Source: Mesorhizobium metallidurans STM 2683 (GTDB taxonomy: Bacteria; Pseudomonadota; Alphaproteobacteria; Rhizobiales; Rhizobiaceae). From it: a DNA stretch of 64,000 nucleotides. Below are positions 1-64,000 of this stretch, piece after piece. The notes beneath the pieces were generated by a model. The model worked only from the letters and a program-made list of their open reading frames with translations, was not told the DNA's origin and did no database searches. Location: the NCBI RefSeq assembly GCF_000350085.1, contig NZ_CAUM01000134.1:1-64000 (forward strand), in the 5' to 3' direction. Position 1 is the stretch's first letter. Every line of letters begins with the position of its first letter. A program made the position numbers and the translations under genes.

Positions 1-549
1 CACCGACGTGACGAAGGGCGACGGCTCGCGCCACAGCACGCCGATATCGACGGCGCGCCTGATGCCACCCATCACCGGGGTGAAGGAGTGTATCGAGACG
101 AGCGCCTGCCGGCCCGCCGCGGTCTCGGTGATCGCCTGTTCGATCGGCGCCCAGGCGATGCGCTTGCGCAGCCTGGCGTCCGCCGCATCGACCGCGAGAT
201 TGCCGGGCACCGGAATGCCGCCAAGATCCGGGCGCATGAAATCCCACTCAGCCGCCGGGCGGTTGTAGTCGAGGAACAGCCGCGAATAATGCGTAACCAC
301 GGCCGGCGTCCGCAATGTCCGCGAGAGCTGGCGCGTCAAGGCGTCGATGCCGATATCGACGGCGAAATGCGTGCCGAGATAGGGCGCCGCCAGGCCAAGA
401 TCACGCCATGGCGCCGGTACGAGATTGCCGGCGTGCTCGGCGATCAGCAGATAGGGGCTCGCCGCGTCGGGCGACAGCCGCTCGACACTGGCTGCGGCCA
501 GCCTCTCGACGGTCGCATCGTCAAGCCCTGCAAGGCCCCCAGCGTTCAC
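1..549 (-). CDS. N-formylglutamate amidohydrolase-like protein (partial, C-terminus beyond window)
   Basis: An open frame of 183 codons runs off the left edge. It starts at GTG (547-549) behind a strong GGAGGT ribosome-binding site about 7 nt upstream. Motifs of the N-formylglutamate amidohydrolase (HutG/FGase, PF05013) family are visible: LLIAEHAGN near residues 34-42, FLDYNRP near 92-98 and SIHSFTPV near 143, followed by DIGVLW. Family members hydrolyse N-formyl amino acids with a metal centre, but many paralogues have unknown substrates. It begins 15 nt after the aldehyde dehydrogenase stop, so the two are probably one operon. The missing C-terminus prevents judging whether all metal ligands are present. 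Confidence 0.85.
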   Translation of the reverse strand, partial: MNAGGLAGLDDATVERLAAASVERLSPDAASPYLLIAEHAGNLVPAPWRDLGLAAPYLGTHFAVDIGIDALTRQLSRTLRTPAVVTHYSRLFLDYNRPAAEWDFMRPDLGGIPVPGNLAVDAADARLRKRIAWAPIEQAITETAAGRQALVSIHSFTPVMGGIRRAVDIGVLWREPSPFVTSV

Positions 550-564
550 CGGACGACCTCCAGT

Positions 565-1974
565 TCAACCGATGACGGAGCGGATGTGATAGGCCTTCGC
601 CGCCGTTGCTTCTGTCAGGCCCGCACGGCCATTGGTGCGGCCGAGGCCTGAATTCTTGACCCCGCCCCAGGGCAGATGCAGATCGGCGTGGTCGCAGCGG
701 TTGAGATAGACGGTGCCGGCCTCGACCTCGTCGAGCAGCGCCACGCCGCGATCGATGTCCTGCGTCCAGATCGAGGCGCTCAGGCCGAAATCGCTGTCGT
801 TCATCAACCGAAGCGCCTCGTCGTCGCTGCTGACGGGCTGGATACAGGCCACCGGCCCGAACAGCTCGTAGCGCATGATCTGCATGCCGTGATCGACCCC
901 GACCAGGACTTCCGGAGCCACGTAAGCAGCGCCAAGCCCCTCGGCCACTAGGGCGCCGTCCTGCGGCATCAGCCGCCGCGCCCCTGCCCGCACCGCCCTT
1001 TCGGTGAGATCGCGAATCGTGTCGGCGGCGCTCGCCCGCACCACTGGGCCGACCATCGGCTTCTCGCCGATCGGATGTCCGATGGTCCATTTCGCCGTCT
1101 CGACGACAAGGGCGTCGACGAAGCGGTCATGGATCGCCCGGTCGACATAGATGCGCTCCACCGAACAGCAGGACTGGCCGGCATTGGAGTATGTGCCTTC
1201 GGCGATCTGCGGTATCGCCGCCTCGAGGTCGGCATCGGCGCGCACATAGGTCGGATCCTTGCCGCCGAGCTCGAGATGCACTTGCGTGAACGTGCCGGCG
1301 GCGGCGGCATGGACGCGCCGCCCGCCATTGACCGAACCGATGAAGTTCACCGCATTGAAGGTGCCGGACGCGATCAGTCGCTCCGCATCGGCATGGTCGA
1401 GATGCAAGCTTTGGAACACGCCTTCGGGCCCGCCGGCGGCGCGGAAAGCCTCCTCGGCCACCTCCGCGATCAGAGGTGTCTGCGGCGAATGCTTGAAGAT
1501 CACGACATTGCCGGCCGCAAGCGGCGACGTCACCAGATAGCCCAGCATGGCGGTCGGGTAGTTCCAGGCACAGATCGACAGATGAAGGCCGCCCGCCACC
1601 GGCCGGGCATAGCGGCGGATGGTCTCGTCGGAGGGATAAGGCACGTCCGCCAGCGTTTGCGGAGCAATGTCGGAAAGCAGCTGTCCGATCAGCGCCAAGC
1701 GCGGCGTCTCGTCGGCCTGCCACAGCGGTCGGCCTATCTGCCATGCGACCATCTCGGCAAGCGGGGCGGCCCGAGCTTTCATCTCTTCGCCGAAGCGCTG
1801 CAGGATCGCCAGCCGCTCGGCCACCGGCATCCGCCGCCAGGAGGGCAATGCCGCCCGGGCCCGCGTCAGCGCGGCCTCGATTGCCGTGCCGTCGGCATAG
1901 AAGCGCGTCGCATAGGTCGAACCGTCGACGGGAGAGGTCACGGAGAAGGTCCGCGCGCCGGGATGCAAATTCAT
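565..1974 (-). CDS. NAD(P)-dependent aldehyde dehydrogenase family protein
   Basis: The product (469 aa from the chosen start) is a soluble aldehyde dehydrogenase oxidising an aldehyde to the acid. The AWNYP cofactor-site motif lies near residue 136. The general-base Glu is in LELGGKD (about E235), and the nucleophile Cys in GQSC (about C269). The frame continues upstream to 2040, but homology-like sequence (SVTSPVDG) begins just after the ATG at 1972-1974, so that start is preferred; its Shine-Dalgarno is weak. It precedes the N-formylglutamate amidohydrolase-like gene and is divergent from an SDR. The three may form an oxidative pathway for an amino-acid or hydroxyacid derivative, but the substrate cannot be read from the sequence. 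Confidence 0.88.
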   Translation of the reverse strand: MNLHPGARTFSVTSPVDGSTYATRFYADGTAIEAALTRARAALPSWRRMPVAERLAILQRFGEEMKARAAPLAEMVAWQIGRPLWQADETPRLALIGQLLSDIAPQTLADVPYPSDETIRRYARPVAGGLHLSICAWNYPTAMLGYLVTSPLAAGNVVIFKHSPQTPLIAEVAEEAFRAAGGPEGVFQSLHLDHADAERLIASGTFNAVNFIGSVNGGRRVHAAAAGTFTQVHLELGGKDPTYVRADADLEAAIPQIAEGTYSNAGQSCCSVERIYVDRAIHDRFVDALVVETAKWTIGHPIGEKPMVGPVVRASAADTIRDLTERAVRAGARRLMPQDGALVAEGLGAAYVAPEVLVGVDHGMQIMRYELFGPVACIQPVSSDDEALRLMNDSDFGLSASIWTQDIDRGVALLDEVEAGTVYLNRCDHADLHLPWGGVKNSGLGRTNGRAGLTEATAAKAYHIRSVIG

Positions 1975-2126
1975 GGTTGTGAAATCCGTTCGAACTGGGA
2001 AGTCATCAGGGTACGATATCGCGATTTTCCATTTTGGCAAATTTTTTCTAATACGGCTTGATGGAATTTTTATCCGCCCCTATTGTCCGGCGATCGCGCG
2101 TGGCGAAGCAGATGAGGGGCAGACAG

Positions 2127-2885
2127 ATGATCGTTTATGATTTCACCGGCAGGCACGCGGTTGTCGCTGGCGCCGGTGGCGGCATGGGCGAAGCGATCAC
2201 GCTCGCGCTGCTCGAAGCGGGAGCATCCGTTACCGCTATCGACGTGAAGGCTCGTCCAGCGTCCCTCGCCTCCTATGACGACAGGCTCACTTTCGCACAG
2301 GGCGATCTCACCGACGCCGCCTTTGTCGAACAGGTCGTCGGCACGGCGGGCCGCGAGCGCGGCGGCATCGACTATCTCGCCAATGTCGCCGGCGTGCTCT
2401 GGTTCGGTCGCGACAAATCGGCTCTCGACATGGATCTCGACGTCTGGGACCAGGTCTTCAACATCAACCTGAAGTCCTTCGTGCACACGGCACGATCGGT
2501 CGTTCCCTACATGCGCTCCGGCGGACGCGGCGGGGCCATGGTCCATTTCTCGACCATCCAGTGGTATCGTGGCGACGCGAACCCGCAGGATGCCTACCAG
2601 GCATCGAAGGCTGGCGTCTGCGCGCTCTCCAAATCGCTAGCCATGCAGCTTGCCGGCGACCGCATCCGGTCCAACGCCATCTGTCCGGGCATGGCGCTGA
2701 CGCCGCTGCAGGCACGCTGGGACACCGAGGAAAAGCGCTCGGCGGTCGCCAGTTACGCGCCGCTCGGCCGGATCGGCACGCCGCAGGACATGGCCAACGC
2801 AGCACTTTTCCTGCTCTCCGACGAAGCAAGCTACATCACCGGAATCGAACTTCCCGTCGATGGCGGTCTTTTGATGCGGATGTAA
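2127..2885 (+). CDS. Short-chain dehydrogenase/reductase (SDR) family oxidoreductase
   Basis: A 252-aa classical SDR. The Rossmann glycine motif GAGGGMG is at residues 15-21, NVAG near 87-90, and the catalytic set is Asn113, Ser142, Tyr157 and Lys161 (YQASK). The C-terminus has the usual GIELPVDGG ending. The ATG at 2127 is chosen because it follows GAGGGG at good spacing; an in-frame ATG at 2058 would add 23 residues with no homology. It is transcribed divergently from the aldehyde dehydrogenase, so the 152 bp between them probably hold both promoters. It likely interconverts a secondary alcohol and ketone with NAD(P)H; the substrate is unknown. Confidence 0.9.
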   Translation: MIVYDFTGRHAVVAGAGGGMGEAITLALLEAGASVTAIDVKARPASLASYDDRLTFAQGDLTDAAFVEQVVGTAGRERGGIDYLANVAGVLWFGRDKSALDMDLDVWDQVFNINLKSFVHTARSVVPYMRSGGRGGAMVHFSTIQWYRGDANPQDAYQASKAGVCALSKSLAMQLAGDRIRSNAICPGMALTPLQARWDTEEKRSAVASYAPLGRIGTPQDMANAALFLLSDEASYITGIELPVDGGLLMRM

Positions 2886-2915
2886 CCGCGATAGCCGCAT
2901 CCGCGGCCAGAGAAC

Positions 2916-5887
<2,972 letters not shown>

Positions 5888-5962
5888 TCATTCCTGAACA
5901 GCGGGATGGAGCCATATCCTGCTCCGTCCGAAAGCCTGGATTTCGGAGATAGACCGCCGTTT

Positions 5963-7636
5963 CTATGCCGCGGCCGTATTCTCGCGCAACAGTCGCTCGG
6001 CCGCCGCGCGGGCTTCGTCGGTGATGGTCGCGCCGGCCAGCATGCGCGCGATCTCTTCCTGGCGCGCCGCTCGGTCCATCTCGGCGATGCCTGTTGCAAC
6101 CCTGTCGGCGCCGCCGGACTTGGAGATCAGGAAATGCGTCGCCGCCCGCGCCGCGACTTGCGGCGCGTGCGTAACCGAAAGCACCTGCACGCGCTTCGAC
6201 AGTCGCGCCAGCCTTTGGCCGATGGCGTCCGCCACGGCGCCGCCAACGCCGGTGTCGATCTCGTCGAAGACCAGGGTTGGCGCCGAGCCGCGGTCGGCCA
6301 GCGCCACTTTCAGCGCCAGCAGGAAGCGCGACAGCTCGCCGCCGGAAGCGACCTTCATCATTGGGCCGGGCCTGGTGCCGGGATTGGTGCGCACCCAGAA
6401 TTCGACCTGGTCGATGCCTTCTTCCATGCGGTTTTCGGCCGCGCTCGTCATTTCGACGATGAATTCGGCCCGTTCGAGCTTCAGCGCCGGCAATTCGGCC
6501 ATGACGGCCTTGGTCAGCCCCACGGCCGCCGCATGGCGAAGCGACGATAGCTGTGCGGCGGAAATGTCGTAGGCCTCGCGCGCGGCCGCGGCCTGCTTTT
6601 CCAACCCATGCAGACGCTCCTCGCCGGCATCGAGATCGGCAAGATCGGCCACCATCGTGTCGCGCAGCTGCGCCAGGTCGTCGACCGCCACGCTGTGCTT
6701 GCGCGAGGCGGCGCGCAGCGAAAACAGCCGCTCTTCCGCCTTTTCCAGCCGTTGCGGATCATACTCAGTGGCGCGAAGTGCGGCTTCGACGCCCGATTGC
6801 GCCGCGTCGAGCGACAGCATCGCCTCGTCAAGCGACTTGACCACATCGTCGAGCAAGCCCGGCGCTTCCGTTACCTTGCGCTGCAGACGCCGCAACAGGC
6901 TGGCGAGCTGCGGCAGGGGCGAGGATGGACCGGAAAGCACATCCTGCGCGTCATGGATTTCCGAGGCGATCTTTTCCGCCCGCATCATCGTGGCGCGCAA
7001 TTCCGCCAGCTCGGTCTCTTCACCGGGCTGGGGATCGAGCTTCGTCAATTCGGCGACCGCGGCGCGCAGATAGTCGGCCTCGCGCGCCGCCGCCTCAACC
7101 TTGGCGCGGTGCTTGGCCAGGTCCTGCTCGCAGCTGCGCCAGTAGCGCCACGCCTCACCTGTCGCACGCACCGCGCCGAGATGGCCGCCAAAACTGTCCA
7201 GCAAGTCGCGATGCGCGCCAGGGTCGACCAGGGCGCGCTCGTCGTGCTGGCCGTGAATCTCGACCAGAGCGTGGCCGACATCGCGCATCAGCGTCACGCT
7301 GGAAGGCTGGTCGTTGACGAAGACGCGGGTGCGGCCGTCCGCCGTCTGCACGCGGCGCAGGATGACGTCGCCGTCATCCTCGATGGCGTTGTCGGCAAGC
7401 AGCGTTCGGGCAGGATGGTTGCGCGGCACGTCGAACACGGCAATCACCTGGCCTTGCGCCGCGCCATGGCGGACCAGCGAGGCATCGCCGCGGGCGCCGA
7501 GCGCCAGCGACAGTGCGTCGAGCAGGATGGATTTCCCGGCTCCGGTTTCGCCGGTCAGCACCGAAAGGCCGGACGAGAAGTCGATGTCCAGCTTCTCGAT
7601 CAGAACGATATCGCGGATCGACAATCTGGAAAGCAT
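5963..7636 (-). CDS. recN: DNA repair protein RecN
   Basis: A 557-aa SMC-like ATPase acting in double-strand-break repair. The Walker A motif GETGAGKS is at residues 29-36. Long helical coiled-coil segments occupy the middle. The C-terminal half has the ABC signature ASGGELSRFLLALK and the Walker B-like LVFDEIDTGVGG. Length is normal for the family. It lies 13 bp after bamD. The 150 bp between it and ligA contain two short inverted repeats (TCTCCC/GGGAGA and TCCGAAA/TTTCGGA) without a T-run. Confidence 0.97.
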   Translation of the reverse strand: MLSRLSIRDIVLIEKLDIDFSSGLSVLTGETGAGKSILLDALSLALGARGDASLVRHGAAQGQVIAVFDVPRNHPARTLLADNAIEDDGDVILRRVQTADGRTRVFVNDQPSSVTLMRDVGHALVEIHGQHDERALVDPGAHRDLLDSFGGHLGAVRATGEAWRYWRSCEQDLAKHRAKVEAAAREADYLRAAVAELTKLDPQPGEETELAELRATMMRAEKIASEIHDAQDVLSGPSSPLPQLASLLRRLQRKVTEAPGLLDDVVKSLDEAMLSLDAAQSGVEAALRATEYDPQRLEKAEERLFSLRAASRKHSVAVDDLAQLRDTMVADLADLDAGEERLHGLEKQAAAAREAYDISAAQLSSLRHAAAVGLTKAVMAELPALKLERAEFIVEMTSAAENRMEEGIDQVEFWVRTNPGTRPGPMMKVASGGELSRFLLALKVALADRGSAPTLVFDEIDTGVGGAVADAIGQRLARLSKRVQVLSVTHAPQVAARAATHFLISKSGGADRVATGIAEMDRAARQEEIARMLAGATITDEARAAAERLLRENTAAA

Positions 7637-7649
7637 CGCTACGCCTGCA

Positions 7650-8519
7650 TCAGGCGCCGGTGATCAGCTTCCCGGCCTTGGATATCCACGACCCGGCATT
7701 CTCGCGCGGTTCGAGCCCACCACTCTGCAGGAGCTTGTAGGAATCCTTGTACCACTGGCTGTCGGGGTAGTTGGTGCCGAGCACGGCAGCGGCGGTCTGC
7801 GCTTCCGATGTCAGGCCCATCGCGTAGTAGCTTTCGGTCAGACGCGCGAGCGCTTCCTCGACATGGCGCGTATTGGAATAGTTTTCCACCACATTGCGGA
7901 ACCGCTTGACGGACGCGATATATTCGCGCCGCTCGAGATAGTAGCGGCCGATCTGCATCTCCTTGCCGGCAAGCTGGTCGTTGGCGAAGCGGATCTTTTC
8001 CTTGGCGTCGTCGACATATTCCGAATCGGGCCAGCGCGTCACCAGATCCTGCATGGTCTGCACGGTCTGGCGCGCTTCCTTCTGGTCCTGGGTGACGTCC
8101 TTGATCTGCCGGTAGTAACTGAGCCCGATGATGTACTGGGCATAGGCGGCGTCCTCGGTCGATGGATAGAGGGTAAGATAGCGCTTGGCCGAACCGATCG
8201 CCTCGTCATAGCTCCCCTTGCGATAGTCGGCGAAGGCGCCCATCACCATCGATTTGCGGGCGAATTCCGAATAGGGGTGCTGGCGGTCGACCGCGTCGAA
8301 CTTCTTGCTCGCCTCGTCCAGACGACCGGCGTTCAGATTGGCGAGTCCCTGATTGTAGAGAACGTCGGCCGGTTCGGTCTGCTCGACATAGGTCGACAGA
8401 TCGACATCTTTCTCGGACGACATGCAGGCAGACAGGAAGAGCGATGGAACAACCACCGAAAGCGCCAGGAAAACAGCCCGTTGCGGCGCTTTCGATTGAC
8501 CAACTCGCTTGAAGACCAT
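7650..8519 (-). CDS. bamD: Outer membrane protein assembly factor BamD
   Basis: A 289-aa outer-membrane lipoprotein with TPR-like repeats, part of the BAM complex that inserts beta-barrel proteins. The signal peptide ends in the lipobox LSAC, giving lipidated Cys32. The following sequence ([33 protein letters not shown]) is typical of BamD/YfiO. The frame extends upstream to 8672, but the ATG at 8517-8519 gives a proper signal peptide and has a GGCGGA-type ribosome site. It follows lpxC, as in other Rhizobiales, with a palindromic repeat in the gap. Confidence 0.96.
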
Positions 8520-8559
8520 GATTGGATTCCGCCCTTTCGGCGTTATTTTGATGCACTTC

Positions 8560-8603
8560 GCATGTCGTTGTCCCCAACCGGCACCCACTTTTGAGCGACA
8601 TGC
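8560..8603. repeat. Palindromic intergenic repeat (copy 1 of a family with 43026-43074)
   Basis: The arms GCATGTCG (8560-8567) and CGACATGC (8596-8603) enclose a loop. Its reverse complement closely matches the hairpin at 43026-43074, sharing the arms and CAAAAGTG with a similar GGTT...GGGA...AACGACATGC half. It lies 40 bp upstream of the bamD start. This fits the Rhizobium-type intergenic mosaic or palindromic repeats common in this order. Confidence 0.75.
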
Positions 8604-8780
8604 ACCAGTCGTCGGCAGCAGCCATAAACCATAACCGCCTTGCCCGGCAACGCTATCGCCGGCCAATCGCACATTTTTGTGGCGGTTTGGCGTCGCCTGA
8701 ACGCCTATGCCTTTTCAGCGACCTATGGTGCATTCATGCAACACAGGTCGACCCTCATAAGGCCTGAAAAACGTTAAAAA

Positions 8781-9728
8781 TCAGATCATCCAAGGGGCGT
8801 AGACGGGCGCGTAGACAGCGCTCATCTCGGCCGCACGGCCACGCTCGCGGCGCGTCGTCTCGACGATCTCGAAGGCCGAACGGTCCGACAACAGGCGGCG
8901 CAACGCCGCCGCGTTCAGCCTGTGGCCGCCGCGATACGACCGGAAGCAGCCGATGAACCGGGCGCCGGCCAGCGCCAGATCGCCCATGGCGTCCAGCGTC
9001 TTGTGGCGGGCAAATTCGTTGGGAAAGCGCAGGCCTCCCATGTTGATCACGCGGTTGTCGTCGCCGATCACCAGCGAGTTCTCCAGCGACGAGCCAAGCG
9101 CGTAGCCGGCGGCCCACAGCCGCTCCACATCCTTCATGAAGCCAAAGGTGCGGGCCCGCGCGACGTCGCGACGAAAAATATCGGGGTTGATGTCGGACGC
9201 GAAGAGCTGACGGCCGATCGCCGGGCTTTCGAAATCGATCTCGATTTCGAAGCGCGTGCCGTCATAGGGCCTGAACTCCGCCCAGGACGCGCCGTTCTCG
9301 ATACGAACCGGCTTGACCACTCTTATATACCGGCGCTTGACCGGCAGCGTGTCGATGCCGGCCTGGTCCACGGCCTCGACGAACGGCATGGCGCTGCCGT
9401 CGAGGATCGGAACCTCGTGACCGTCGATTTCGATGACGATGTTGTCGATGCCAAGGCCGAAGACAGTGGCCATCAGATGTTCGACGGTGGCAATATGCTC
9501 GCCTCCGGGGTCGCCGAGCATGGTGCAGAGATCGGTGGCGCCGACTTCGGCGACAAGCGCACGGAATTCGCGGCTCTCGCTTCCATTTGAAAGCTGGAAC
9601 ACCACGCCCGTGTCGGCATCCGCCGGCAGGAAATGAACGGTAACGGGTTTGCCGCTGTGAACGCCGGTACCCGTCAGCGTCGCACGCGATTTAAGTGTCG
9701 TCTGGTAGTCCTGCAAGACAAACCCCAT
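8781..9728 (-). CDS. lpxC: UDP-3-O-acyl-N-acetylglucosamine deacetylase LpxC
   Basis: A 315-aa zinc deacetylase catalysing the committed step of lipid A synthesis. Zn ligands are visible as His84 (TVEHLMA) and the HKTLD motif (His242 and Asp246). The N-terminal TLTGTGVHSG block and the GAMPFVE-like SAMPFVEAV segment are family hallmarks. The frame continues upstream to 9818, but the ATG at 9726-9728 begins the conserved MGF(V)LQDYQTTLK sequence. It is separated from ftsZ by 276 bp with unusual inverted repeats, suggesting its own regulation. Confidence 0.97.
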   Translation of the reverse strand: MGFVLQDYQTTLKSRATLTGTGVHSGKPVTVHFLPADADTGVVFQLSNGSESREFRALVAEVGATDLCTMLGDPGGEHIATVEHLMATVFGLGIDNIVIEIDGHEVPILDGSAMPFVEAVDQAGIDTLPVKRRYIRVVKPVRIENGASWAEFRPYDGTRFEIEIDFESPAIGRQLFASDINPDIFRRDVARARTFGFMKDVERLWAAGYALGSSLENSLVIGDDNRVINMGGLRFPNEFARHKTLDAMGDLALAGARFIGCFRSYRGGHRLNAAALRRLLSDRSAFEIVETTRRERGRAAEMSAVYAPVYAPWMI

Positions 9729-9945
9729 AGCCCATGCTGCCCAAGTCCGCTCTGTCGGCCCAAAGGGCGCGGCACTTGATTGATCGGCAGGCAGGGCCAC
9801 TTCCCCGAATCCCGGCAAACCGATGTTAGTCGCGGGAAGATAGTGATCCGGCAGGGAGACTCCAAATCACGGTTTCTTACTCTTTGTAACCACGGCCAGA
9901 AGTGAGTTGAGCGCCATAACGCTCTGTTTTACAAGGGCTTTTTAA

Positions 9946-10003
9946 GTTAACAGGCAAACGATCTCTTGCTTGCCTGTTAACAATTGTTACGGACTGTTAA
10001 CAG
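9946..10003. repeat. GTTAAC-containing inverted repeats between ftsZ and lpxC
   Basis: A perfect 12-bp inverted repeat has arms GTTAACAGGCAA (9946-9957) and TTGCCTGTTAAC (9970-9981) around a 12-nt spacer. Twelve bases further lies a separate 10-bp palindrome, CTGTTAACAG (9994-10003), ending one base before the ftsZ stop codon. No T-run follows the hairpin on the minus strand, so it is not a standard rho-independent terminator. It could be a protein-binding site array for the lpxC promoter or an mRNA-stabilising hairpin. Confidence 0.7.
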
Positions 10004-10004
10004 G

Positions 10005-11645
10005 TCAGTTGGCCTGGCGGCGCAGGAATGCCGGAATCTCCAGCTGATCGTCTTCCTGCATGGTCCTGGCCTGCGGCGTCAGCCGGCCCTGATCGTCCAA
10101 CTGGCCGCGGCGCGGCGCGTAAAGCTGCGGATCCTGGCTGGCAAGGCGACGCACCTCTGGGGCCGCCTGGCGCAGCTTCGGTTCACGCGGCAGTGCCGGC
10201 TGCAGCCGTGCGGGTTCCTCTTCGCGGCGGGTCAGACCGCTTGTCAGGCGCTTGATCAGCCCCATCGGCCCGCTGTTTTCATGATCGGCCGGACGGCTCT
10301 TGGCTTCCACCTCAGCCTTCACCACAGGCGGGAAATCCTCGACGCGCGGCATGCGCTGGGGTGCGGCGGCCACCGGCTGAAGCACTTCACGCTGCGGCAT
10401 CGCCTGCTGGACCACCGGCTGCGGCTGGGCAGGCGGCGCCTGGAAGATCTTGCTCTGCGGGCGGAAGTCTTCCGCCTGGGCAACCGGTGCGGGACGCGCC
10501 ATCGCCGCGGCGTTGGCCTCGGCAAGCTGGATCGCCTCGGCAACCGGGTCGGCCGCGCGTGGCTCATAGACGTTCTGGACAGGCGCCGGACGGCTTTCCG
10601 CGACCGGGACCGCCGGGCGGTTAACCGGCTTTGGCGGCGCCGCGCGGATGGCGATTGGCGCGGCGGCGATTTCAGCCGCCGATTTGTCGATGCCGGTGGC
10701 GACCACCGAGACGCGGATGACGCCTTCGAGATCCTCGTCGAACGTCGCGCCGAGGATGATGTTGGCGTCCTGGTCGACCTCCTCGCGGATGCGGGTAGCC
10801 GCCTCGTCGACTTCGAACAGGGTGAGGTCACGACCGCCGGTGATCGAGATCAGCAGACCTTTGGCGCCCTTCATCGAGGTCTCGTCGAGCAGCGGGTTGG
10901 CGATCGCGGCTTCGGCGGCGGCCATGGCGCGTCCCTCGCCCGAGGCCTCGCCCGTGCCCATCATTGCCTTGCCCATTTCGCGCATCACCGAGCGGACGTC
11001 GGCGAAGTCGAGATTGATCAGGCCTTCCTTGACCATCAGGTCGGTGATGCAGGCGACACCCGAATAGAGCACCTGGTCGGCCATGGCGAAGGCGTCGGCG
11101 AAGGTCGTCTTGTCATTGGCCAGCCGGAACAGGTTCTGGTTGGGGATGACGATCAGGGTGTCGACGCATTTCTGCAATTCCTCGATGCCGAAATCCGCCG
11201 TCTTCATGCGGCGCTGGCCTTCGAAATGGAACGGCTTGGTGACGACGCCCACCGTGAGGATGCCCTTTTCACGGGCAGCCCGCGCGACAACCGGAGCCGC
11301 TCCCGTGCCGGTGCCGCCGCCCATGCCGGCCGTGACGAAGCACATATGGGTGTTCGACAGATGATCGATGATCTCGTCGATGCATTCTTCCGCCGCCGCG
11401 CGGCCGACTTCCGGCTGCGATCCCGCGCCCAGACCTTCGGTCACATGCGCGCCGAGCTGGATCAACCGCTCCGCCTTGGACATGGTCAGCGCCTGTGCGT
11501 CGGTGTTGGCCACGACGAACTCGACACCGCGCAAGCCCGCGGTGATCATGTTGTTGACAGCATTGCCGCCGCCACCGCCGACACCGAACACGGTGATCCG
11601 CGGCTTGAGCTCGGTGATGTCCGGCTTTTGCAGATTGATGGTCAT
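10005..11645 (-). CDS. ftsZ: Cell division protein FtsZ
   Basis: A 546-aa tubulin homologue forming the cytokinetic ring. The GTP-binding signature GGGTGTG is at residues 109-115, and the N-terminal [13 protein letters not shown] block is present. The globular domain ends near residue 320. A long Pro/Ala/Gln-rich intrinsically disordered linker (about 200 residues) follows, as in other alphaproteobacteria. It ends with the conserved C-terminal peptide [12 protein letters not shown], which binds FtsA and other partners. GGAGACA precedes the ATG. It lies 66 bp after ftsA. Confidence 0.98.
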
Positions 11646-11711
11646 TGTCTCCGTCCTTTGCCTTTCACGCCGCTTCGCCGCCGCGGCCGCCTATGGGGCT
11701 GCCCCCGTCAA

Positions 11712-13019
11712 TTAGAAACTGTCTCTCAACCACTGACTCATTCGATGCAGTTTTCCGCCCGTTCCGGTCATTCTCAGACCGGAAATGCCTTTCGCCGGAT
11801 GGCTCTCGAAGCTCGCCATCTGCGGGTAGATCAAAAGCCCGACCGGCGTCGAGAAAGCCGGTCCCTTGGCCGCCTCCGGCAGGCCCGCCACGCCGAGCGG
11901 CCGGCCGATGCGCACATTGCGTCCGAGAATCCGGCGCGCCGCCTCCGGCAGGCCGGAAAGCTGGCTGGCGCCGCCTGTCAGCACCACGCGCTTGCCGACG
12001 GCATTGCCGTAGCCGGACTTGTTCAGCCGGTCGCGCAACAGTTCGAGCGTCTCGTCGATGCGCGCGCGGATGATGCGCGTCATCACCGAACGCGGTATCT
12101 GCAACGGCACCTCGCCTTCCTCGCCGATCGGCTGGATCGACACCAGGTCGCGGTCGTCGGCGCTGCCGGGCAGCGCGGAGCCATGCATCACCTTCAGCCT
12201 CTCGGCGGCGTCGAGCGAGGTCGACAGGCCCTTGGCCATGTCCAGCGTGACGTGGTTGCCGCCGATGGCGATGGCGTCGCCATGCACGAACTTGCCTTCC
12301 GAAAACACCGAGATCGTCGTCGTGCCGCCGCCCATGTCGATGCAGGCAGCGCCCATTTCGAGTTCGTCGTCGACCAGTGCGGCCAGCCCGCTGGCATAGG
12401 GCGTCGCCACCATGCGCTCGACCGACAGATGCGAGCGGTTGATGCAGAGCTCCAGGTTGCGCAACGGAGCAGCGTCGCCCGTCAGCACATGCATGTCGAC
12501 GCCGAGCCGATCGCCGACCATGCCGCGCGGATCGCGCACCCCGCGCTCGCCGTCCAGCGAAAATCCGACGGGAAGCGAATGGATCACCTCCCGCTCGGCC
12601 CGGAGCGCCTGTTTGGCGCCGGCGGCAAGCACGCGCTTGATGTCGGCCTCGTCGGCCTCATGGCCGCCAAGGTTGATGGTGGCCGAGAATGTCTCGCTCT
12701 TCAGCCGGCCGGCCGTCATGTTGACGATCAGCGAATCCACCGTCAGGCCGGCCATGCGCTCGGCGGCGTCGACGGCAAGGCGGATGGCGTGCTCGGCCCT
12801 GTCGAGATCGATGACGACGCCCGATTTCACGCCTTGCGACTTCTGATGGCCGATGCCGATCACCTGGATGCGATGCGAGCGCCCGCGCAACAGCTTGCCG
12901 TCCTCGCGCGGCTTGAGCTTCGCCACCACGCAGCACACCTTGCTCGAGCCGACATCCAGCACCGTCATGGTGCCGGACCGGCGCGACGAGGCATCGCTGT
13001 TGCCGCCAAGCCAGCTCAT
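11712..13019 (-). CDS. ftsA: Cell division protein FtsA
   Basis: A 435-aa actin-like ATPase that tethers FtsZ to the membrane. The N-terminal phosphate-1 motif is VLDVGSSKVCCVVA. The 1C domain follows, then CIDMGGGTTTISVF (phosphate-2) and VVLTGGASQLSGL (adenosine motif). The C-terminus, ending MSQWLRDSF, is an amphipathic membrane-targeting helix. Its start overlaps the ftsQ stop by 4 bp. Confidence 0.97.
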   Translation of the reverse strand: MSWLGGNSDASSRRSGTMTVLDVGSSKVCCVVAKLKPREDGKLLRGRSHRIQVIGIGHQKSQGVKSGVVIDLDRAEHAIRLAVDAAERMAGLTVDSLIVNMTAGRLKSETFSATINLGGHEADEADIKRVLAAGAKQALRAEREVIHSLPVGFSLDGERGVRDPRGMVGDRLGVDMHVLTGDAAPLRNLELCINRSHLSVERMVATPYASGLAALVDDELEMGAACIDMGGGTTTISVFSEGKFVHGDAIAIGGNHVTLDMAKGLSTSLDAAERLKVMHGSALPGSADDRDLVSIQPIGEEGEVPLQIPRSVMTRIIRARIDETLELLRDRLNKSGYGNAVGKRVVLTGGASQLSGLPEAARRILGRNVRIGRPLGVAGLPEAAKGPAFSTPVGLLIYPQMASFESHPAKGISGLRMTGTGGKLHRMSQWLRDSF

Positions 13020-13957
13020 ATCTTCGTCTCCGGCTTGCGCTTCAGTATTTTAGGCTTTTCGTTGAGCGCGGCCTCGCGCTGCGTCGCCGCTTCCGGCGTC
13101 AGCTGGACGACGAGACGATCGGAAAGGCGCATGTCGACGGCGGCGATGTCGCGCGTCAAAAGCCCGTTCTCATAATCCATCCTGACCAGGTCGGCGATCG
13201 CCTGATCCTCGCCATCCTCGGGAAGCTTGACGGTGATGCCGTTTTCCAGCTTCAGGTCCCAGCGCCGTTCGCCGATGCGGATATAGCCTTTGATCCGCGC
13301 GGCAAGCTCCGGATATTTCTTGATCCTGGAGATGAAATCGGGCGCTTTGGCCGGCGCTCCGGCGCCGACGATCAGCGGCAGCAATGCCTGCTTGCCGCCG
13401 GAGAACGGCGCGATCACATTGCCGGACTTCTCGATGACGGAAAGCTCGCTGCCTTGCTGCCAGAGCGCGAAGGGCTCGCGCTCCTCGACGCGCACCTCCA
13501 GCGTGTGCGGATAGACCTTGCGCACCGCCGCGACCTCGATCCACGGCAGCGTGGCAATGCGCTCCCGCGCGGCCTCGGCGTCGAACCCGATCAGCGAAGT
13601 CCAGCCGTCAAGCTCCAGCCCCTCGAGAATATCGATCTCGGAGGTTTCGCGATTGCCGACCACCTTGATCTGGTCGACGGCAAAGCCGGTGCGGGCAGTG
13701 ATGCTCTGGACGATGCTGTCGACATGTCCGCCGAGATAGGCGCCATAGGCGCCACTCGACGCCAGAAGCACCGCCGACAGGATTGCGGCGGAGAAAGGCG
13801 GCGCCTCAAAGTCACCCTCGCCCAGGCGCGCCAAAACGCGCACCGGCCGGCGAAGCAGGCGCGGCAATACGAAATGGTCGAACGACAACGGCATGCCGAA
13901 CAGCGTCGGCCCGGCCGCGCCCCTCTCCTTGCCCTGTCCCCACCTCAACGCAAACAC
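13016..13957 (-). CDS. ftsQ: Cell division protein FtsQ
   Basis: A 313-aa bitopic divisome protein. The cytoplasmic N-terminus is followed by one membrane segment ([22 protein letters not shown]). Next come a POTRA domain ([22 protein letters not shown]) and the FtsQ beta domain. The GTG at 13955-13957 is chosen because GGAGG sits 7 nt upstream, inside the end of ddl; this gives a 13-bp overlap with ddl. An in-frame ATG at 13978 and another at 13894 are alternatives. Confidence 0.94.
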
Positions 13958-14871
13958 GAAGCGTCCTCCACCATCCAACTCAACAAATCGCCGAACGAGT
14001 GTCCCGCTTGCGCGGCGATTTCGGGCACCAAGGATGTCGGCGTCATGCCAGGCTGAGTGTTGATCTCGAGCCAGACAATTTCGCCGTTTTCGGAGTGACG
14101 ATCGTCATAGCGGAAGTCCGACCGGGAAACGCCCCGGCAACCGACAGCTTGGTGAGCCTTGAGCGCCAGTGTCTGTATTTTTTGGTAAATATTCGGTGAA
14201 ATTTTTGCCGGGCATTCGTGTTTTGATCCGCCCGCGACGTATTTTGAATCATAGTCGTAGAAGGAATGGCCGGTCGGTATGACCTCACAGACGCCGAGCG
14301 CGACATCGCCCATCACCGCGCAGGTCAGCTCGCGGCCGTGAATGTAGCGCTCCACCATGACGGTATCGCCATATTTCCAGTCGGACGAGCCGATGACCTG
14401 CGGCGGATGCGACTGACCCTCATGCACGATGACGACGCCGAAGCTCGACCCTTCGCTGACCGGCTTGACCACATAGGGCGGCTTCATCGGATGCTTGTTC
14501 TGGATGGCGAAGCGATCGGTCACCTTCGATTCCGCCACCGGAATGCCGGAAGCCTTGGCGATCTTCTTGGCCTGCTCCTTGTTCATGGCCAGCGCCGAAG
14601 CCAGCACGCCGGAATGTGTATAGGCGATCCCCAGATATTCAAGGATGCCCTGGATGGTGCCGTCCTCGCCGAATGGGCCATGCAGCGCATTGAAGGCGAC
14701 GTCGGGCTTGAGTTCACCCAGCACCGATCCGACATCGCGCGAGACATCGACGCGAGTGACCCGGTAGCCTTCATTCTCGAGCGCATCGGCACACGCTTTC
14801 CCCGAGGACAGAGACACGGGCCGCTCGGACGAGAATCCCCCCAGCAGAACGGCCACATGCTTGCTTTTCAT
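13945..14871 (-). CDS. ddl: D-alanine--D-alanine ligase
   Basis: A 308-aa ATP-grasp enzyme making D-Ala-D-Ala for peptidoglycan. Visible motifs are [16 protein letters not shown], the Gly-rich loop EGSSFGV, and the C-terminal [18 protein letters not shown] metal-binding block. It starts with [12 protein letters not shown] and is the first gene after a 322-bp gap, so it likely heads a ddl-ftsQAZ transcription unit. Bases about 14160-14260 (residues around [10 protein letters not shown]) are clearly less GC-rich than the neighbours, with AAA and ATT codons. Confidence 0.97.
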
Positions 14872-15194
14872 TTCCCGTCATCCCCTCTCACGGCGGGCCG
14901 GCAACTCTCGATCAGAGCGGTCCTTGCTCTCACGATTTCCGCGACCTTGAGTCCGAGTCTCCCGGCAGGTTGCCCCCCAGACGGAAAACGCGGGAACGCG
15001 TCGAACGACTCAAATCAGGAAACGCTTTCAGGCAGAGAATCAGAGAGTTGATTCACTGGCAAGTCCTTACGATTCCGAGAGATTCACTTTCCGTAAAAAC
15101 GGCCATAAAAATTGCGTTGTGAGTCTTTGGCGCAACGGTCGCGCGGTGATTCACATCGTTTGAAGTTCAAGCATTACATGAACATCAGATCGCG
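14872..15194 (-). promoter_or_regulatory. ddl-ftsQAZ upstream region with nine GANTC sites
   Basis: This is a gene-free 322-bp gap. GANTC pentamers (the CcrM methylation target in alphaproteobacteria) occur at 14949, 14955, 15007, 15037, 15050, 15071, 15081, 15121 and 15148. That is nine in 204 bp, against about 0.7 expected by base composition. Two of them form the inverted pair GAATCA/TGATTC (15037-15054). CcrM/GcrA methylation-dependent control of ftsZ-type promoters is known in Caulobacter; its use here is inferred from the sites only. Confidence 0.7.
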
Positions 15195-16160
15195 CTAAAG
15201 CAATTGCCCGAGAAACTCCTGCACCGCATGCCCCGGCCGGAACTCGCCGACGCGCTTGATTTCCCATTGTAGCCGGATTCCTGAATTCTCGAGCACGCGC
15301 GTGCGCACCGTCTCGCCGAGATATTCGAGGTCGTAGCCGGTCGCGGTTCCGGTGTTGATCATGAAGTTGCAATGCATTGGCGACATCTGCGCGCCGCCGA
15401 TCATCAGCCCCCGGCACCCCGCCTTGTCGATCTCCTTCCAGGCCGAGGTGCCTTCAGGATTCTTGAAGGTCGAGCCGCCGGTCTTTTCCCGGATCGGCTG
15501 CACTGTCTCGCGATGATGCTGGACGGCATCCATCGCCGCCTTGATCGTGGCCTTGTCTTCCAGCGCGCCTTCGAACAAGGCCGAGGTGAAGATCAGCCCG
15601 GAAGGTGCTGCCGAATGGCGATAGGCGTAGCCCATGTCGGCATTGCTCAGCGTATGCGCATTGCCTTTGCGGTCGAGCGCCCGCACCTCGACGACGCGCT
15701 CGCGCGTCTCGACGCCATTGGCGCCGGCGTTCATCCGCAGCGCCCCGCCGATGGCGCCTGGAATGCCGTGGTAGAAATGGAATCCGCCGATGCCCGCCTC
15801 GTAGGCCGCTGCGGCAAGGCGCTTGTCGGGCGTGGCGGCGCCCGCCTTGATCCTCGTCGGGCCGATCGTCTCGGCCTCGCCAAAACCCTTGGCCGAAAGC
15901 CGGATGACGAAGCCCGCCACGCCGCCATCACGCACCAGAAGGTTCGAGCCGACACCGACGATGGTCAGCGGGATCTCTTCGGGAACCGCCTTCAGGAACG
16001 CGGCGAGATCTTCCTCGTCCGCCGGCTGGAACAGCGCGTCGGCAAGCCCGCCGGCGCGGAACCAGGTGATCTTGTCCATCTCGGCATTGGGCGTGATGCG
16101 GCCGCGCAGGCCGGCAAGCCGGTCGCCAAGCTTGTCGATCAATGCCTGGCCGCGCATCAT
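15195..16160 (-). CDS. murB: UDP-N-acetylmuramate dehydrogenase MurB
   Basis: A 321-aa FAD enzyme reducing enolpyruvyl-UDP-GlcNAc to UDP-MurNAc. The motifs [32 protein letters not shown] and the catalytic Ser region GSTFKNPEG are visible; it is a type I MurB. The ATG at 16158-16160 overlaps the murC stop by 4 bp (ATGA) and fits the conserved N-terminus, although the frame is open to 16202. The next gene, ddl, follows after 322 bp. Confidence 0.97.
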
Positions 16161-17566
16161 GACACGCTTCCGCCGAGTTCCCTGGGCAGCGCATAGGCCC
16201 ATTGGGTGATGTTGCCGGCGCCGAGGAAGATGACGAAATCGCCTGGTTTGGCCAGATCGCGGATAACCGGCGCGATTGCCGCCGGGCCTTCGATGTAGCG
16301 GGCGTCGCGATGGCCGCCGGCGCGGATGCGCGACACCAGCGCATCCGATGTCACCCCGTCGATCGGCTCTTCGCCCGCCGCGTAGACCGGCGCCACCATC
16401 ACGGTGTCGGCGTCGTTGAAGCAGGCGGAAAACTCGTTGAACAGATCATGCAGCCGGGTGTAGCGATGCGGCTGGGCAATGGCGATGACGCGGCCCTTGG
16501 TGGCGCTGCGCGCCGCCTTCAGCACCGCCGAGATCTCGACCGGATGGTGGCCGTAATCGTCGTAGACGTCGACGCCGTTCCACGAGCCGGTATGGGTGAA
16601 GCGGCGCTTGACGCCGGCGAAGGACGACAGGCCCTTCTTGATCGCCTCCGCGGAAAGGCCAAGCTCATGCGCCACGGCAATCGCCGCCGTCGCATTGGAG
16701 ACGTTGTGGCGGCCAGGCATCGGCAGGCGCAGGTCTGATATCGTCGTCTGGCCGCGCGTCTTGCGGTCGCGGATCACCACGTCGAACTCCGAGGTCGCAC
16801 CCGCCATGCGGTGGTTGGTGAAGCGCACATCGGCCTGCGCATTCTCGCCATAGGTGATGACGCGCCGGTCCTCGATGCGGCCGACCAGCGCCTGCACTTC
16901 CGGATGGTCGGTGCACATCACGCCGAAGCCGTAGAACGGCACGTTCTCGACGAACTGGCGGAACGCCTCGCGCACATTGTCGAACGAGCCGTAATGGTCG
17001 AGATGCTCGGGATCGATGTTGGTGACGACGGCGATGTCGGCCGGCAGCTTCAGGAAGGTGCCGTCGCTCTCGTCGGCCTCGACCACCATCCATTCGCCAT
17101 CGCCCATGCGGGCGTTGGTGCCATACGCATTGATGATGCCGCCGTTGATGACGGTCGGATCGAGCCCGCCTGCTTCGAGCAGCGTCGCCACCATCGAGGT
17201 CGTGGTCGTCTTGCCATGCGTGCCGCCGATCGCCACCGCCTGGCGGAAGCGCATCAATTCGGCCAGCATTTCCGCGCGCCGCACGATGGGCAGCAGCTTT
17301 TCGCGCGCGGCCTTCAGTTCCGGATTGGATTTCTTGATCGCGGTCGAGACGACGATCACCTCGGCGTCGCCGATATTGTCGGCCTGATGGCCGACGAAGC
17401 ATTCGATGCCCTTGTCGCGCAGCCGGTGCACATTGGCGCTGTCGGCCTGGTCTGACCCCTGCACCTTATAGCCGAGATTGTGCAGCACCTCGGCGATGCC
17501 GCTCATGCCGATACCGCCAATGCCGATGAAATGCACAAGGCCGATCGTCTGCGGCATCTTCATCAA
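16157..17566 (-). CDS. murC: UDP-N-acetylmuramate--L-alanine ligase MurC
   Basis: A 469-aa Mur ligase adding L-Ala to UDP-MurNAc in the cytoplasm. The N-terminal Rossmann motif is [14 protein letters not shown] and the ATP loop is [11 protein letters not shown]. The central-domain motif is [13 protein letters not shown] and the C-terminal domain has DDYGHHPVE. Length is normal. It overlaps murG by 4 bp upstream and murB by 4 bp downstream. Confidence 0.98.
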
Positions 17567-18687
17567 TGCGTCTCCTTCCTGAATTCCGAAACGGTTTTCC
17601 TCGACGCAATAGCCTCTGTCAGATCGGCGAGCAACCGCGCCGCATCCGGTTTTCCGGCCGATTTCGCCGCCGCCGCCATCGTGGCGAGCCGCTCCGGATC
17701 GTCTATCAGCCCACCGACCAGTGCGGCGATGCGTTCGGGCGAGAGCGAGGATTGCGCATGTACCTCCGCACCTCCTGCCGCGGCAAGGGCCGCGGCGTTG
17801 GCCGCCTGGTCGTGGTCGAGCGCATGCGGATAGGGCACCAGCAGCGCCGGGCGGCCGACCACTGCGATTTCCGACACGGTCGACGCGCCGGATCGCGACA
17901 TCACCAGATGCGCCGCAGCCATACGCGCCGCCATGTCGGTGAAGAACGGCGACACCTCGGCCTCTATGCCAAGAGCGGCATAGGCAGCCTTCACCTTCTC
18001 CACATCCTCGGCGCGTGCCTGCTGCGTGATACCAAGCCGCTTGCGCTGTGCGTCGGAAAGCAGCGCGATCGCCGGCGGCACCGCATCGGAAAAGAACTGT
18101 GCGCCCTGGCTGCCGCCGAACACCAGGAACCGGAACGGCTGCTTGCCTGTGGACGCGCTGTAGGGCGTCCTTGCCGCCTCCAGCACTTGCGGCCTGACCG
18201 GATTGCCTGTCGTCACCGTCTTGACGCCCGCCGCACTGGCATCCTGTGGCAGGAACCCGCCGGCGATGGCGTCGACGCGGCCTGCCAGCGCCCGGTTGGC
18301 GCGCCCCATCACCGCGTTCTGCTCGTGGATCAGCGTCGGCACCTTGCGCCGCGTCGCCGCATAGAGCGGCGGCAGCGTCGGATAACCGCCGAAGCCGACG
18401 ACCACGGCGGGCTTGATCCGGCCGATCACGGCGGAGGCCTGGCGCACCCCGCGCCAGATCTTCCAGAAGGCGGCAAGCACGGCGAAAGGACTTTTCGAAC
18501 CCATCGTCGCCGACTGGATCGGATGGATGCTGGCCGCCGGGAACTGGCCGGCAAAACGCTCGGCACGATCATCGGTTGCCAGATGCACCGTCCAGCCGCG
18601 CCGGTTCAGTTCATGCGCCAGCGCCTCGGCCGGGAACAGATGCCCGCCGGTGCCGCCTGCCGTCAGAAGAATGACCCCCTTCGCCAT
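17563..18687 (-). CDS. murG: UDP-N-acetylglucosamine--N-acetylmuramyl-(pentapeptide) transferase MurG
   Basis: A 374-aa GT-B glycosyltransferase converting lipid I to lipid II at the inner membrane face. Motifs are [10 protein letters not shown] at the N-terminus, GGSQGA mid-protein, and the donor-binding block [23 protein letters not shown]. The ATG at 18685-18687 lies one base after the ftsW stop. The frame continues to 18723, but those extra codons lie inside ftsW and are not conserved-looking. Confidence 0.97.
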
Positions 18688-18688
18688 T

Positions 18689-19839
18689 TCATTCCGCCGG
18701 CATGGCGCGCGCCGCCGGTGCAAAGCCCATCTGCTTGCGCCGTTCCGGCCGTTTGCGCGTCAGCGCCAGCACCATGCCCATGGAAATGGCGATGGCGATC
18801 TGCGAGGAGCCGCCATAGGAGATGAACGGCAGGGTCATGCCCTTGGCCGGCATCAGCTGCAGATTGACGGCCATGTTGATGACCGACTGCAGGCCGAAGA
18901 CGGTGACCAGGCCGCCAACCGCATAGCGCGTGAAATCATCCTGCTCCTTCAGCGCCGTGTTGAGGCCGCGCAACACGATGAAGGCGAAGATGGACATGAT
19001 GAAGAAGCACATGATCAGCCCGAATTCCTCGCCGGCGACCGAAAAGACGAAGTCGGCGTGGCTGTCCGGTATCAAACGCTTGACGGTGCCCTCGCCCGGC
19101 CCGACGCCGAACCATCCGCCATTGATCAGCGCCTCGCGGCCCATGTCGACCTGGAACGTGTCGCCCTCGCCGGTCATGAAGCGGTCGATGCGGCCGGCGA
19201 CGTGCGGGAACACCGTATAGGCGGCGAACACGCCGCCAATGCCGGCCGCGCCCAGCGCGATGATCCACAGCCATGGCAATCCGGCCATGAAGAACATCAC
19301 CCCCCAGGTGCCGAGCACCAGCATGGTCTGGCCGAAATCCGGCTGCGCCACCAACAGCGAGATGACAAGGGCCAGCAGCAGCATGGCGAACAGATTGCCT
19401 GGAATGTCGGGCTGGCGCTTGTGCTCGGCAAACAGCCAGGCGCAGATGATGACGAAGGCCGGCTTCAGGAATTCCGATGGCTGGATCGACAGGCCGGCAA
19501 GCGACACCCAGCGCCGCGCGCCCTTCACCTCGACGCCGATGTAAAGCACCGCCACCATCAGGACCAGCGTGATGCACAGCATGACCAGCGCCATGCGCCT
19601 GATCTGCCGCGATTCAAGGAAGGAGACCGCCAGCATCACGCCAAGCGCTGGAATGGTGAAGATGATCTGCCGTGTGGCGAAGTGGAAGCTGCCGAGGCCG
19701 ATGCGCTCGGCCACCGCCGGGCTGGCCGCGAAGGACAGCACGATGCCAAGCCCCATCAGCGACAGGAACGCTGCCAGGAACCAGCGATCGACCGTCCACC
19801 ACCAGGTGGCGACCGGGCTTTTGTCGAGACGGCTTTGCA

Positions 19840-19840
<1 letters not shown>
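18689..19840 (-). CDS. ftsW: SEDS-family peptidoglycan glycosyltransferase FtsW
   Basis: A 383-aa polytopic membrane protein (about 10 segments) of the SEDS family, the septal peptidoglycan polymerase partner of FtsI. It contains [18 protein letters not shown], the extracytoplasmic loop [23 protein letters not shown], and a C-terminal ending in a basic cytoplasmic tail. Its first base is shared with the last base of murD, and murG follows after one base, so translation is tightly coupled. Confidence 0.96.
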
Positions 19841-21240
<1,400 letters not shown>

Positions 21241-21248
21241 GCGGCCTC

Positions 21249-22331
21249 CTATCTGAGCTTCAGGGTCGACAGGCCGACCAATGCCAGGATGACGGCGATG
21301 ATCCAGAAGCGGATCACCACCTGGCTCTCGGTCCAGCCGAGCTTTTCGAAGTGATGATGGATCGGCGCCATCAGGAACACGCGCTTGCCGGTCATCTTGA
21401 AATAGCCGACCTGGATGATGACCGACAGGATCTCCACCACGAACAGCCCGCCGACGATGACCAGCACGATCTCATGCTTGGTGGCGACCGCGACCGTGCC
21501 GATCAGGCCGCCCAGCGCCAGCGAGCCGGTATCGCCCATGAAGATCGCCGCCGGCGGTGCGTTGAACCACAGGAAGCCGAGGCCGGCGCCGATGACCGCG
21601 CCGAGAACCACCGCCAGTTCGCCGGTGCCGGGCACGAAATGGATCTGCAGATATTCGGCGAACACCGCGTTGCCGGAGAGGTAGGCGATGACGCCGAAGG
21701 ACGCCGCCGCGATCATGATCGGTACGATCGCCAGGCCGTCGAGACCATCGGTCAGGTTGACAGCATTGCCGGCGCCAACAATGACGAAGCAGGAGAACGG
21801 GATGAAGAACCAGCCGAGATTGACGAGAAATTCCTTGGCGAAGGGAAAAGTCAGCGACGACGAGAACGGCGCCTGGCCGTTGTGCATGATCACCCAGGCG
21901 GCAATGCCGGCGATGACGAATTCGAGCCCGAGCCGCGCCTTGCCGGAAAAGCCGAGATGCGATTGCTTGGTCACCTTGAGATAGTCGTCATAAAAGCCGA
22001 TCGAGCCGAAACCGAGCGTCACCAGCAGCACCACCCAGACATAGATGCTGGAAAGGTTGGCCCACAGAAGCGAGGAGCCGACGATGCCGCACAGGATCAT
22101 CAGTCCGCCCATCGTCGGCGTGCCGGCCTTCTTGAAATGCGTCTGCGGCCCGTCGGCGCGGATCGGCTGGCCCTTGCCTTGCCTGAGCCGCAGCGAATTG
22201 ATGATGGCCGGTCCGAAGATGAAGACGATCAACGCGGCGGTGATCAGCGCCCCGCCGGTGCGGAAGGTTATGTAGCGAAAGACGTTGAAGACCGAGATCT
22301 TGTCCGCGAAATCGACGAGCAGTGTAAGCAT
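21249..22331 (-). CDS. mraY: Phospho-N-acetylmuramoyl-pentapeptide transferase MraY
   Basis: A 360-aa membrane enzyme with about 10 transmembrane segments making lipid I from UDP-MurNAc-pentapeptide and undecaprenyl phosphate. Catalytic Asp motifs are visible: [17 protein letters not shown] and [12 protein letters not shown]. The cytoplasmic [11 protein letters not shown] loop near the C-terminus is characteristic. It lies 21 bp after murF. Confidence 0.98.
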
Positions 22332-22352
22332 GCGTTCCCCCGGGAGTTGACC

Positions 22353-23786
22353 CTAGGTCTGTTTACTGGTTGCGGCTTGCGCCGGAAATTTGCCGAGCAA
22401 CGCCTCGACCAGCTTTGAAAACCCGATGCCTTTCGACGATTTGATCATCACCACGTCGCCCGGCTTCAATGTCGACAGCAGCACCGGCTTCAGGTCCTCG
22501 GCGCCGGCGCGATATTCCGTCTTGATCTCGTCAGGCAGGATGTCGGCCAGCGCCCGCATCTCCGGGCCGCCGAGAAAGACCGTGCGGGTGTCGGTGCCGA
22601 CGATGAGATCGGCGAGCGCGGCATGCAGCTTCGCCGAGTGGTCGCCGAGTTCCAGCATGTCGCCAAGCACGGCGATGCGCCTGCCTTCGCCCGACACCGG
22701 CGTCGCATTGAGCAGCGCCATTGCCGCGCCCATCGACGCCGGATTGGCGTTGTAGCTCTCGTCGATCAGCGTGATCGACCCCTTGGGGTGGCGCAGCACA
22801 TGACGCTTGCCGCGTCCGCGTTCGGCTGAAAGATCGGCCAGCGCCATCGCCACCCGGGTGATATCGGCGCCGACCAGATGCGCGGCGCCAAGCACCGCCA
22901 GCACATTCTGCACCATATGCCGGCCGGGCGCGCCGATACGTGCCGTGACCTCCTGCCCGCCGATCTTGGCGGTGATGACCGAATGATCGGCATAGAGCAC
23001 GCATTTGACCAGCTTGAAGGTCGCGCGGGCATTTTCGCCGAAGCCGTAGACATGCTCGATGCCTGCGTCTTTCGCCATCTTGCCCAAGAGCTTCGAGCGC
23101 GGATCGTCGCGGTTAAGCAGCGCCGCGCCGCCCGGCTCCAGACCTTCGAAAATCTCGGCCTTGGCCTTGGCGATCTCATCGAGGTTGCGGAAGAAGCCGA
23201 GATGCGCCGCCGCGATCAAGGTGATGATGGCGACATGCGGCCGGACCATCTTGACCAGCGGCCGGATCTCGTCCGGATGGTTCATGCCGATTTCGAAGAC
23301 GGCATAGTCGCAGTCGGTGGGCATCCGCGCCAGCGTCAGCGGCACGCCCCAGTGGTTGTTGAACGATTGAGCCGAGGCATGCACCTTGCCGACAGCCGAC
23401 AGCGCATGGCGCAGCGCCTCCTTGGTGGTGGTCTTGCCCGCCGAACCGGTCACCGCGATTATCTTGGCGTTGGAACGCGCACGGGCGGCAACCCCAAGCT
23501 TTTCAAGTGCGGCCAGCACGTCCGGCACGACGATCATCGGCGCCGTCAGCCGCCCGAGCGCCGGCAATTTGCCCTCGGCGACGACCAGGACGCCGGCGCC
23601 GGCCTTGATGGCGGCGGTCGCGAAGTCATGGCCGTCCATCGCCTCGCCCTTGATGGCGAAGAAGGCCTCGCCCGCCGCAAGGCTGCGGCTGTCGATCGAG
23701 ATGCCGGTGACACCTTCCGGCATCGGGCCGAGCGGCCGCCCATCCATGGCGGCAACCATATCCGCGGAGGTCCACAGGAAACTCAT
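22353..23786 (-). CDS. murF: UDP-N-acetylmuramoyl-tripeptide--D-alanyl-D-alanine ligase MurF
   Basis: A 477-aa Mur ligase joining D-Ala-D-Ala, the Ddl product, to the UDP-MurNAc tripeptide. The P-loop is [16 protein letters not shown], with [11 protein letters not shown] and [13 protein letters not shown] following. It overlaps murE by 4 bp. The C-terminal ending (AAQ/SKQT-type tail) is short and polar. Confidence 0.97.
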
Positions 23787-25237
23787 GCGGCGCGTTCCCG
23801 AAGCGCCGAGCGGACTTCCTCATGGTCGGAAAAATGCAGCGTCTCGGTGCCGATGGTCTGGCCTTCCTCATGGCCCTTGCCGGCCACTATCAGCGTATCG
23901 CCCGCATGAAGCATGGCGACCGCGTCGTGGATCGCCTTGCGCCGGTCGCCGATCTCGATGGCGCCGGGCGCGGCTGCAAGGATGGCGGCGCGGATCGTTT
24001 CGGGCACTTCCGAGCGTGGATTGTCGTCGGTGACGATGACGACGTCGGCGAGCCGCGTCGCGATCTCGCCCATGATCGGCCGCTTGCCACGGTCGCGGTC
24101 GCCGCCGCAACCGAACACGACGATGACGCGGCCCGTGGTGAAGGGCCGCACCGAGGCCAGCACGTTTTCCAGCGCATCCGGCTTGTGCGCATAGTCGACA
24201 TAGACCGGCGCGCCACTGGCCGTGGTGCCGACAAGATCCAGCCGGCCCGGCGCACCCTTCAATTTCTCCAGCGCCATCAAGGCCTTGGCGGCAGTTGTTC
24301 CGGTGGAGATGGCGAGACCCGCCGAAACCAGCGCATTGGCGATCTGGAAATCGCCGGCCAGCGGCAGGTCGACTTCGTGCAGAACGCCATCGACTTCCAC
24401 CTCGGCGCGCTGGCGGTGGCGCTCGTGCTCGACCCGCTTCAGCCGCAGGAATTCGCCATGGCGGCCGACCGTCAGCACATCAAGCCCCGCCGCCTGTGCC
24501 GCCTTGATCGTTGGCTCGGACCACGGATCGTCGGCAAAGATGACGGCAGGCGCACCCTTCGGCAGCAGCGCGTCGAACAGGCGCAGCTTGGCGCGATGAT
24601 AGTCCTCGACCGTGGGATGGTAATCCATATGATCGCGGCCGAGATTGGTGAAGCCGCCGGCGGCAAGCTTCACGCCGTCGAGCCGGCGCTGGTCAAGCCC
24701 GTGGCTGGAGGCTTCCATCGACGCGTGGGTGACGCCGGCCTCCGCCAATTCCTTGAGCAGAAGGTGCAGGGCGACCGGGTCGGGCGTGGTCAGCGAGCCA
24801 TACTCATTGCGGCCCGGCGCCACCACGCCGGTGGTGCCGATCGAAGCGGCGGCAAAGCCCGCCTGCTCCCAGACCTGCCTGGTGAAGGCGGCGACCGATG
24901 TCTTGCCGCTGGTGCCGGTCACCGCGACAATGGTCTGCGGCTGCTTGCCGAAATAACGGGCGGCACTCAGCGCGAGCGCCAGGCGCGGATCGCCGACGGC
25001 AAGAACCGGCACCGGCAGTCCGGCAATGGCGCTGCCCTTGCCCGCCACGATCGCGGCAGCGCCGCGCCTGGCGGCATCGGCGGCATAGGCTGCGCCGTCC
25101 GCCTTGGTGCCGGCGAGCGCGAAAAAGACGACGCCGGTCTTGACCTCGCGGGAATCCGACGAAATCCCGGTAACCTCCATATCGGGGGAAGCTATCCCCT
25201 CGACAGGCAGGATACCGGCTAGATCTTTCAGCTTCAT
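23783..25237 (-). CDS. murE: UDP-N-acetylmuramoyl-tripeptide synthetase MurE (meso-DAP adding)
   Basis: A 484-aa Mur ligase. The P-loop is [16 protein letters not shown], and the central [18 protein letters not shown] motif is present. The DNPRSE motif marks meso-diaminopimelate rather than lysine specificity. It starts 54 bp after the ftsI stop and overlaps murF by 4 bp. Confidence 0.97.
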
Positions 25238-25291
25238 CGAACCCCGTTCATCTCAACAAAATAGCGCGCTGTTGCCGGCGCGCCCCAAGAA

Positions 25292-27055
25292 TCACTGATA
25301 GGAAACCAGCGTTGCACCATTTTCATGGCTGAAATCTGGCTTCACGCCAAGCATGGAAGCCGAACGCCGGATGATGTTTGCGGCCATGACGCCTGCATTC
25401 GAGGCGGCCGTTGCGCCCATGCCGGGCTTTTCAGGCTTCGGTTCGTCGGCGATCGTCAGCACGATATATTGCGGATCGTCCATCGGGAAAGCCGCGACGA
25501 AGGCGTTGAAATTCTTGTCCTTGGAGTAGCGGCCGTTGACGACCTTCTCGGCCGTTCCCGTCTTGCCGCCGACGCGGTAGCCCGGAACCCTGGCATTCCT
25601 GCCCGACCCCTTCTCGGCATTGAGCGCGTAGAGATAGCGCATGCTCTCTGAAGTCTTGTCGCTGACCACCTTCTTGGCCACCGACATCGCCTGCTCCTGC
25701 GTGCGCGTCAGGAAAGTCGGCTCGATCAGATAACCGCCATTCATCAGCGCGGCGCAGCCGACCGCCGTCTGCAGCGGCGTCGTCGACACGCCGTGGCCGA
25801 AAGCGATGGTGATCGAATTGACCTGCTTCCAGACCTTGGGCTCGGTCGGACGGGCGACTTCCGGCAGTTCCGTCTGCATCTTTTCGAGGATGCCCAGGCG
25901 ATAGAGGAATTCGCGATGCCCGTCGATGCCCACCGCTTCGGCTTCCTTGGCCGAGCCGATGTTGGACGAATAGATGAACACTTCCGGCACCGAGAGCACC
26001 CGGCCCTTGCCGTGGAAATCGTTGATGGTCTGGTTGCCGATCCTGATCGGGCGCGAGGCATCGAAACGGCTGTTCATCGTCACCTTGCCGGAATCCAGCG
26101 CCATGGCGGTGGTGAAGCTCTTGAAGGTCGAACCCATTTCGTAAAGGCCGGCCGACATGCGGTTCAGCCGGTCCTTGTCCTGTGCGTTGTAGGGATTGTT
26201 CGGGTCGAAGTCCGGCACCGAGGCCATCGCCAGCACTTCGCCGGTCTTGACGTTGAGCACCACGGCGCCGGCGGCGATCGCGCGATACCTTTCCATGCCG
26301 GCGAAGATTTCGTCTCGAACGACGTTCTGGACGCGCAGGTCGATCGACAGCTGCACCGGCTTCAGGTCCCTGGCCACGGCAAGGCCAGACGCCTGCAGGT
26401 CGGTCAGGCCCTGGGTGTCGATGTACTTCTCCATGCCGGAGATGCCCTGATTGTCGATGTTGGTGAGGCCGACAATATAGGACGAGGTTTCGCCGCTCGG
26501 GTAGAAACGGCGCTTTTCGGTGCGGAAGCCGAAGCCGGGGATGCCGAGCTGCATGATATCGGCCTGCTGCTTCGGCGTCAGCTGCCGCTGCAGCCAGACG
26601 AAGCCGGCGCCGCTCTTCAGCTTGCGATAGGTCTGTTCGTAGTCGATCTCGGGAAGCACGGTCGACAGCTTCTCGATCGCCTCGTCGGCGTCGACGATGC
26701 GGCGCGGCTCGGCAAACAGCGATGCCGTCTTGATGTCCGTCGCCAGAACCTCGCCATTGCGGTCGACGATATCGGGCCGCGACGCCGTCACCCGGCTCTG
26801 CGGACCGCCGGACAGATCGGGATTCTGGAAACCGAGATAGACCAGCCGCCCGGCAATGGCCGCATAGATGCCGAAGAACACCGCCATCGTCATCACGACG
26901 CGGGCCTGGCCCTTGCCGCCGGTCGCCTTGCGGGCGCCTTCGACGACGATCGAGCCGTCTTCGCCGGATTTCGGGCGGCGGCCGATCAGTCTCCCGATCA
27001 GCGGAAGTCTTGCCATTGTTGCAAGTCTTGCCATCAGTGGAAATCTGGCGATCAT
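25292..27055 (-). CDS. ftsI: Peptidoglycan D,D-transpeptidase FtsI (PBP3)
   Basis: A 587-aa septal class B penicillin-binding protein. One N-terminal membrane segment (VVMTMAVFFGIYAAIAGRLVYLG) is followed by the pedestal and transpeptidase domains. The active-site motifs are STFK (SxxK), SSN (SxN) and KTGTAE (KTG). The ATG overlaps the ftsL stop by 4 bp. The first 30 residues contain an unusual short repeat (MARL/IARF/GRL), encoded by an 18-bp-periodic DNA repeat at 27005-27034, so an internal ATG might also be used. Confidence 0.96.
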   Translation of the reverse strand: MIARFPLMARLATMARLPLIGRLIGRRPKSGEDGSIVVEGARKATGGKGQARVVMTMAVFFGIYAAIAGRLVYLGFQNPDLSGGPQSRVTASRPDIVDRNGEVLATDIKTASLFAEPRRIVDADEAIEKLSTVLPEIDYEQTYRKLKSGAGFVWLQRQLTPKQQADIMQLGIPGFGFRTEKRRFYPSGETSSYIVGLTNIDNQGISGMEKYIDTQGLTDLQASGLAVARDLKPVQLSIDLRVQNVVRDEIFAGMERYRAIAAGAVVLNVKTGEVLAMASVPDFDPNNPYNAQDKDRLNRMSAGLYEMGSTFKSFTTAMALDSGKVTMNSRFDASRPIRIGNQTINDFHGKGRVLSVPEVFIYSSNIGSAKEAEAVGIDGHREFLYRLGILEKMQTELPEVARPTEPKVWKQVNSITIAFGHGVSTTPLQTAVGCAALMNGGYLIEPTFLTRTQEQAMSVAKKVVSDKTSESMRYLYALNAEKGSGRNARVPGYRVGGKTGTAEKVVNGRYSKDKNFNAFVAAFPMDDPQYIVLTIADEPKPEKPGMGATAASNAGVMAANIIRRSASMLGVKPDFSHENGATLVSYQ

Positions 27056-27447
27056 TGCACGATGCCTCCGGTGACGACGGGGTCCTTGCCGTCGGAGGAT
27101 CCTTTGCCGGAATTGTCGGCCATGCCGCCCAGGCGCTGGGACGAAAGGTCCTCTATGTTGACCGGCTTTGCCGGCAGATCGTCCAGGCCGACGATCTGGC
27201 GCGCATTGACCGGTTCGAGGTCGAGCTGCGACTTGTAGATCTCGGTCAGCTTCTGCAGGCGCGCCGGCTGGGTCAGCAGACTCCAGTCCGCCTTGAGCAG
27301 GTCGATCGTGTCCTCCTCGTAGCGGATCTGCGCCTGGATCTTCTGCACCGCCGCCAATTGCTCCTCGGCCTCGCGCTTGGTCTTGTAGGTCAGGGCCGCG
27401 GCCGAGACCATGACGGCGATCAGGACTATGTCGCTGGTACGAAACAC
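27052..27447 (-). CDS. ftsL: Cell division protein FtsL
   Basis: A 131-aa small bitopic divisome protein. A short N-terminus and membrane segment (IVLIAVMVSAAALTY) are followed by a leucine-zipper-like coiled coil (EAEEQLAAVQKIQAQIRYEE). The start is assigned to GTG at 27445-27447, four bases after the rsmH stop and preceded by GAGAGGTGA. No ATG in this frame gives a sensible N-terminus. Its position between rsmH and ftsI supports the call. Confidence 0.92.
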   Translation of the reverse strand: MFRTSDIVLIAVMVSAAALTYKTKREAEEQLAAVQKIQAQIRYEEDTIDLLKADWSLLTQPARLQKLTEIYKSQLDLEPVNARQIVGLDDLPAKPVNIEDLSSQRLGGMADNSGKGSSDGKDPVVTGGIVQ

Positions 27448-27451
27448 GTGC

Positions 27452-28483
27452 TCACCTCTCTCCCGGCCGGTTGGCGCCGGGAAGTTTTGGGCTGGGAAGT
27501 TTTGGCAGGCCGAAAATCGCAAAGTCGCCGGCGCGCGCCGGCGCCTCGGTGCGGATGGCAGCGCGCAGCCTTGCCGAACGCGCCCGCGGATTGGCCGATA
27601 TCTCGGCATCGTCAGGCGTCACGCCGCCGCCAGCCTTGCGGAAGGTGGCCAGGCGTGTCTGCGCCTCGGGCATATGCCGCGATCCGGTCACCTGATCGGC
27701 GCGGTCGGCAATGAAGCGCTTGACGATGCGATCTTCCAGCGAGTGAAACGTCACCACGGCCAGCCGTCCGCCCGGCTTCAGCACGCGCTCGGCCGCAAAC
27801 AGCGCCTTGGCCAATTCGCCGAGTTCGTCATTGACGAAGATGCGCAACGCCTGGAAGACGCGGGTCGCCGGATGGATCTTGTCCTTGGGGGCGCGGCCGA
27901 TATGCGTCTCGATGGCATCGGCAAGGTCGAGCGTGCGCTCGAACGGATTTTTTTCGCGGCGGCTCTCGATCATGCGGGCGATGCGGCCGGCATGGCGCTC
28001 CTCGCCGAGGAAACCGAAGATGCGGGCAAGATCGCCCGCCTTGAAGGAATTGACGACATCGGCGGCACTCAGGCCCGCTTGCGCCATGCGCATGTCGAGC
28101 GGCCCATCGGCGCGGAACGAAAAGCCGCGCTCCGCCTGATCGATCTGCATCGAGGAGACGCCGATATCGAGCACCACTCCGTCGGCGCTTTCGACCTGCT
28201 CGTCCAGCGTCGAGAATGGCGCCTGGACAACCCTGAGCTTGCCCTCCGACTGTGCTTCGAGGTCTCGCCCCGCTGCGATCGCATCCGGATCGCGGTCGAT
28301 GGCCACAACCGCGGCGCCGCTCGCCAGAATGGCCCTGGTGTAACCGCCGGCGCCAAACGTGCCATCGACGATCACCTCGCCGGCCTTGGGCGAAAGCGCC
28401 TTCAGCACTTCGGCAAGGAGGACCGGAATGTGGCGGGCCGGTCCGCCAACGGCGTGAAGGTCATCGCCGTGGCCCGCCATCAT
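27452..28483 (-). CDS. rsmH: 16S rRNA (cytosine(1402)-N(4))-methyltransferase RsmH
   Basis: A 343-aa SAM-dependent methyltransferase. The N-terminus [18 protein letters not shown] is followed by the SAM-binding motif [14 protein letters not shown], then [16 protein letters not shown] and, near the end, [14 protein letters not shown]. The ATG at 28481-28483 overlaps the mraZ stop by 4 bp. The same frame stays open for 650 bp further upstream, across mraZ, but that extension is not RsmH-like. Confidence 0.97.
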
Positions 28484-28938
28484 TCCGGTCGCTCCCCGGG
28501 CTTCGTCCCCTGCCGAAGCTGCAAAAGCCGGGCACGTGCTTCCGCCCCGTAGGCGGCAAGCCGTCCAGGCTCCCATATCTGAAAGAAACTGCCACGGCCG
28601 ACAAAGGCCACTTCCGCCGATAAGCCGGTGTGTTCGCGAATGAAATCGCTCATCGTGATGCGGCCGTCCTGATCGAGCTTCAGGAACGTCCCGTCGCCAT
28701 GGCAGAAGAACGACATATCGTCCGCCGTCCGCAGGAACGGATCTTCCTGCGCGATGCGCTGCTCGTAGCGGTCGAGCAGGTCTAGTCCGCCGACATCCAT
28801 CGCCGGACGGTCGAGGCAGCGCAGTGCATAGAGTTCGGAGTAGCCGCGCTTCTGCACGACTGCGCGGAAATGCGCCGGAACGGACACCCGCCCCTTCGCA
28901 TCGATCCTGTTCACCGCGCTCGACAGAAACCGATCCAT
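28480..28938 (-). CDS. mraZ: Division/cell wall cluster transcriptional repressor MraZ
   Basis: A 152-aa protein with two SpoVT-AbrB-like domains. The first contains [21 protein letters not shown] and the second contains [24 protein letters not shown]. MraZ is a DNA-binding repressor of its own dcw operon and a regulator of division genes. It is the first gene of the cluster. The ATG at 28936-28938 starts the conserved region; in-frame codons up to 29091 look non-coding. Confidence 0.96.
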
Positions 28939-29123
28939 TACGCGTTGCAGCCGCTTGCGCCGCCGCATCCCTCTGCATTTTGCCGTCCGCGCCGCCGCAG
29001 CGCGGTCCCTGCCCGAAATCCACGTCGTTCCGAGGGGTGAAAGCAGGCAAACGCGCAGCCGCCGCGGCTGCCCGATTGGCGTACGCTTCACCCTGACGCG
29101 GAACGAAGGCTTTGGTATCTGGA

Positions 29124-29157
29124 TGGGATATCATGGGGCACTATGGGCGTCAACGGG
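29124..29157. promoter_or_regulatory. Candidate MraZ operator over the mraZ promoter
   Basis: Read on the plus strand, TGGGA, TGGGG, TGGGC and CGGGA start at 29124, 29134, 29144 and 29154, each separated by exactly 5 nt. The known MraZ site in E. coli is TGGGN direct repeats with 5-nt spacers. On the minus strand the array covers a -35-like TTGACG (29148-29153) and a -10-like TATCCC (29125-29130) with 17-bp spacing, upstream of mraZ. The TGGG strand is the one pointing away from mraZ. The remaining 29160-29345 bases show no further feature. Confidence 0.7.
29125..29153 (-). promoter_or_regulatory. mraZ: Predicted mraZ (dcw operon) promoter
   Basis: TTGACG (-35, 29148-29153) and TATCCC (-10, 29125-29130) are separated by 17 bp on the minus strand. 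This would give a transcript start near 29118 and a leader of about 180 nt before mraZ. The -35 matches the rhizobial housekeeping consensus well; the -10 is weak. Confidence 0.45.
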
Positions 29158-29345
29158 AACAGGCTTCACAAACGCGCGCGCCACAACCGGTGAGAGCGAC
29201 TTTGACGGCACTCCCGTGTTTATCCTCCATTAAGCCTAACGAAGCGTTTAGAGCCGCTTGGCCCAACTTGACGCCGCTTGCTGCAGATCGCTCCCAAGCA
29301 TAGCGTCAACTGGTCTTTTCTCGGTCGGCAACAAGGTTTGAATCG

Positions 29346-30458
29346 ATGTCTGAAACAGCCAGGTCACGCGCTGCGACCCTTCCCCACCTGCGTCATGGCA
29401 TGCTCGCCAAGGGCGATCCAATTCCCTTGCCCCTGACCATGGCCGCCATTTTTCACACACCGGGCGATGCTGCGGGCTCCGACGAATACGGCCGATACGA
29501 CAATCCAACCTGGAGGGCCGTCGAGCACATGCTGGCGCATCTGGAAGGCGCGCCATGCGTCGGCTTTCCCTCCGGAATGGCTGCGATCTCGGCGGTGTTT
29601 TTTGCGCTGCTGAAAGCCGGCGACCGGATCCTGCTGCCTGCGGACGGCTACCACGCCACGAGAGCGCTGGCGGATCGCTTCCTAAAGCCTTTCGGCATCA
29701 CCTACGATGTCCGCCCGACATCGAGCTTCCTCGACGGCGGCTTCGACGGCTATCGCCTCGCCTTCGTCGAGACACCGGCCAATCCGGGACTGGACATCTG
29801 CGACATTGCGGCCGTCGCCGAAGCAGCGCACAGAGCGGGCGCGATCCTCGCGGTCGATAACACGACGATGACGCCTTTCGGCCAGCGCCCGCTCGATTTC
29901 GGCGCCGATATCGTCATTGCCGCCGACACCAAGGCGCCCAATGGCCATTCCGATGTGCTGTTCGGCCATGTCGCCAGCCGCAATGCGGACATCATCGCCG
30001 CGGTTTCCGGTTGGCGCGAGGTGTCGGGCGCCATTCCCGGCCCATTCGAGGCGTGGCTGGTGCATCGCGGCCTGGAAACGCTCGACGTGCGCTTCGACCG
30101 CATGTGCTCTTCCGCGGAAGTGCTGGCGCGGCGGCTGCAAGGCCACCCCGCTATCAGCGGCCTGCGCTATCCCGGGCTGGAAGGCGATCCGTCGCACAAT
30201 CTCGCCCGCGCCCAGATGGAACGCTTCGGCTTCCTCATCTCCTTCGTGCTGGATTCGGAGGACAAGGCCGAGGATTTCATCAACAACTGCGCGCTGATGC
30301 AGGCCGCGACCTCCTTCGGCGGCGTTCACACCTCCGCCGAGCGGCGGGCAAAGAGAAGCGATGCGGTACCGCCGGGCTTCGTCCGCCTGTCGGTCGGCTG
30401 CGAGCCGGTGGAAGAGCTTTGGCAGGCGATCGCAGCATCGCTGGATAGGCTGGCGTGA
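29346..30458 (+). CDS. Cys/Met-metabolism PLP-dependent enzyme (cystathionine gamma-lyase/synthase-like)
   Basis: A 370-aa fold-type I PLP enzyme of the trans-sulfuration family (PF01053). YDNPTWRAVE (about 51-60) matches the conserved Y-x-NPT-x-x-x-LE block. GFPSGMAAISAVF binds the phosphate, Asp171 (VDNT) contacts the PLP ring, and Lys196 (DTKAPNGHSDV) is the Schiff-base lysine. The C-terminal RLSVGCEPVEELWQAI is typical. Family members make or cleave cystathionine, homocysteine or methionine; which one is not decided here. It is divergent from mraZ and converges on the parDE remnant. Confidence 0.85.
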   Translation: MSETARSRAATLPHLRHGMLAKGDPIPLPLTMAAIFHTPGDAAGSDEYGRYDNPTWRAVEHMLAHLEGAPCVGFPSGMAAISAVFFALLKAGDRILLPADGYHATRALADRFLKPFGITYDVRPTSSFLDGGFDGYRLAFVETPANPGLDICDIAAVAEAAHRAGAILAVDNTTMTPFGQRPLDFGADIVIAADTKAPNGHSDVLFGHVASRNADIIAAVSGWREVSGAIPGPFEAWLVHRGLETLDVRFDRMCSSAEVLARRLQGHPAISGLRYPGLEGDPSHNLARAQMERFGFLISFVLDSEDKAEDFINNCALMQAATSFGGVHTSAERRAKRSDAVPPGFVRLSVGCEPVEELWQAIAASLDRLA

Positions 30459-30467
30459 GCGGGTTGA

Positions 30468-30772
30468 TCACGTACTGAGGTCGTCGGCTTCGATGTTGCG
30501 ATGGCCATGCAATACGCGGACGATTTCGATTGCCTCGTCGGCGACACGATAGAAGGCAAGAGATATTCGCCAACGATCAGATGACGGATGCCGGGCGCAA
30601 TGTCGTCGCGCGGCGCACCCGAGTACGGATAGGTCGCCAGTTGCTGCCAACGGGCTTCGATCCGATCGAGCAATCGATCCGCCGCAGCCTCGCTATCTTG
30701 CGCGACATGACGCCAGATCGCGATCAGATCCTCTTCTGCACGTGCAGTTCTCTTGATCGGCAGCAAATTCAT
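30468..30772 (-). pseudogene. ParE-type toxin, frameshifted
   Basis: The N-terminal frame (MNLLPIKRTARAEEDLIAIWRHVAQDSEAAADRLLDR...GAPRDDIAPGIRHLIVGEY) is a typical RelE/ParE toxin. The expected ending (LAFYRVADEAIEIVRVLHGHRNIEADDL) is present, but in the -1/+2 related frame. A single base appears to be missing near 30559-30560 (CTC-TTGCC where CTC-nTT-GCC is needed). The unshifted frame would give a 148-aa product with an unrelated tail. The start overlaps the parD stop by 4 bp. Either the toxin is dead or this is a sequencing indel. Confidence 0.8.
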
Positions 30773-31044
30773 GCCGCGCTATCGGATCTCAATCGTCTCC
30801 GCGCTTCAGCCTTGATCTCATCGATCGACCCAAATCGCCCCGGACCGCTGTCGATCCCTTCCTGCACAAGCTTGCGCAACTCTTCCACCGTATAGCCAAG
30901 CAGGTCGCGGCGGTCTTTCCACTGCCGCAGAGCGTCGCGGATCACCTCGCTCGCCGAAGCATATTCTCCGGCGGCGACCACGTCGTCGACCGCCGCCGCC
31001 AATTCCGGCGAAAGCGTGATGCTGCGTTTGTCGACATGACCCAT
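30769..31044 (-). CDS. parD: ParD-type antitoxin (type II, ribbon-helix-helix)
   Basis: A 91-aa protein with an N-terminal ribbon-helix-helix DNA-binding segment (KRSITLSPELAAAVDDVVAAGEYASASEVIRDALRQW). The acidic C-terminal tail (LRKLVQEGIDSGPGRFGSIDEIKAEARRRL) would wrap the toxin. It is intact, with GGAG upstream of the ATG. It precedes and overlaps the frameshifted parE. As with other ParD proteins it likely binds its own promoter; a near-palindrome lies 32 bp upstream. Confidence 0.88.
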   Translation of the reverse strand: MGHVDKRSITLSPELAAAVDDVVAAGEYASASEVIRDALRQWKDRRDLLGYTVEELRKLVQEGIDSGPGRFGSIDEIKAEARRRLRSDSAA

Positions 31045-31076
31045 GATGCGCGCTCCTGGTGCTTCCCAAGGACTAT

Positions 31077-31095
31077 GGTACGATTTAATCGCACC
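31077..31095. promoter_or_regulatory. Near-palindromic candidate ParD operator
   Basis: GGTACGATT-T-AATCGCACC is a 19-bp inverted repeat with one mismatch per arm, centred about 40 bp upstream of the parD ATG. This is where type II antitoxins usually bind to autoregulate. Confidence 0.5.
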
Positions 31096-31200
31096 AATTT
31101 CAACAATGCCGTCATTTCTGAAAACGCTTGAATCAACAGGCGCGCCCGAAGGCGCAACCTGCTGATATCAGGGGATTTCTTGCTATAGTGGGAAGAAATT

Positions 31201-31608
31201 GCCAGCTGGCCTGTAAGCCGGGTTCTGTATGGCCCTCGCCCCTTGCGGCGCGAGAACGTGGCGGCCATTCATCTTGGGCGCATGTTGCCACGCACCTCAC
31301 GCAACCTACCCGGACGGTGAGTCGGAAACAGCCCCCGAGGGTTTCCCCTCGCACCGTCCCTATTCGGTCTTGCTCCCGGTGGGGTTTACCGTGCCGCTCC
31401 TGTTGCCAGTCGCGCGGTGGGCTCTTACCCCACCCTTTCACCCTTGCCCCGAATCCGGCAGAGCCGGATCGTGGCGGTTTGCTTTCTGTGGCACTTTCCC
31501 TGGGGTCGCCCCCGCCGGCCATTAACCGGCACCGTGTCTCCATGGAGCCCGGACTTTCCTCACCCGCAGCCTTTCGGCTTCGCGAGTGCGGCCGCCCGGC
31601 CAGCTGGC
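31201..31608 (-). ncRNA. rnpB: RNase P RNA (bacterial class A)
   Basis: On the minus strand the 5' end reads GCCAGCTGGCC and the 3' end reads GGCCAGCTGGC, forming the P1 helix. Near the 5' end is the universal GAGGAAAGTCCGGGCTCC block, with the P-loop GAGACACGGTGCC downstream. Near the 3' end is ACAGAACCCGGCTTAC. The length of about 408 nt fits alphaproteobacterial RnpB. It is the catalytic RNA that matures tRNA 5' ends. All frames crossing it are spurious. Confidence 0.95.
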
Positions 31609-31670
31609 AAGCGTATAAACGGGTTCACGCCCAAAAACGCAAACGAAAAAAGCAGCTTATGCCTAGATCG

Positions 31671-32417
31671 TCACGCTGCTGCCCCAAGGGCGGCCATCTG
31701 CACCTTGACCTTGCTGCAATAAGCCGCCGACACCGGGTTCATGCGCTTGGCGGCATGGCCGGCATTGTATTTCAGGATCGTGCCGCAGGTCGTGCCGCCG
31801 CCGAGCCCGCGCGCCATGGCGAGGTATTTCATGCCGTATCTGATGTTGGTGTCGGGGTTGAACAGGCCCTTGACCGAGCCGCTGTAACCCATCATCCGCG
31901 CCGTTGCCGGCTTGATCTGCATCAGGCCGATCTCGCCGGCGCCGCCGACGATGTTCGGCTGGTAGTTGCTCTCGATCTTGACGACGGCGTTGGCCAGCGA
32001 CACCGGCACGCCGTAGCTGGCGGCGTAACGGGCGATGATCGCCGAATACTGTCCACTGCCGCCGGCCGCCGCAGCCGGCACCGCCCTGCTCTTGCGGTCG
32101 ATCGACGCCGTCGTCGTCCGGTCGAGGTGCTTCCTGTTGCGCTTCACATGCCGCTTGGAGACTGCCCTCTTCGCCGAGGTCGCCCTTTTTGCTGAAATCG
32201 CCTTTTTGGCCTTTACCCCAGCCGCTTTTTCCACTTTCGCGCTGACTGTCCTCTTTGCCTTTGCGTCCTGGCCGGCTTTCGGCATGGCGGTCTTGCCGGC
32301 TGCGACAGTGAAGCCCTGGTCTGCCCGTGGGCTCAGTGGCGCGCCATTCGCCGCGCTGAAGGCAAAAGTCATTACGCCGGCAGCAACAGCTGCCGTTACA
32401 ACGGTCAATTTCTGCAT
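31671..32417 (-). CDS. Secreted lytic transglycosylase (SLT domain)
   Basis: A 248-aa exported protein. The signal peptide is MQKLTVVTAAVAAGVMTFAFSAANGA. A long Lys/Ala/Arg-rich basic linker (about residues 45-110) precedes a C-terminal SLT catalytic domain (about 130-235). The catalytic Glu is in VVKIESNYQP, with GEIGLMQIKPATARMMGY and ILKYNAGHAAKRMNP following. It cleaves the glycan backbone of peptidoglycan in the periplasm. The basic linker may hold it to anionic polymers; that is inference. Confidence 0.92.
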   Translation of the reverse strand: MQKLTVVTAAVAAGVMTFAFSAANGAPLSPRADQGFTVAAGKTAMPKAGQDAKAKRTVSAKVEKAAGVKAKKAISAKRATSAKRAVSKRHVKRNRKHLDRTTTASIDRKSRAVPAAAAGGSGQYSAIIARYAASYGVPVSLANAVVKIESNYQPNIVGGAGEIGLMQIKPATARMMGYSGSVKGLFNPDTNIRYGMKYLAMARGLGGGTTCGTILKYNAGHAAKRMNPVSAAYCSKVKVQMAALGAAA

Positions 32418-32437
32418 GTGATCCTGTTCTGTCTGGA

Positions 32438-32459
32438 CTGCGCGAAGAACTTCGCGCAG
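32438..32459. repeat. Perfect 10-bp inverted repeat in lytic transglycosylase leader
   Basis: CTGCGCGAAG (32438-32447), AA, CTTCGCGCAG (32450-32459) lies 20 bp upstream of the transglycosylase ATG. No T-run follows, so it is an operator or a leader hairpin rather than a terminator. The rest of the 185-bp gap has smaller hairpins, for example GTCAC-TTTGA-GTGAC. Confidence 0.55.
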
Positions 32460-32602
32460 CTACGCTAAATCAACATCGGAACATTTGGGGATTAGAGGTT
32501 CCGACAACTTGCACGGATCGCCTTTGACGGCCGATTTGGCATCAAAGAAGGCGATGCAAGTCACTTTGAGTGACAGGCTGTAACTTTTAGGCGGCAAAAA
32601 GA

Positions 32603-33370
32603 TTACTTGGGAGAAACTGCCCTTGCGGAAGCGAGCAGCCTTTCCAGCGTGCGGATCGTCGATCCGTCGGCGAGGCCATCCACCTTGCGCTGCCGGAAAT
32701 GCCGCTGGAAAGCGTCGACCACGATTTCAGTCTGCCGGTCGAAAGCCCCCGATATCTCCACGCCGTAACCGTAGAGCGCCAGCATCGACTGCAAGGCCTC
32801 GACCCCGGCGCCAGCATCGCCGGTCCTCAGCACCGCGCCGCGCCTGACCGGCGCCGCTTCGACGAGATGGCCGACGCCGGCCTCGAACAGCGCCTTCCAC
32901 GGGAATTTCTCGCCCGGATCGATCTTGCGTCCCGGCGCCACGTCTGAATGGGCGAGCACCCGTTGAGCTGGAATGGAATGGCGCTGGACGATCCCCTTGC
33001 ACAGCCTGATCATCGAGTCGATCTGCCGTTTGGGAAAGCTGCGATAGCCCAGCGAATGCCCCGGATTGACGATCTCGATGCCGATCGAACAGGAATTTAT
33101 GTCGGTGCGTCCGAACCACGAGCTCTTGCCGGCATGCCAGGCACGGTCGCTTTCCCTCACCATCTGGACGATCTGGCCGTCCTCATAGACGAGATAGTGC
33201 GACGAGACCTCGCTGGCCGGATCGCACAGCAATGCTTCGGCGCCCGCGCCGGTCTTCATGCCGGTGTAATGCAGCACGATCATGTCAGGCCTGGTCGTTT
33301 CGCGTCGCGGGCCGAAATTCGGCGATACCCTAACCTCGGCGCTCGGCTCGTCAGGCAGGAAGCCGCTCAT
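32603..33370 (-). CDS. N-acetylmuramoyl-L-alanine amidase (AmpD-like) with peptidoglycan-binding domain
   Basis: A 255-aa zinc amidase of the Amidase_2 family. Zn ligands are suggested by His34 (IVLHYTG) and the HSDVAPGRKIDPG block (about 141-153). The middle has the family segment GIEIVNPGHSLGYRSFPKRQ. A C-terminal peptidoglycan-binding domain 1 spans about residues 185-250 (GVEALQSMLALYGYGVEISGAFDRQTEIVVDAFQRHF). No signal peptide is evident, which fits cytosolic cleavage of recycled anhydro-muropeptides. The ATG overlaps the djlA-like gene stop by 4 bp. Confidence 0.92.
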   Translation of the reverse strand: MSGFLPDEPSAEVRVSPNFGPRRETTRPDMIVLHYTGMKTGAGAEALLCDPASEVSSHYLVYEDGQIVQMVRESDRAWHAGKSSWFGRTDINSCSIGIEIVNPGHSLGYRSFPKRQIDSMIRLCKGIVQRHSIPAQRVLAHSDVAPGRKIDPGEKFPWKALFEAGVGHLVEAAPVRRGAVLRTGDAGAGVEALQSMLALYGYGVEISGAFDRQTEIVVDAFQRHFRQRKVDGLADGSTIRTLERLLASARAVSPK

Positions 33371-34086
33371 GCGTGCCGCAGACCTCGCTCGATCATCTCA
33401 TAGGCCGCGTTGATCGCGGCAATTCTGGTCGTCGCGATCTTGATGAATTCCTGCGGCAGGCCGCGTGCGATCAGCCGGTCGGGGTGGTTGTCCGAGACCA
33501 GCTTGCGATAACGCTTGCGAACCTCCTCGAACGGCTTTCCACGTTCGATGCCGAGCACGACATAGGGATCGGCCGCACCAAGATCGACATGCCGTGCCAG
33601 GATGCTCTGGTAGTGCGCCTCCTCGATCCGGAAGATCTCGGCGATGCGATGCAGGAACTGGCCCTCGCGCTCATGCACCAGCCCGTCGGCCTTGGCGATG
33701 TGGAACAGCCCGTCGAGAATGTCCTCCAGCATCGCACAGTTCGAATGGCCGGAGCCGCAAAGCTGCGCCATGCGCTCGGCATAGGTCTCGAACCCGGCAA
33801 TATCGCGCTTGGCCAGATCGTAGAGGCGCGCCACATTGCGCCTCTGCTCTCTCGGCACTTCGAATATTTCCTGGAAGGCGCGCACCTCGTCCTGGGTGAC
33901 GATGCCGTCGGCCTTGGCCATCTTGGCCGACAGCGCGATCATCGCCACCGAGAAGGCGACGCGCCGGCGCAAATCCGCATCGCCGGAGAAAACCGTGCGC
34001 ACGGCTTCGACGACATCGGCGACACCCGACGAGGTTGAAGACGAAATGCGGGTGATGAAGTCGCCGAGGCGGTCCCAAATCGACAT
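33367..34086 (-). CDS. DjlA-like co-chaperone: TerB-type domain plus J domain
   Basis: A 239-aa protein. An N-terminal segment and a TerB/DjlA-like helical domain (about 45-165, with KADGIVTQDEVRAFQ and KADGLVHEREGQFL acidic repeats) are followed by a C-terminal J domain (YVVLGIERGKPFEEVRKRYRKLVSDNHPD). The HPD signature that stimulates DnaK is intact. It is coupled to the amidase gene by a 4-bp overlap, suggesting a shared envelope role. Confidence 0.88.
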   Translation of the reverse strand: MSIWDRLGDFITRISSSTSSGVADVVEAVRTVFSGDADLRRRVAFSVAMIALSAKMAKADGIVTQDEVRAFQEIFEVPREQRRNVARLYDLAKRDIAGFETYAERMAQLCGSGHSNCAMLEDILDGLFHIAKADGLVHEREGQFLHRIAEIFRIEEAHYQSILARHVDLGAADPYVVLGIERGKPFEEVRKRYRKLVSDNHPDRLIARGLPQEFIKIATTRIAAINAAYEMIERGLRHA

Positions 34087-34294
34087 GAGGGCTTAATAGA
34101 GCCAACCGGCCATCGCTATCAAGCGAAGACAATGCCGCAGCGCCCGGCCCTATCGATTAGGTGGCAGGCTTGCGGCACCGCGAATGGTGGCTATGGCGCC
34201 GGCCGTATCGCGCAAAGCAGAAGGCGCAGCACCTGGAACGCTGGCCGTTATTGCAGTCACGCCCGACCGTAAGGCGCGCGTGAACCAGATCATG

Positions 34295-34321
34295 GGGAGG
34301 CCGGCGTTGACCGGCCTTCCC
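34295..34321 (-). terminator. GC-rich hairpin downstream of the small lipoprotein gene
   Basis: GGGAGGCCGG-CGTTGA-CCGGCCTTCCC forms a strong stem with one bulge, ending 10 bp beyond the lipoprotein stop. There is no clear T-run on the minus strand, so it could be a weak terminator or a 3'-end stabiliser. The rest of 34087-34331 shows nothing else. Confidence 0.45.
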
Positions 34322-34331
34322 AAATTATAGA

Positions 34332-34532
34332 CTACTGCGCCGGAGCAGCAGGTGCTGCCGGAGCTGGAGCCGGCTCAGCTGGTTTCGTGGCGTCAGGGGC
34401 CGGCTGCATCGGCTGTTCGGCAGCCGGCGGATTGGTGCTCTGCGTTGTGGTATTATCGGTGCCGCTGTCGCTGCAGGCGGCAACGCCGAGCAGTGCAAGC
34501 GCCGAAACCGACGCAAGAATGAGCTTTTTCAT
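34332..34532 (-). CDS. Small Pro/Ala-rich lipoprotein, function unknown
   Basis: A 66-aa protein. The signal peptide MKKLILASVSALALLGVAAC ends in the lipobox VAAC (Cys20). The rest is low complexity, with Thr/Asn then Pro/Ala/Glu repeats (EPAPAPAAPAAPAQ), and is unlikely to fold into a domain. Short lipoproteins of this form are frequent in Rhizobiales and unassigned. It sits between a hairpin downstream and a leader hairpin (CGCCGCC/GGCGGCG, 34552-34571) upstream. Confidence 0.75.
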   Translation of the reverse strand: MKKLILASVSALALLGVAACSDSGTDNTTTQSTNPPAAEQPMQPAPDATKPAEPAPAPAAPAAPAQ

Positions 34533-34732
34533 AACTTCTCTCCTCTAATCACGCCGCCGTTACCGGCGGCGGTCGAGGACAAAATGCATGAGGCGGATAT
34601 GAGTTTCGTAACGTTGCATTTCCACCTGTAACATCTTCATATCCTTTGGTGATTGCCGGCCGGGGCATGTTGAACTACCAGCCGGAGCATCTCGAACTAA
34701 CTGATTGGATAGAAAATGCCGGGAGCCGTGTC

Positions 34733-37700
34733 ATGACCGCAAAATGGGATTTCTGGATCGACCGCGGCGGCACCTTTACCGATATCATCGGTCGTGACCC
34801 GGAGGGCGGGCTGCATCCAAAAAAACTCCTGTCGGAGAATCCGGAAGCCTATGCCGACGCCGCCATACAGGGCATTCGCGAGTTGCTCGGGCTGGAATTC
34901 GGCGCTCCGATCCCCGCCGACCTGATCGGCGACATCAAGATGGGCACCACCGTGGCTACCAACGCGCTTCTGGAGCGCAAGGGCGACCGGGTGCTGCTGC
35001 TCATCACCAAGGGTTTTCGCGACGCGCTGAGGATTGCCTATCAGGCGCGGCCCGACATCTTCGCCAAGGAGATCATTCTCCCCGAACAGCTCTATGAGCG
35101 CGTCATCGAGATCGACGAACGCGTACGCGCCGACGGCAATGTCGAACGATTGCTCGACATCGCCGCCTGCCGGCCGGCCATCGAGCAGGCCAGGGCCGAC
35201 GGCATCGACGCAGTGGCTATCGTCTTTATGCATGCCTGGAAATACCCCGACCACGAAAAGGCCGTTGCAAAAGTCTGCCGCAAGCTCGGGTTTTCTCAGG
35301 TCTCGGTCAGCCATGAGGTGTCGCCGCTGATCAAGCTGGTCGGCCGGGGCGACACCACCGTGGTCGACGCCTATCTCTCGCCGATCCTGTCGAGATATGT
35401 TCGGAAGGTGGCGGAGGAATTGGGCGTCTCCCTCCTCGACGGGGAGATAGCCGCAAAGCGGCCAGAGCGGGGCGCTGTCCCGCCAACGTCTCGTTCTGTC
35501 ACGCCCCCCTCTGCCCTGCCCTCTTTGCTGCCACTTGCCATCTCCCCCAAAAGGGGGGAGATCAGCCAATCCCCCCGCCTCATGTTCATGATGTCTTCGG
35601 GCGGCCTCACCGCCGCCGACATGTTCCAGGGCAAGGACGCGCTGTTGTCCGGCCCGGCCGGCGGTGTCGTCGGCATGGTCGAGACGGCGAAGCTCGCCGG
35701 CTTCGACAAGGTCATCGGCTTCGACATGGGCGGTACCTCGACCGACGTCGCCCATTATGACGGCGACTACGAGCGCGCCTTCGACACCGAGGTCGCCGGC
35801 GTGCGCATCCGCGCGCCGATGATGCGCATCCACACCGTGGCCGCCGGCGGCGGCTCGGTCCTGCATTACGAGGCTGGCCGCTTCCGCGCCGGCCCGGACT
35901 CCGCCGGCGCGAACCCGGGCCCTGCCGCCTACCGGCGCGGCGGGCCATTGGCCGTCACCGACGCCAATGTGATGCTGGGCAAGCTGCAGCCCGATTTCTT
36001 CCCGGCGATTTTCGGCCCCGGCCAGAATGAACCGCTCGATGTTGAGACCGTGCGGGTGAAATTCGCGGCGCTCGCCGCCGAAATCGGCGATGGCCGTGCG
36101 CCCGAAGCAGTCGCCGAAGGCTTCGTCACCATCGCCGTGGAAAACATGGCCAACGCCATCAAGAAGATCTCGGTACAGCGCGGCTACGACGTTACCGAAT
36201 ATCTTTTGAACTGCTTCGGCGGCGCCGGCGGCCAGCACGCTTGCCTCGTTGCCGATGCGCTCGGCATGGAGGCGGTGCTGATCCATCCTTTTTCCGGCCT
36301 GCTTTCGGCCTATGGCATCGGCCTGTCCTCGGTCTTCGCCTCGCGCCAGCAGGCGTTGCTCAAGCCTCTTGCCGAAGAGTCCCGAACCGAGATCGGCAAC
36401 CTCATTGCCGGCTTGAGAACAGCCGTCACCGCCGAGCTCGCGGCGCAAGGCATCGCCGAGGACGCGGTCGCCGCGAAGCCGGTGCTGCACATTCGCTATG
36501 ACGGCACCGACACGACACTGCCGGTGAATTTCGAGGAAGACTCGATTTTCCAGGCCAGGCGCGACTTCGAGACCGCCCATAAGGCGCAGTTCGGTTTCGT
36601 TTATGACGACAAGCCGATGATCGTCGAGACGGTCGGCGTCGAAGGCACCGACACCGGCGGCGCCGGCCGCGAGGAAAGTGATTCAGAAACCGAAGACCTC
36701 ACGTTAAACCCTTCGCAGACCCGCGAAATCTTCACTGAGGGAGAGTGGCGCAATGCCGGCATCTTCCGCCGTGAGGCACTCAAACCAGGGCACAGGATTG
36801 CCGGCCCCGCCCTGATCATCGAGCCGAACCAGACCATCGTCGTCGAACCGGGTTGGCAGGCCGAAATCACCGCCAGGAACCACGTGCTGTTGCGCCGCGT
36901 CGAAAAAAAGCGCCGGCAAGCGGCACTCGGCACCGTCGCCGATCCGGTCATGCTGGAGGTTTTCAACAACCTCTTCATGTCGATCGCCGAGCAGATGGGC
37001 GTGACGCTGCAAAACACCGCCTATTCCGTCAATATCAAGGAACGGCTGGACTTCTCCTGCGCCGTCTTCGACCGCCATGGCGCGCTGGTCGCCAACGCGC
37101 CGCACATGCCGGTGCATCTCGGCTCCATGGACCGTTCGGTCGAAACCATCATCCGGCTGAACTCGGGCGACATCCACCCCGGTGACGTCTTCGCCCTCAA
37201 CGCACCCTACAATGGCGGCACGCATTTGCCTGATATCACGGTGGTGACGCCGGTGTTCGATGACGCCAAGAAGAATATCCTCTTCTACGTCGCCTCGCGA
37301 GGCCACCATGCCGATATCGGCGGCACGGCGCCCGGCTCGATGACGCCGCTCGCCACCACGGTCGACGAGGAAGGCGTGTTGTTCGATAATTTCCGCATCG
37401 TCGATCGCGGCCGCTTCCGCGAGAAGGAACTGGAGACGCTGCTCACCGACCACCACTATCCCGCGCGCAACCCGCATCAGAACATCGCCGACCTCAAGGC
37501 GCAGATCGCCGCCAACGAAAAGGGCGTCGCCGAGCTGCGCAAGATGGTCGCGCATTTCGGCCTCGATGTCGTCGAAGCCTATATGGGCCATGTCCAGGAC
37601 AATGCGGCCGAAAGCGTGCGCCGCGTGCTGGAGCGCTTGCCCGACAGTTCCGTATACGAATATCCAACCGACACCGGCCAGGTGATCAAGGTCAAGATAT

Positions 37701-38485
37701 CGGTCGACCGGAAAAAGCGCGAGGCGACGGTTGACTTCACCGGCACGTCACCGGTGATGAAGAACAATTTCAACGCGCCCGAGCCGGTGGCGCGGGCCGC
37801 CGTGCTCTATGCCTTCCGCGTCATGGTCGAGGACATGATCCCGATGAATGCCGGCTGTCTGCGCCCCATCAACATCGTCATCCCCGATGGCTGCATGCTG
37901 AAACCCGCCTACCCCGCCGCCGTCGTCGCCGGCAATGTCGAGACCTCGCAGCATGTCACCAACGCGCTGTTCGGCGCCATGGGCGCCATGGCCAACGCGC
38001 AAGGCACGATGAACAACCTCACCTTCGGCAATAGAAAGTACCAGTATTACGAGACGATCTGCTCGGGCTCGCCGGCCGGCCGGATGAATTCCGGCCGCGG
38101 CTTTGCCGGCACTTCGGGTGTCCACACCCACATGACCAATTCACGCCTCACCGATCCGGAAGTGCTGGAGCTGCGCTTTCCCGTACTGCTCGAGGATTTC
38201 CACATCCGCGAGGGTTCTGGCGGCAAGGGCAGATGGAGTGCCGGCGACGGCACCAAACGCACGATCCGCTTCCTCGAAAAGATGGAGTGCGCCATCCTGT
38301 CCTCGCATCGCAACCGTCCGCCGCAAGGGCTGGACGGCGGCGGCGACGGCGAGGCGGGCTCGACCAAAGTCCGTCGTGGTAATGGTGCGATCGAAGTGCT
38401 GAAAGCCTGCGACCAGACCGTGCTCGACGCCGGCGAGGCCGTCATCCTGACGACACCGACGCCCGGCGGGTTTGGCAAGCAGTAA
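34733..38485 (+). CDS. 5-oxoprolinase, fused HyuA-HyuB type, with palindromic-repeat insertion
   Basis: A 1250-aa ATP-dependent 5-oxoproline hydrolase of the fused (OPLAH-like) type. HyuA occupies about residues 1-700: the N-terminal ATP motif [26 protein letters not shown], and [11 protein letters not shown]. HyuB starts near 735 ([18 protein letters not shown]). The enzyme converts cyclised glutamate to glutamate. The ATG at 34733 gives the conserved N-terminus; the frame is open from 34646. Residues about 232-277 are an extra in-frame segment absent from the expected spacing between the LGVS region and RLMFM; its DNA is a hairpin-bounded repeat (35427-35562). Confidence 0.93.
35427..35562. 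repeat. Palindromic (RIME-like) repeat inserted in frame in the 5-oxoprolinase gene
   Basis: A 136-bp stretch is bounded by imperfect palindromes: TCTCCC..GGGGAGA (35427-35447) and ATCTCCCCC-AAAA-GGGGGGAGAT (35540-35562). The left and right ends share the TCTCCC/GGGAGA sequence typical of Rhizobiales intergenic repeats. It encodes about 45 low-complexity residues rich in Pro, Ser and Arg, and keeps the frame open. Confidence 0.7.
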
Positions 38486-38628
38486 GGAGGCATCCATAAT
38501 TCTACTGCGGCGGTCATCTGACGCGGTTTTCTGCGCCTCCGATGCTCACGGACCCAAATGTCCGCTCCGCTTCGGTTCTCGAAATCCACGCCATATGACT
38601 CGCCGCAGCGAATTCTGGATGCCTCCGA

Positions 38629-38646
38629 CTGTCACCGGCTTGTCAT
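38629..38646 (+). promoter_or_regulatory. PHO box (PhoB site) upstream of btaAB
   Basis: CTGTCAC-CGGC-TTGTCAT is two 7-bp direct repeats with a 4-bp spacer, matching the PhoB box form CTGTCAT-N4-CTGTCAT with two mismatches. It lies 50 bp before the chosen btaA start. Phosphate-limitation control of betaine-lipid synthesis is established in Sinorhizobium; the site here is read from sequence. Confidence 0.75.
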
Positions 38647-38695
38647 GACCCTGCGCTACCCGCTTGCGCCAACGCAAATGGGGAATCACCTTGCC

Positions 38696-39943
38696 ATGAC
38701 GGATCTTTCCGGGGAACTCGTTTTTCGACGTGGCAAGGAAGTTGGAAAAGCCGTCTACCAGAACCGTCCGCTGTCGAAGGCCGGTGTCTCCGAACGGCTG
38801 TTCGCCTTGCTGTTTTCCGGCCTCGTCTACCCGCAGATCTGGGAAGACCCCGATGTCGACATGGAGGCGATGCAGCTTGGCCAGGGCCATCGCATCGTCA
38901 CCATCGCGTCCGGCGGCTGCAACATCCTGGCCTATCTCACCCGCTCGCCCGAAAGGATCGACGCCGTCGATCTCAACGCCGCCCACATCGCGCTGAACCG
39001 CATGAAGCTGGAGGCGGTGCGCCATCTGCCCTCGCAGGGCGACCTGTTCCGCTTCTTCGGCGCCGCCGACACCAGCCACAATTCGGAAGCCTACGACCGC
39101 TTCATCGCCCCGCGCCTCGACCCGGTCAGCCGCCACTATTGGGAGCGCCGCAACTGGCGCGGCCGTCGCCGCATCGCCGTCTTCGACCGCAATTTCTACC
39201 AGACCGGCCTGCTCGGCCTGTTCATCGCCATGGGTCACCGCGTTGGCAAATTCTTCGGTGTCGATCCCGCCGGCATCATGAAGGCGAAAACCATCGCCGA
39301 CCAGCGCCGCTTCTTCAATGAGGAACTGGCGCCCGTCTTTGAAAAGCCGCTGCTGAAATGGGCCACCTCGCGAAAAGCCTCGCTGTTCGGCCTCGGCATT
39401 CCGCCGGCCCAGTATGATTCGCTGATCACCTCGGGCGACGGCACCATGGCCAGCGTCCTGAAGGCGCGGCTGGAAAAGCTCGCTTGCGATTTTCCGTTGA
39501 AGACCAATTACTTCGCCTGGCAGGCTTTTGCGCGGCGCTATCCCAACCCGGGCGAAGCCGCACTGCCCGCCTATCTCGAAAAGCGCAACTACAAGACGAT
39601 CCGCGACAATGTCGATCGCGTCGCCATCCACCACGCCAATCTGATCGAATTCCTCGCCGCCAAGGATGCCGGCTCGGTCGACCGCTTCGTGCTGCTCGAC
39701 GCGCAGGACTGGATGACCGACGACCAGCTCAATGCGCTGTGGGCCGAGATCACCCGCACCGCATCCGCTGGCGCCCGCGTCATCTTCCGCACCGCGGCCG
39801 AACCCAGCCTCCTGCCCGGCCGGGTCTCGAATTCGCTGCTCGACCAGTGGAACTATCAGGACGAGGCCTCGCGCGAATTTTCGGCCCGCGACCGTTCGGC
39901 CATCTATGGCGGCTTCCACCTCTATGTGAGGCGGGCCGCATGA
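38696..39943 (+). CDS. btaA: S-adenosylmethionine:diacylglycerol 3-amino-3-carboxypropyltransferase BtaA
   Basis: A 415-aa protein of the DUF3419/BtaA family. It transfers the 3-amino-3-carboxypropyl group of SAM to diacylglycerol, the first step of betaine lipid (DGTS) synthesis at the membrane. Characteristic segments are ERLFALLFSGLVYPQIWEDP, a SAM-binding TIASGGCNILAYL, and RFVLLDAQDWMTDDQLNALW. The ATG at 38696 is preferred; ATG 38678 is in frame. It is preceded by a PHO box and overlaps btaB by 4 bp. Confidence 0.93.
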   Translation: MTDLSGELVFRRGKEVGKAVYQNRPLSKAGVSERLFALLFSGLVYPQIWEDPDVDMEAMQLGQGHRIVTIASGGCNILAYLTRSPERIDAVDLNAAHIALNRMKLEAVRHLPSQGDLFRFFGAADTSHNSEAYDRFIAPRLDPVSRHYWERRNWRGRRRIAVFDRNFYQTGLLGLFIAMGHRVGKFFGVDPAGIMKAKTIADQRRFFNEELAPVFEKPLLKWATSRKASLFGLGIPPAQYDSLITSGDGTMASVLKARLEKLACDFPLKTNYFAWQAFARRYPNPGEAALPAYLEKRNYKTIRDNVDRVAIHHANLIEFLAAKDAGSVDRFVLLDAQDWMTDDQLNALWAEITRTASAGARVIFRTAAEPSLLPGRVSNSLLDQWNYQDEASREFSARDRSAIYGGFHLYVRRAA

Positions 39944-40626
39944 GCACGAGCGAGCTGCCGGCCAGGCACGGCGAACCGCCGGCCGGGCATGCCGAACTGA
40001 TGGACGGCGTCTATCGCTGGCAGCGCCATTTCTACGACCTGACCCGCAAATATTACCTGCTCGGCCGCGACCGGCTGATATCGGGGCTGGACGTGCCGGC
40101 CGGCGGCACCGTGCTCGAACTCGGCTGCGGCACCGGCCGCAACATCGTGCTTGCCGCCCGCCGCTATCCCGGCGCCCGTTTCTTCGGCCTCGATATTTCG
40201 GCCGAAATGCTGGAGACGGCCAACGCCGCCATGGATCGCGAAGGCCTGTCCGGCCATGTCACGCTGGCGCGCGGCGACGCCACGGATTTCGATGCGGAGG
40301 CGCTGTTCGGCCTGGCTACCTTCGACCGCATCTTCGTGTCCTATTCGCTGTCGATGATCCCCGGCTGGGAAAAGACTGTGGCGGCCGCACTTGCCGCCCT
40401 TTCGCCAGACGGCTCGCTGCACGTCGTCGATTTCGGCCAGCAGGAAGCCCTGCCCCGCTGGTTCCGCACGCTGCTGCGCGGCTGGCTGAGAAAATTCCAT
40501 GTCGAGCCGCGTGAAGCGTTGCGCGATGTCCTGGAATCGGAATCCGCAAGAGTCGGCGCAAGCCTTCGATTCAGAACGCTTTATCGCGGCTACACCTGGT
40601 TGGCGGTCGTCAAGATCGCCATCTAG
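39940..40626 (+). CDS. btaB: Diacylglyceryl-homoserine N-methyltransferase BtaB
   Basis: A 228-aa SAM methyltransferase. Motif I is VLELGCGTGRN (residues 58-68), with FGLDISAEML and FDRIFVSYSLSMIPGW following. It trimethylates diacylglyceryl-homoserine to the betaine lipid DGTS. The ATG overlaps the btaA stop (ATGA), so both are made from one mRNA. It completes the pathway with btaA, which lets the cell replace phospholipids under phosphate starvation. Confidence 0.93.
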   Translation: MSTSELPARHGEPPAGHAELMDGVYRWQRHFYDLTRKYYLLGRDRLISGLDVPAGGTVLELGCGTGRNIVLAARRYPGARFFGLDISAEMLETANAAMDREGLSGHVTLARGDATDFDAEALFGLATFDRIFVSYSLSMIPGWEKTVAAALAALSPDGSLHVVDFGQQEALPRWFRTLLRGWLRKFHVEPREALRDVLESESARVGASLRFRTLYRGYTWLAVVKIAI

Positions 40627-40931
40627 GCTGCGGACTCATAAAAGCGAAGCGACGATCTGATGACCGCCAAGGCCATGCTCGACAAGAGGCCGCCGCTGGC
40701 ACTTTCATCGGTATGATGGGCTTTGGCGCCAGCGGTCCGGCGGAGAAACTCTACGAACATTTCAATATGCCGCAAAGGCGGTAGTGAAGGCAGCTCGGAG
40801 GCAACGCCTCGCGCACGCGAGGACAATCGCTAGCGCCGAATGTCGGAATTGGGCGCCAGCTCGGCGCATTTCATGGCGCCTCCCGCACGCCCAGGCATGA
40901 AGCTGTCCTTGTTGACTCAAGGAGAATTTGC
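40627..40931. other. Gene-free stretch, no recognisable feature
   Basis: These 305 bp between btaB and the GFA-family gene hold no convincing gene, RNA or terminator. The only sizeable open frame (67 codons on the minus strand, 40623-40826) has no recognisable family and no good ribosome site. Degraded mobile DNA is possible but not shown. Confidence 0.4.
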
Positions 40932-41331
40932 ATGCGTGGTCATTGCTTATGTGGCGCTATTGCTTTTGAAGTCGATGGCCCGGCACAGGCCTGCGTGGTC
41001 TGTCATTGCGAAAGTTGTCGGCGGCAATGTTCTGCGCCGATGACCACCTACATTGGCGTCTTGGACAGCCAATGGCGATGGCTGGGCCAGCTACCGAAGG
41101 TATTCAACTCTTCTCCCGGTGTGGAAAGAACATTTTGCGATAAATGTGGCTCGCCGCTGTCCTTCCGCTCAAAGAACATGTCCGGTGTCGTGCATTTTTT
41201 TTGCCGCAGCGATGGAGGAGCCGGAAAAGTTTGCACCTACGCTACATGTCGCTTTTGAGGAAAAGCTCCCTTGGTTGAAACTCGCCGATGGTCTGCCGAC
41301 ACGTTTCGGGCCTGACTATACGAAAGAATAG
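40932..41331 (+). pseudogene. GFA-family (glutathione-dependent formaldehyde-activating-like, CENP-V) protein, frameshifted
   Basis: The first frame has the zinc-binding Cys pattern MRGHCLCGAIAFEV, CHCESCRRQC and FCDKCGSPLSF. The expected ending (AAAMEEPEKFAPTLHVAFEEKLPWLKLADGLP) lies in another frame. The shift is at a run of eight T (41195-41202); seven T would restore one frame of about 132 residues. As read, the product ends at 41258 with an aberrant tail. It could be a sequencing error, a slippage-prone tract or a pseudogene. An SD-like AAGGAG lies upstream of the ATG. Confidence 0.8.
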
Positions 41332-41506
41332 TTCCTGGGCGCAGAAGTTTGACGTGTCGGATGTGCTTGCCTTGATTTCTGGTTGAACGTCCAACGCCGC
41401 AGCGATCTTTGGGGGGTTATGAATTCGCCCGACGAGCGGGCGCGTATCGATCGTGCCAAGCCTTTGGCGACAGCCGCATAGACGAGACTGCGATCGCCGC
41501 GTTCCT

Positions 41507-42886
41507 CTAATGCAGCGCCTTCACCAGCGCCGCCACCATCGTCTGCGGCCGGTAGCCGAGCTTGGCCGGCGTCAGGCCGAGCCGCACCACCACCAGCTTC
41601 TCTGAGGGAATGATGGCGACCGTCTGCCCGTCATGCCCCTCCATCCAGTAGGTATCCCCGGGCAGGCCAGCAGCGACGCCGGCGCCGGGGCTCTCCTCGT
41701 CGCCCGGAGCCTCGATCCACAATTGGCCCTTGCCGTAGACTTTCGTGGTGGGTGCCTGTTCCCGCATCCAGCCGACGAAGCCGGCTGGCAGGATCTCCTT
41801 GCCGTTCCAAACGCCATCCTGCAGCAGGAACAGGCCGAAGCGCGCCCAGTCGCGCGCCGTGGCGTAGAGATATGACGAACCGACGAAGGTGCCGTGCTCG
41901 TCGGCCTCGAGCACCGCGCTCTGCATGCCAAGCGGATTGAACAGGGCGACCCTTGGCCAGGCCAGCGCCTTGTCCTTGTCGCCGATCGCATCCTGCCAGA
42001 GCCTGGACAGCATCACCGCCGTGCCGCTCGAATAGGAGAACACCTTGCCGACATCGCCGGTCAGCGGCTTGGATTCGGCAAAGACCGCCATGTCGGGCTC
42101 GAGATAGAGCATGCGCGTCACGTCGGCGACGTCGCCATAGTCCTCGTTGAATTCGAGCCCGCTCGACATCGCCATCATGTCGGCGAGGCTGATGGCCGCA
42201 CGGCCATCGGCTTTCCAGGATCCGAACAGGCCCTGGTTGGCCACCGCCATCTTGCCGTCCTTTACCACCGTGCCGACGATGGCGGCATTCACTGTCTTGG
42301 TCATCGACCAGCCGAGCAGCGGCGTCTTCTGGGAAAAGCCGGCGCCATAGCGCTCGGCGACGATGCGGCCGTTCTTGACCGCCACCACGGCGCGCATGCC
42401 GGAACCGGTGAGCGCGGCATCGTCGAGGATATCAGCGATTTCGGGGTTCTGCGAGGGGTCGAGCCTGTCGCCTTCCGGCCAGAGCGCTTCGGGCGGCGGC
42501 GCCGGCGTCAGCGCCGCCCCGGTGATGGTCTTGGCAGCGGCGATGTTGCCGTCCGGAACCGCCGCGCAGCCGAGACCGTCGCGGGCCACCGCGACAGTTC
42601 TGCCAAACACGCCGAACAGCCCCGCCGAAACCGTGCCCTTCTCCTTGTCCACCGACACCCGCATCAGCCTCAACAGCGGATGGCCCGGCGCCTGCACGTC
42701 GACGGCGAGCACGTCGTCGGCATCGCGTCCGGCGATGAAGACATTCGAGCAGACGATCTTGGCCGAATAGCCCGAGCCGACGCGGATCAGTTCCGGCGGC
42801 GCGAAATAGAGCCAGGCAAACAGGGCAGCTATTGCCAGCACAACAAGGCCGAGCAGCCATTTGACGATCTTCACGACGATCCGCAT
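41507..42886 (-). CDS. Beta-lactamase-family serine hydrolase, membrane-anchored
   Basis: A 459-aa protein. One N-terminal membrane segment (VVKIVKWLLGLVVLAIAALFAWLYF) is followed by a periplasmic class C beta-lactamase/PBP-like domain. The SxxK motif is SMTK (Ser194, Lys197) and the later YSSGTAVML resembles the YxN-type motif. Such proteins may be esterases, D-aminopeptidases or PBP-like; the substrate is unknown. The ATG at 42884-42886 is chosen, with GGGGA upstream; the frame is open to 42967. It is divergent from the GH25 gene. Confidence 0.88.
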   Translation of the reverse strand: MRIVVKIVKWLLGLVVLAIAALFAWLYFAPPELIRVGSGYSAKIVCSNVFIAGRDADDVLAVDVQAPGHPLLRLMRVSVDKEKGTVSAGLFGVFGRTVAVARDGLGCAAVPDGNIAAAKTITGAALTPAPPPEALWPEGDRLDPSQNPEIADILDDAALTGSGMRAVVAVKNGRIVAERYGAGFSQKTPLLGWSMTKTVNAAIVGTVVKDGKMAVANQGLFGSWKADGRAAISLADMMAMSSGLEFNEDYGDVADVTRMLYLEPDMAVFAESKPLTGDVGKVFSYSSGTAVMLSRLWQDAIGDKDKALAWPRVALFNPLGMQSAVLEADEHGTFVGSSYLYATARDWARFGLFLLQDGVWNGKEILPAGFVGWMREQAPTTKVYGKGQLWIEAPGDEESPGAGVAAGLPGDTYWMEGHDGQTVAIIPSEKLVVVRLGLTPAKLGYRPQTMVAALVKALH

Positions 42887-43025
42887 CTTTTTGCGTCCCC
42901 CCTTTTGCACCGCCTGGGATTTTCCGGCTCGATTTATGTCATCGATTTGCCGCCATTGCTTCGGCAAAATCCCTGACCTTGTCGAGCGCCGTCAACCTGT
43001 TATCAACCATGATCGGCGATCACTG

Positions 43026-43074
43026 ATGCATGTCGCCCAAAAGTGCCCGGCGGTTTTGGGATAACGACATGCAT
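43026..43074. repeat. Palindromic intergenic repeat (copy 2) in the serine hydrolase / GH25 gap
   Basis: Outer arms ATGCATGTCG (43026-43035) and CGACATGCAT (43065-43074) and inner arms CCCAAAA (43036-43042) and TTTTGGG (43054-43060) form one long hairpin. It belongs to the same family as 8560-8603, in the opposite orientation. The rest of the 301-bp divergent gap (42887-43187) shows no other clear feature. Confidence 0.8.
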
Positions 43075-43187
43075 AAAAACAGAGATACCGGGCGATCCTG
43101 TGGGGCGATCGCTCGATGGGTCGGTCGAGGGGCCGCCCGTAGCAATCACCCATCAGCGGCCGGCTGAAACCGGCTCGGGAACTAGCG

Positions 43188-43982
43188 ATGCGCCGTTTCG
43201 CGGCCCTCATCATGCTGACGCTGCTGGGCGCCTGCTCGACGGTCGACGATCTTGCGCCGCTGTCCTCATCCAGCGCCCCGACGGTCGCGGTGCGCGCGCC
43301 CCGTTTCGCTGACTCCGATCCGCATGAATGGGAAAGTGGCGCGCCATGGAATTACGCCGTCCACGGCACCGACGTCTCCAAATACCAGACCTCGATCGAT
43401 TGGCCGGCGGCCAGGGCCAGCGGCATCTCCTTCGCCTTCATCAAGGCGACCGAAGGCGGCGACCGTTTCGACGAGTATTTCAACGAGCACTGGAGCCGCA
43501 CAAAGGCCGCCGGGATCCCGCGCGCGGCCTATCATTTCTACTATTTCTGCACGCCTGCCGCCACGCAGGCGCGCTGGTTCATCGCCAACGTGCCTGTTGA
43601 CCGCTCCGCCATGCCGCCGGTTCTCGACATGGAATGGAATCCGAAATCGCCGACCTGCAGGCTGCGCCCCGATGCTGCCACCGTGCGCAGCGAGATGAGC
43701 ATTTTCCTCGGGATCGTCGAAAAACACTATGGCAAGAAGCCGATCATCTACACCTCGATCGATTTCTTCGACGACAACGATCTGTCGACCTTCCGCGGTT
43801 ATCCCTATTGGCTGCGCTCGGTGGCAGGCCACCCGCGCGAGAAATACGGCAGCCATCCCTTCACCTTCTGGCAGTACACGGGAACCGGCATCGTGCCGGG
43901 CATGCCGGGCAAGGCCGACATCAATGTCTTCAACGGCACCGAAGCAGCCTGGAACAAATGGCTGCGGCAGAACACCCGTTGA
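43188..43982 (+). CDS. Lipoprotein GH25 muramidase (lysozyme)
   Basis: A 264-aa exported protein. The signal peptide ends in the lipobox LLGAC (Cys16), so it is a lipoprotein. The glycoside hydrolase family 25 domain starts near residue 60: VHGTDVSKYQ with the catalytic-site Asp, FAFIKATEGG, and the VLDMEWNP motif with the acidic catalytic pair. The C-terminal FTFWQYTGTGIVPGMPGKADINVFNG is family-typical. It hydrolyses the muramyl backbone of peptidoglycan. The next gene is an MltB-type transglycosylase on the same strand. Confidence 0.92.
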   Translation: MRRFAALIMLTLLGACSTVDDLAPLSSSSAPTVAVRAPRFADSDPHEWESGAPWNYAVHGTDVSKYQTSIDWPAARASGISFAFIKATEGGDRFDEYFNEHWSRTKAAGIPRAAYHFYYFCTPAATQARWFIANVPVDRSAMPPVLDMEWNPKSPTCRLRPDAATVRSEMSIFLGIVEKHYGKKPIIYTSIDFFDDNDLSTFRGYPYWLRSVAGHPREKYGSHPFTFWQYTGTGIVPGMPGKADINVFNGTEAAWNKWLRQNTR

Positions 43983-44093
43983 CACCGGGCCTGCCGCCTG
44001 CTTTCGACACTGCCGCTAGCGGATTTCTGCGACGCCCTGTCCTGGAAGACTGCACTTGTCTCGGAAGCCCGCTCTTGTCTCGAAAGGATCGCG

Positions 44094-45272
44094 ATGCGAT
44101 TGCGCTTTGAAATTCTCGCGGCGCTGTTGCTGACCGCTTCGGCCTTGCCGGCCGCGGCGCAGCAATGCGGCGGCGATTTCGAGGCCTGGAAGCAAGGCGT
44201 GGCGGCGGAAGCCAGGGCGGCAGGCGTCGGCAGCGCCGGCCTCGATGCGCTGGAGAAAGCCACCATCGACGATAAGGTGCTGGCGCGCGACCGCTCCCAG
44301 GGCGTGTTCACCCAGACCTTCCTCGAATTCTCGAACCGCATGATCTCGTCCCACCGGCTGAAGCAGGGCGCGATCAATCTGAAGAAATATGCCGATGTCT
44401 TTGGTCGCGCCGATCGCGAATTCGGCGTCCAGGCGCCGGTCATCGCCGCCTTCTGGGCGCTGGAGACAGATTTCGGCGCCGTGCAGGGCGATTTCCACAC
44501 GCTGAATGCGCTGGTGACCCTCTCGCATGACTGCCGCCGCCCGCAGCTGTTCCGGCCGCAGATCGTGCCGCTGCTGACGCTGATCGACCGCGGCGTCCTG
44601 CCGGCCGACGTCACCGGCGCCTGGGCCGGCGAGATCGGCCAGACGCAGATGCTGCCTTCCGACTATCTCACTCGCGGCGTCGATGGCGACGGCGACGAAG
44701 TGGTCGACCTGCGCGGCAGCGCGCCCGATGTCATCATGACCACGGCCAGCAAGATCATGTCGCGCGGCTGGAAACGCGACCAGCCCTGGATCGAGGAAGT
44801 CCGCGTGCCCGACGACATGCCGTGGGACCAGACGGGGCGCACAAACAAGCTGCCGCTGACGCAGTGGGCGCAGTTGGGCGTCACCAACCCCGACGGCACA
44901 CCGCTTGTCGGCAATGGCCTGAAGGCGGGGCTGGCACTGCCCATGGGCCGCAAGGGACCAGCCTTCCTCGCCTACGACAATTTCGACGTCTACCTCGAGT
45001 GGAACCAGTCTTTCACCTATGCGCTGACCGCAGCCAATCTCGCAGCAAGGCTGGCGGGCGCCCCGCAGATCGACCCACGCAATCCAGAACCCGGCCTCAG
45101 TGGCGACCAGATGAAGGCGCTGCAGACCAAGCTCGAGGCCAAAGGCTATGACGTGGGCTCGGTCGACGGCATTCTCGGCACCAACACCCGCGAGGCGATC
45201 CGCAAGGAACAGAAGCGGCTCGGCCTGCCCGTCGATGGCTGGCCTACGCCGGAGCTTTTAGGGAAGTTGTGA
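44094..45272 (+). CDS. Lytic murein transglycosylase (MltB family) with peptidoglycan-binding domain
   Basis: A 392-aa periplasmic protein. The signal peptide is MRLRFEILAALLLTASALPAAAQ. The SLT_2/MltB catalytic domain covers about residues 25-310; the catalytic Glu is in AFWALETDFGAVQGDF, with EIGQTQMLPSDYLTRGVDGDGD. A C-terminal peptidoglycan-binding domain 1 follows (about 330-392, LQTKLEAKGYDVGSVDGILG). It cleaves MurNAc-GlcNAc bonds to 1,6-anhydro ends. The stop codon is inside the first GTGAATG repeat of the downstream element. Confidence 0.93.
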   Translation: MRLRFEILAALLLTASALPAAAQQCGGDFEAWKQGVAAEARAAGVGSAGLDALEKATIDDKVLARDRSQGVFTQTFLEFSNRMISSHRLKQGAINLKKYADVFGRADREFGVQAPVIAAFWALETDFGAVQGDFHTLNALVTLSHDCRRPQLFRPQIVPLLTLIDRGVLPADVTGAWAGEIGQTQMLPSDYLTRGVDGDGDEVVDLRGSAPDVIMTTASKIMSRGWKRDQPWIEEVRVPDDMPWDQTGRTNKLPLTQWAQLGVTNPDGTPLVGNGLKAGLALPMGRKGPAFLAYDNFDVYLEWNQSFTYALTAANLAARLAGAPQIDPRNPEPGLSGDQMKALQTKLEAKGYDVGSVDGILGTNTREAIRKEQKRLGLPVDGWPTPELLGKL

Positions 45273-45365
45273 ATGGTGAATGGTGAATGGTGAATGGTGA
45301 AAATTCACCGAAGTGCACGGAACGCAAGAGTTACTACTATTCACTATTCACTATTCACTATTCAC
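45269..45365. repeat. Heptamer repeat hairpin between convergent genes, overlapping both stop codons
   Basis: Four tandem GTGAATG units (45269-45296) face four tandem TATTCAC units (45338-45365). The plus-strand RNA would pair GUGAAU with AUUCAC and form one G-U wobble per unit, giving a long near-perfect hairpin; the minus RNA has A-C mismatches instead. The MltB-type stop (45270-45272) lies in the first unit and the decarboxylase stop (45365-45367) begins at the last base. Confidence 0.8.
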
Positions 45366-46585
45366 TACCCCGCCATCGTCTCCAGGCTCGCAAACCCCTG
45401 CGGCGCGTCTCCTTCGTCGAACGGCGTCGCCACCTCGACGAATGTGTCGGGATAAAAGCCGTTGAAGCGCGTCCTCAGCGACAGCGAATAGGCGCCGATA
45501 TGGCCGATCTCGATCCAGTCGCCGGTGTCGACGGTTTCCGGCAGCCAGAATGGCCGCGACAGTATATCGACGGAATCGCAGGTCGCGCCGCAGACCTTGA
45601 ACGGCACGATGTTCTTTTCCTCGCCATTGCGCGAGCGGATCGCGGGGTCGGGGATGAAGCGCGCCGGCAGGGTGATCTTGCCGGTCCATGAATCCGACAG
45701 CGACGCCCAGATGCCGTCATTGATGTAGAGCCGCTTGCCCTTGCGCAGCAACACGCGCACGATCAGCGACAGGCAGCGCGCCACGATCACCCTGCCCGGC
45801 TCCGCCACCAGCGGCATCTGGTCGAACTGATACTCCTTCAGGTCGCCGGAAAGCCGCGACATGATCTGGCCGAGCGACGGCATCTCGATCTGCTTGCGGT
45901 TGGGATCATGGCCGTATTCGGCCGGAAAGCCGCCGCCGACGTCGAGCCCCGCAATGTCGAAGGTCAGCCGGTTGCGCACCCAGTCGGCCGAGGCCAGCGC
46001 CCGCTCATAAGTGTCTGGATCCTCGATCTGGCTGCCGACATGGAAGCACAGGCCGACCTTGTAGCCGGTCCGGTTCAGCCGTTCGGCGAGTTCCACCGCA
46101 TAGGCCGGTCCGGCGCCGAATTTCTTCGACAGCTCATACGCCGCCGATCCCTTGGTCTGGATGCGCACGAACACGGTGATCGCGCCCGGATCGATGTCGA
46201 GCGCCCGCACCACGCGCGTCAGCTTGGTGATCTCGTCCTCATGGTCCACCGAAATGACGCGGATGGCGTATTTCTCCAGCGCCAGCTTGATATCCGACTG
46301 CGCCTTGACCGGGTGCATGTAGAGCATTTCGGCATCGGGCGAGACCGCGCGCACGGCGGCGAACTCCCCCGGCGAGGCGACGTCGAAGGCGCCGACCCCG
46401 GCTTCGACCAGCGCCTTCAGCACGATCTGCTCGCCATTGGTCTTGACCGCATAGGCGGTCTTGCCGGGAAACATCCCCATGAACTGCCCGGCGTCGGCCT
46501 TCAGCACCTGTGGGCGAAAGCAATAGACCGGATCGTCCGGGCGAAGCGCCAGCGCCGCTTCGCGGGCATTTTCGAATCGCTGCAT
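45365..46585 (-). CDS. Ornithine/lysine decarboxylase, fold type III PLP family
   Basis: A 406-aa alanine-racemase-fold decarboxylase like eukaryotic ornithine decarboxylase. PLP Lys48 is in YAVKTN. The glycine-rich phosphate-binding LDVGGGFP and EPGR blocks are present, and the catalytic Cys is in GATCDSVDIL. It makes putrescine (or cadaverine) for polyamine synthesis. The ATG is at 46583-46585. It is preceded by a structured 198-bp gap that may hold a leader RNA, and it ends in the heptamer repeat. Confidence 0.9.
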   Translation of the reverse strand: MQRFENAREAALALRPDDPVYCFRPQVLKADAGQFMGMFPGKTAYAVKTNGEQIVLKALVEAGVGAFDVASPGEFAAVRAVSPDAEMLYMHPVKAQSDIKLALEKYAIRVISVDHEDEITKLTRVVRALDIDPGAITVFVRIQTKGSAAYELSKKFGAGPAYAVELAERLNRTGYKVGLCFHVGSQIEDPDTYERALASADWVRNRLTFDIAGLDVGGGFPAEYGHDPNRKQIEMPSLGQIMSRLSGDLKEYQFDQMPLVAEPGRVIVARCLSLIVRVLLRKGKRLYINDGIWASLSDSWTGKITLPARFIPDPAIRSRNGEEKNIVPFKVCGATCDSVDILSRPFWLPETVDTGDWIEIGHIGAYSLSLRTRFNGFYPDTFVEVATPFDEGDAPQGFASLETMAG

Positions 46586-46760
46586 GGACGAATCCCTTGA
46601 CTGAGGCTGCGCACAATTAATCCAAGCTGTGCGCGAATGAAAACAATTCTGTGTCTCGTACCCCTGACGCCAGAAGCGACGGCTAGCCCACCGATCAGGT
46701 TTCGGGTGGCTCTTGTCGCCGGAACCGGTATGGCTTCACAGGTGCCTGACTGGTCCGCAG
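46586..46760 (-). promoter_or_regulatory. Structured leader of the decarboxylase gene (candidate speF-type motif)
   Basis: On the minus strand a hairpin pairs GCGCACA with TGTGCGC (46609-46634, 12-nt loop). A second pairs GCGAC..GCCACCC with GGTGGGC..GTCGC (46676-46719). The speF motif RNA is known upstream of ornithine decarboxylase genes in alphaproteobacteria. Placement fits, but the conserved consensus has not been checked. The gap is also the promoter region of the divergent EamA gene. Confidence 0.45.
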
Positions 46761-46783
46761 AGCCGTCTGGAGGGACAATTCAC

Positions 46784-47722
46784 ATGGCGATAGCTGCCAA
46801 CACGACACGCGGCCCCATGGTGCTGAAGGACTGGGGGCAGCTTCTGCTGCTCGGCGCGATCTGGGGTGGCTCGTTCTTCTTTGCCCGCATTGCGGTTGCC
46901 GAGCTTCCTCCGCTGGTGCTGGTGCTGTTTCGCGTCGCCATCGCGGCAATGGCGCTACAGCTCTATCTCGCCCTGCGCGGTCCCTCCTTCCGCCTTGCCT
47001 TGCCGCATGCCGGCCTGTTCTTCCTGCTGGCGCTTGCCAACAATGTCATTCCCTTCTCGCTGATCTTCGCCGGCCAGACCGAGCTTGGCGCCGGTGTCGC
47101 CTCCGTGCTCAATTCGACGACGCCATTCTGGACGCTGATCCTTGCCAACGCGCTGACATCAGATGAAAAGCTGTCGTGGAACAAGCTTGCCGGCATCGCG
47201 CTTGGCATCGCCGGCACCGCGGTGATGATCGGCCCCGGCCTGATTGCCGGGCTGGGCGGCCCGGTCTGGGCGAAATTCGCGCTGATCGGTGCATCGATAT
47301 CCTATGCGATCGCCCTGATGATCGCCCGCCGCTTCAAGGGTGTGCCCTCGCCGGTCATCGCCACCGGACAGTTGACCGCCTCGACCATCATCATGATCCC
47401 GGTCGTCCTCGTCGGTTACGGCCCGACCGGCCTGTTTTCTGCCTCGCCGCCGATCTGGGCGGCGGTGCTGGCGCTGGCATTGCTGTCCACCGCCTTCGCC
47501 TACATCCTCTATTTCAACCTCGTTGCCTCGGCCGGCGCCACCAACGCCTCGCTGGTCACGCTGATCGTGCCGGCCAGCGCCATCCTGCTCGGCTTCCTGT
47601 TCCTCGGCGAACGGCTCGAATTGTTCGAGCTCGGCGGCATGGCGCTGATCGCATTCGGCCTCGTCACCATCGACGGGCGCCTGTTCGCCGCGCGTCGAAT
47701 TGGAACTGCTCCAACACCTTGA
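46784..47722 (+). CDS. EamA/DMT-superfamily transporter
   Basis: A 312-aa inner-membrane protein with about ten hydrophobic segments in two EamA repeats. The first starts WGQLLLLGAIWGGSFFFARIAV, and the second (about residues 175-300) includes LIVPASAILLGFLFLGERL. This family exports amino acids, polyamines or metabolites. The ATG at 46784 has GGAGGG 9 nt upstream; the frame is open from 46637 without support. Divergence from a decarboxylase hints at, but does not prove, polyamine-related export. Confidence 0.88.
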   Translation: MAIAANTTRGPMVLKDWGQLLLLGAIWGGSFFFARIAVAELPPLVLVLFRVAIAAMALQLYLALRGPSFRLALPHAGLFFLLALANNVIPFSLIFAGQTELGAGVASVLNSTTPFWTLILANALTSDEKLSWNKLAGIALGIAGTAVMIGPGLIAGLGGPVWAKFALIGASISYAIALMIARRFKGVPSPVIATGQLTASTIIMIPVVLVGYGPTGLFSASPPIWAAVLALALLSTAFAYILYFNLVASAGATNASLVTLIVPASAILLGFLFLGERLELFELGGMALIAFGLVTIDGRLFAARRIGTAPTP

Positions 47723-47760
47723 ATCGTCGCATCGGCCCGAAAATCGATTCTGATTTCGGG
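47723..47760. repeat. Intergenic hairpin downstream of the EamA gene
   Basis: ATCGGCCCGAAAATCGATT facing ATTTCGGGCCGCGAT forms a stable hairpin within 40 bp of the transporter stop. There is no T-run, so it is a palindromic repeat or a weak 3' structure. The following 47761-47910 bases show no other feature. Confidence 0.4.
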
Positions 47761-47913
47761 CCGCGATGGCGTTGTCATCCTCAATATGGCCTAGGCTTCG
47801 CCACAATTTATTCACAAGGCCGAAGCCGGCTTTTGCCGAAGAGTTTCAATGATTAAGAGCAGAAAGCGGGTCGCAATTTCCACAATCTCGTCGCATTGCA
47901 GCACATTTTCCGC

Positions 47914-47941
47914 TTGCCTGTGGCACAAATGAACCTAGACT
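47914..47941 (+). promoter_or_regulatory. Predicted promoter of the 28-aa membrane peptide
   Basis: TTGCCT (47914-47919) and TAGACT (47936-47941) with 16-bp spacing resemble a housekeeping promoter. The -10 overlaps a GACTC site (47938-47942), a GANTC methylation target. Confidence 0.5.
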
Positions 47942-47974
47942 CTCGGACATAGCTCTTTAAGAGGAGGCTATGGA

Positions 47975-48061
47975 ATGGGACTCACGAGGCCAATCAACGC
48001 ACTGATGATTTGTGCTGCGTTTGCCTTCATCGGAGCCCTCATTATGGGCTTTCTTCCGTAG
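47975..48061 (+). CDS. 28-residue membrane peptide, function unknown
   Basis: ATG at 47975 to TAG at 48059-48061 gives 28 residues. GAGGAGG lies 7 nt upstream, an excellent ribosome site. The peptide begins MGLTRPINALM, then a hydrophobic stretch of Ala, Phe, Ile, Leu and Gly (about residues 12-26) and a Pro C-terminus: one transmembrane helix. It sits between a predicted promoter and a strong terminator, so it is an independent transcription unit. It is too short for family assignment, and the transcript might instead be a small RNA. Confidence 0.6.
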   Translation: MGLTRPINALMICAAFAFIGALIMGFLP

Positions 48062-48107
48062 ACCCGCCAGAGCGGGGAGAGACCAGCACTTATAGTCCAA
48101 ATTATTG

Positions 48108-48136
48108 AAAAGGCCGGGTTTTTACCCGGCCTTTTT
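48108..48136 (+). terminator. Rho-independent terminator
   Basis: AAAAGGCCGGGT (48108-48119), a TTTT loop, and ACCCGGCCTTTTT (48124-48136) form a perfect GC-rich stem followed by T-run. It ends the small-peptide transcript, and the complementary strand also has a T4 run that could end metF mRNA. Confidence 0.9.
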
Positions 48137-48161
48137 GCGTGTCCAAGGATTTCGCCAGAAT

Positions 48162-49079
48162 CTATGCCGCCGCTGAGCCCGCCGCCTCCACCTCATGCGA
48201 GCGGATGCCGATCATGTGGCAGATGGCAAAGACCAGGTCGGCGCGGTTCATGGTGTAGAAGTGGAAATCGCCGACGCCGCGCTCGACAAGGTCAAGCACC
48301 TGCTCGGCCGCAACCGCCGACGCCACCAGCGCATGCGTCTGCGGGTCGTTCTGCAGCCCGTCGAAGCGCTCGGCCAGCCATGCCGGCACCAGCGCGCCGC
48401 AGCGCGACGAGAAATTGGCGACCTGGGTGAAATTATGCACCGGCAATATGCCCGGCACGATGGGGATATAGATGCCGGCCCGCCGCGCCTTCTCGACATA
48501 GCGTTCGTACAGATCGTTGTCGAAGAAGAACTGGGTGATCGCCCGCGTCGCGCCATTGTCGGCCTTGCGCTTCAGCATGTCGAAGTCGGTGGCGAAGTCC
48601 GGGCTTTCCGGATGCTTTTCCGGATAGGCGGAGACCGAGATGTCGAACTCGCCGATCCCCTTCAACGCCCCGACCAGTTCGGCGCCATTGGCATAGCCGT
48701 CCGGATGCGGCCGATAGGCCGCGCCGACGCCCTCGGCCGGGTCGCCGCGCAGAGCCACGAAACGCTTGACGCCCATATCGGCGAATTCCTGGACCACCGC
48801 GTCGACCTCGTGACGCGCGGCGTTGACGCAGGTCATGTGCGCGGCCGGCGTGAGTGCCGTCTCGTTGAGGATGCGCTTGACCGTGCGGGCCGTGCGCTCG
48901 CGGGTCGAGCCGCCGGCGCCATAGGTGACGGAGACGAATTTCGGCCTGAGCGGCTCCAGCCGGGTGACGGTGTCCCACAGCCTTGCTTCCATCTCGTCGT
49001 TCTTCGGCGGGAAGAACTCGAACGAGACCCTGATTTTGTCGCCGATGTCGGGACGGCGGGAAAAGCGGAACTGGTTCAT
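48162..49079 (-). CDS. metF: Methylenetetrahydrofolate reductase
   Basis: A 305-aa FAD enzyme reducing methylene-THF to methyl-THF for methionine synthesis. Segments VSFEFFPPKNDEMEARLW, VSVTYGAGGSTRERTARTV, and FVALRGDPAEGVG, followed by FFFDNDLYERYVEKAR, are typical. The ATG at 49077-49079 overlaps the upstream stop by one base (TGATG); the frame is open to 49169. It is the second gene of an operon with an ArsR/methyltransferase fusion. Confidence 0.96.
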   Translation of the reverse strand: MNQFRFSRRPDIGDKIRVSFEFFPPKNDEMEARLWDTVTRLEPLRPKFVSVTYGAGGSTRERTARTVKRILNETALTPAAHMTCVNAARHEVDAVVQEFADMGVKRFVALRGDPAEGVGAAYRPHPDGYANGAELVGALKGIGEFDISVSAYPEKHPESPDFATDFDMLKRKADNGATRAITQFFFDNDLYERYVEKARRAGIYIPIVPGILPVHNFTQVANFSSRCGALVPAWLAERFDGLQNDPQTHALVASAVAAEQVLDLVERGVGDFHFYTMNRADLVFAICHMIGIRSHEVEAAGSAAA

Positions 49080-50101
49080 CAGGCGGTTTCCCCTATTGGA
49101 TATGCATTGACCGGTTGTCGGTCGTTGGAAGGATCGGCAATCAGCATGCGGCGGTCGCGGCCGAGCCACAGTTTCACCGTGAGCCTGGCCTCGTTGCCGC
49201 CGCGCGGTTCGAATTCCTGGCTGTCCTCGATCTCGATCCCGGCTTCGGAAAACCAGTCGGCGATCTGCCGGTCGGAAAAGCCGAGCCGCACGTGAGCATG
49301 CGCGTCGCGCAGGAATTCCAGTGCGTGCGGCGCGAAATCGACGATCAGCAGCCGGCCGGCCGGGCGCAGCAGCCTTGCCGCCTCGCGAATGGCGCGGGCG
49401 GGATCATCGAGATAGTGCAGCACCTGGTGGATGGTGACGAGATCGAAGGCGTCGCGCTCGACCGGCGGCGCAAAAATGTCGCCCTGCCGCACCTGTGCGT
49501 TCGAAATGCCGGCCTTGTCGAGATTGGCGCGCGCCACCGTCAGCATCTCGCGCGACATGTCGATGCCGACGCCGCGCCGGTAGAGCGGCGAGAAGATTTC
49601 GAGCAGCCGCCCGGTGCCGGTGCCGAGATCGAGCATCGACTGGAACGGCCGCTTGCCGACCAGCTTCAGCAAGGCTGTCTCGACGGCGCGGTCCGGCACA
49701 TGCAGCGAGCGGATTTGATCCCAGCTTGCGGCGTTTTCGGAGAAATATTCGGCGGCGCGGTCCTGCCGCTTGCGCTTGACCGAAGCCAGCCGTTCGAGAT
49801 CGCGCTCGACCTGCGGGTCGGCGCCACGGATGCCGGAGACCAGCCTGAGCACGAAATCGCGCGCCGCATCCGAATCCGACAGCCGGAAGAAGGCCCATGA
49901 GCCCTCCTGGTAACGGCCGATCAGCCCCGCCTCCAGCAAAAGCTTGAGGTGGCGCGACACACGCGGCTGCGACTGGCCGAGGATTTCAGTGAGATCGGAA
50001 ACGGTGAGATCGCCGCGCGACAGCAGCGCCAGGATGCGCAACCGGCTGGATTCAGCCGCCGCCTTCAACGTATCCACCATCGTATCGAGCGCGACATGCA
50101 T
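49079..50101 (-). CDS. ArsR-family regulator fused to a SAM-dependent methyltransferase
   Basis: A 340-aa protein. The N-terminal ArsR winged helix (about 1-85) has the recognition region SDLTEILGQSQPRVSRHLKLL. A class I methyltransferase domain (about 145-300) has MLDLGTGTGRLLEIF. ArsR-type regulators responding to S-adenosylhomocysteine (SahR-type) control methionine-cycle genes in Proteobacteria, so this is probably the regulator of metF. The ATG at 50099-50101 fits the palindrome 24 bp upstream; the frame is open to 50452. Confidence 0.9.
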   Translation of the reverse strand: MHVALDTMVDTLKAAAESSRLRILALLSRGDLTVSDLTEILGQSQPRVSRHLKLLLEAGLIGRYQEGSWAFFRLSDSDAARDFVLRLVSGIRGADPQVERDLERLASVKRKRQDRAAEYFSENAASWDQIRSLHVPDRAVETALLKLVGKRPFQSMLDLGTGTGRLLEIFSPLYRRGVGIDMSREMLTVARANLDKAGISNAQVRQGDIFAPPVERDAFDLVTIHQVLHYLDDPARAIREAARLLRPAGRLLIVDFAPHALEFLRDAHAHVRLGFSDRQIADWFSEAGIEIEDSQEFEPRGGNEARLTVKLWLGRDRRMLIADPSNDRQPVNAYPIGETA

Positions 50102-50124
50102 CGGCGATTCTCTTTGAAAAAGAT

Positions 50125-50140
50125 ATAAACATATGTTTAT
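50125..50140. promoter_or_regulatory. Perfect 16-bp palindrome, candidate ArsR-type operator for metF operon
   Basis: ATAAACAT-ATGTTTAT is a perfect palindrome 24 bp upstream of the ArsR/methyltransferase start, in an AT-rich pocket. Its position and symmetry suit autoregulation of the metF operon. Confidence 0.65.
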
Positions 50141-50282
50141 GTCGATTTTCATCGCCTTGCAAGCACTATGTCGCTTTCGGACAAAAAAGTGGCGCATGCG
50201 TGATCCTAAGCATGGACCGGGTTCCAAGCGGAGAACCGGTTTTCGCTCACCATTGTCGGGAAACATGATAGAGGCGAAAACC

Positions 50283-50825
50283 ATGTTCGAGACGCGTGGC
50301 GGTGAAAAGCTTCTGGAGACCGACCCGGCCGATATGCCGCCGGACGGCCATGTCGTCTTCATCGGCCGCATCGCCTCGCCGTGGCAGACGCGTGAGACCT
50401 GTCCGAAGAATATGAGGGTGGCGCGGGAAACCGGCCAGCCGGCGATCCTCATGGTCGACCAGCCCTACCGCGACGGCCTGCTCGGGCTGGAGCGCGCCAG
50501 CCACATCGTCATCCTGTCCTGGCTGCACCACGCGCCGCGAACTCTGATTGTCCAGAAACCGCGCCATGCCGCTGAACCGAAAGGTGTTTTTTCGCTGCGC
50601 TCCCCTGCCCGGCCGAACCCGGTCGGGCTGCATGTCGCCGGGCTCGTCGCCGTCGATATCGAAAGCGGCCGCATCGATCTCGACGCCATCGACGTGCTCG
50701 ACGGCACGCCGGTCATCGACATCAAGCCCTATTTCGCCTCGACCGATGCCTTTGCCGAGGCAACCATTGCCGGACGCGACGAGTCCTCCGGGCGGAACGA
50801 ACCCTCCGGACGAAACGAACAATGA
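50283..50825 (+). CDS. trmO: tRNA (N6-threonylcarbamoyladenosine-37)-methyltransferase TrmO family
   Basis: A 180-aa protein of the UPF0066/TrmO family, which methylates t6A37 of tRNA-Thr with SAM. Conserved parts are VVFIGRIASPWQTRETCPKN near the N-terminus, GLEGLERASHIVILSWLHH-like GLLGLERASHIVIL, and FSLRSPARPNPVGLHV. The C-terminus has an 18-bp tandem duplication (50784-50819) encoding SSGRNEP/SGRNE. The ATG at 50283 has GAGG at good spacing; ATG 50265 is possible. It overlaps the DUF2293 gene by 4 bp. Confidence 0.9.
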   Translation: MFETRGGEKLLETDPADMPPDGHVVFIGRIASPWQTRETCPKNMRVARETGQPAILMVDQPYRDGLLGLERASHIVILSWLHHAPRTLIVQKPRHAAEPKGVFSLRSPARPNPVGLHVAGLVAVDIESGRIDLDAIDVLDGTPVIDIKPYFASTDAFAEATIAGRDESSGRNEPSGRNEQ

Positions 50826-51133
50826 GCGCGCCGACCGGCCGCCGCCGCGCCATCGCCAAGGCGCTGACCGCGCTTCTGCCGCTGGCCCCTTATGCCGACA
50901 TGGAAAGGATCCGCGCCGATGCCGGCGCGGTGCATATGAAGACCTTGCCGCCGACCATTGCCGTCTGGCTGGCGACCATTGCCCATATCCGCCACGCCCA
51001 CACCGATTACGAAAGGCTGTTGGCCGAAGGCTATGACCGCGACGCGGCGCGTTTCTTCGTTATCGAACAGACCAACATTGTGCTGACCCGCTGGCGCGCC
51101 ACCCGCCTGCTCGACGACGACGATGACGGGTGA
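50822..51133 (+). CDS. DUF2293 domain-containing protein
   Basis: A 103-aa soluble protein of the DUF2293 family. The signature is TLPPTIAVWLATIAHIRHAHTDYERLLAEGYDRDAARFFV, followed by NIVLTRWRATRLL and an acidic end. Function is unknown. Its ATG overlaps the trmO stop by 4 bp, so it is co-translated with the tRNA modification gene. Confidence 0.88.
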   Translation: MSAPTGRRRAIAKALTALLPLAPYADMERIRADAGAVHMKTLPPTIAVWLATIAHIRHAHTDYERLLAEGYDRDAARFFVIEQTNIVLTRWRATRLLDDDDDG

Positions 51134-51186
51134 GGTGAAGCATCTGCAACTGCCGTGTCCGCAAGGGCATGCACGGCATCCGGATC

Positions 51187-51822
51187 TCAAGCCCGATAAA
51201 TCCACTGCTCGGGCACCCGCACCGAAATCTCCTCGCCGGCGACAATGCAGCCTGGTTTCTCGACCCAGGCGACGAGGCCGCGCAGCCGCTTCGCAGCCTT
51301 GGGGAACGCCAGCGCGCCAGCTTCCTGGTCGGCCATCCCTGCATGTTCGGCGACCGATCGACCGGCGATGCGGCAAGGCCCGTTCTGCGCGTCGACCTTG
51401 ACGGTGACGCCACCCCTGAAGAACAGCAGCGTGCCGGACGGCAGCATGGAGAGATGCGGCAGGCCTTCGATCAGGAGATTGGCGCCGATCCATTCCGGCT
51501 TGATTTCCGCCAGTCCCATCCGCGCTGCCACGATCGCCAGTTCGTCCGCCGCCACAACAGACAATTGCCGCTCGTTGCGCATCTCGGTGCCGCGCGGATA
51601 CCAGGGTTCGCGCCCGCCGGAGCGCCGTGTCGCACCGGCGTGGAAATCACCGTCGATGCCGTCGAACCCGAGCCGCAGTTCGTCCACCGCGCGCGTCTCG
51701 AAGTGATCGAACGGCGCCACGTAAAGCGCCGTCACCTTCGCGGCGAGCTTGCGCGCCGGGATAATTTCGATGGGCGTCTCCGCTTCGGGAAACAGATCCG
51801 GTGTGGTTGTCGTCTGTTGCAT
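51187..51822 (-). CDS. MOSC domain-containing protein
   Basis: A 211-aa protein with a MOSC (molybdenum cofactor sulfurase C-terminal) domain. Segments GFDGIDGDFHAG, GANLLIEGLPHLSMLPSGTLLFF and the NGPCRIAGR motif with the conserved Cys are visible. MOSC proteins use a conserved Cys to handle Mo-cofactor sulfur or act as N-hydroxylated-compound reductases; the role here is unassigned. The ATG at 51820-51822 is chosen over 51885. Confidence 0.87.
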   Translation of the reverse strand: MQQTTTTPDLFPEAETPIEIIPARKLAAKVTALYVAPFDHFETRAVDELRLGFDGIDGDFHAGATRRSGGREPWYPRGTEMRNERQLSVVAADELAIVAARMGLAEIKPEWIGANLLIEGLPHLSMLPSGTLLFFRGGVTVKVDAQNGPCRIAGRSVAEHAGMADQEAGALAFPKAAKRLRGLVAWVEKPGCIVAGEEISVRVPEQWIYRA

Positions 51823-52009
51823 GCCTTGGGATCTAGCCGATGTCGCAGGACGGGGTCCAGTCGAAAGCACTGATGATCCAATCAACCGGGTTAATTGGCA
51901 TCGGCATCAAGACCAGACTGGAGGAAGAGTTCCTGCGCGGTGAATTGGGCGCCGCCTGTGACGACTATGCCAGCCGCGTTCCGATGCTGGTGCCGTTCGC
52001 ACCCAACAG

Positions 52010-53131
52010 TTATAGCATCCGCAACAAGGCGCCGCCGATCGAATAGCCGGCGCCGAAGGCACACAGCAGGCCGTAGTCGCCGGGCTTCATGTCGGCGTGG
52101 TTCTCCGACAGCGCGACGATGGCGCCGGCGCCGGCGGTGTTGCCCAGCCGTTCCAGCACCATCGGCGCACGGTCATGGCCGACCTCATGGCCGAACGACA
52201 ATTTCAGGATCATGGCATTCATGCGCGCATTGGCCTGGTGCAGCCAGAAGCGGCGGATCGCTTCCGGCGTCAGCCCGTGCTCGGCTAGGAATTCGACGAT
52301 GAACTTGTGGCCGGCGACGGTGACTTCCTTGAACACCTTGTTGCCGACCTGCTTGATCAGATTGCCTTCGAGGTTGATCATGTAGGGATCGTCCTGAGCG
52401 GTGCGCGTGTGGTAACCGAGATTGGTGCGGATGTTGTTGGACATCTGCGTCCAGATCCGGGTGTCGAGCACCTCGAAGCGGCCCGGCCGCTTCTCGCCCC
52501 GGGCAAGCCCCTCGACGACCATCGCCACCGAAGCATCTCCGAAGATGAAATGCGTCTGCCGGTCGCGGAAATTCAGATGCCCGGTGATGATCTCGGGCGT
52601 CGTCACCAAGACGCGCTTGTGCGCGCCCGAGCGCACCAGATTGACCGCCATGTGCAATGCCGCCGCCGCCGACGAGCAGCCGAGCCCCATGTCGAAGCCA
52701 GCTCCCTTGGTGCCGAGCGCCTGCTGCATTTCAATGGCGATGGCCGGATATGGCCTTTGCTGATGCGAGGACGAGCAGATCACCAGGTCGATGTCGGATG
52801 GCTTCAGGTCGGCATGGTCGAGCGCCTTCCTCGCCGACGCGATGCCGAACTCGGCCTGCAGCGACAGCGCGTCGTCCGGCCGCGCCGGAATGCGCGGCGC
52901 CATGCGGGTCGGGTCGAGAATGCCTTCCCGCTCGATCACATGGCGGGTCTGCACGCCCGAGGCATGGACGATGAAGGCGCTGTCCGATTTCGCCAGCGGC
53001 GCCTCGCCGGAAGCCTGCCGACGCACATTTTCGGTATCGACCCAGCTATTGAAGCTTGCGACCAATTCTTCATTGGTGATCGAAGGCTCGGGGATTTCAA
53101 CGCCGAGGCCGCTGATGATGACGCGATGCAT
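52010..53131 (-). CDS. Beta-ketoacyl-ACP synthase III-like (FabH family) enzyme
   Basis: A 373-aa thiolase-fold condensing enzyme. Catalytic Cys152 is in GLGCSSAAA, the His in WLHQANARM and the Asn in LGNTAGAG. It is longer than housekeeping FabH (about 320 aa), with an inserted segment (about 30-80) like acyl-homologue KAS III proteins. It condenses an acyl-CoA with malonyl-ACP, but starter and product are unknown. It is an alternative fabH since no fab operon lies nearby. The ATG at 53129-53131 starts the conserved MHRVIISGLG; the frame is open to 53170. Confidence 0.87.
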   Translation of the reverse strand: MHRVIISGLGVEIPEPSITNEELVASFNSWVDTENVRRQASGEAPLAKSDSAFIVHASGVQTRHVIEREGILDPTRMAPRIPARPDDALSLQAEFGIASARKALDHADLKPSDIDLVICSSSHQQRPYPAIAIEMQQALGTKGAGFDMGLGCSSAAAALHMAVNLVRSGAHKRVLVTTPEIITGHLNFRDRQTHFIFGDASVAMVVEGLARGEKRPGRFEVLDTRIWTQMSNNIRTNLGYHTRTAQDDPYMINLEGNLIKQVGNKVFKEVTVAGHKFIVEFLAEHGLTPEAIRRFWLHQANARMNAMILKLSFGHEVGHDRAPMVLERLGNTAGAGAIVALSENHADMKPGDYGLLCAFGAGYSIGGALLRML

Positions 53132-53251
53132 TTCCGGTCCGTCCCCGTGCGCAGGCTTTGCGGCTTTCATTTGGGCGCCGCGAAGGCTCGGCGCAACAGT
53201 TTTCGTCCCCGGTCGGTTTACGCCGGCTTAAATCGAGTGTCCGGGCGGCCG

Positions 53252-53587
53252 CTACCAGGCGCAGAGCTTGGTGTTGGTCTGCGGATTGTTCCAGCACGCG
53301 CCATCGTCGCGGCTGCGCACGAACTGCCCTGGCAGCGGCACATTGCGGCGCCCGAGATTGACATAGCCATAGGCAAAGCCCGGTCCGTCGACCTCCAGGA
53401 CGTAGGCGGGATATCCCGGCGCCGATATGCGGAAGGTGCCGTCGCTGTCCAGAGCCCGGTAGTTGCAGGAGAAATAGCCGTCGTCGGTGGTGAAGCAGCG
53501 CGCCCGCTTGGCCTCCGCCGCCATCGAGAAGGTAAGTATGGCAGCCATGCAAACGCTGACGCCCAAAACCATCTTCTTCAGTGTCAT
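53252..53587 (-). CDS. Small secreted protein, function unknown
   Basis: A 111-aa protein. The signal peptide MTLKKMVLGVSVCMAAILTFSMAAEA likely ends near residue 26. The mature part has Cys residues (RCFTTDD, FSCNYR, ACWNN, KLCAW) that could form disulfides, plus aromatic-rich segments (GPGFAYGYVN). No family is recognised. The ATG at 53585-53587 is well placed for the signal peptide. Confidence 0.7.
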   Translation of the reverse strand: MTLKKMVLGVSVCMAAILTFSMAAEAKRARCFTTDDGYFSCNYRALDSDGTFRISAPGYPAYVLEVDGPGFAYGYVNLGRRNVPLPGQFVRSRDDGACWNNPQTNTKLCAW

Positions 53588-53702
53588 CACCACCCCATAG
53601 GCCTCGTCACGGCCAAAGAACCTCGCGCCGCTGAAATGCGCATGGTGGAGAAACCGGGTCAAGCGCTGCAGCGCACTGCCCTGTCGGCGTGGATAAAAGT
53701 TT

Positions 53703-54494
53703 CTAAGCAGCCCGCTTGGCAACGATGAAGAGGCGTGGAAAGCGCAGCAGCACCTTGCCGTTCGCCGTCTTCGGATAAGCCTCGGCAATCCCGGCTGTGT
53801 AGCGCCGCAGGAAAAGCTGCCGCTCATCCTCTTCCAGCGGATCGAGGAACGGCTTCAGCCCGGTCGACTTCACCCATTCGACGATAGCTTCGGCATCGGC
53901 CAGCGGATGATTGTAGATGATATGCCAGATGTCGAGCCGGTCGGAAAATGGCGACAGGAGATCGTAATAGAACGAGACCGGCGGCAGCGGTGCGCGTGCC
54001 GCCCTCTCGAGCTTTTTCTTGAACGGCGCATCCGCCGCCGTCTCGCGCATCAGCCGGTGCGAATCCTCGGCCATGTTGTCGGGCATCTGCACGGCAAGCG
54101 CGCCGCCGGGCGCCAGGAAGCCCATCAACCGCAGGAAGATCGCCGGATGCTCTGGCAGCCACTGGAACACCGCATTGGCGAAGATGACGTCGACCGGCTT
54201 TTCAGGCTGCCACGCCGCCGCATCCGCCAGCGCGAAGGTGACGCCGGGCAGCCGCGCCCTCGCCTTCTCGATCATATCGGGCGAGGTGTCGAAACCGCTG
54301 ACCTCGGCATCAGGCCAGCGCTCGACCAGAAGCTCGGTCGAATTGCCCGGCCCGCAGCCGATGTCGACGACCCGGCGCGGGAAATCCACCGGCACCTGCG
54401 CGACGAGATCACGCGCCGGCCGCGTGCGCTCATCCTCGAATTTCAGATATTGGGCGGCGGACCAGTCGGGCTTTTCTCTTGCGGCCGTATTCAT
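53703..54494 (-). CDS. tam: Trans-aconitate 2-methyltransferase
   Basis: A 263-aa SAM-dependent methyltransferase. The N-terminus [20 protein letters not shown] is diagnostic of Tam, and motif I is [15 protein letters not shown]. It methylates trans-aconitate, which inhibits the TCA cycle enzyme aconitase. The ATG overlaps the RelE toxin stop by 4 bp; the frame is open to 54533. Confidence 0.94.
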
Positions 54495-54760
54495 CGATAA
54501 ACCTCGCGACGGTCGCCCACTTGAACCACCCAAATTGCGATGGCGCTATCGTCGATTCTTGTCAGAATCCGGAATGAGCCCACACGATATTTCCAGAGAC
54601 CTGCCAGCGGTCCTGTTAGCGCTTCGCCGAGTTCACGCGGATTATCGCGCTGGGCGAGCCTGTTCTCCAGGAAATCCAAAATCCGACGCTGATCGGACCT
54701 TTGCAATCTGGAGATATCCTTCAGCGCACGCTTCTCGACACGAATTGTCCACACGATCAA
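54491..54760 (-). CDS. RelE/ParE-family toxin
   Basis: An 89-aa toxin. [24 protein letters not shown] and [37 protein letters not shown] match RelE-type mRNA interferases. The family normally cleaves mRNA at the ribosome A site. It overlaps the antitoxin upstream by 4 bp and tam downstream by 4 bp, so tam is expressed in the same mRNA. Confidence 0.9.
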
Positions 54761-54993
54761 CCGTCACTGCGGTCGCTTGCATCGTCCAATCCCAGTCGTT
54801 CCTTAACTTGGTCCAGAGAAAGCCATTCACCTTCGCTATCGTTAAGGCGTTCGAGAGCAATTAGTCCGTCCTCCAAGTCCTGGATTTGCTCGACAATGGC
54901 CTCAACGACTACGTCGTGTTTTGTCCGGCCTGTTTTCCTTGCCACGATCTCAAGACGTTTTTCCAGCGCGACAGGAAGCTCCACATTCAGCAT
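54757..54993 (-). CDS. RelB-type antitoxin (ribbon-helix-helix/CopG-like)
   Basis: A 78-aa protein. The N-terminal LNVELPVALEKRLEIVARKTGRTKHDVVVEAI is a ribbon-helix-helix DNA-binding fold, followed by an acidic tail (EQIQDLEDGLIALERLNDSEGEW) that would cover the toxin. AAGGAG upstream of the ATG at 54991-54993 supports this start over 55044. It overlaps the toxin by 4 bp, as in a type II module. Confidence 0.88.
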   Translation of the reverse strand: MLNVELPVALEKRLEIVARKTGRTKHDVVVEAIVEQIQDLEDGLIALERLNDSEGEWLSLDQVKERLGLDDASDRSDG

Positions 54994-55051
54994 GTTTATC
55001 TCCTTCCGGTGATTGTACGAGCAGCCTGGAACGCTTGCAACCAATCCGTTC

Positions 55052-56701
<1,650 letters not shown>

Positions 56702-56955
56702 GCGCGCTTTCCCTGAAAAGTCGACTGGAATGTCGGATTGAGTTGCGCGCTATGTAGGCGATGCGGCGCCGAACGGCAAACGGTTTTGGCGCGTCAATCC
56801 AGCGCTCGGCCCGCAAGCATTCATCGAAGGGGCGACGTTTTCGGTTCGTCGCACAGCCCCGCGCAAGTACTGGTTAACCATTCCGCGTCAAAACGGAGTC
56901 GGGTGGGGAAATCGTCGGCGAGCCGCGATTTCCGCAGAGGGATCGGGTCGAAGGC

Positions 56956-58252
56956 ATTGCTGAACAGTTTCCTGCTCCTTGCCGAAGCGGCGCTTTATTT
57001 CGGCGCCATGACCACGCTTTTCCGGTTCAGGCACCGCATCGGCCTCGGCGTGTTCGTCTGCGCGCTCGGCGTCATGCATTTTCTGGAAACCTATCTCGCC
57101 AGCGTGTTCTACGTCGCGCTGCCCTTCGGCATGGTTTCGCCGGGTTCGGCAGTGCTGTTCTCCGGCAAGCTGGTGATGCTTCTCCTGCTCTACATCAAGG
57201 AGGACGCGGCGACCGTCCGTCAGCCGATCTATGGTCTGTTGCTCGGCAATGCCCTGATGATCGGCCTTGTGCTGATCCTGCGCATGCACGCGATTTCGCC
57301 GCTTCCCAGCGGCAAGCTTCCCGACGTCGGCTTCATCGACCAGATGGGCTGGCTGATGGTGTGGGGCACGACGCTGCTGTTCGTCGACGCCATCCTAATC
57401 ATCCTGCTTTATGAAAAGCTCGGGCGTTACCTCCGCAAGGCGCTGTTTACCCGTATTCTGGTCTCGGTCGCTTGCGTGCTGACATTCGACCAGGCGGGAT
57501 TCTTCACCGCGCTGCATTTCGTCACCGGCGCGCCGGTCGCGGTTTTCTTCGGCGGCTGGTTCGCCAAGATGGCGGCCGCCCTTGCCTACGCCACCATGCT
57601 TGTCGCCTATCTCAGATGGTTCGAGGCGCGGCAGATTCCGGCGCCGCGCGGCCTCTCCGACATTTTCGACACGCTGACCTATCGCGAGCGCTATGAGGCG
57701 CTGGTCCAGCATGTCGGCCGCGACGGCCTTACCGGCCTGCTGCACAGGGGCCGTTTCGACAGCGACGGCGAAGCCGCCGTTGCCGCCAGCCTGCGGACGG
57801 CAAAGCCGCTCAGCCTCCTGATCATCGATGTCGACCATTTCAAATCGATCAACGACCGCTTCGGCCACGCCGAAGGCGACAAGGTGCTGAAATCCATCGC
57901 TGCCCTGCTCGGCGGGATCGCCAGCCCCGAGGACCAGGTGTTCCGGATCGGCGGCGAGGAATTCGCCATCCTGTGTTCACGTCCGCATCCGCTCGCCAGG
58001 CTGCTTGGCGAAAGCATCCGCCATGCGGTCAAGGCATCCGCGGGCGCCAGCCGGTTCGACATCACCGTCAGCGCCGGCATCTCCACCGTCAGCGAGACGA
58101 CCCGCTGCCTCGCCGACCTTTTTGCGCTGGCCGACCAGCGTCTCTACAAGGCCAAATCGACCGGGCGCGACCGCACCATCGGCGAACCGGGCGGCCATGA
58201 GGCCGACAGCCTCAAGGCGTGGACCAGGTCAGGGCGCGGCGCCGGCGCATAG
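56956..58252 (+). CDS. Membrane diguanylate cyclase (GGDEF protein)
   Basis: A protein of about 430 aa (frame open from 56738). The N-terminal half (about 1-230) has six or seven hydrophobic segments (LLLAEAALYFGAM, LGVFVCALGVMHFL, LVMLLLLYI and so on). A C-terminal GGDEF domain has the active-site motif GGEEF (RIGGEEFAIL). It would make cyclic di-GMP from two GTP. The residue at the I-site is not RxxD (SPED), so product inhibition may be absent. The start is uncertain: TTG at 56956 follows GTCGAAGG, and GTG near 56903 is another option. Confidence 0.85.
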
Positions 58253-58267
58253 CGTCCGGTTTGCCTG

Positions 58268-59287
58268 TTATTGGAACCCTACGGAATCGATGACGCCCTT
58301 CGGACAACCGGCATTGTTCGTCGGTGCGGCAGCCTGCATCAGGTCGCCAAGCGTACTGTTCGGACCGATCGGGCCGGTCAGGCCAAGCGTCAGCTCACCG
58401 ATCAGCCGCCTGCCGTCCGACGGATCGACCAGGCAGGAGACGCGGACCCGCGCGCCTGCCCCCGCGCCAAAGGCGCTGTCGAAGGCGGTACGAATCTGAT
58501 TGGACGTCAGCTGCTTGCCGACGTTCTTAGCGAACAGATCGCGCACCGGCGAAGCATTCACCGCGCGCATCAGCTTCAGCGCATCGGAGAAATAGTCCTG
58601 TTGGCTCTTGCCGTAGCAGGTGCCGTGCTTGATCCACTCATGCCTTTCCAGGTCCGATGCGGTGCCCGGCATCACCTGGTCGAGTTCCGAGCGCGTATTC
58701 GCCTCGAGCTCGACCGGCGGCAGATCCTGCCAATGGGCCGGATTATCGTTGGCCTTGTCGGCCGCTGCCACCTGGCAGTAGAAATTCCCGTTCGGCTGCG
58801 GCCACAATCCATGCAGGGTGAAATGCGTCGCGTCAAAGCCTGCCGCCGTCTGCGCCTTGCACTCGGTCTTGCCGGACTTGGTCTCGCAAAACGCCGGCTG
58901 CCAGCTCAACGCGAAGACATATTCGGGTTTTCCAGAGGCCGGCGCTGAAGGCTTGTTCTGATCGGCCGGCGCCGGCGCTGCCGGCACGGTTGACGCGCTG
59001 CCGCCCGAAACATGGCCGCAACTGACCTTCACCCAGCGGCGCTCCGGATCGGCGCCCGGCACGCGGATCAGATAATGCGTCGGCGCATCCTTGTTGCCGG
59101 CCAGCAGGTCGTAGCTCTGTCCGGCACCGGTCGAGATATCGCCGGGGTTCTTGCCGCTCTTGATGGCCTGTGTGGCCGGACAGGCGGCATCGGCCACGAA
59201 AGTGCCGCTCAGCTTCACCTCGGCGCGCGCGGCACCCGTCAGTGACACGGCCAAAAGCGCCAATCCGAAAGCAAGACCTGTCCGCAT
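58268..59287 (-). CDS. Secreted ribonuclease T2-family protein
   Basis: A 339-aa periplasmic protein. The signal peptide is MRTGLAFGLALLAVSLTGAARA. An N-terminal region of about 115 residues (Ala/Pro-rich linker after a Cys-containing segment) precedes the RNase T2 domain. CAS I (FTLHGLWPQ) and CAS II (HEWIKHGTCYG) carry the catalytic His residues. Cleavage of RNA in the envelope would recycle phosphate and nucleotides. The ATG at 59285-59287 is chosen; the frame is open to 59437. Confidence 0.92.
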   Translation of the reverse strand: MRTGLAFGLALLAVSLTGAARAEVKLSGTFVADAACPATQAIKSGKNPGDISTGAGQSYDLLAGNKDAPTHYLIRVPGADPERRWVKVSCGHVSGGSASTVPAAPAPADQNKPSAPASGKPEYVFALSWQPAFCETKSGKTECKAQTAAGFDATHFTLHGLWPQPNGNFYCQVAAADKANDNPAHWQDLPPVELEANTRSELDQVMPGTASDLERHEWIKHGTCYGKSQQDYFSDALKLMRAVNASPVRDLFAKNVGKQLTSNQIRTAFDSAFGAGAGARVRVSCLVDPSDGRRLIGELTLGLTGPIGPNSTLGDLMQAAAPTNNAGCPKGVIDSVGFQ

Positions 59288-59481
59288 AAGAGTTCCCCGA
59301 TCTGAAAATACTGCGACAGCAGACTGCCGCCCTCTTCCCGATATCAGGATTCTCCATGTCAGAATTGCGATACTGCGAAGCAAGAACGGTGCGGAAAACG
59401 CCGCTGTCGGATTGACGCAGGATAGGCGCCGGCACACAACGCTTTAAAGGCGTGGAAAACGCGGCGGGAACGAAGCGAGAA

Positions 59482-60414
59482 ATGTCATTCAGCCAACAGC
59501 GCATGCTGCGTTCGCCGACCGGGGCCGAGCTCAACCTCTATGTGAAACGCGCCGAGGGCCGCCCGCGCGCCGTGGTCCAGATCAATCACGGCCTGGCCGA
59601 GCACGCCGCGCGCTATGTCCGCTTCGCCACCTTTCTGGGCGAGCGCGGCTTCCACGTCTACGCCCATGACCATCGCGGCCATGGTGCGACCAGGGCGCCC
59701 GATGCCCCCCTCGGCAGGTTCGCTCAAACAGATGGCGGCGCCAAGGTTATCGCCGATGTCGCGGCCGTGCACGATCTGATCGCCAGCGAACATCCCGGTC
59801 TTCCGGTCATCCTCTTCGGCCATTCCATGGGCGGCCTCGTGGCACTGAATTTCATGCTTTCTCTTTCGAACCGGCTGCACGCCGCCGCCATCTGGAACGC
59901 CAATTTTTCCACCGGGCTCGCCGGCCATGCCGCCCTGGCCATTCTTGCCTGGGAAAAATTCCGGCTGGGCTCCGACGTGCCGTCGCGCCTGCTGCCGAGG
60001 CTGACCTTCCAGGCCTGGGGCAAGGCCGTGCCCGACCGCCGCACACCGTTCGACTGGCTGTCGCGCGACGCGGCCGAAGTCGACAAATATGTCGCCGATC
60101 CGCTCTGCGGCTGGGACGCCTCGGTTTCGATGTGGCGCGACGTGTTCGGCTTCATCTTCCACGGCGCCGTCGATGCCAATTTTTCCGATATCCGCAAGAC
60201 GCTGCCGATCCTTCTGGTCGGCGGCGAAAAGGATCCGGCTACCGACGGCGGCAAGGCGGTCAGTCACCTTGCCGGACGCATGCACAGGATGGGCTTTTCG
60301 AATCTCGTTTCAAAAGTTTACGCCGAGACCCGCCACGAAAGCCTGAACGAGGTGAACCGGGATATCATCATGAACGATTTCGCCACATGGGCTGGCGGCA
60401 CGCTGAAAGCCTGA
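59482..60414 (+). CDS. Alpha/beta hydrolase (monoacylglycerol lipase/lysophospholipase-like)
   Basis: A 310-aa serine hydrolase. The nucleophile elbow is GHSMGG (LFGHSMGGLVAL), the oxyanion-type INHGLAEHAARY motif precedes it, and the acid/His part is near LVGGEKDPAT and ETRHESLNE. The sequence order matches the Hydrolase_4 (PF12146) lysophospholipase group. It is cytoplasmic, with no signal peptide. The ATG at 59482 is chosen; ATG 59452 is in frame. The promoter may lie in the gap from the divergent RNase T2. Confidence 0.9.
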   Translation: MSFSQQRMLRSPTGAELNLYVKRAEGRPRAVVQINHGLAEHAARYVRFATFLGERGFHVYAHDHRGHGATRAPDAPLGRFAQTDGGAKVIADVAAVHDLIASEHPGLPVILFGHSMGGLVALNFMLSLSNRLHAAAIWNANFSTGLAGHAALAILAWEKFRLGSDVPSRLLPRLTFQAWGKAVPDRRTPFDWLSRDAAEVDKYVADPLCGWDASVSMWRDVFGFIFHGAVDANFSDIRKTLPILLVGGEKDPATDGGKAVSHLAGRMHRMGFSNLVSKVYAETRHESLNEVNRDIIMNDFATWAGGTLKA

Positions 60415-60495
60415 TGGGTTGGCCCATCGCAAGGACCGTGACAGCGGCACGCGGGATTGATAGAGGCTGCGCTTTCGATCAATCTGTGGTGATCC

Positions 60496-61671
60496 ATGAC
60501 TGAGCCTCCACTGAAAGGCGTGCGCGTCATCGAACTCGCCCGCATCCTGGCCGGGCCGTGGGCCGGGCAATTGCTGGCCGATCTCGGCGCCGACGTCATC
60601 AAGGTCGAGAGCCCCGACGGCGGCGACGACACCCGCAAGTGGGGGCCGCCCTTCGTCATGAGCCATGACGGCGAGAACCTCTCGGCCGCCTATTACCATT
60701 CCTGCAATCGCGGCAAGCGCTCCATATCAGTCGACTTCTCGACGCCGGAAGGCGCCGAGACGATACGCCGGCTGGTCGCGACATCGGATGTGCTGATCGA
60801 GAATTTCAAGCTCGGCGGCCTCAGGAAATACGGGCTCGACCATGACAGTCTGCGCGAAATAAACCCGCGCCTGATCTATTGTTCGATCACCGGCTTCGGC
60901 CAGGACGGACCCTATGCGCCACGCGCCGGCTACGATTTTATCATCCAGGGCATGGCCGGCATGATGTCGATCACCGGCGAGGCCGGGCGCGAACCGCAAA
61001 AGGCCGGCGTCGCCATCTCCGATATCTTCACCGGCCTTTATTCGGTAATCGCCATCCAGGCCGCCCTTCGCCATGCCGAGAAGACCGGCGAAGGCCAGCA
61101 CATCGACATGGCGCTGTTTGACAGCCAGATCTCGGCGCTCGGTAACCAGAACCTCAATTATCTGGTCTCGGGAAAATCGCCGGTGCAGATGGGCAATGCG
61201 CATATGAACATCGCGCCCTATGAGGTGCTGCCGGTCAGGGATGGCCACATCATCCTGGCCGTCGGCAATGACGGACAATTCGCCAAACTCTGCGCCACTG
61301 TCGGTCTCGATGAACTGCCGGCGAACCCCGATTTCGCCACCAATCCCGCTCGCGTCGCCAACCGGGTGAAGCTGCGCGAGCGCATGATCGACACGCTGAA
61401 GGCGTTCGATCGCGATCCGTTGCTGGCCAAACTGGAAGCAGCAGGCGTGCCGGCGAGCCCGATCAACAATATCGGCCAGATGTTTGCCGATCCGCAGACG
61501 ATTGCGCGCGGCATGCGGCTCGACCTCGACGACGGCCACGGCAATCTTCTGCCTTCGGTGCGCGCGCCGATGGTCATGTCGGGCACGCCGCTCGTCTATG
61601 AGCGGCCCTCGCCGCGTCTGGGCGAACACACCGAAGAAATTCTTGCCGAGCTGGAGAGATCAGGAAAATGA
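60496..61671 (+). CDS. CaiB/BaiF family CoA-transferase
   Basis: A 391-aa family III CoA-transferase. LKGVRVIELARILAGPWAGQLLADLGADVIKVE is the classic start, followed by NRGKRSISVDF and LIYCSITGFGQDGPYAPRAGYD with the catalytic Asp region, and DIFTGLYSVIAIQAAL. It moves CoA between carboxylic acids via an enzyme-linked anhydride. The substrate is unknown. It is coupled (4-bp overlap) to a ThDP enzyme. Confidence 0.92.
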   Translation: MTEPPLKGVRVIELARILAGPWAGQLLADLGADVIKVESPDGGDDTRKWGPPFVMSHDGENLSAAYYHSCNRGKRSISVDFSTPEGAETIRRLVATSDVLIENFKLGGLRKYGLDHDSLREINPRLIYCSITGFGQDGPYAPRAGYDFIIQGMAGMMSITGEAGREPQKAGVAISDIFTGLYSVIAIQAALRHAEKTGEGQHIDMALFDSQISALGNQNLNYLVSGKSPVQMGNAHMNIAPYEVLPVRDGHIILAVGNDGQFAKLCATVGLDELPANPDFATNPARVANRVKLRERMIDTLKAFDRDPLLAKLEAAGVPASPINNIGQMFADPQTIARGMRLDLDDGHGNLLPSVRAPMVMSGTPLVYERPSPRLGEHTEEILAELERSGK

Positions 61672-63317
61672 AGACCGGCGGACAATTGATCGTCGATGCG
61701 CTCGAAGCCAATGGCACCGACCGCATCTATTGCGTGCCTGGAGAATCCTATCTGGCGGTGCTCGATGCGCTGCACGATTCGCCGATCCGCACCATCGTCT
61801 GCCGCCAGGAGGGCGGTGCGGCAATGATGGCCGACTGCCATGGCCGCCTGACCGGCAAGCCCGGCATCTGCTTCGTCACCCGCGGCCCCGGCGCCACCAA
61901 CGCCTCGGCCGGCATTCACATCGCCATGCAGGATTCGGTTCCCGTCATCCTGTTCATCGGCCAGGTCGCCAGCCACGCCAAGCAGCGCGAGGCTTTCCAG
62001 GAAGTGGATTACGTCAGGTTCTTTGGCGAAATCGCCAAATGGGTGGTCGAAATCGACGATGCGTCGCGCATTCCCGAATTTGTCACCCGCGCCTTTGCGG
62101 TGGCGACATCCGGCCGGCCCGGCCCGGTGGTGGTCTCGCTGCCCGAAGACATGCTGACCAGCCTGGCCGAGGCGCCTGCAGCCCAGCACTACACGCGCGT
62201 CGAAACCTCTCCCGGTGAAGCCGAGCTCGACCGGCTCGAGGCGCTGCTCAATGCCGCGAAACGGCCCGTGGCAATTCTGGGCGGCACGCGTTGGGATGCC
62301 AATGCCGTTCAGGAAATGCAGCGCATCGCCGAGGCCTGGTCGCTGCCGGTCGGCTGCTCCTTCCGCCGCCAGATGCTGTTTGATCACCTGCACCCGAACT
62401 ACGCCGGCGATGTCGGCATCGGCATCAACCCGAAGCTCGCCACGGCGATCAAAAACGCCGATCTGGTGCTGCTGATCGGTGGCCGCATGGGCGAAATGCC
62501 GTCCTCCGACTACACGCTGCTCAAGAGCCCCTATCCCGACCAGACGCTGGTCCATGTCCACGCCGACGCCGGCGAACTCGGCCGCGTCTACCGGCCGACG
62601 CTGGCGATCAACGCCTCGCCTTCCGCCTTCGTGCGGTCCTTCGCCAGGAGAAAAGGACCGGCGGCGCCGAACTGGGCCGACGAAACCAGGCGCCTGCACG
62701 CAGCCTATCTCGACTGGTCGACACCACCGGAAACCGGCCCGGGTCCGGTACAGATGGGGCCGATCATGAACTATCTCGAAACGGTGCTGCCCGACGACGC
62801 CATCCTCACCAATGGCGCCGGCAATTACGCCACCTGGGTTCACCGCTTCCACCGTTCCCGCCGCTTTGCCACGCAGGCGGCACCGACCTCCGGCTCGATG
62901 GGCTATGGCACGCCGGCGGCGGTCGCCGCCAAGGAGCTGTTCCCCGATCGCGATGTGATCGCCTTTGCCGGCGACGGCTGCTTCCTGATGAACGGTCAGG
63001 AATTCGCCACCGCCGTGCAATACAATCTCCCGATCGTCGTCATCGTCGTCAACAACGGCATTTACGGCACCATCCGCATGCATCAGGAGCGGGAGTATCC
63101 CGGCCGCGTCGTCGCCACCGATTTGAAAAATCCCGACTTTGCCGCCTTGGCCCGCGCCTATGGCGGCCATGGCGAGACGGTCGACAAGACGGCGGATTTC
63201 GCGCCCGCCTTCGAGCGTGCGCGAGCCAGCGGCAAGCCGTCGATCGTCGAGATCAAGCTCGACCCAGAGGCCATCACGCCGACCCGCACGATGACCCAGA
63301 TTCGCGACAAAACCTGA
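61668..63317 (+). CDS. Thiamine diphosphate-dependent (acetolactate synthase-like) enzyme
   Basis: A 549-aa ThDP enzyme. Glu48 (CRQEGGAAMMA) is the catalytic Glu that activates the cofactor; it follows the CVPGESYLAVLDAL motif. The central domain is present, and the C-terminal AFAGDGCFLMNGQEFATAV and IVVNNGIYGTI form the GDG...NN ThDP-binding motif. It is similar to acetolactate synthase large subunits and 2-oxoacid decarboxylases; it is not oxalyl-CoA decarboxylase by its N-terminus. It overlaps the CoA-transferase by 4 bp. Confidence 0.92.
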   Translation: MKTGGQLIVDALEANGTDRIYCVPGESYLAVLDALHDSPIRTIVCRQEGGAAMMADCHGRLTGKPGICFVTRGPGATNASAGIHIAMQDSVPVILFIGQVASHAKQREAFQEVDYVRFFGEIAKWVVEIDDASRIPEFVTRAFAVATSGRPGPVVVSLPEDMLTSLAEAPAAQHYTRVETSPGEAELDRLEALLNAAKRPVAILGGTRWDANAVQEMQRIAEAWSLPVGCSFRRQMLFDHLHPNYAGDVGIGINPKLATAIKNADLVLLIGGRMGEMPSSDYTLLKSPYPDQTLVHVHADAGELGRVYRPTLAINASPSAFVRSFARRKGPAAPNWADETRRLHAAYLDWSTPPETGPGPVQMGPIMNYLETVLPDDAILTNGAGNYATWVHRFHRSRRFATQAAPTSGSMGYGTPAAVAAKELFPDRDVIAFAGDGCFLMNGQEFATAVQYNLPIVVIVVNNGIYGTIRMHQEREYPGRVVATDLKNPDFAALARAYGGHGETVDKTADFAPAFERARASGKPSIVEIKLDPEAITPTRTMTQIRDKT

Positions 63318-63344
63318 CAAACAAGACGGTTGCCCTGTTTGTTG

Positions 63345-63788
63345 CTATTCGGCCTTCTCGATCTGTCCGCGGATCTCGCCGTCCTTGTTAGCGGCGGTGT
63401 GGATGTTGATGTAATATTTGCCGGCCATCAGGTCGGCTGCCTGCGCGTCCGTCAGTTCCGCTGAACCTTTGAACGGGCTTTTCGGGGCCCCCTTGAACGG
63501 GATGACAACGTTGGCATTCTCACCCTTTGCCGCCGGGCCGTGAATATGTTCGGCCGTCGCCGGCCCGCTGAGGCCGGCATATTTTACCGCCCAGCTGAGC
63601 CGCTTCGTGGCGGTGTCGAAGACGAGCGCGGCCGAACCCTCGCCTTTCGTGGTGACAGGCGGGCTCTGCTGAGCGCCATCGAGCGTGGCCTTCATCTTCA
63701 CCATGTCGGCCAGGGCCGGTGAAGCACACAGGATGGAAGCCGAGAGGGCCAGCGCCGAAAGCATCGGCGAAAAGGATTGCATGCGCAT
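63345..63788 (-). CDS. Secreted CHRD-domain protein
   Basis: A 147-aa exported protein. A signal peptide (FSPMLSALALSASILCASPALA) is followed by a CHRD domain (about residues 30-145): MKATLDGAQQSPPVTTKGEGSAAL, AEHIHGPAAKGEN, and YYINIHTAANKDGEIRGQIE. CHRD domains occur in chordin and in bacterial secreted proteins of unknown role. The ATG at 63786-63788 is preferred because GGAG lies 7 nt upstream, inside a possible longer start at 63800. Confidence 0.88.
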   Translation of the reverse strand: MRMQSFSPMLSALALSASILCASPALADMVKMKATLDGAQQSPPVTTKGEGSAALVFDTATKRLSWAVKYAGLSGPATAEHIHGPAAKGENANVVIPFKGAPKSPFKGSAELTDAQAADLMAGKYYINIHTAANKDGEIRGQIEKAE

Positions 63789-63893
63789 GGAAATCTCCAT
63801 TGTCCGGTAGCATCCGCCAAGCTGGATACTACCGCCATAACGCCTGCACGAAACGGATGTTTCCTTGGGGTAACGCCTATTTTACGTCGCAGC

Positions 63894-63921
63894 AAAAAGG
63901 GGCGGTCGCCCGCCCCCTTTT
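63894..63921 (-). terminator. Candidate bidirectional terminator near the right edge
   Basis: AAAAGGGGCGG pairs with CCGCCCCCTTTT with one bulge; the minus strand has a T5 run. It could end a minus-strand transcript entering from beyond the window. The gene it would serve is not visible. Confidence 0.5.
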
Positions 63922-63946
63922 CGAATTGCTGACCCCAAAGCTTGTT

Positions 63947-64000
63947 GATCGGTCCTATTTGAATCGTCCCTATTTGATCGTCCCTATTTGATCGCCCCTA
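63947..64000. repeat. 14/15-bp tandem repeat, truncated by window edge
   Basis: Units GATCGGTCCTATTT, GAATCGTCCCTATTT, GATCGTCCCTATTT and a partial GATCGCCCCTA run consecutively from 63947 to 64000. The repeat continues beyond the edge. Copy number and purpose cannot be read. Confidence 0.7.

Follow-up and report, generated by a model that had tools for sequence, protein, structure and literature searches.

A rare and conserved cluster of GANTC sites upstream of ddl-ftsQAZ in Mesorhizobium metallidurans contains a candidate methylation-responsive promoter

The 323-bp gap between murB and ddl in Mesorhizobium metallidurans STM 2683 holds a cluster of nine GANTC sites which is real, rare in the sampled part of the genome and conserved among relatives. 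The cluster probably contains, judging from its anatomy, a CcrM/GcrA-dependent sigma-70 promoter of the ddl-ftsQ-ftsA-ftsZ unit. The strongest signal is a two-site, promoter-like core inside the cluster, which resembles putative ftsB promoters of other Alphaproteobacteria.

The window, by which we mean the whole 64,000-nt stretch that was analysed (positions 1 to 64,000 of contig NZ_CAUM01000134.1), carries on its minus strand, according to its ORF list, murC-murB, the gap, ddl, ftsQ, ftsA and ftsZ in this order. The gap (14872-15194; delimited from the ORFs, Pfam matches for ddl, ftsQ and murB, and the site list) is preceded by murB (15195-16202, ORF as listed; PF02873, PF01565) and followed by ddl, the D-alanine-D-alanine ligase gene that comes first in the unit (13945-14871; PF07478, PF01820). 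Next come ftsQ, overlapping the end of ddl (13016-13978; PF08478, PF03799), ftsA, overlapping the end of ftsQ (11712-13019; ORF and gene order), and ftsZ, 66 bp past ftsA (10005-11645; ORF); we take the names ftsA, ftsZ and murC to apply from sequence and gene order. These features and the sites described below are read on the minus strand unless stated otherwise. The nine GANTC that the first-pass annotation had counted between 14949 and 15152 are all in the site list, at 14949, 14955, 15007, 15037, 15050, 15071, 15081, 15121 and 15148, and since every one of them lies inside the gap, with both flanking genes on the minus strand, the cluster does precede ddl-ftsQAZ. One more GANTC is found at 11735, 90 bp upstream of the ftsZ start, and reads TGAGTCA on the minus strand. 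A repeated element or paralogous copy is ruled out, a genome search with E up to 0.1 having matched the gap region to itself alone, and a search for a known structured RNA leader gave no Rfam match up to E 1 in 14600-15500.

For the 204 bp occupied by the cluster, base composition predicts 0.76 GANTC, in agreement with the earlier estimate of about 0.7. Dinucleotide shuffles of the same 204 bp yielded a mean of 1.40 sites and a maximum of 6, nine being reached in none of 5000, while shuffles of the whole 323-bp gap yielded a mean of 2.56, with at least nine sites in one of 5000. The motif is sparse elsewhere, as had been supposed: 95 copies are present in the window against 328 expected, and the density is 1.42 per kb over 959,451 bp of genome, a sample composed of 895,451 bp in stretches plus the window, which amounts to 15.4% of the genome and includes 10,368 bases N. 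Ranked by GANTC density over this sample, the nine-site stretch is the densest 204-bp interval, followed by one with five GANTC, at 40534-40637 of the window, and by fourteen others with four each. The five sites of the second interval, packed into 104 bp, lie at the 3′ end of what we take to be a methyltransferase-like frame, after a presumably DUF3419-like one. One of these fourteen stands just before gcrA (contig 186, 15325-15471, with the gcrA match at 15506), an arrangement that may be compared with the Agrobacterium tumefaciens gcrA promoter discussed below.

The core has the form CTTGYCA-NN-GANTC-N6-CTGATTC, that is, a TTG at the putative -35, a 17-nt spacer holding one GANTC (site A), and a putative -10 overlapped by GATTC (site B); all positions relative to +1 are predicted, the start having been calibrated on the ftsB start codon. 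The predicted -35, TTGCCA, occupies 15057-15062, and [CG]TTG stands exactly 20 nt before [CT]TGATTC in 94 of 104 loci. Site A, GAATC, at 15050-15054 (about -27 to -23), falls between the predicted -35 and -10, as counted from the predicted start, and site B is located at 15037-15041 (about -14 to -10). The predicted -10, TTCTCT, at 15034-15039, belongs to a class TTCNNT after TGA, with 17-nt spacing and T in the last position. Transcription is predicted to start at an A at 15027, leaving a 156-nt leader; a purine occupies this place in 72 of 79 core loci, and the median leader in 79 ddl loci is 132 nt. A standard promoter melts from an A at -11, and the ddl core carries T, not A, at its predicted -11. 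A consensus scan of 14800-15300 for an ordinary sigma-70 promoter (TTGACA-N16-18-TATAAT, A at -11) found none.

Around the core, site C (TGAGTCG, 15007-15011, about +17 to +21) matches YGAKTCG, and two GANTC 6 bp apart lie in the predicted leader at about +69 and +75 (14949-14959; site list and genus alignment). Upstream, a pair of sites 10 bp apart, at 15081-15085 (about -58) and 15071-15075 (about -48), appears in the genus or anchored alignment; the genus retains the site at 15121-15125 (about -98, minus-strand GACTC), and at 15148-15152 (about -125) few relatives have GANTC. The extended motif YGAKTCK is present on the minus strand at 15042 and 15012 and on the plus strand at 14954 and 15120, both site B (TGATTCT) and site C conforming to it. 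A short inverted pair, to which the first-pass annotation had drawn attention, exists (GAATCA, 6 nt, TGATTC; minus strand, 15054-15037) and forms the heart of the conserved element, but it means little in itself as an inversion, because any GAATC/GATTC pair is inverted. The predicted leader (14872-15027) is conserved in the genus and may fold, its genus-wide fold having a z of -6.1 against column shuffles, a crude control; both partners vary in 4 of its 24 pairs.

The sites of the core differ in how freely they vary. At site A, 81 anchored ddl loci have GAATC in 69 cases, GATTC in 3, GAGTC in 3, GACTC in 1 and no GANTC in 5, so that all four middle bases occur among the 76 GANTC-bearing loci. 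At site B, ATTC follows TCTG in 81 of 81 loci, and when CTTG[CT]CA-N13 is used as the anchor, with site B not required, the next seven letters are CTGATTC in 77 of 81 and TTGATTC in one. TGATTT precedes site C in 70 loci, and in 69 of them the site reads GA[GT]TCG. These states, with a free middle base at A, and G or T followed by G downstream, fit what recognition by CcrM and GcrA would be expected to leave in the sequence.

Alignment with related Mesorhizobium bore out the conservation of the cluster. The genus set comprised 37 genomes, our own included, of which one (G007) gave no full-length ddl; the remaining 36 loci hold 5-10 GANTC, mostly in register, as counted in the gap or, for the 3 loci in which murB was out of view, in 255-600 nt. 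Distances from ddl such as 232, 191, 181, 160, 147, 117, 64 and 58 recur, and the sites sit within stretches that hardly vary. In the 250 nt immediately before ddl of these 36 loci, GANTC shows the highest enrichment of the 16 palindromes of the form NNxNN, 8.2-fold, with TCNGA next at 3.6-fold. All such conservation counts are to be read as descriptive, because loci from one genus do not count as independent observations.

A ddl gene was recovered from 150 of the 151 family genomes. For 68 family loci, a non-random set made up of 28 of the best matches and 40 picked by hand from the list, the last 250 nt before ddl contain a mean of 4.9 GANTC, 5.8-fold over expectation, and four loci contain none; sites beyond the two-site core are the more variable ones among relatives. 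Altogether, 104 ddl loci could be divided into 83 of type M (core and full -35 region), 11 of type R and 10 without a recognised core, the TTG and TGATTC in these types being fixed by construction, as the anchor demands them. Some of the ten coreless loci may owe their status to misplaced ddl starts, and in about ten distant family loci with a non-ATG ddl start the distances are approximate; L085 is represented by 73 nt. Type R keeps TTG and AACTCTCTGATTC and has no spacer site; in several such loci (L093, L097, L098, L105 and others) we noticed GAATC near the predicted start and TTGATTCG downstream, with AACTCTCTGATTC kept. Outside the genus, the last position of the predicted -10 (-7) is T in 41 of 47 type M ddl loci, and the predicted start is A in 30 of the 47; in type R, 7 of 11 loci have A rather than T at -7.

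The exact core pattern, CTTGYCANNGANTCNNNNNNCTGATTC, occurs in 54 of the 151 family genomes, once in each, and is lacking in 97, while its reversed form, used as a control, occurs in none. In 53 of the 54 genomes it lies 69-245 bp upstream of ddl on the appropriate strand, and in the remaining one ddl is on another contig. In the genome of M. metallidurans itself, a general promoter class was considered and rejected, as the layout with TGATTC occurs once in the 959-kb sample, at the ddl gap; with any GANTC allowed as the second site there are three occurrences.

Elsewhere in the order, 13 of 24 genomes from other families were inspected, with at most one GANTC in the 400 bp ahead of ddl in each, and in a search of 249 genomes of the order those outside the family gave only core matches with 2-3 mismatches, of the kind also given by a shifted control pattern; on these results an older origin of the element in the order was rejected. 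Another 12 genomes of the class gave matches with 1-2 mismatches, 10 of them inside frames of at least 158 codons and 2 outside. A scan of a named species collection for CTTGYCANNGANTCNNNNNTCTGATTC yielded at least 81 matches in 80 loci, and among the matches listed 73 of 81 are within 500 bp upstream of ddl and 2 lie behind murB with ddl cut off. Two of the 73 come from a single contig of a Sphingomonadaceae MAG (L184) with a Rhizobiaceae-like murB-ddl-ftsQ arrangement, on which the core occurs twice, the copies separated by a run of N; this contig is probably misbinned or misassembled.

The remaining 6 of the 81 matches listed are located upstream of ftsB in Sphingomonadales (Sphingomonadaceae, Sphingopyxis, Parasphingorhabdus and Sphingomonadales records), 9-11 nt ahead of the start ATG of a short gene, which in the one of the six tested belongs by Pfam to DivIC, the FtsB family; the gene before these matches is presumably enolase-like. 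We surveyed ftsB in 385 genomes of the class, 264 of which had a match, and examined 49 loci from 33 families, consisting of 29 loci from the 30 best matches (L334 yielded none) and a further 20 chosen from lower in the list of 264. In 35 of the 49, representing 23 families, a GANTC begins 12-16 nt ahead of a start codon. The layout is seen in 21 of the 29 best-match loci, compared with a mean of 0.54 and at most 4 in shuffles, and in 14 of the 20 further down the list if any in-frame start is accepted (13 of 20 with the nearest start only). Within these 35 putative promoters, the downstream site reads TGATTC in 31, T occupies the predicted -7 in 31, and TTG[AC]C precedes the G of site B by 21-22 nt in 30; 25 have a second GANTC in the spacer, with A as the middle base in 18, C in 3, G in 2 and T in 2.

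The ddl and ftsB sequences have in common a -35 TTG, TGATTCNNT and a 17-nt (or 18-nt) spacer, so that the likeness extends over TTG[AC]C, the spacer GANTC and TGATTC-NN-T, with spacing within a base. The two differ in the distance from site A to site B, mostly 11-12 at ftsB and 13 at ddl, and in that the ftsB start codon follows 12-16 nt after the G of site B, whereas the ddl loci have a leader instead. The spacing of TTG[AC]C and the nearness of the start codon at ftsB imply that site B should sit at the -10, and, with the -10 taken as TTCNNT, the ftsB message would begin on its start codon or right beside it.

The analogy is drawn from other families, because the layout was not seen, on inspection by eye, at ftsB in 50 loci of the genus and order (Rhizobiales), one of which, L370, is misplaced. 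Most of these 50 loci show no GANTC or a single one over the 200 nt ahead of the match; L346, L357 and L363 have three each. About ten genus members (including L353, L354, L356-L358, L360, L363, L364 and L374) have one GANTC 9-10 nt before the ftsB start, closer than in the layout of the other families. A block like GTAACCGTCCATTAAGCACAAT, perhaps a CtrA-like site, recurs upstream of ftsB in many genus loci (L345-L374); the ftsB stretch of M. metallidurans itself (L372) reads differently there and has no such block.

The genome encodes the proteins that such sites would call for. GcrA is matched at 198 bits against a cut-off of 26.9, and a methylase which we take to be CcrM was identified by its RAMA domain and sequence. 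Of the 151 family genomes, one, 68% complete, has no CcrM-like match and the other 150 have one, and with no clear loss of CcrM the family offers no natural test through its absence. In one genome (G209, 95% complete) the match is weak (E 3e-14), and its genus mate G125 has a full one. The gap contains no exact site for CtrA (TTAA-N6/7-TTAA), DnaA (TTWTNCACA), NtrX (CAAN2-5TTG) or a MraZ-like factor, the CtrA and DnaA motifs being taken in their generally known forms; one DnaA-like site with one mismatch is present.

The nearest precedent is Caulobacter crescentus, in which ftsZ and mipZ are reported to be activated by CcrM through CGACTC, the ftsZ site lying between -35 and -10 (PMC3708114). 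The likeness consists in GANTC-dependent control of division genes; in Caulobacter, however, CGACTC lies in the gene's own promoter, whereas here nine sites precede ddl, three genes upstream of ftsZ, and one of them, unlike at Caulobacter ftsZ, overlaps the predicted -10. For Rhizobiales a CcrM-ftsZ link has been deemed improbable, because the ftsZ and mipZ promoter regions there seldom carry GANTC (PMC3708114). The A. tumefaciens ftsZ ORF is described as preceded by a single GANTC within 200 bp (PMC11514494), and cell-cycle promoters of Ensifer meliloti as not enriched in GANTC (PMC8725594). Sinorhizobium meliloti ftsZ has other control as well, because NtrX is reported to bind and raise ftsZ1 (PMC9223101).

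With GcrA-dependent methylated sigma-70 promoters (YGAKTCK) the ddl gap shares the motif, matched by sites B and C, and the presence of gcrA. The examples considered here have one or two sites, namely two juxtaposed at mipZ, -29/-28 at ctrA P1 and -24 at podJ P2 (PMC3667746, PMC4287350), and compared with them the nearly invariant GATTC over the predicted -10 at ddl is unusual. The form YGAKTCG has been tied to GcrA activation in Caulobacter, and in Brevundimonas subvibrioides the GcrA-activated genes are reported to have no preference for the extended motif (PMC7987155). The main texts of PMC3708114 and PMC11514494 do not contain the word ddl, and within the literature searched, which left subscription journals mostly outside, we found no paper joining ftsQ or ddl with GANTC, ftsB with GANTC, or a septum formation initiator with GcrA.

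On the reading we prefer, RNA polymerase would contact TTGCCA as the -35 and a poor -10, TTCNNT, which has T instead of A at -11. The spacer GANTC at -27 to -23 would occupy the region used by those Caulobacter promoters that are activated at 40-60 min. Judged by the GANTC geometry, CcrM would act on two adenines, one at -13 in the top strand and one at -11, where melting starts, in the bottom strand, and the third site, TGAGTCG at +17, would suit the motif preferred by GcrA. GcrA together with sigma-70 would then most likely bind the methylated sites and help to open the weak -10, so that the unit would fire according to the time since passage of the replication fork; the extra GANTC sites might give more GcrA docking and a steeper response to methylation state. 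We infer the transcript start, the methylation, the binding of GcrA, activation rather than repression, and the effect on FtsZ.

The first-pass annotation had proposed a methylation-timed switch linking replication to division. Methylation-timed control of ddl-ftsQAZ gains from the exceptional standing of the cluster in the sampled 15% of the genome, from its conservation in register and from the presence of both CcrM and GcrA, but the word switch is too strong, as depletion of CcrM in A. tumefaciens is reported to lower ftsZ mRNA less than 2-fold, and not significantly in complex media (PMC11514494). This small response speaks against the CcrM/GcrA reading, as do the type R and coreless loci and the lack of a match to an ordinary sigma-70 promoter in the stretch scanned. 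The A. tumefaciens lineage may itself have the type R form, in which site A is missing.

The same anatomy would also be compatible with a promoter repressed by methylation, in which full methylation, above all at the -10, keeps ddl-ftsQAZ low until hemimethylation behind the fork relieves it, a reading that we regard as unlikely, though one to be taken seriously. Its model is the A. tumefaciens gcrA promoter, with six GANTC in the 250 bp upstream, for which repression by methylation has been proposed: CcrM depletion raises gcrA 2.8-fold, and GANTC-methylating Escherichia coli cells show an effect (PMC11514494). Like the ddl gap, that promoter has its GANTC sites packed ahead of a cell-cycle gene, in a rhizobial relative; it differs in that the gene is another one and that methylation is reported to repress it (PMC11514494). 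Two more points agree with repression: gcrA of M. metallidurans is likewise preceded by its four-site cluster, and Caulobacter promoters with GANTC outside the -35 to -10 interval have their lowest levels at 40-60 min (PMC4287350). However, depletion of CcrM in A. tumefaciens lowers ftsZ slightly rather than raising it (PMC11514494), site A sits between -35 and -10, where GANTC goes with activation, at 40-60 min, in Caulobacter (PMC4287350, PMC3708114), and sites B and C match the motif of GcrA activation, though this motif is unconfirmed in B. subvibrioides (PMC7987155).

It is rather improbable that the element is a conserved promoter read by sigma-70 or by some other factor with a sequence preference that happens to spell GANTC, methylation having no role at the locus. 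Site B hardly varies, as would be expected of a fixed protein contact; its near-invariance is what a -10 contact would require. A. tumefaciens, moreover, is reported to grow in minimal medium with its genome largely unmethylated (PMC11514494). The pattern at site A argues otherwise: nine loci differ from GAATC by a single base, seven of them at the middle base and two elsewhere, in counts from which shared ancestry is not removed (three further loci differ at several bases). So does the retention of several separate GANTC beyond the core, with no other palindrome so enriched. Least probable by far is that the cluster is a set of slow-to-methylate or protein-shielded sites with a chromosomal role rather than a ddl promoter device, for although nine sites exceed what a promoter needs and MucR shields some GANTC in S. 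meliloti (PMC5172544), the core accompanies ddl in 53 of 54 genomes and has promoter spacing, the gap has no exact DnaA box, and ddl, murB and ftsZ are absent from the main text of that study.

Going beyond the locus, we would put forward, as a tentative and on balance doubtful proposal, that the ddl and ftsB sequences belong to one class of division-gene promoters common to Alphaproteobacteria, in which the -10 doubles as a CcrM site, m6A in the template strand falls at -11, and methylation and GcrA set promoter opening directly. Such a class would run ftsB in many families and would have been brought to ddl-ftsQAZ in Rhizobiaceae, a family whose ftsB seems to be without it, the link between replication and division having moved between divisome genes so as to bring FtsZ supply under CcrM control. 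In this respect, the layout common to ddl and ftsB would offer a concrete sequence definition of a methylation-sensitive -10. As regards the question of why CcrM is essential in Rhizobiales, the conserved and densely methylatable region before ddl makes a link to ftsZ testable, and for M. metallidurans and its relatives our findings suggest that DNA replication may time the expression of ddl-ftsQAZ.
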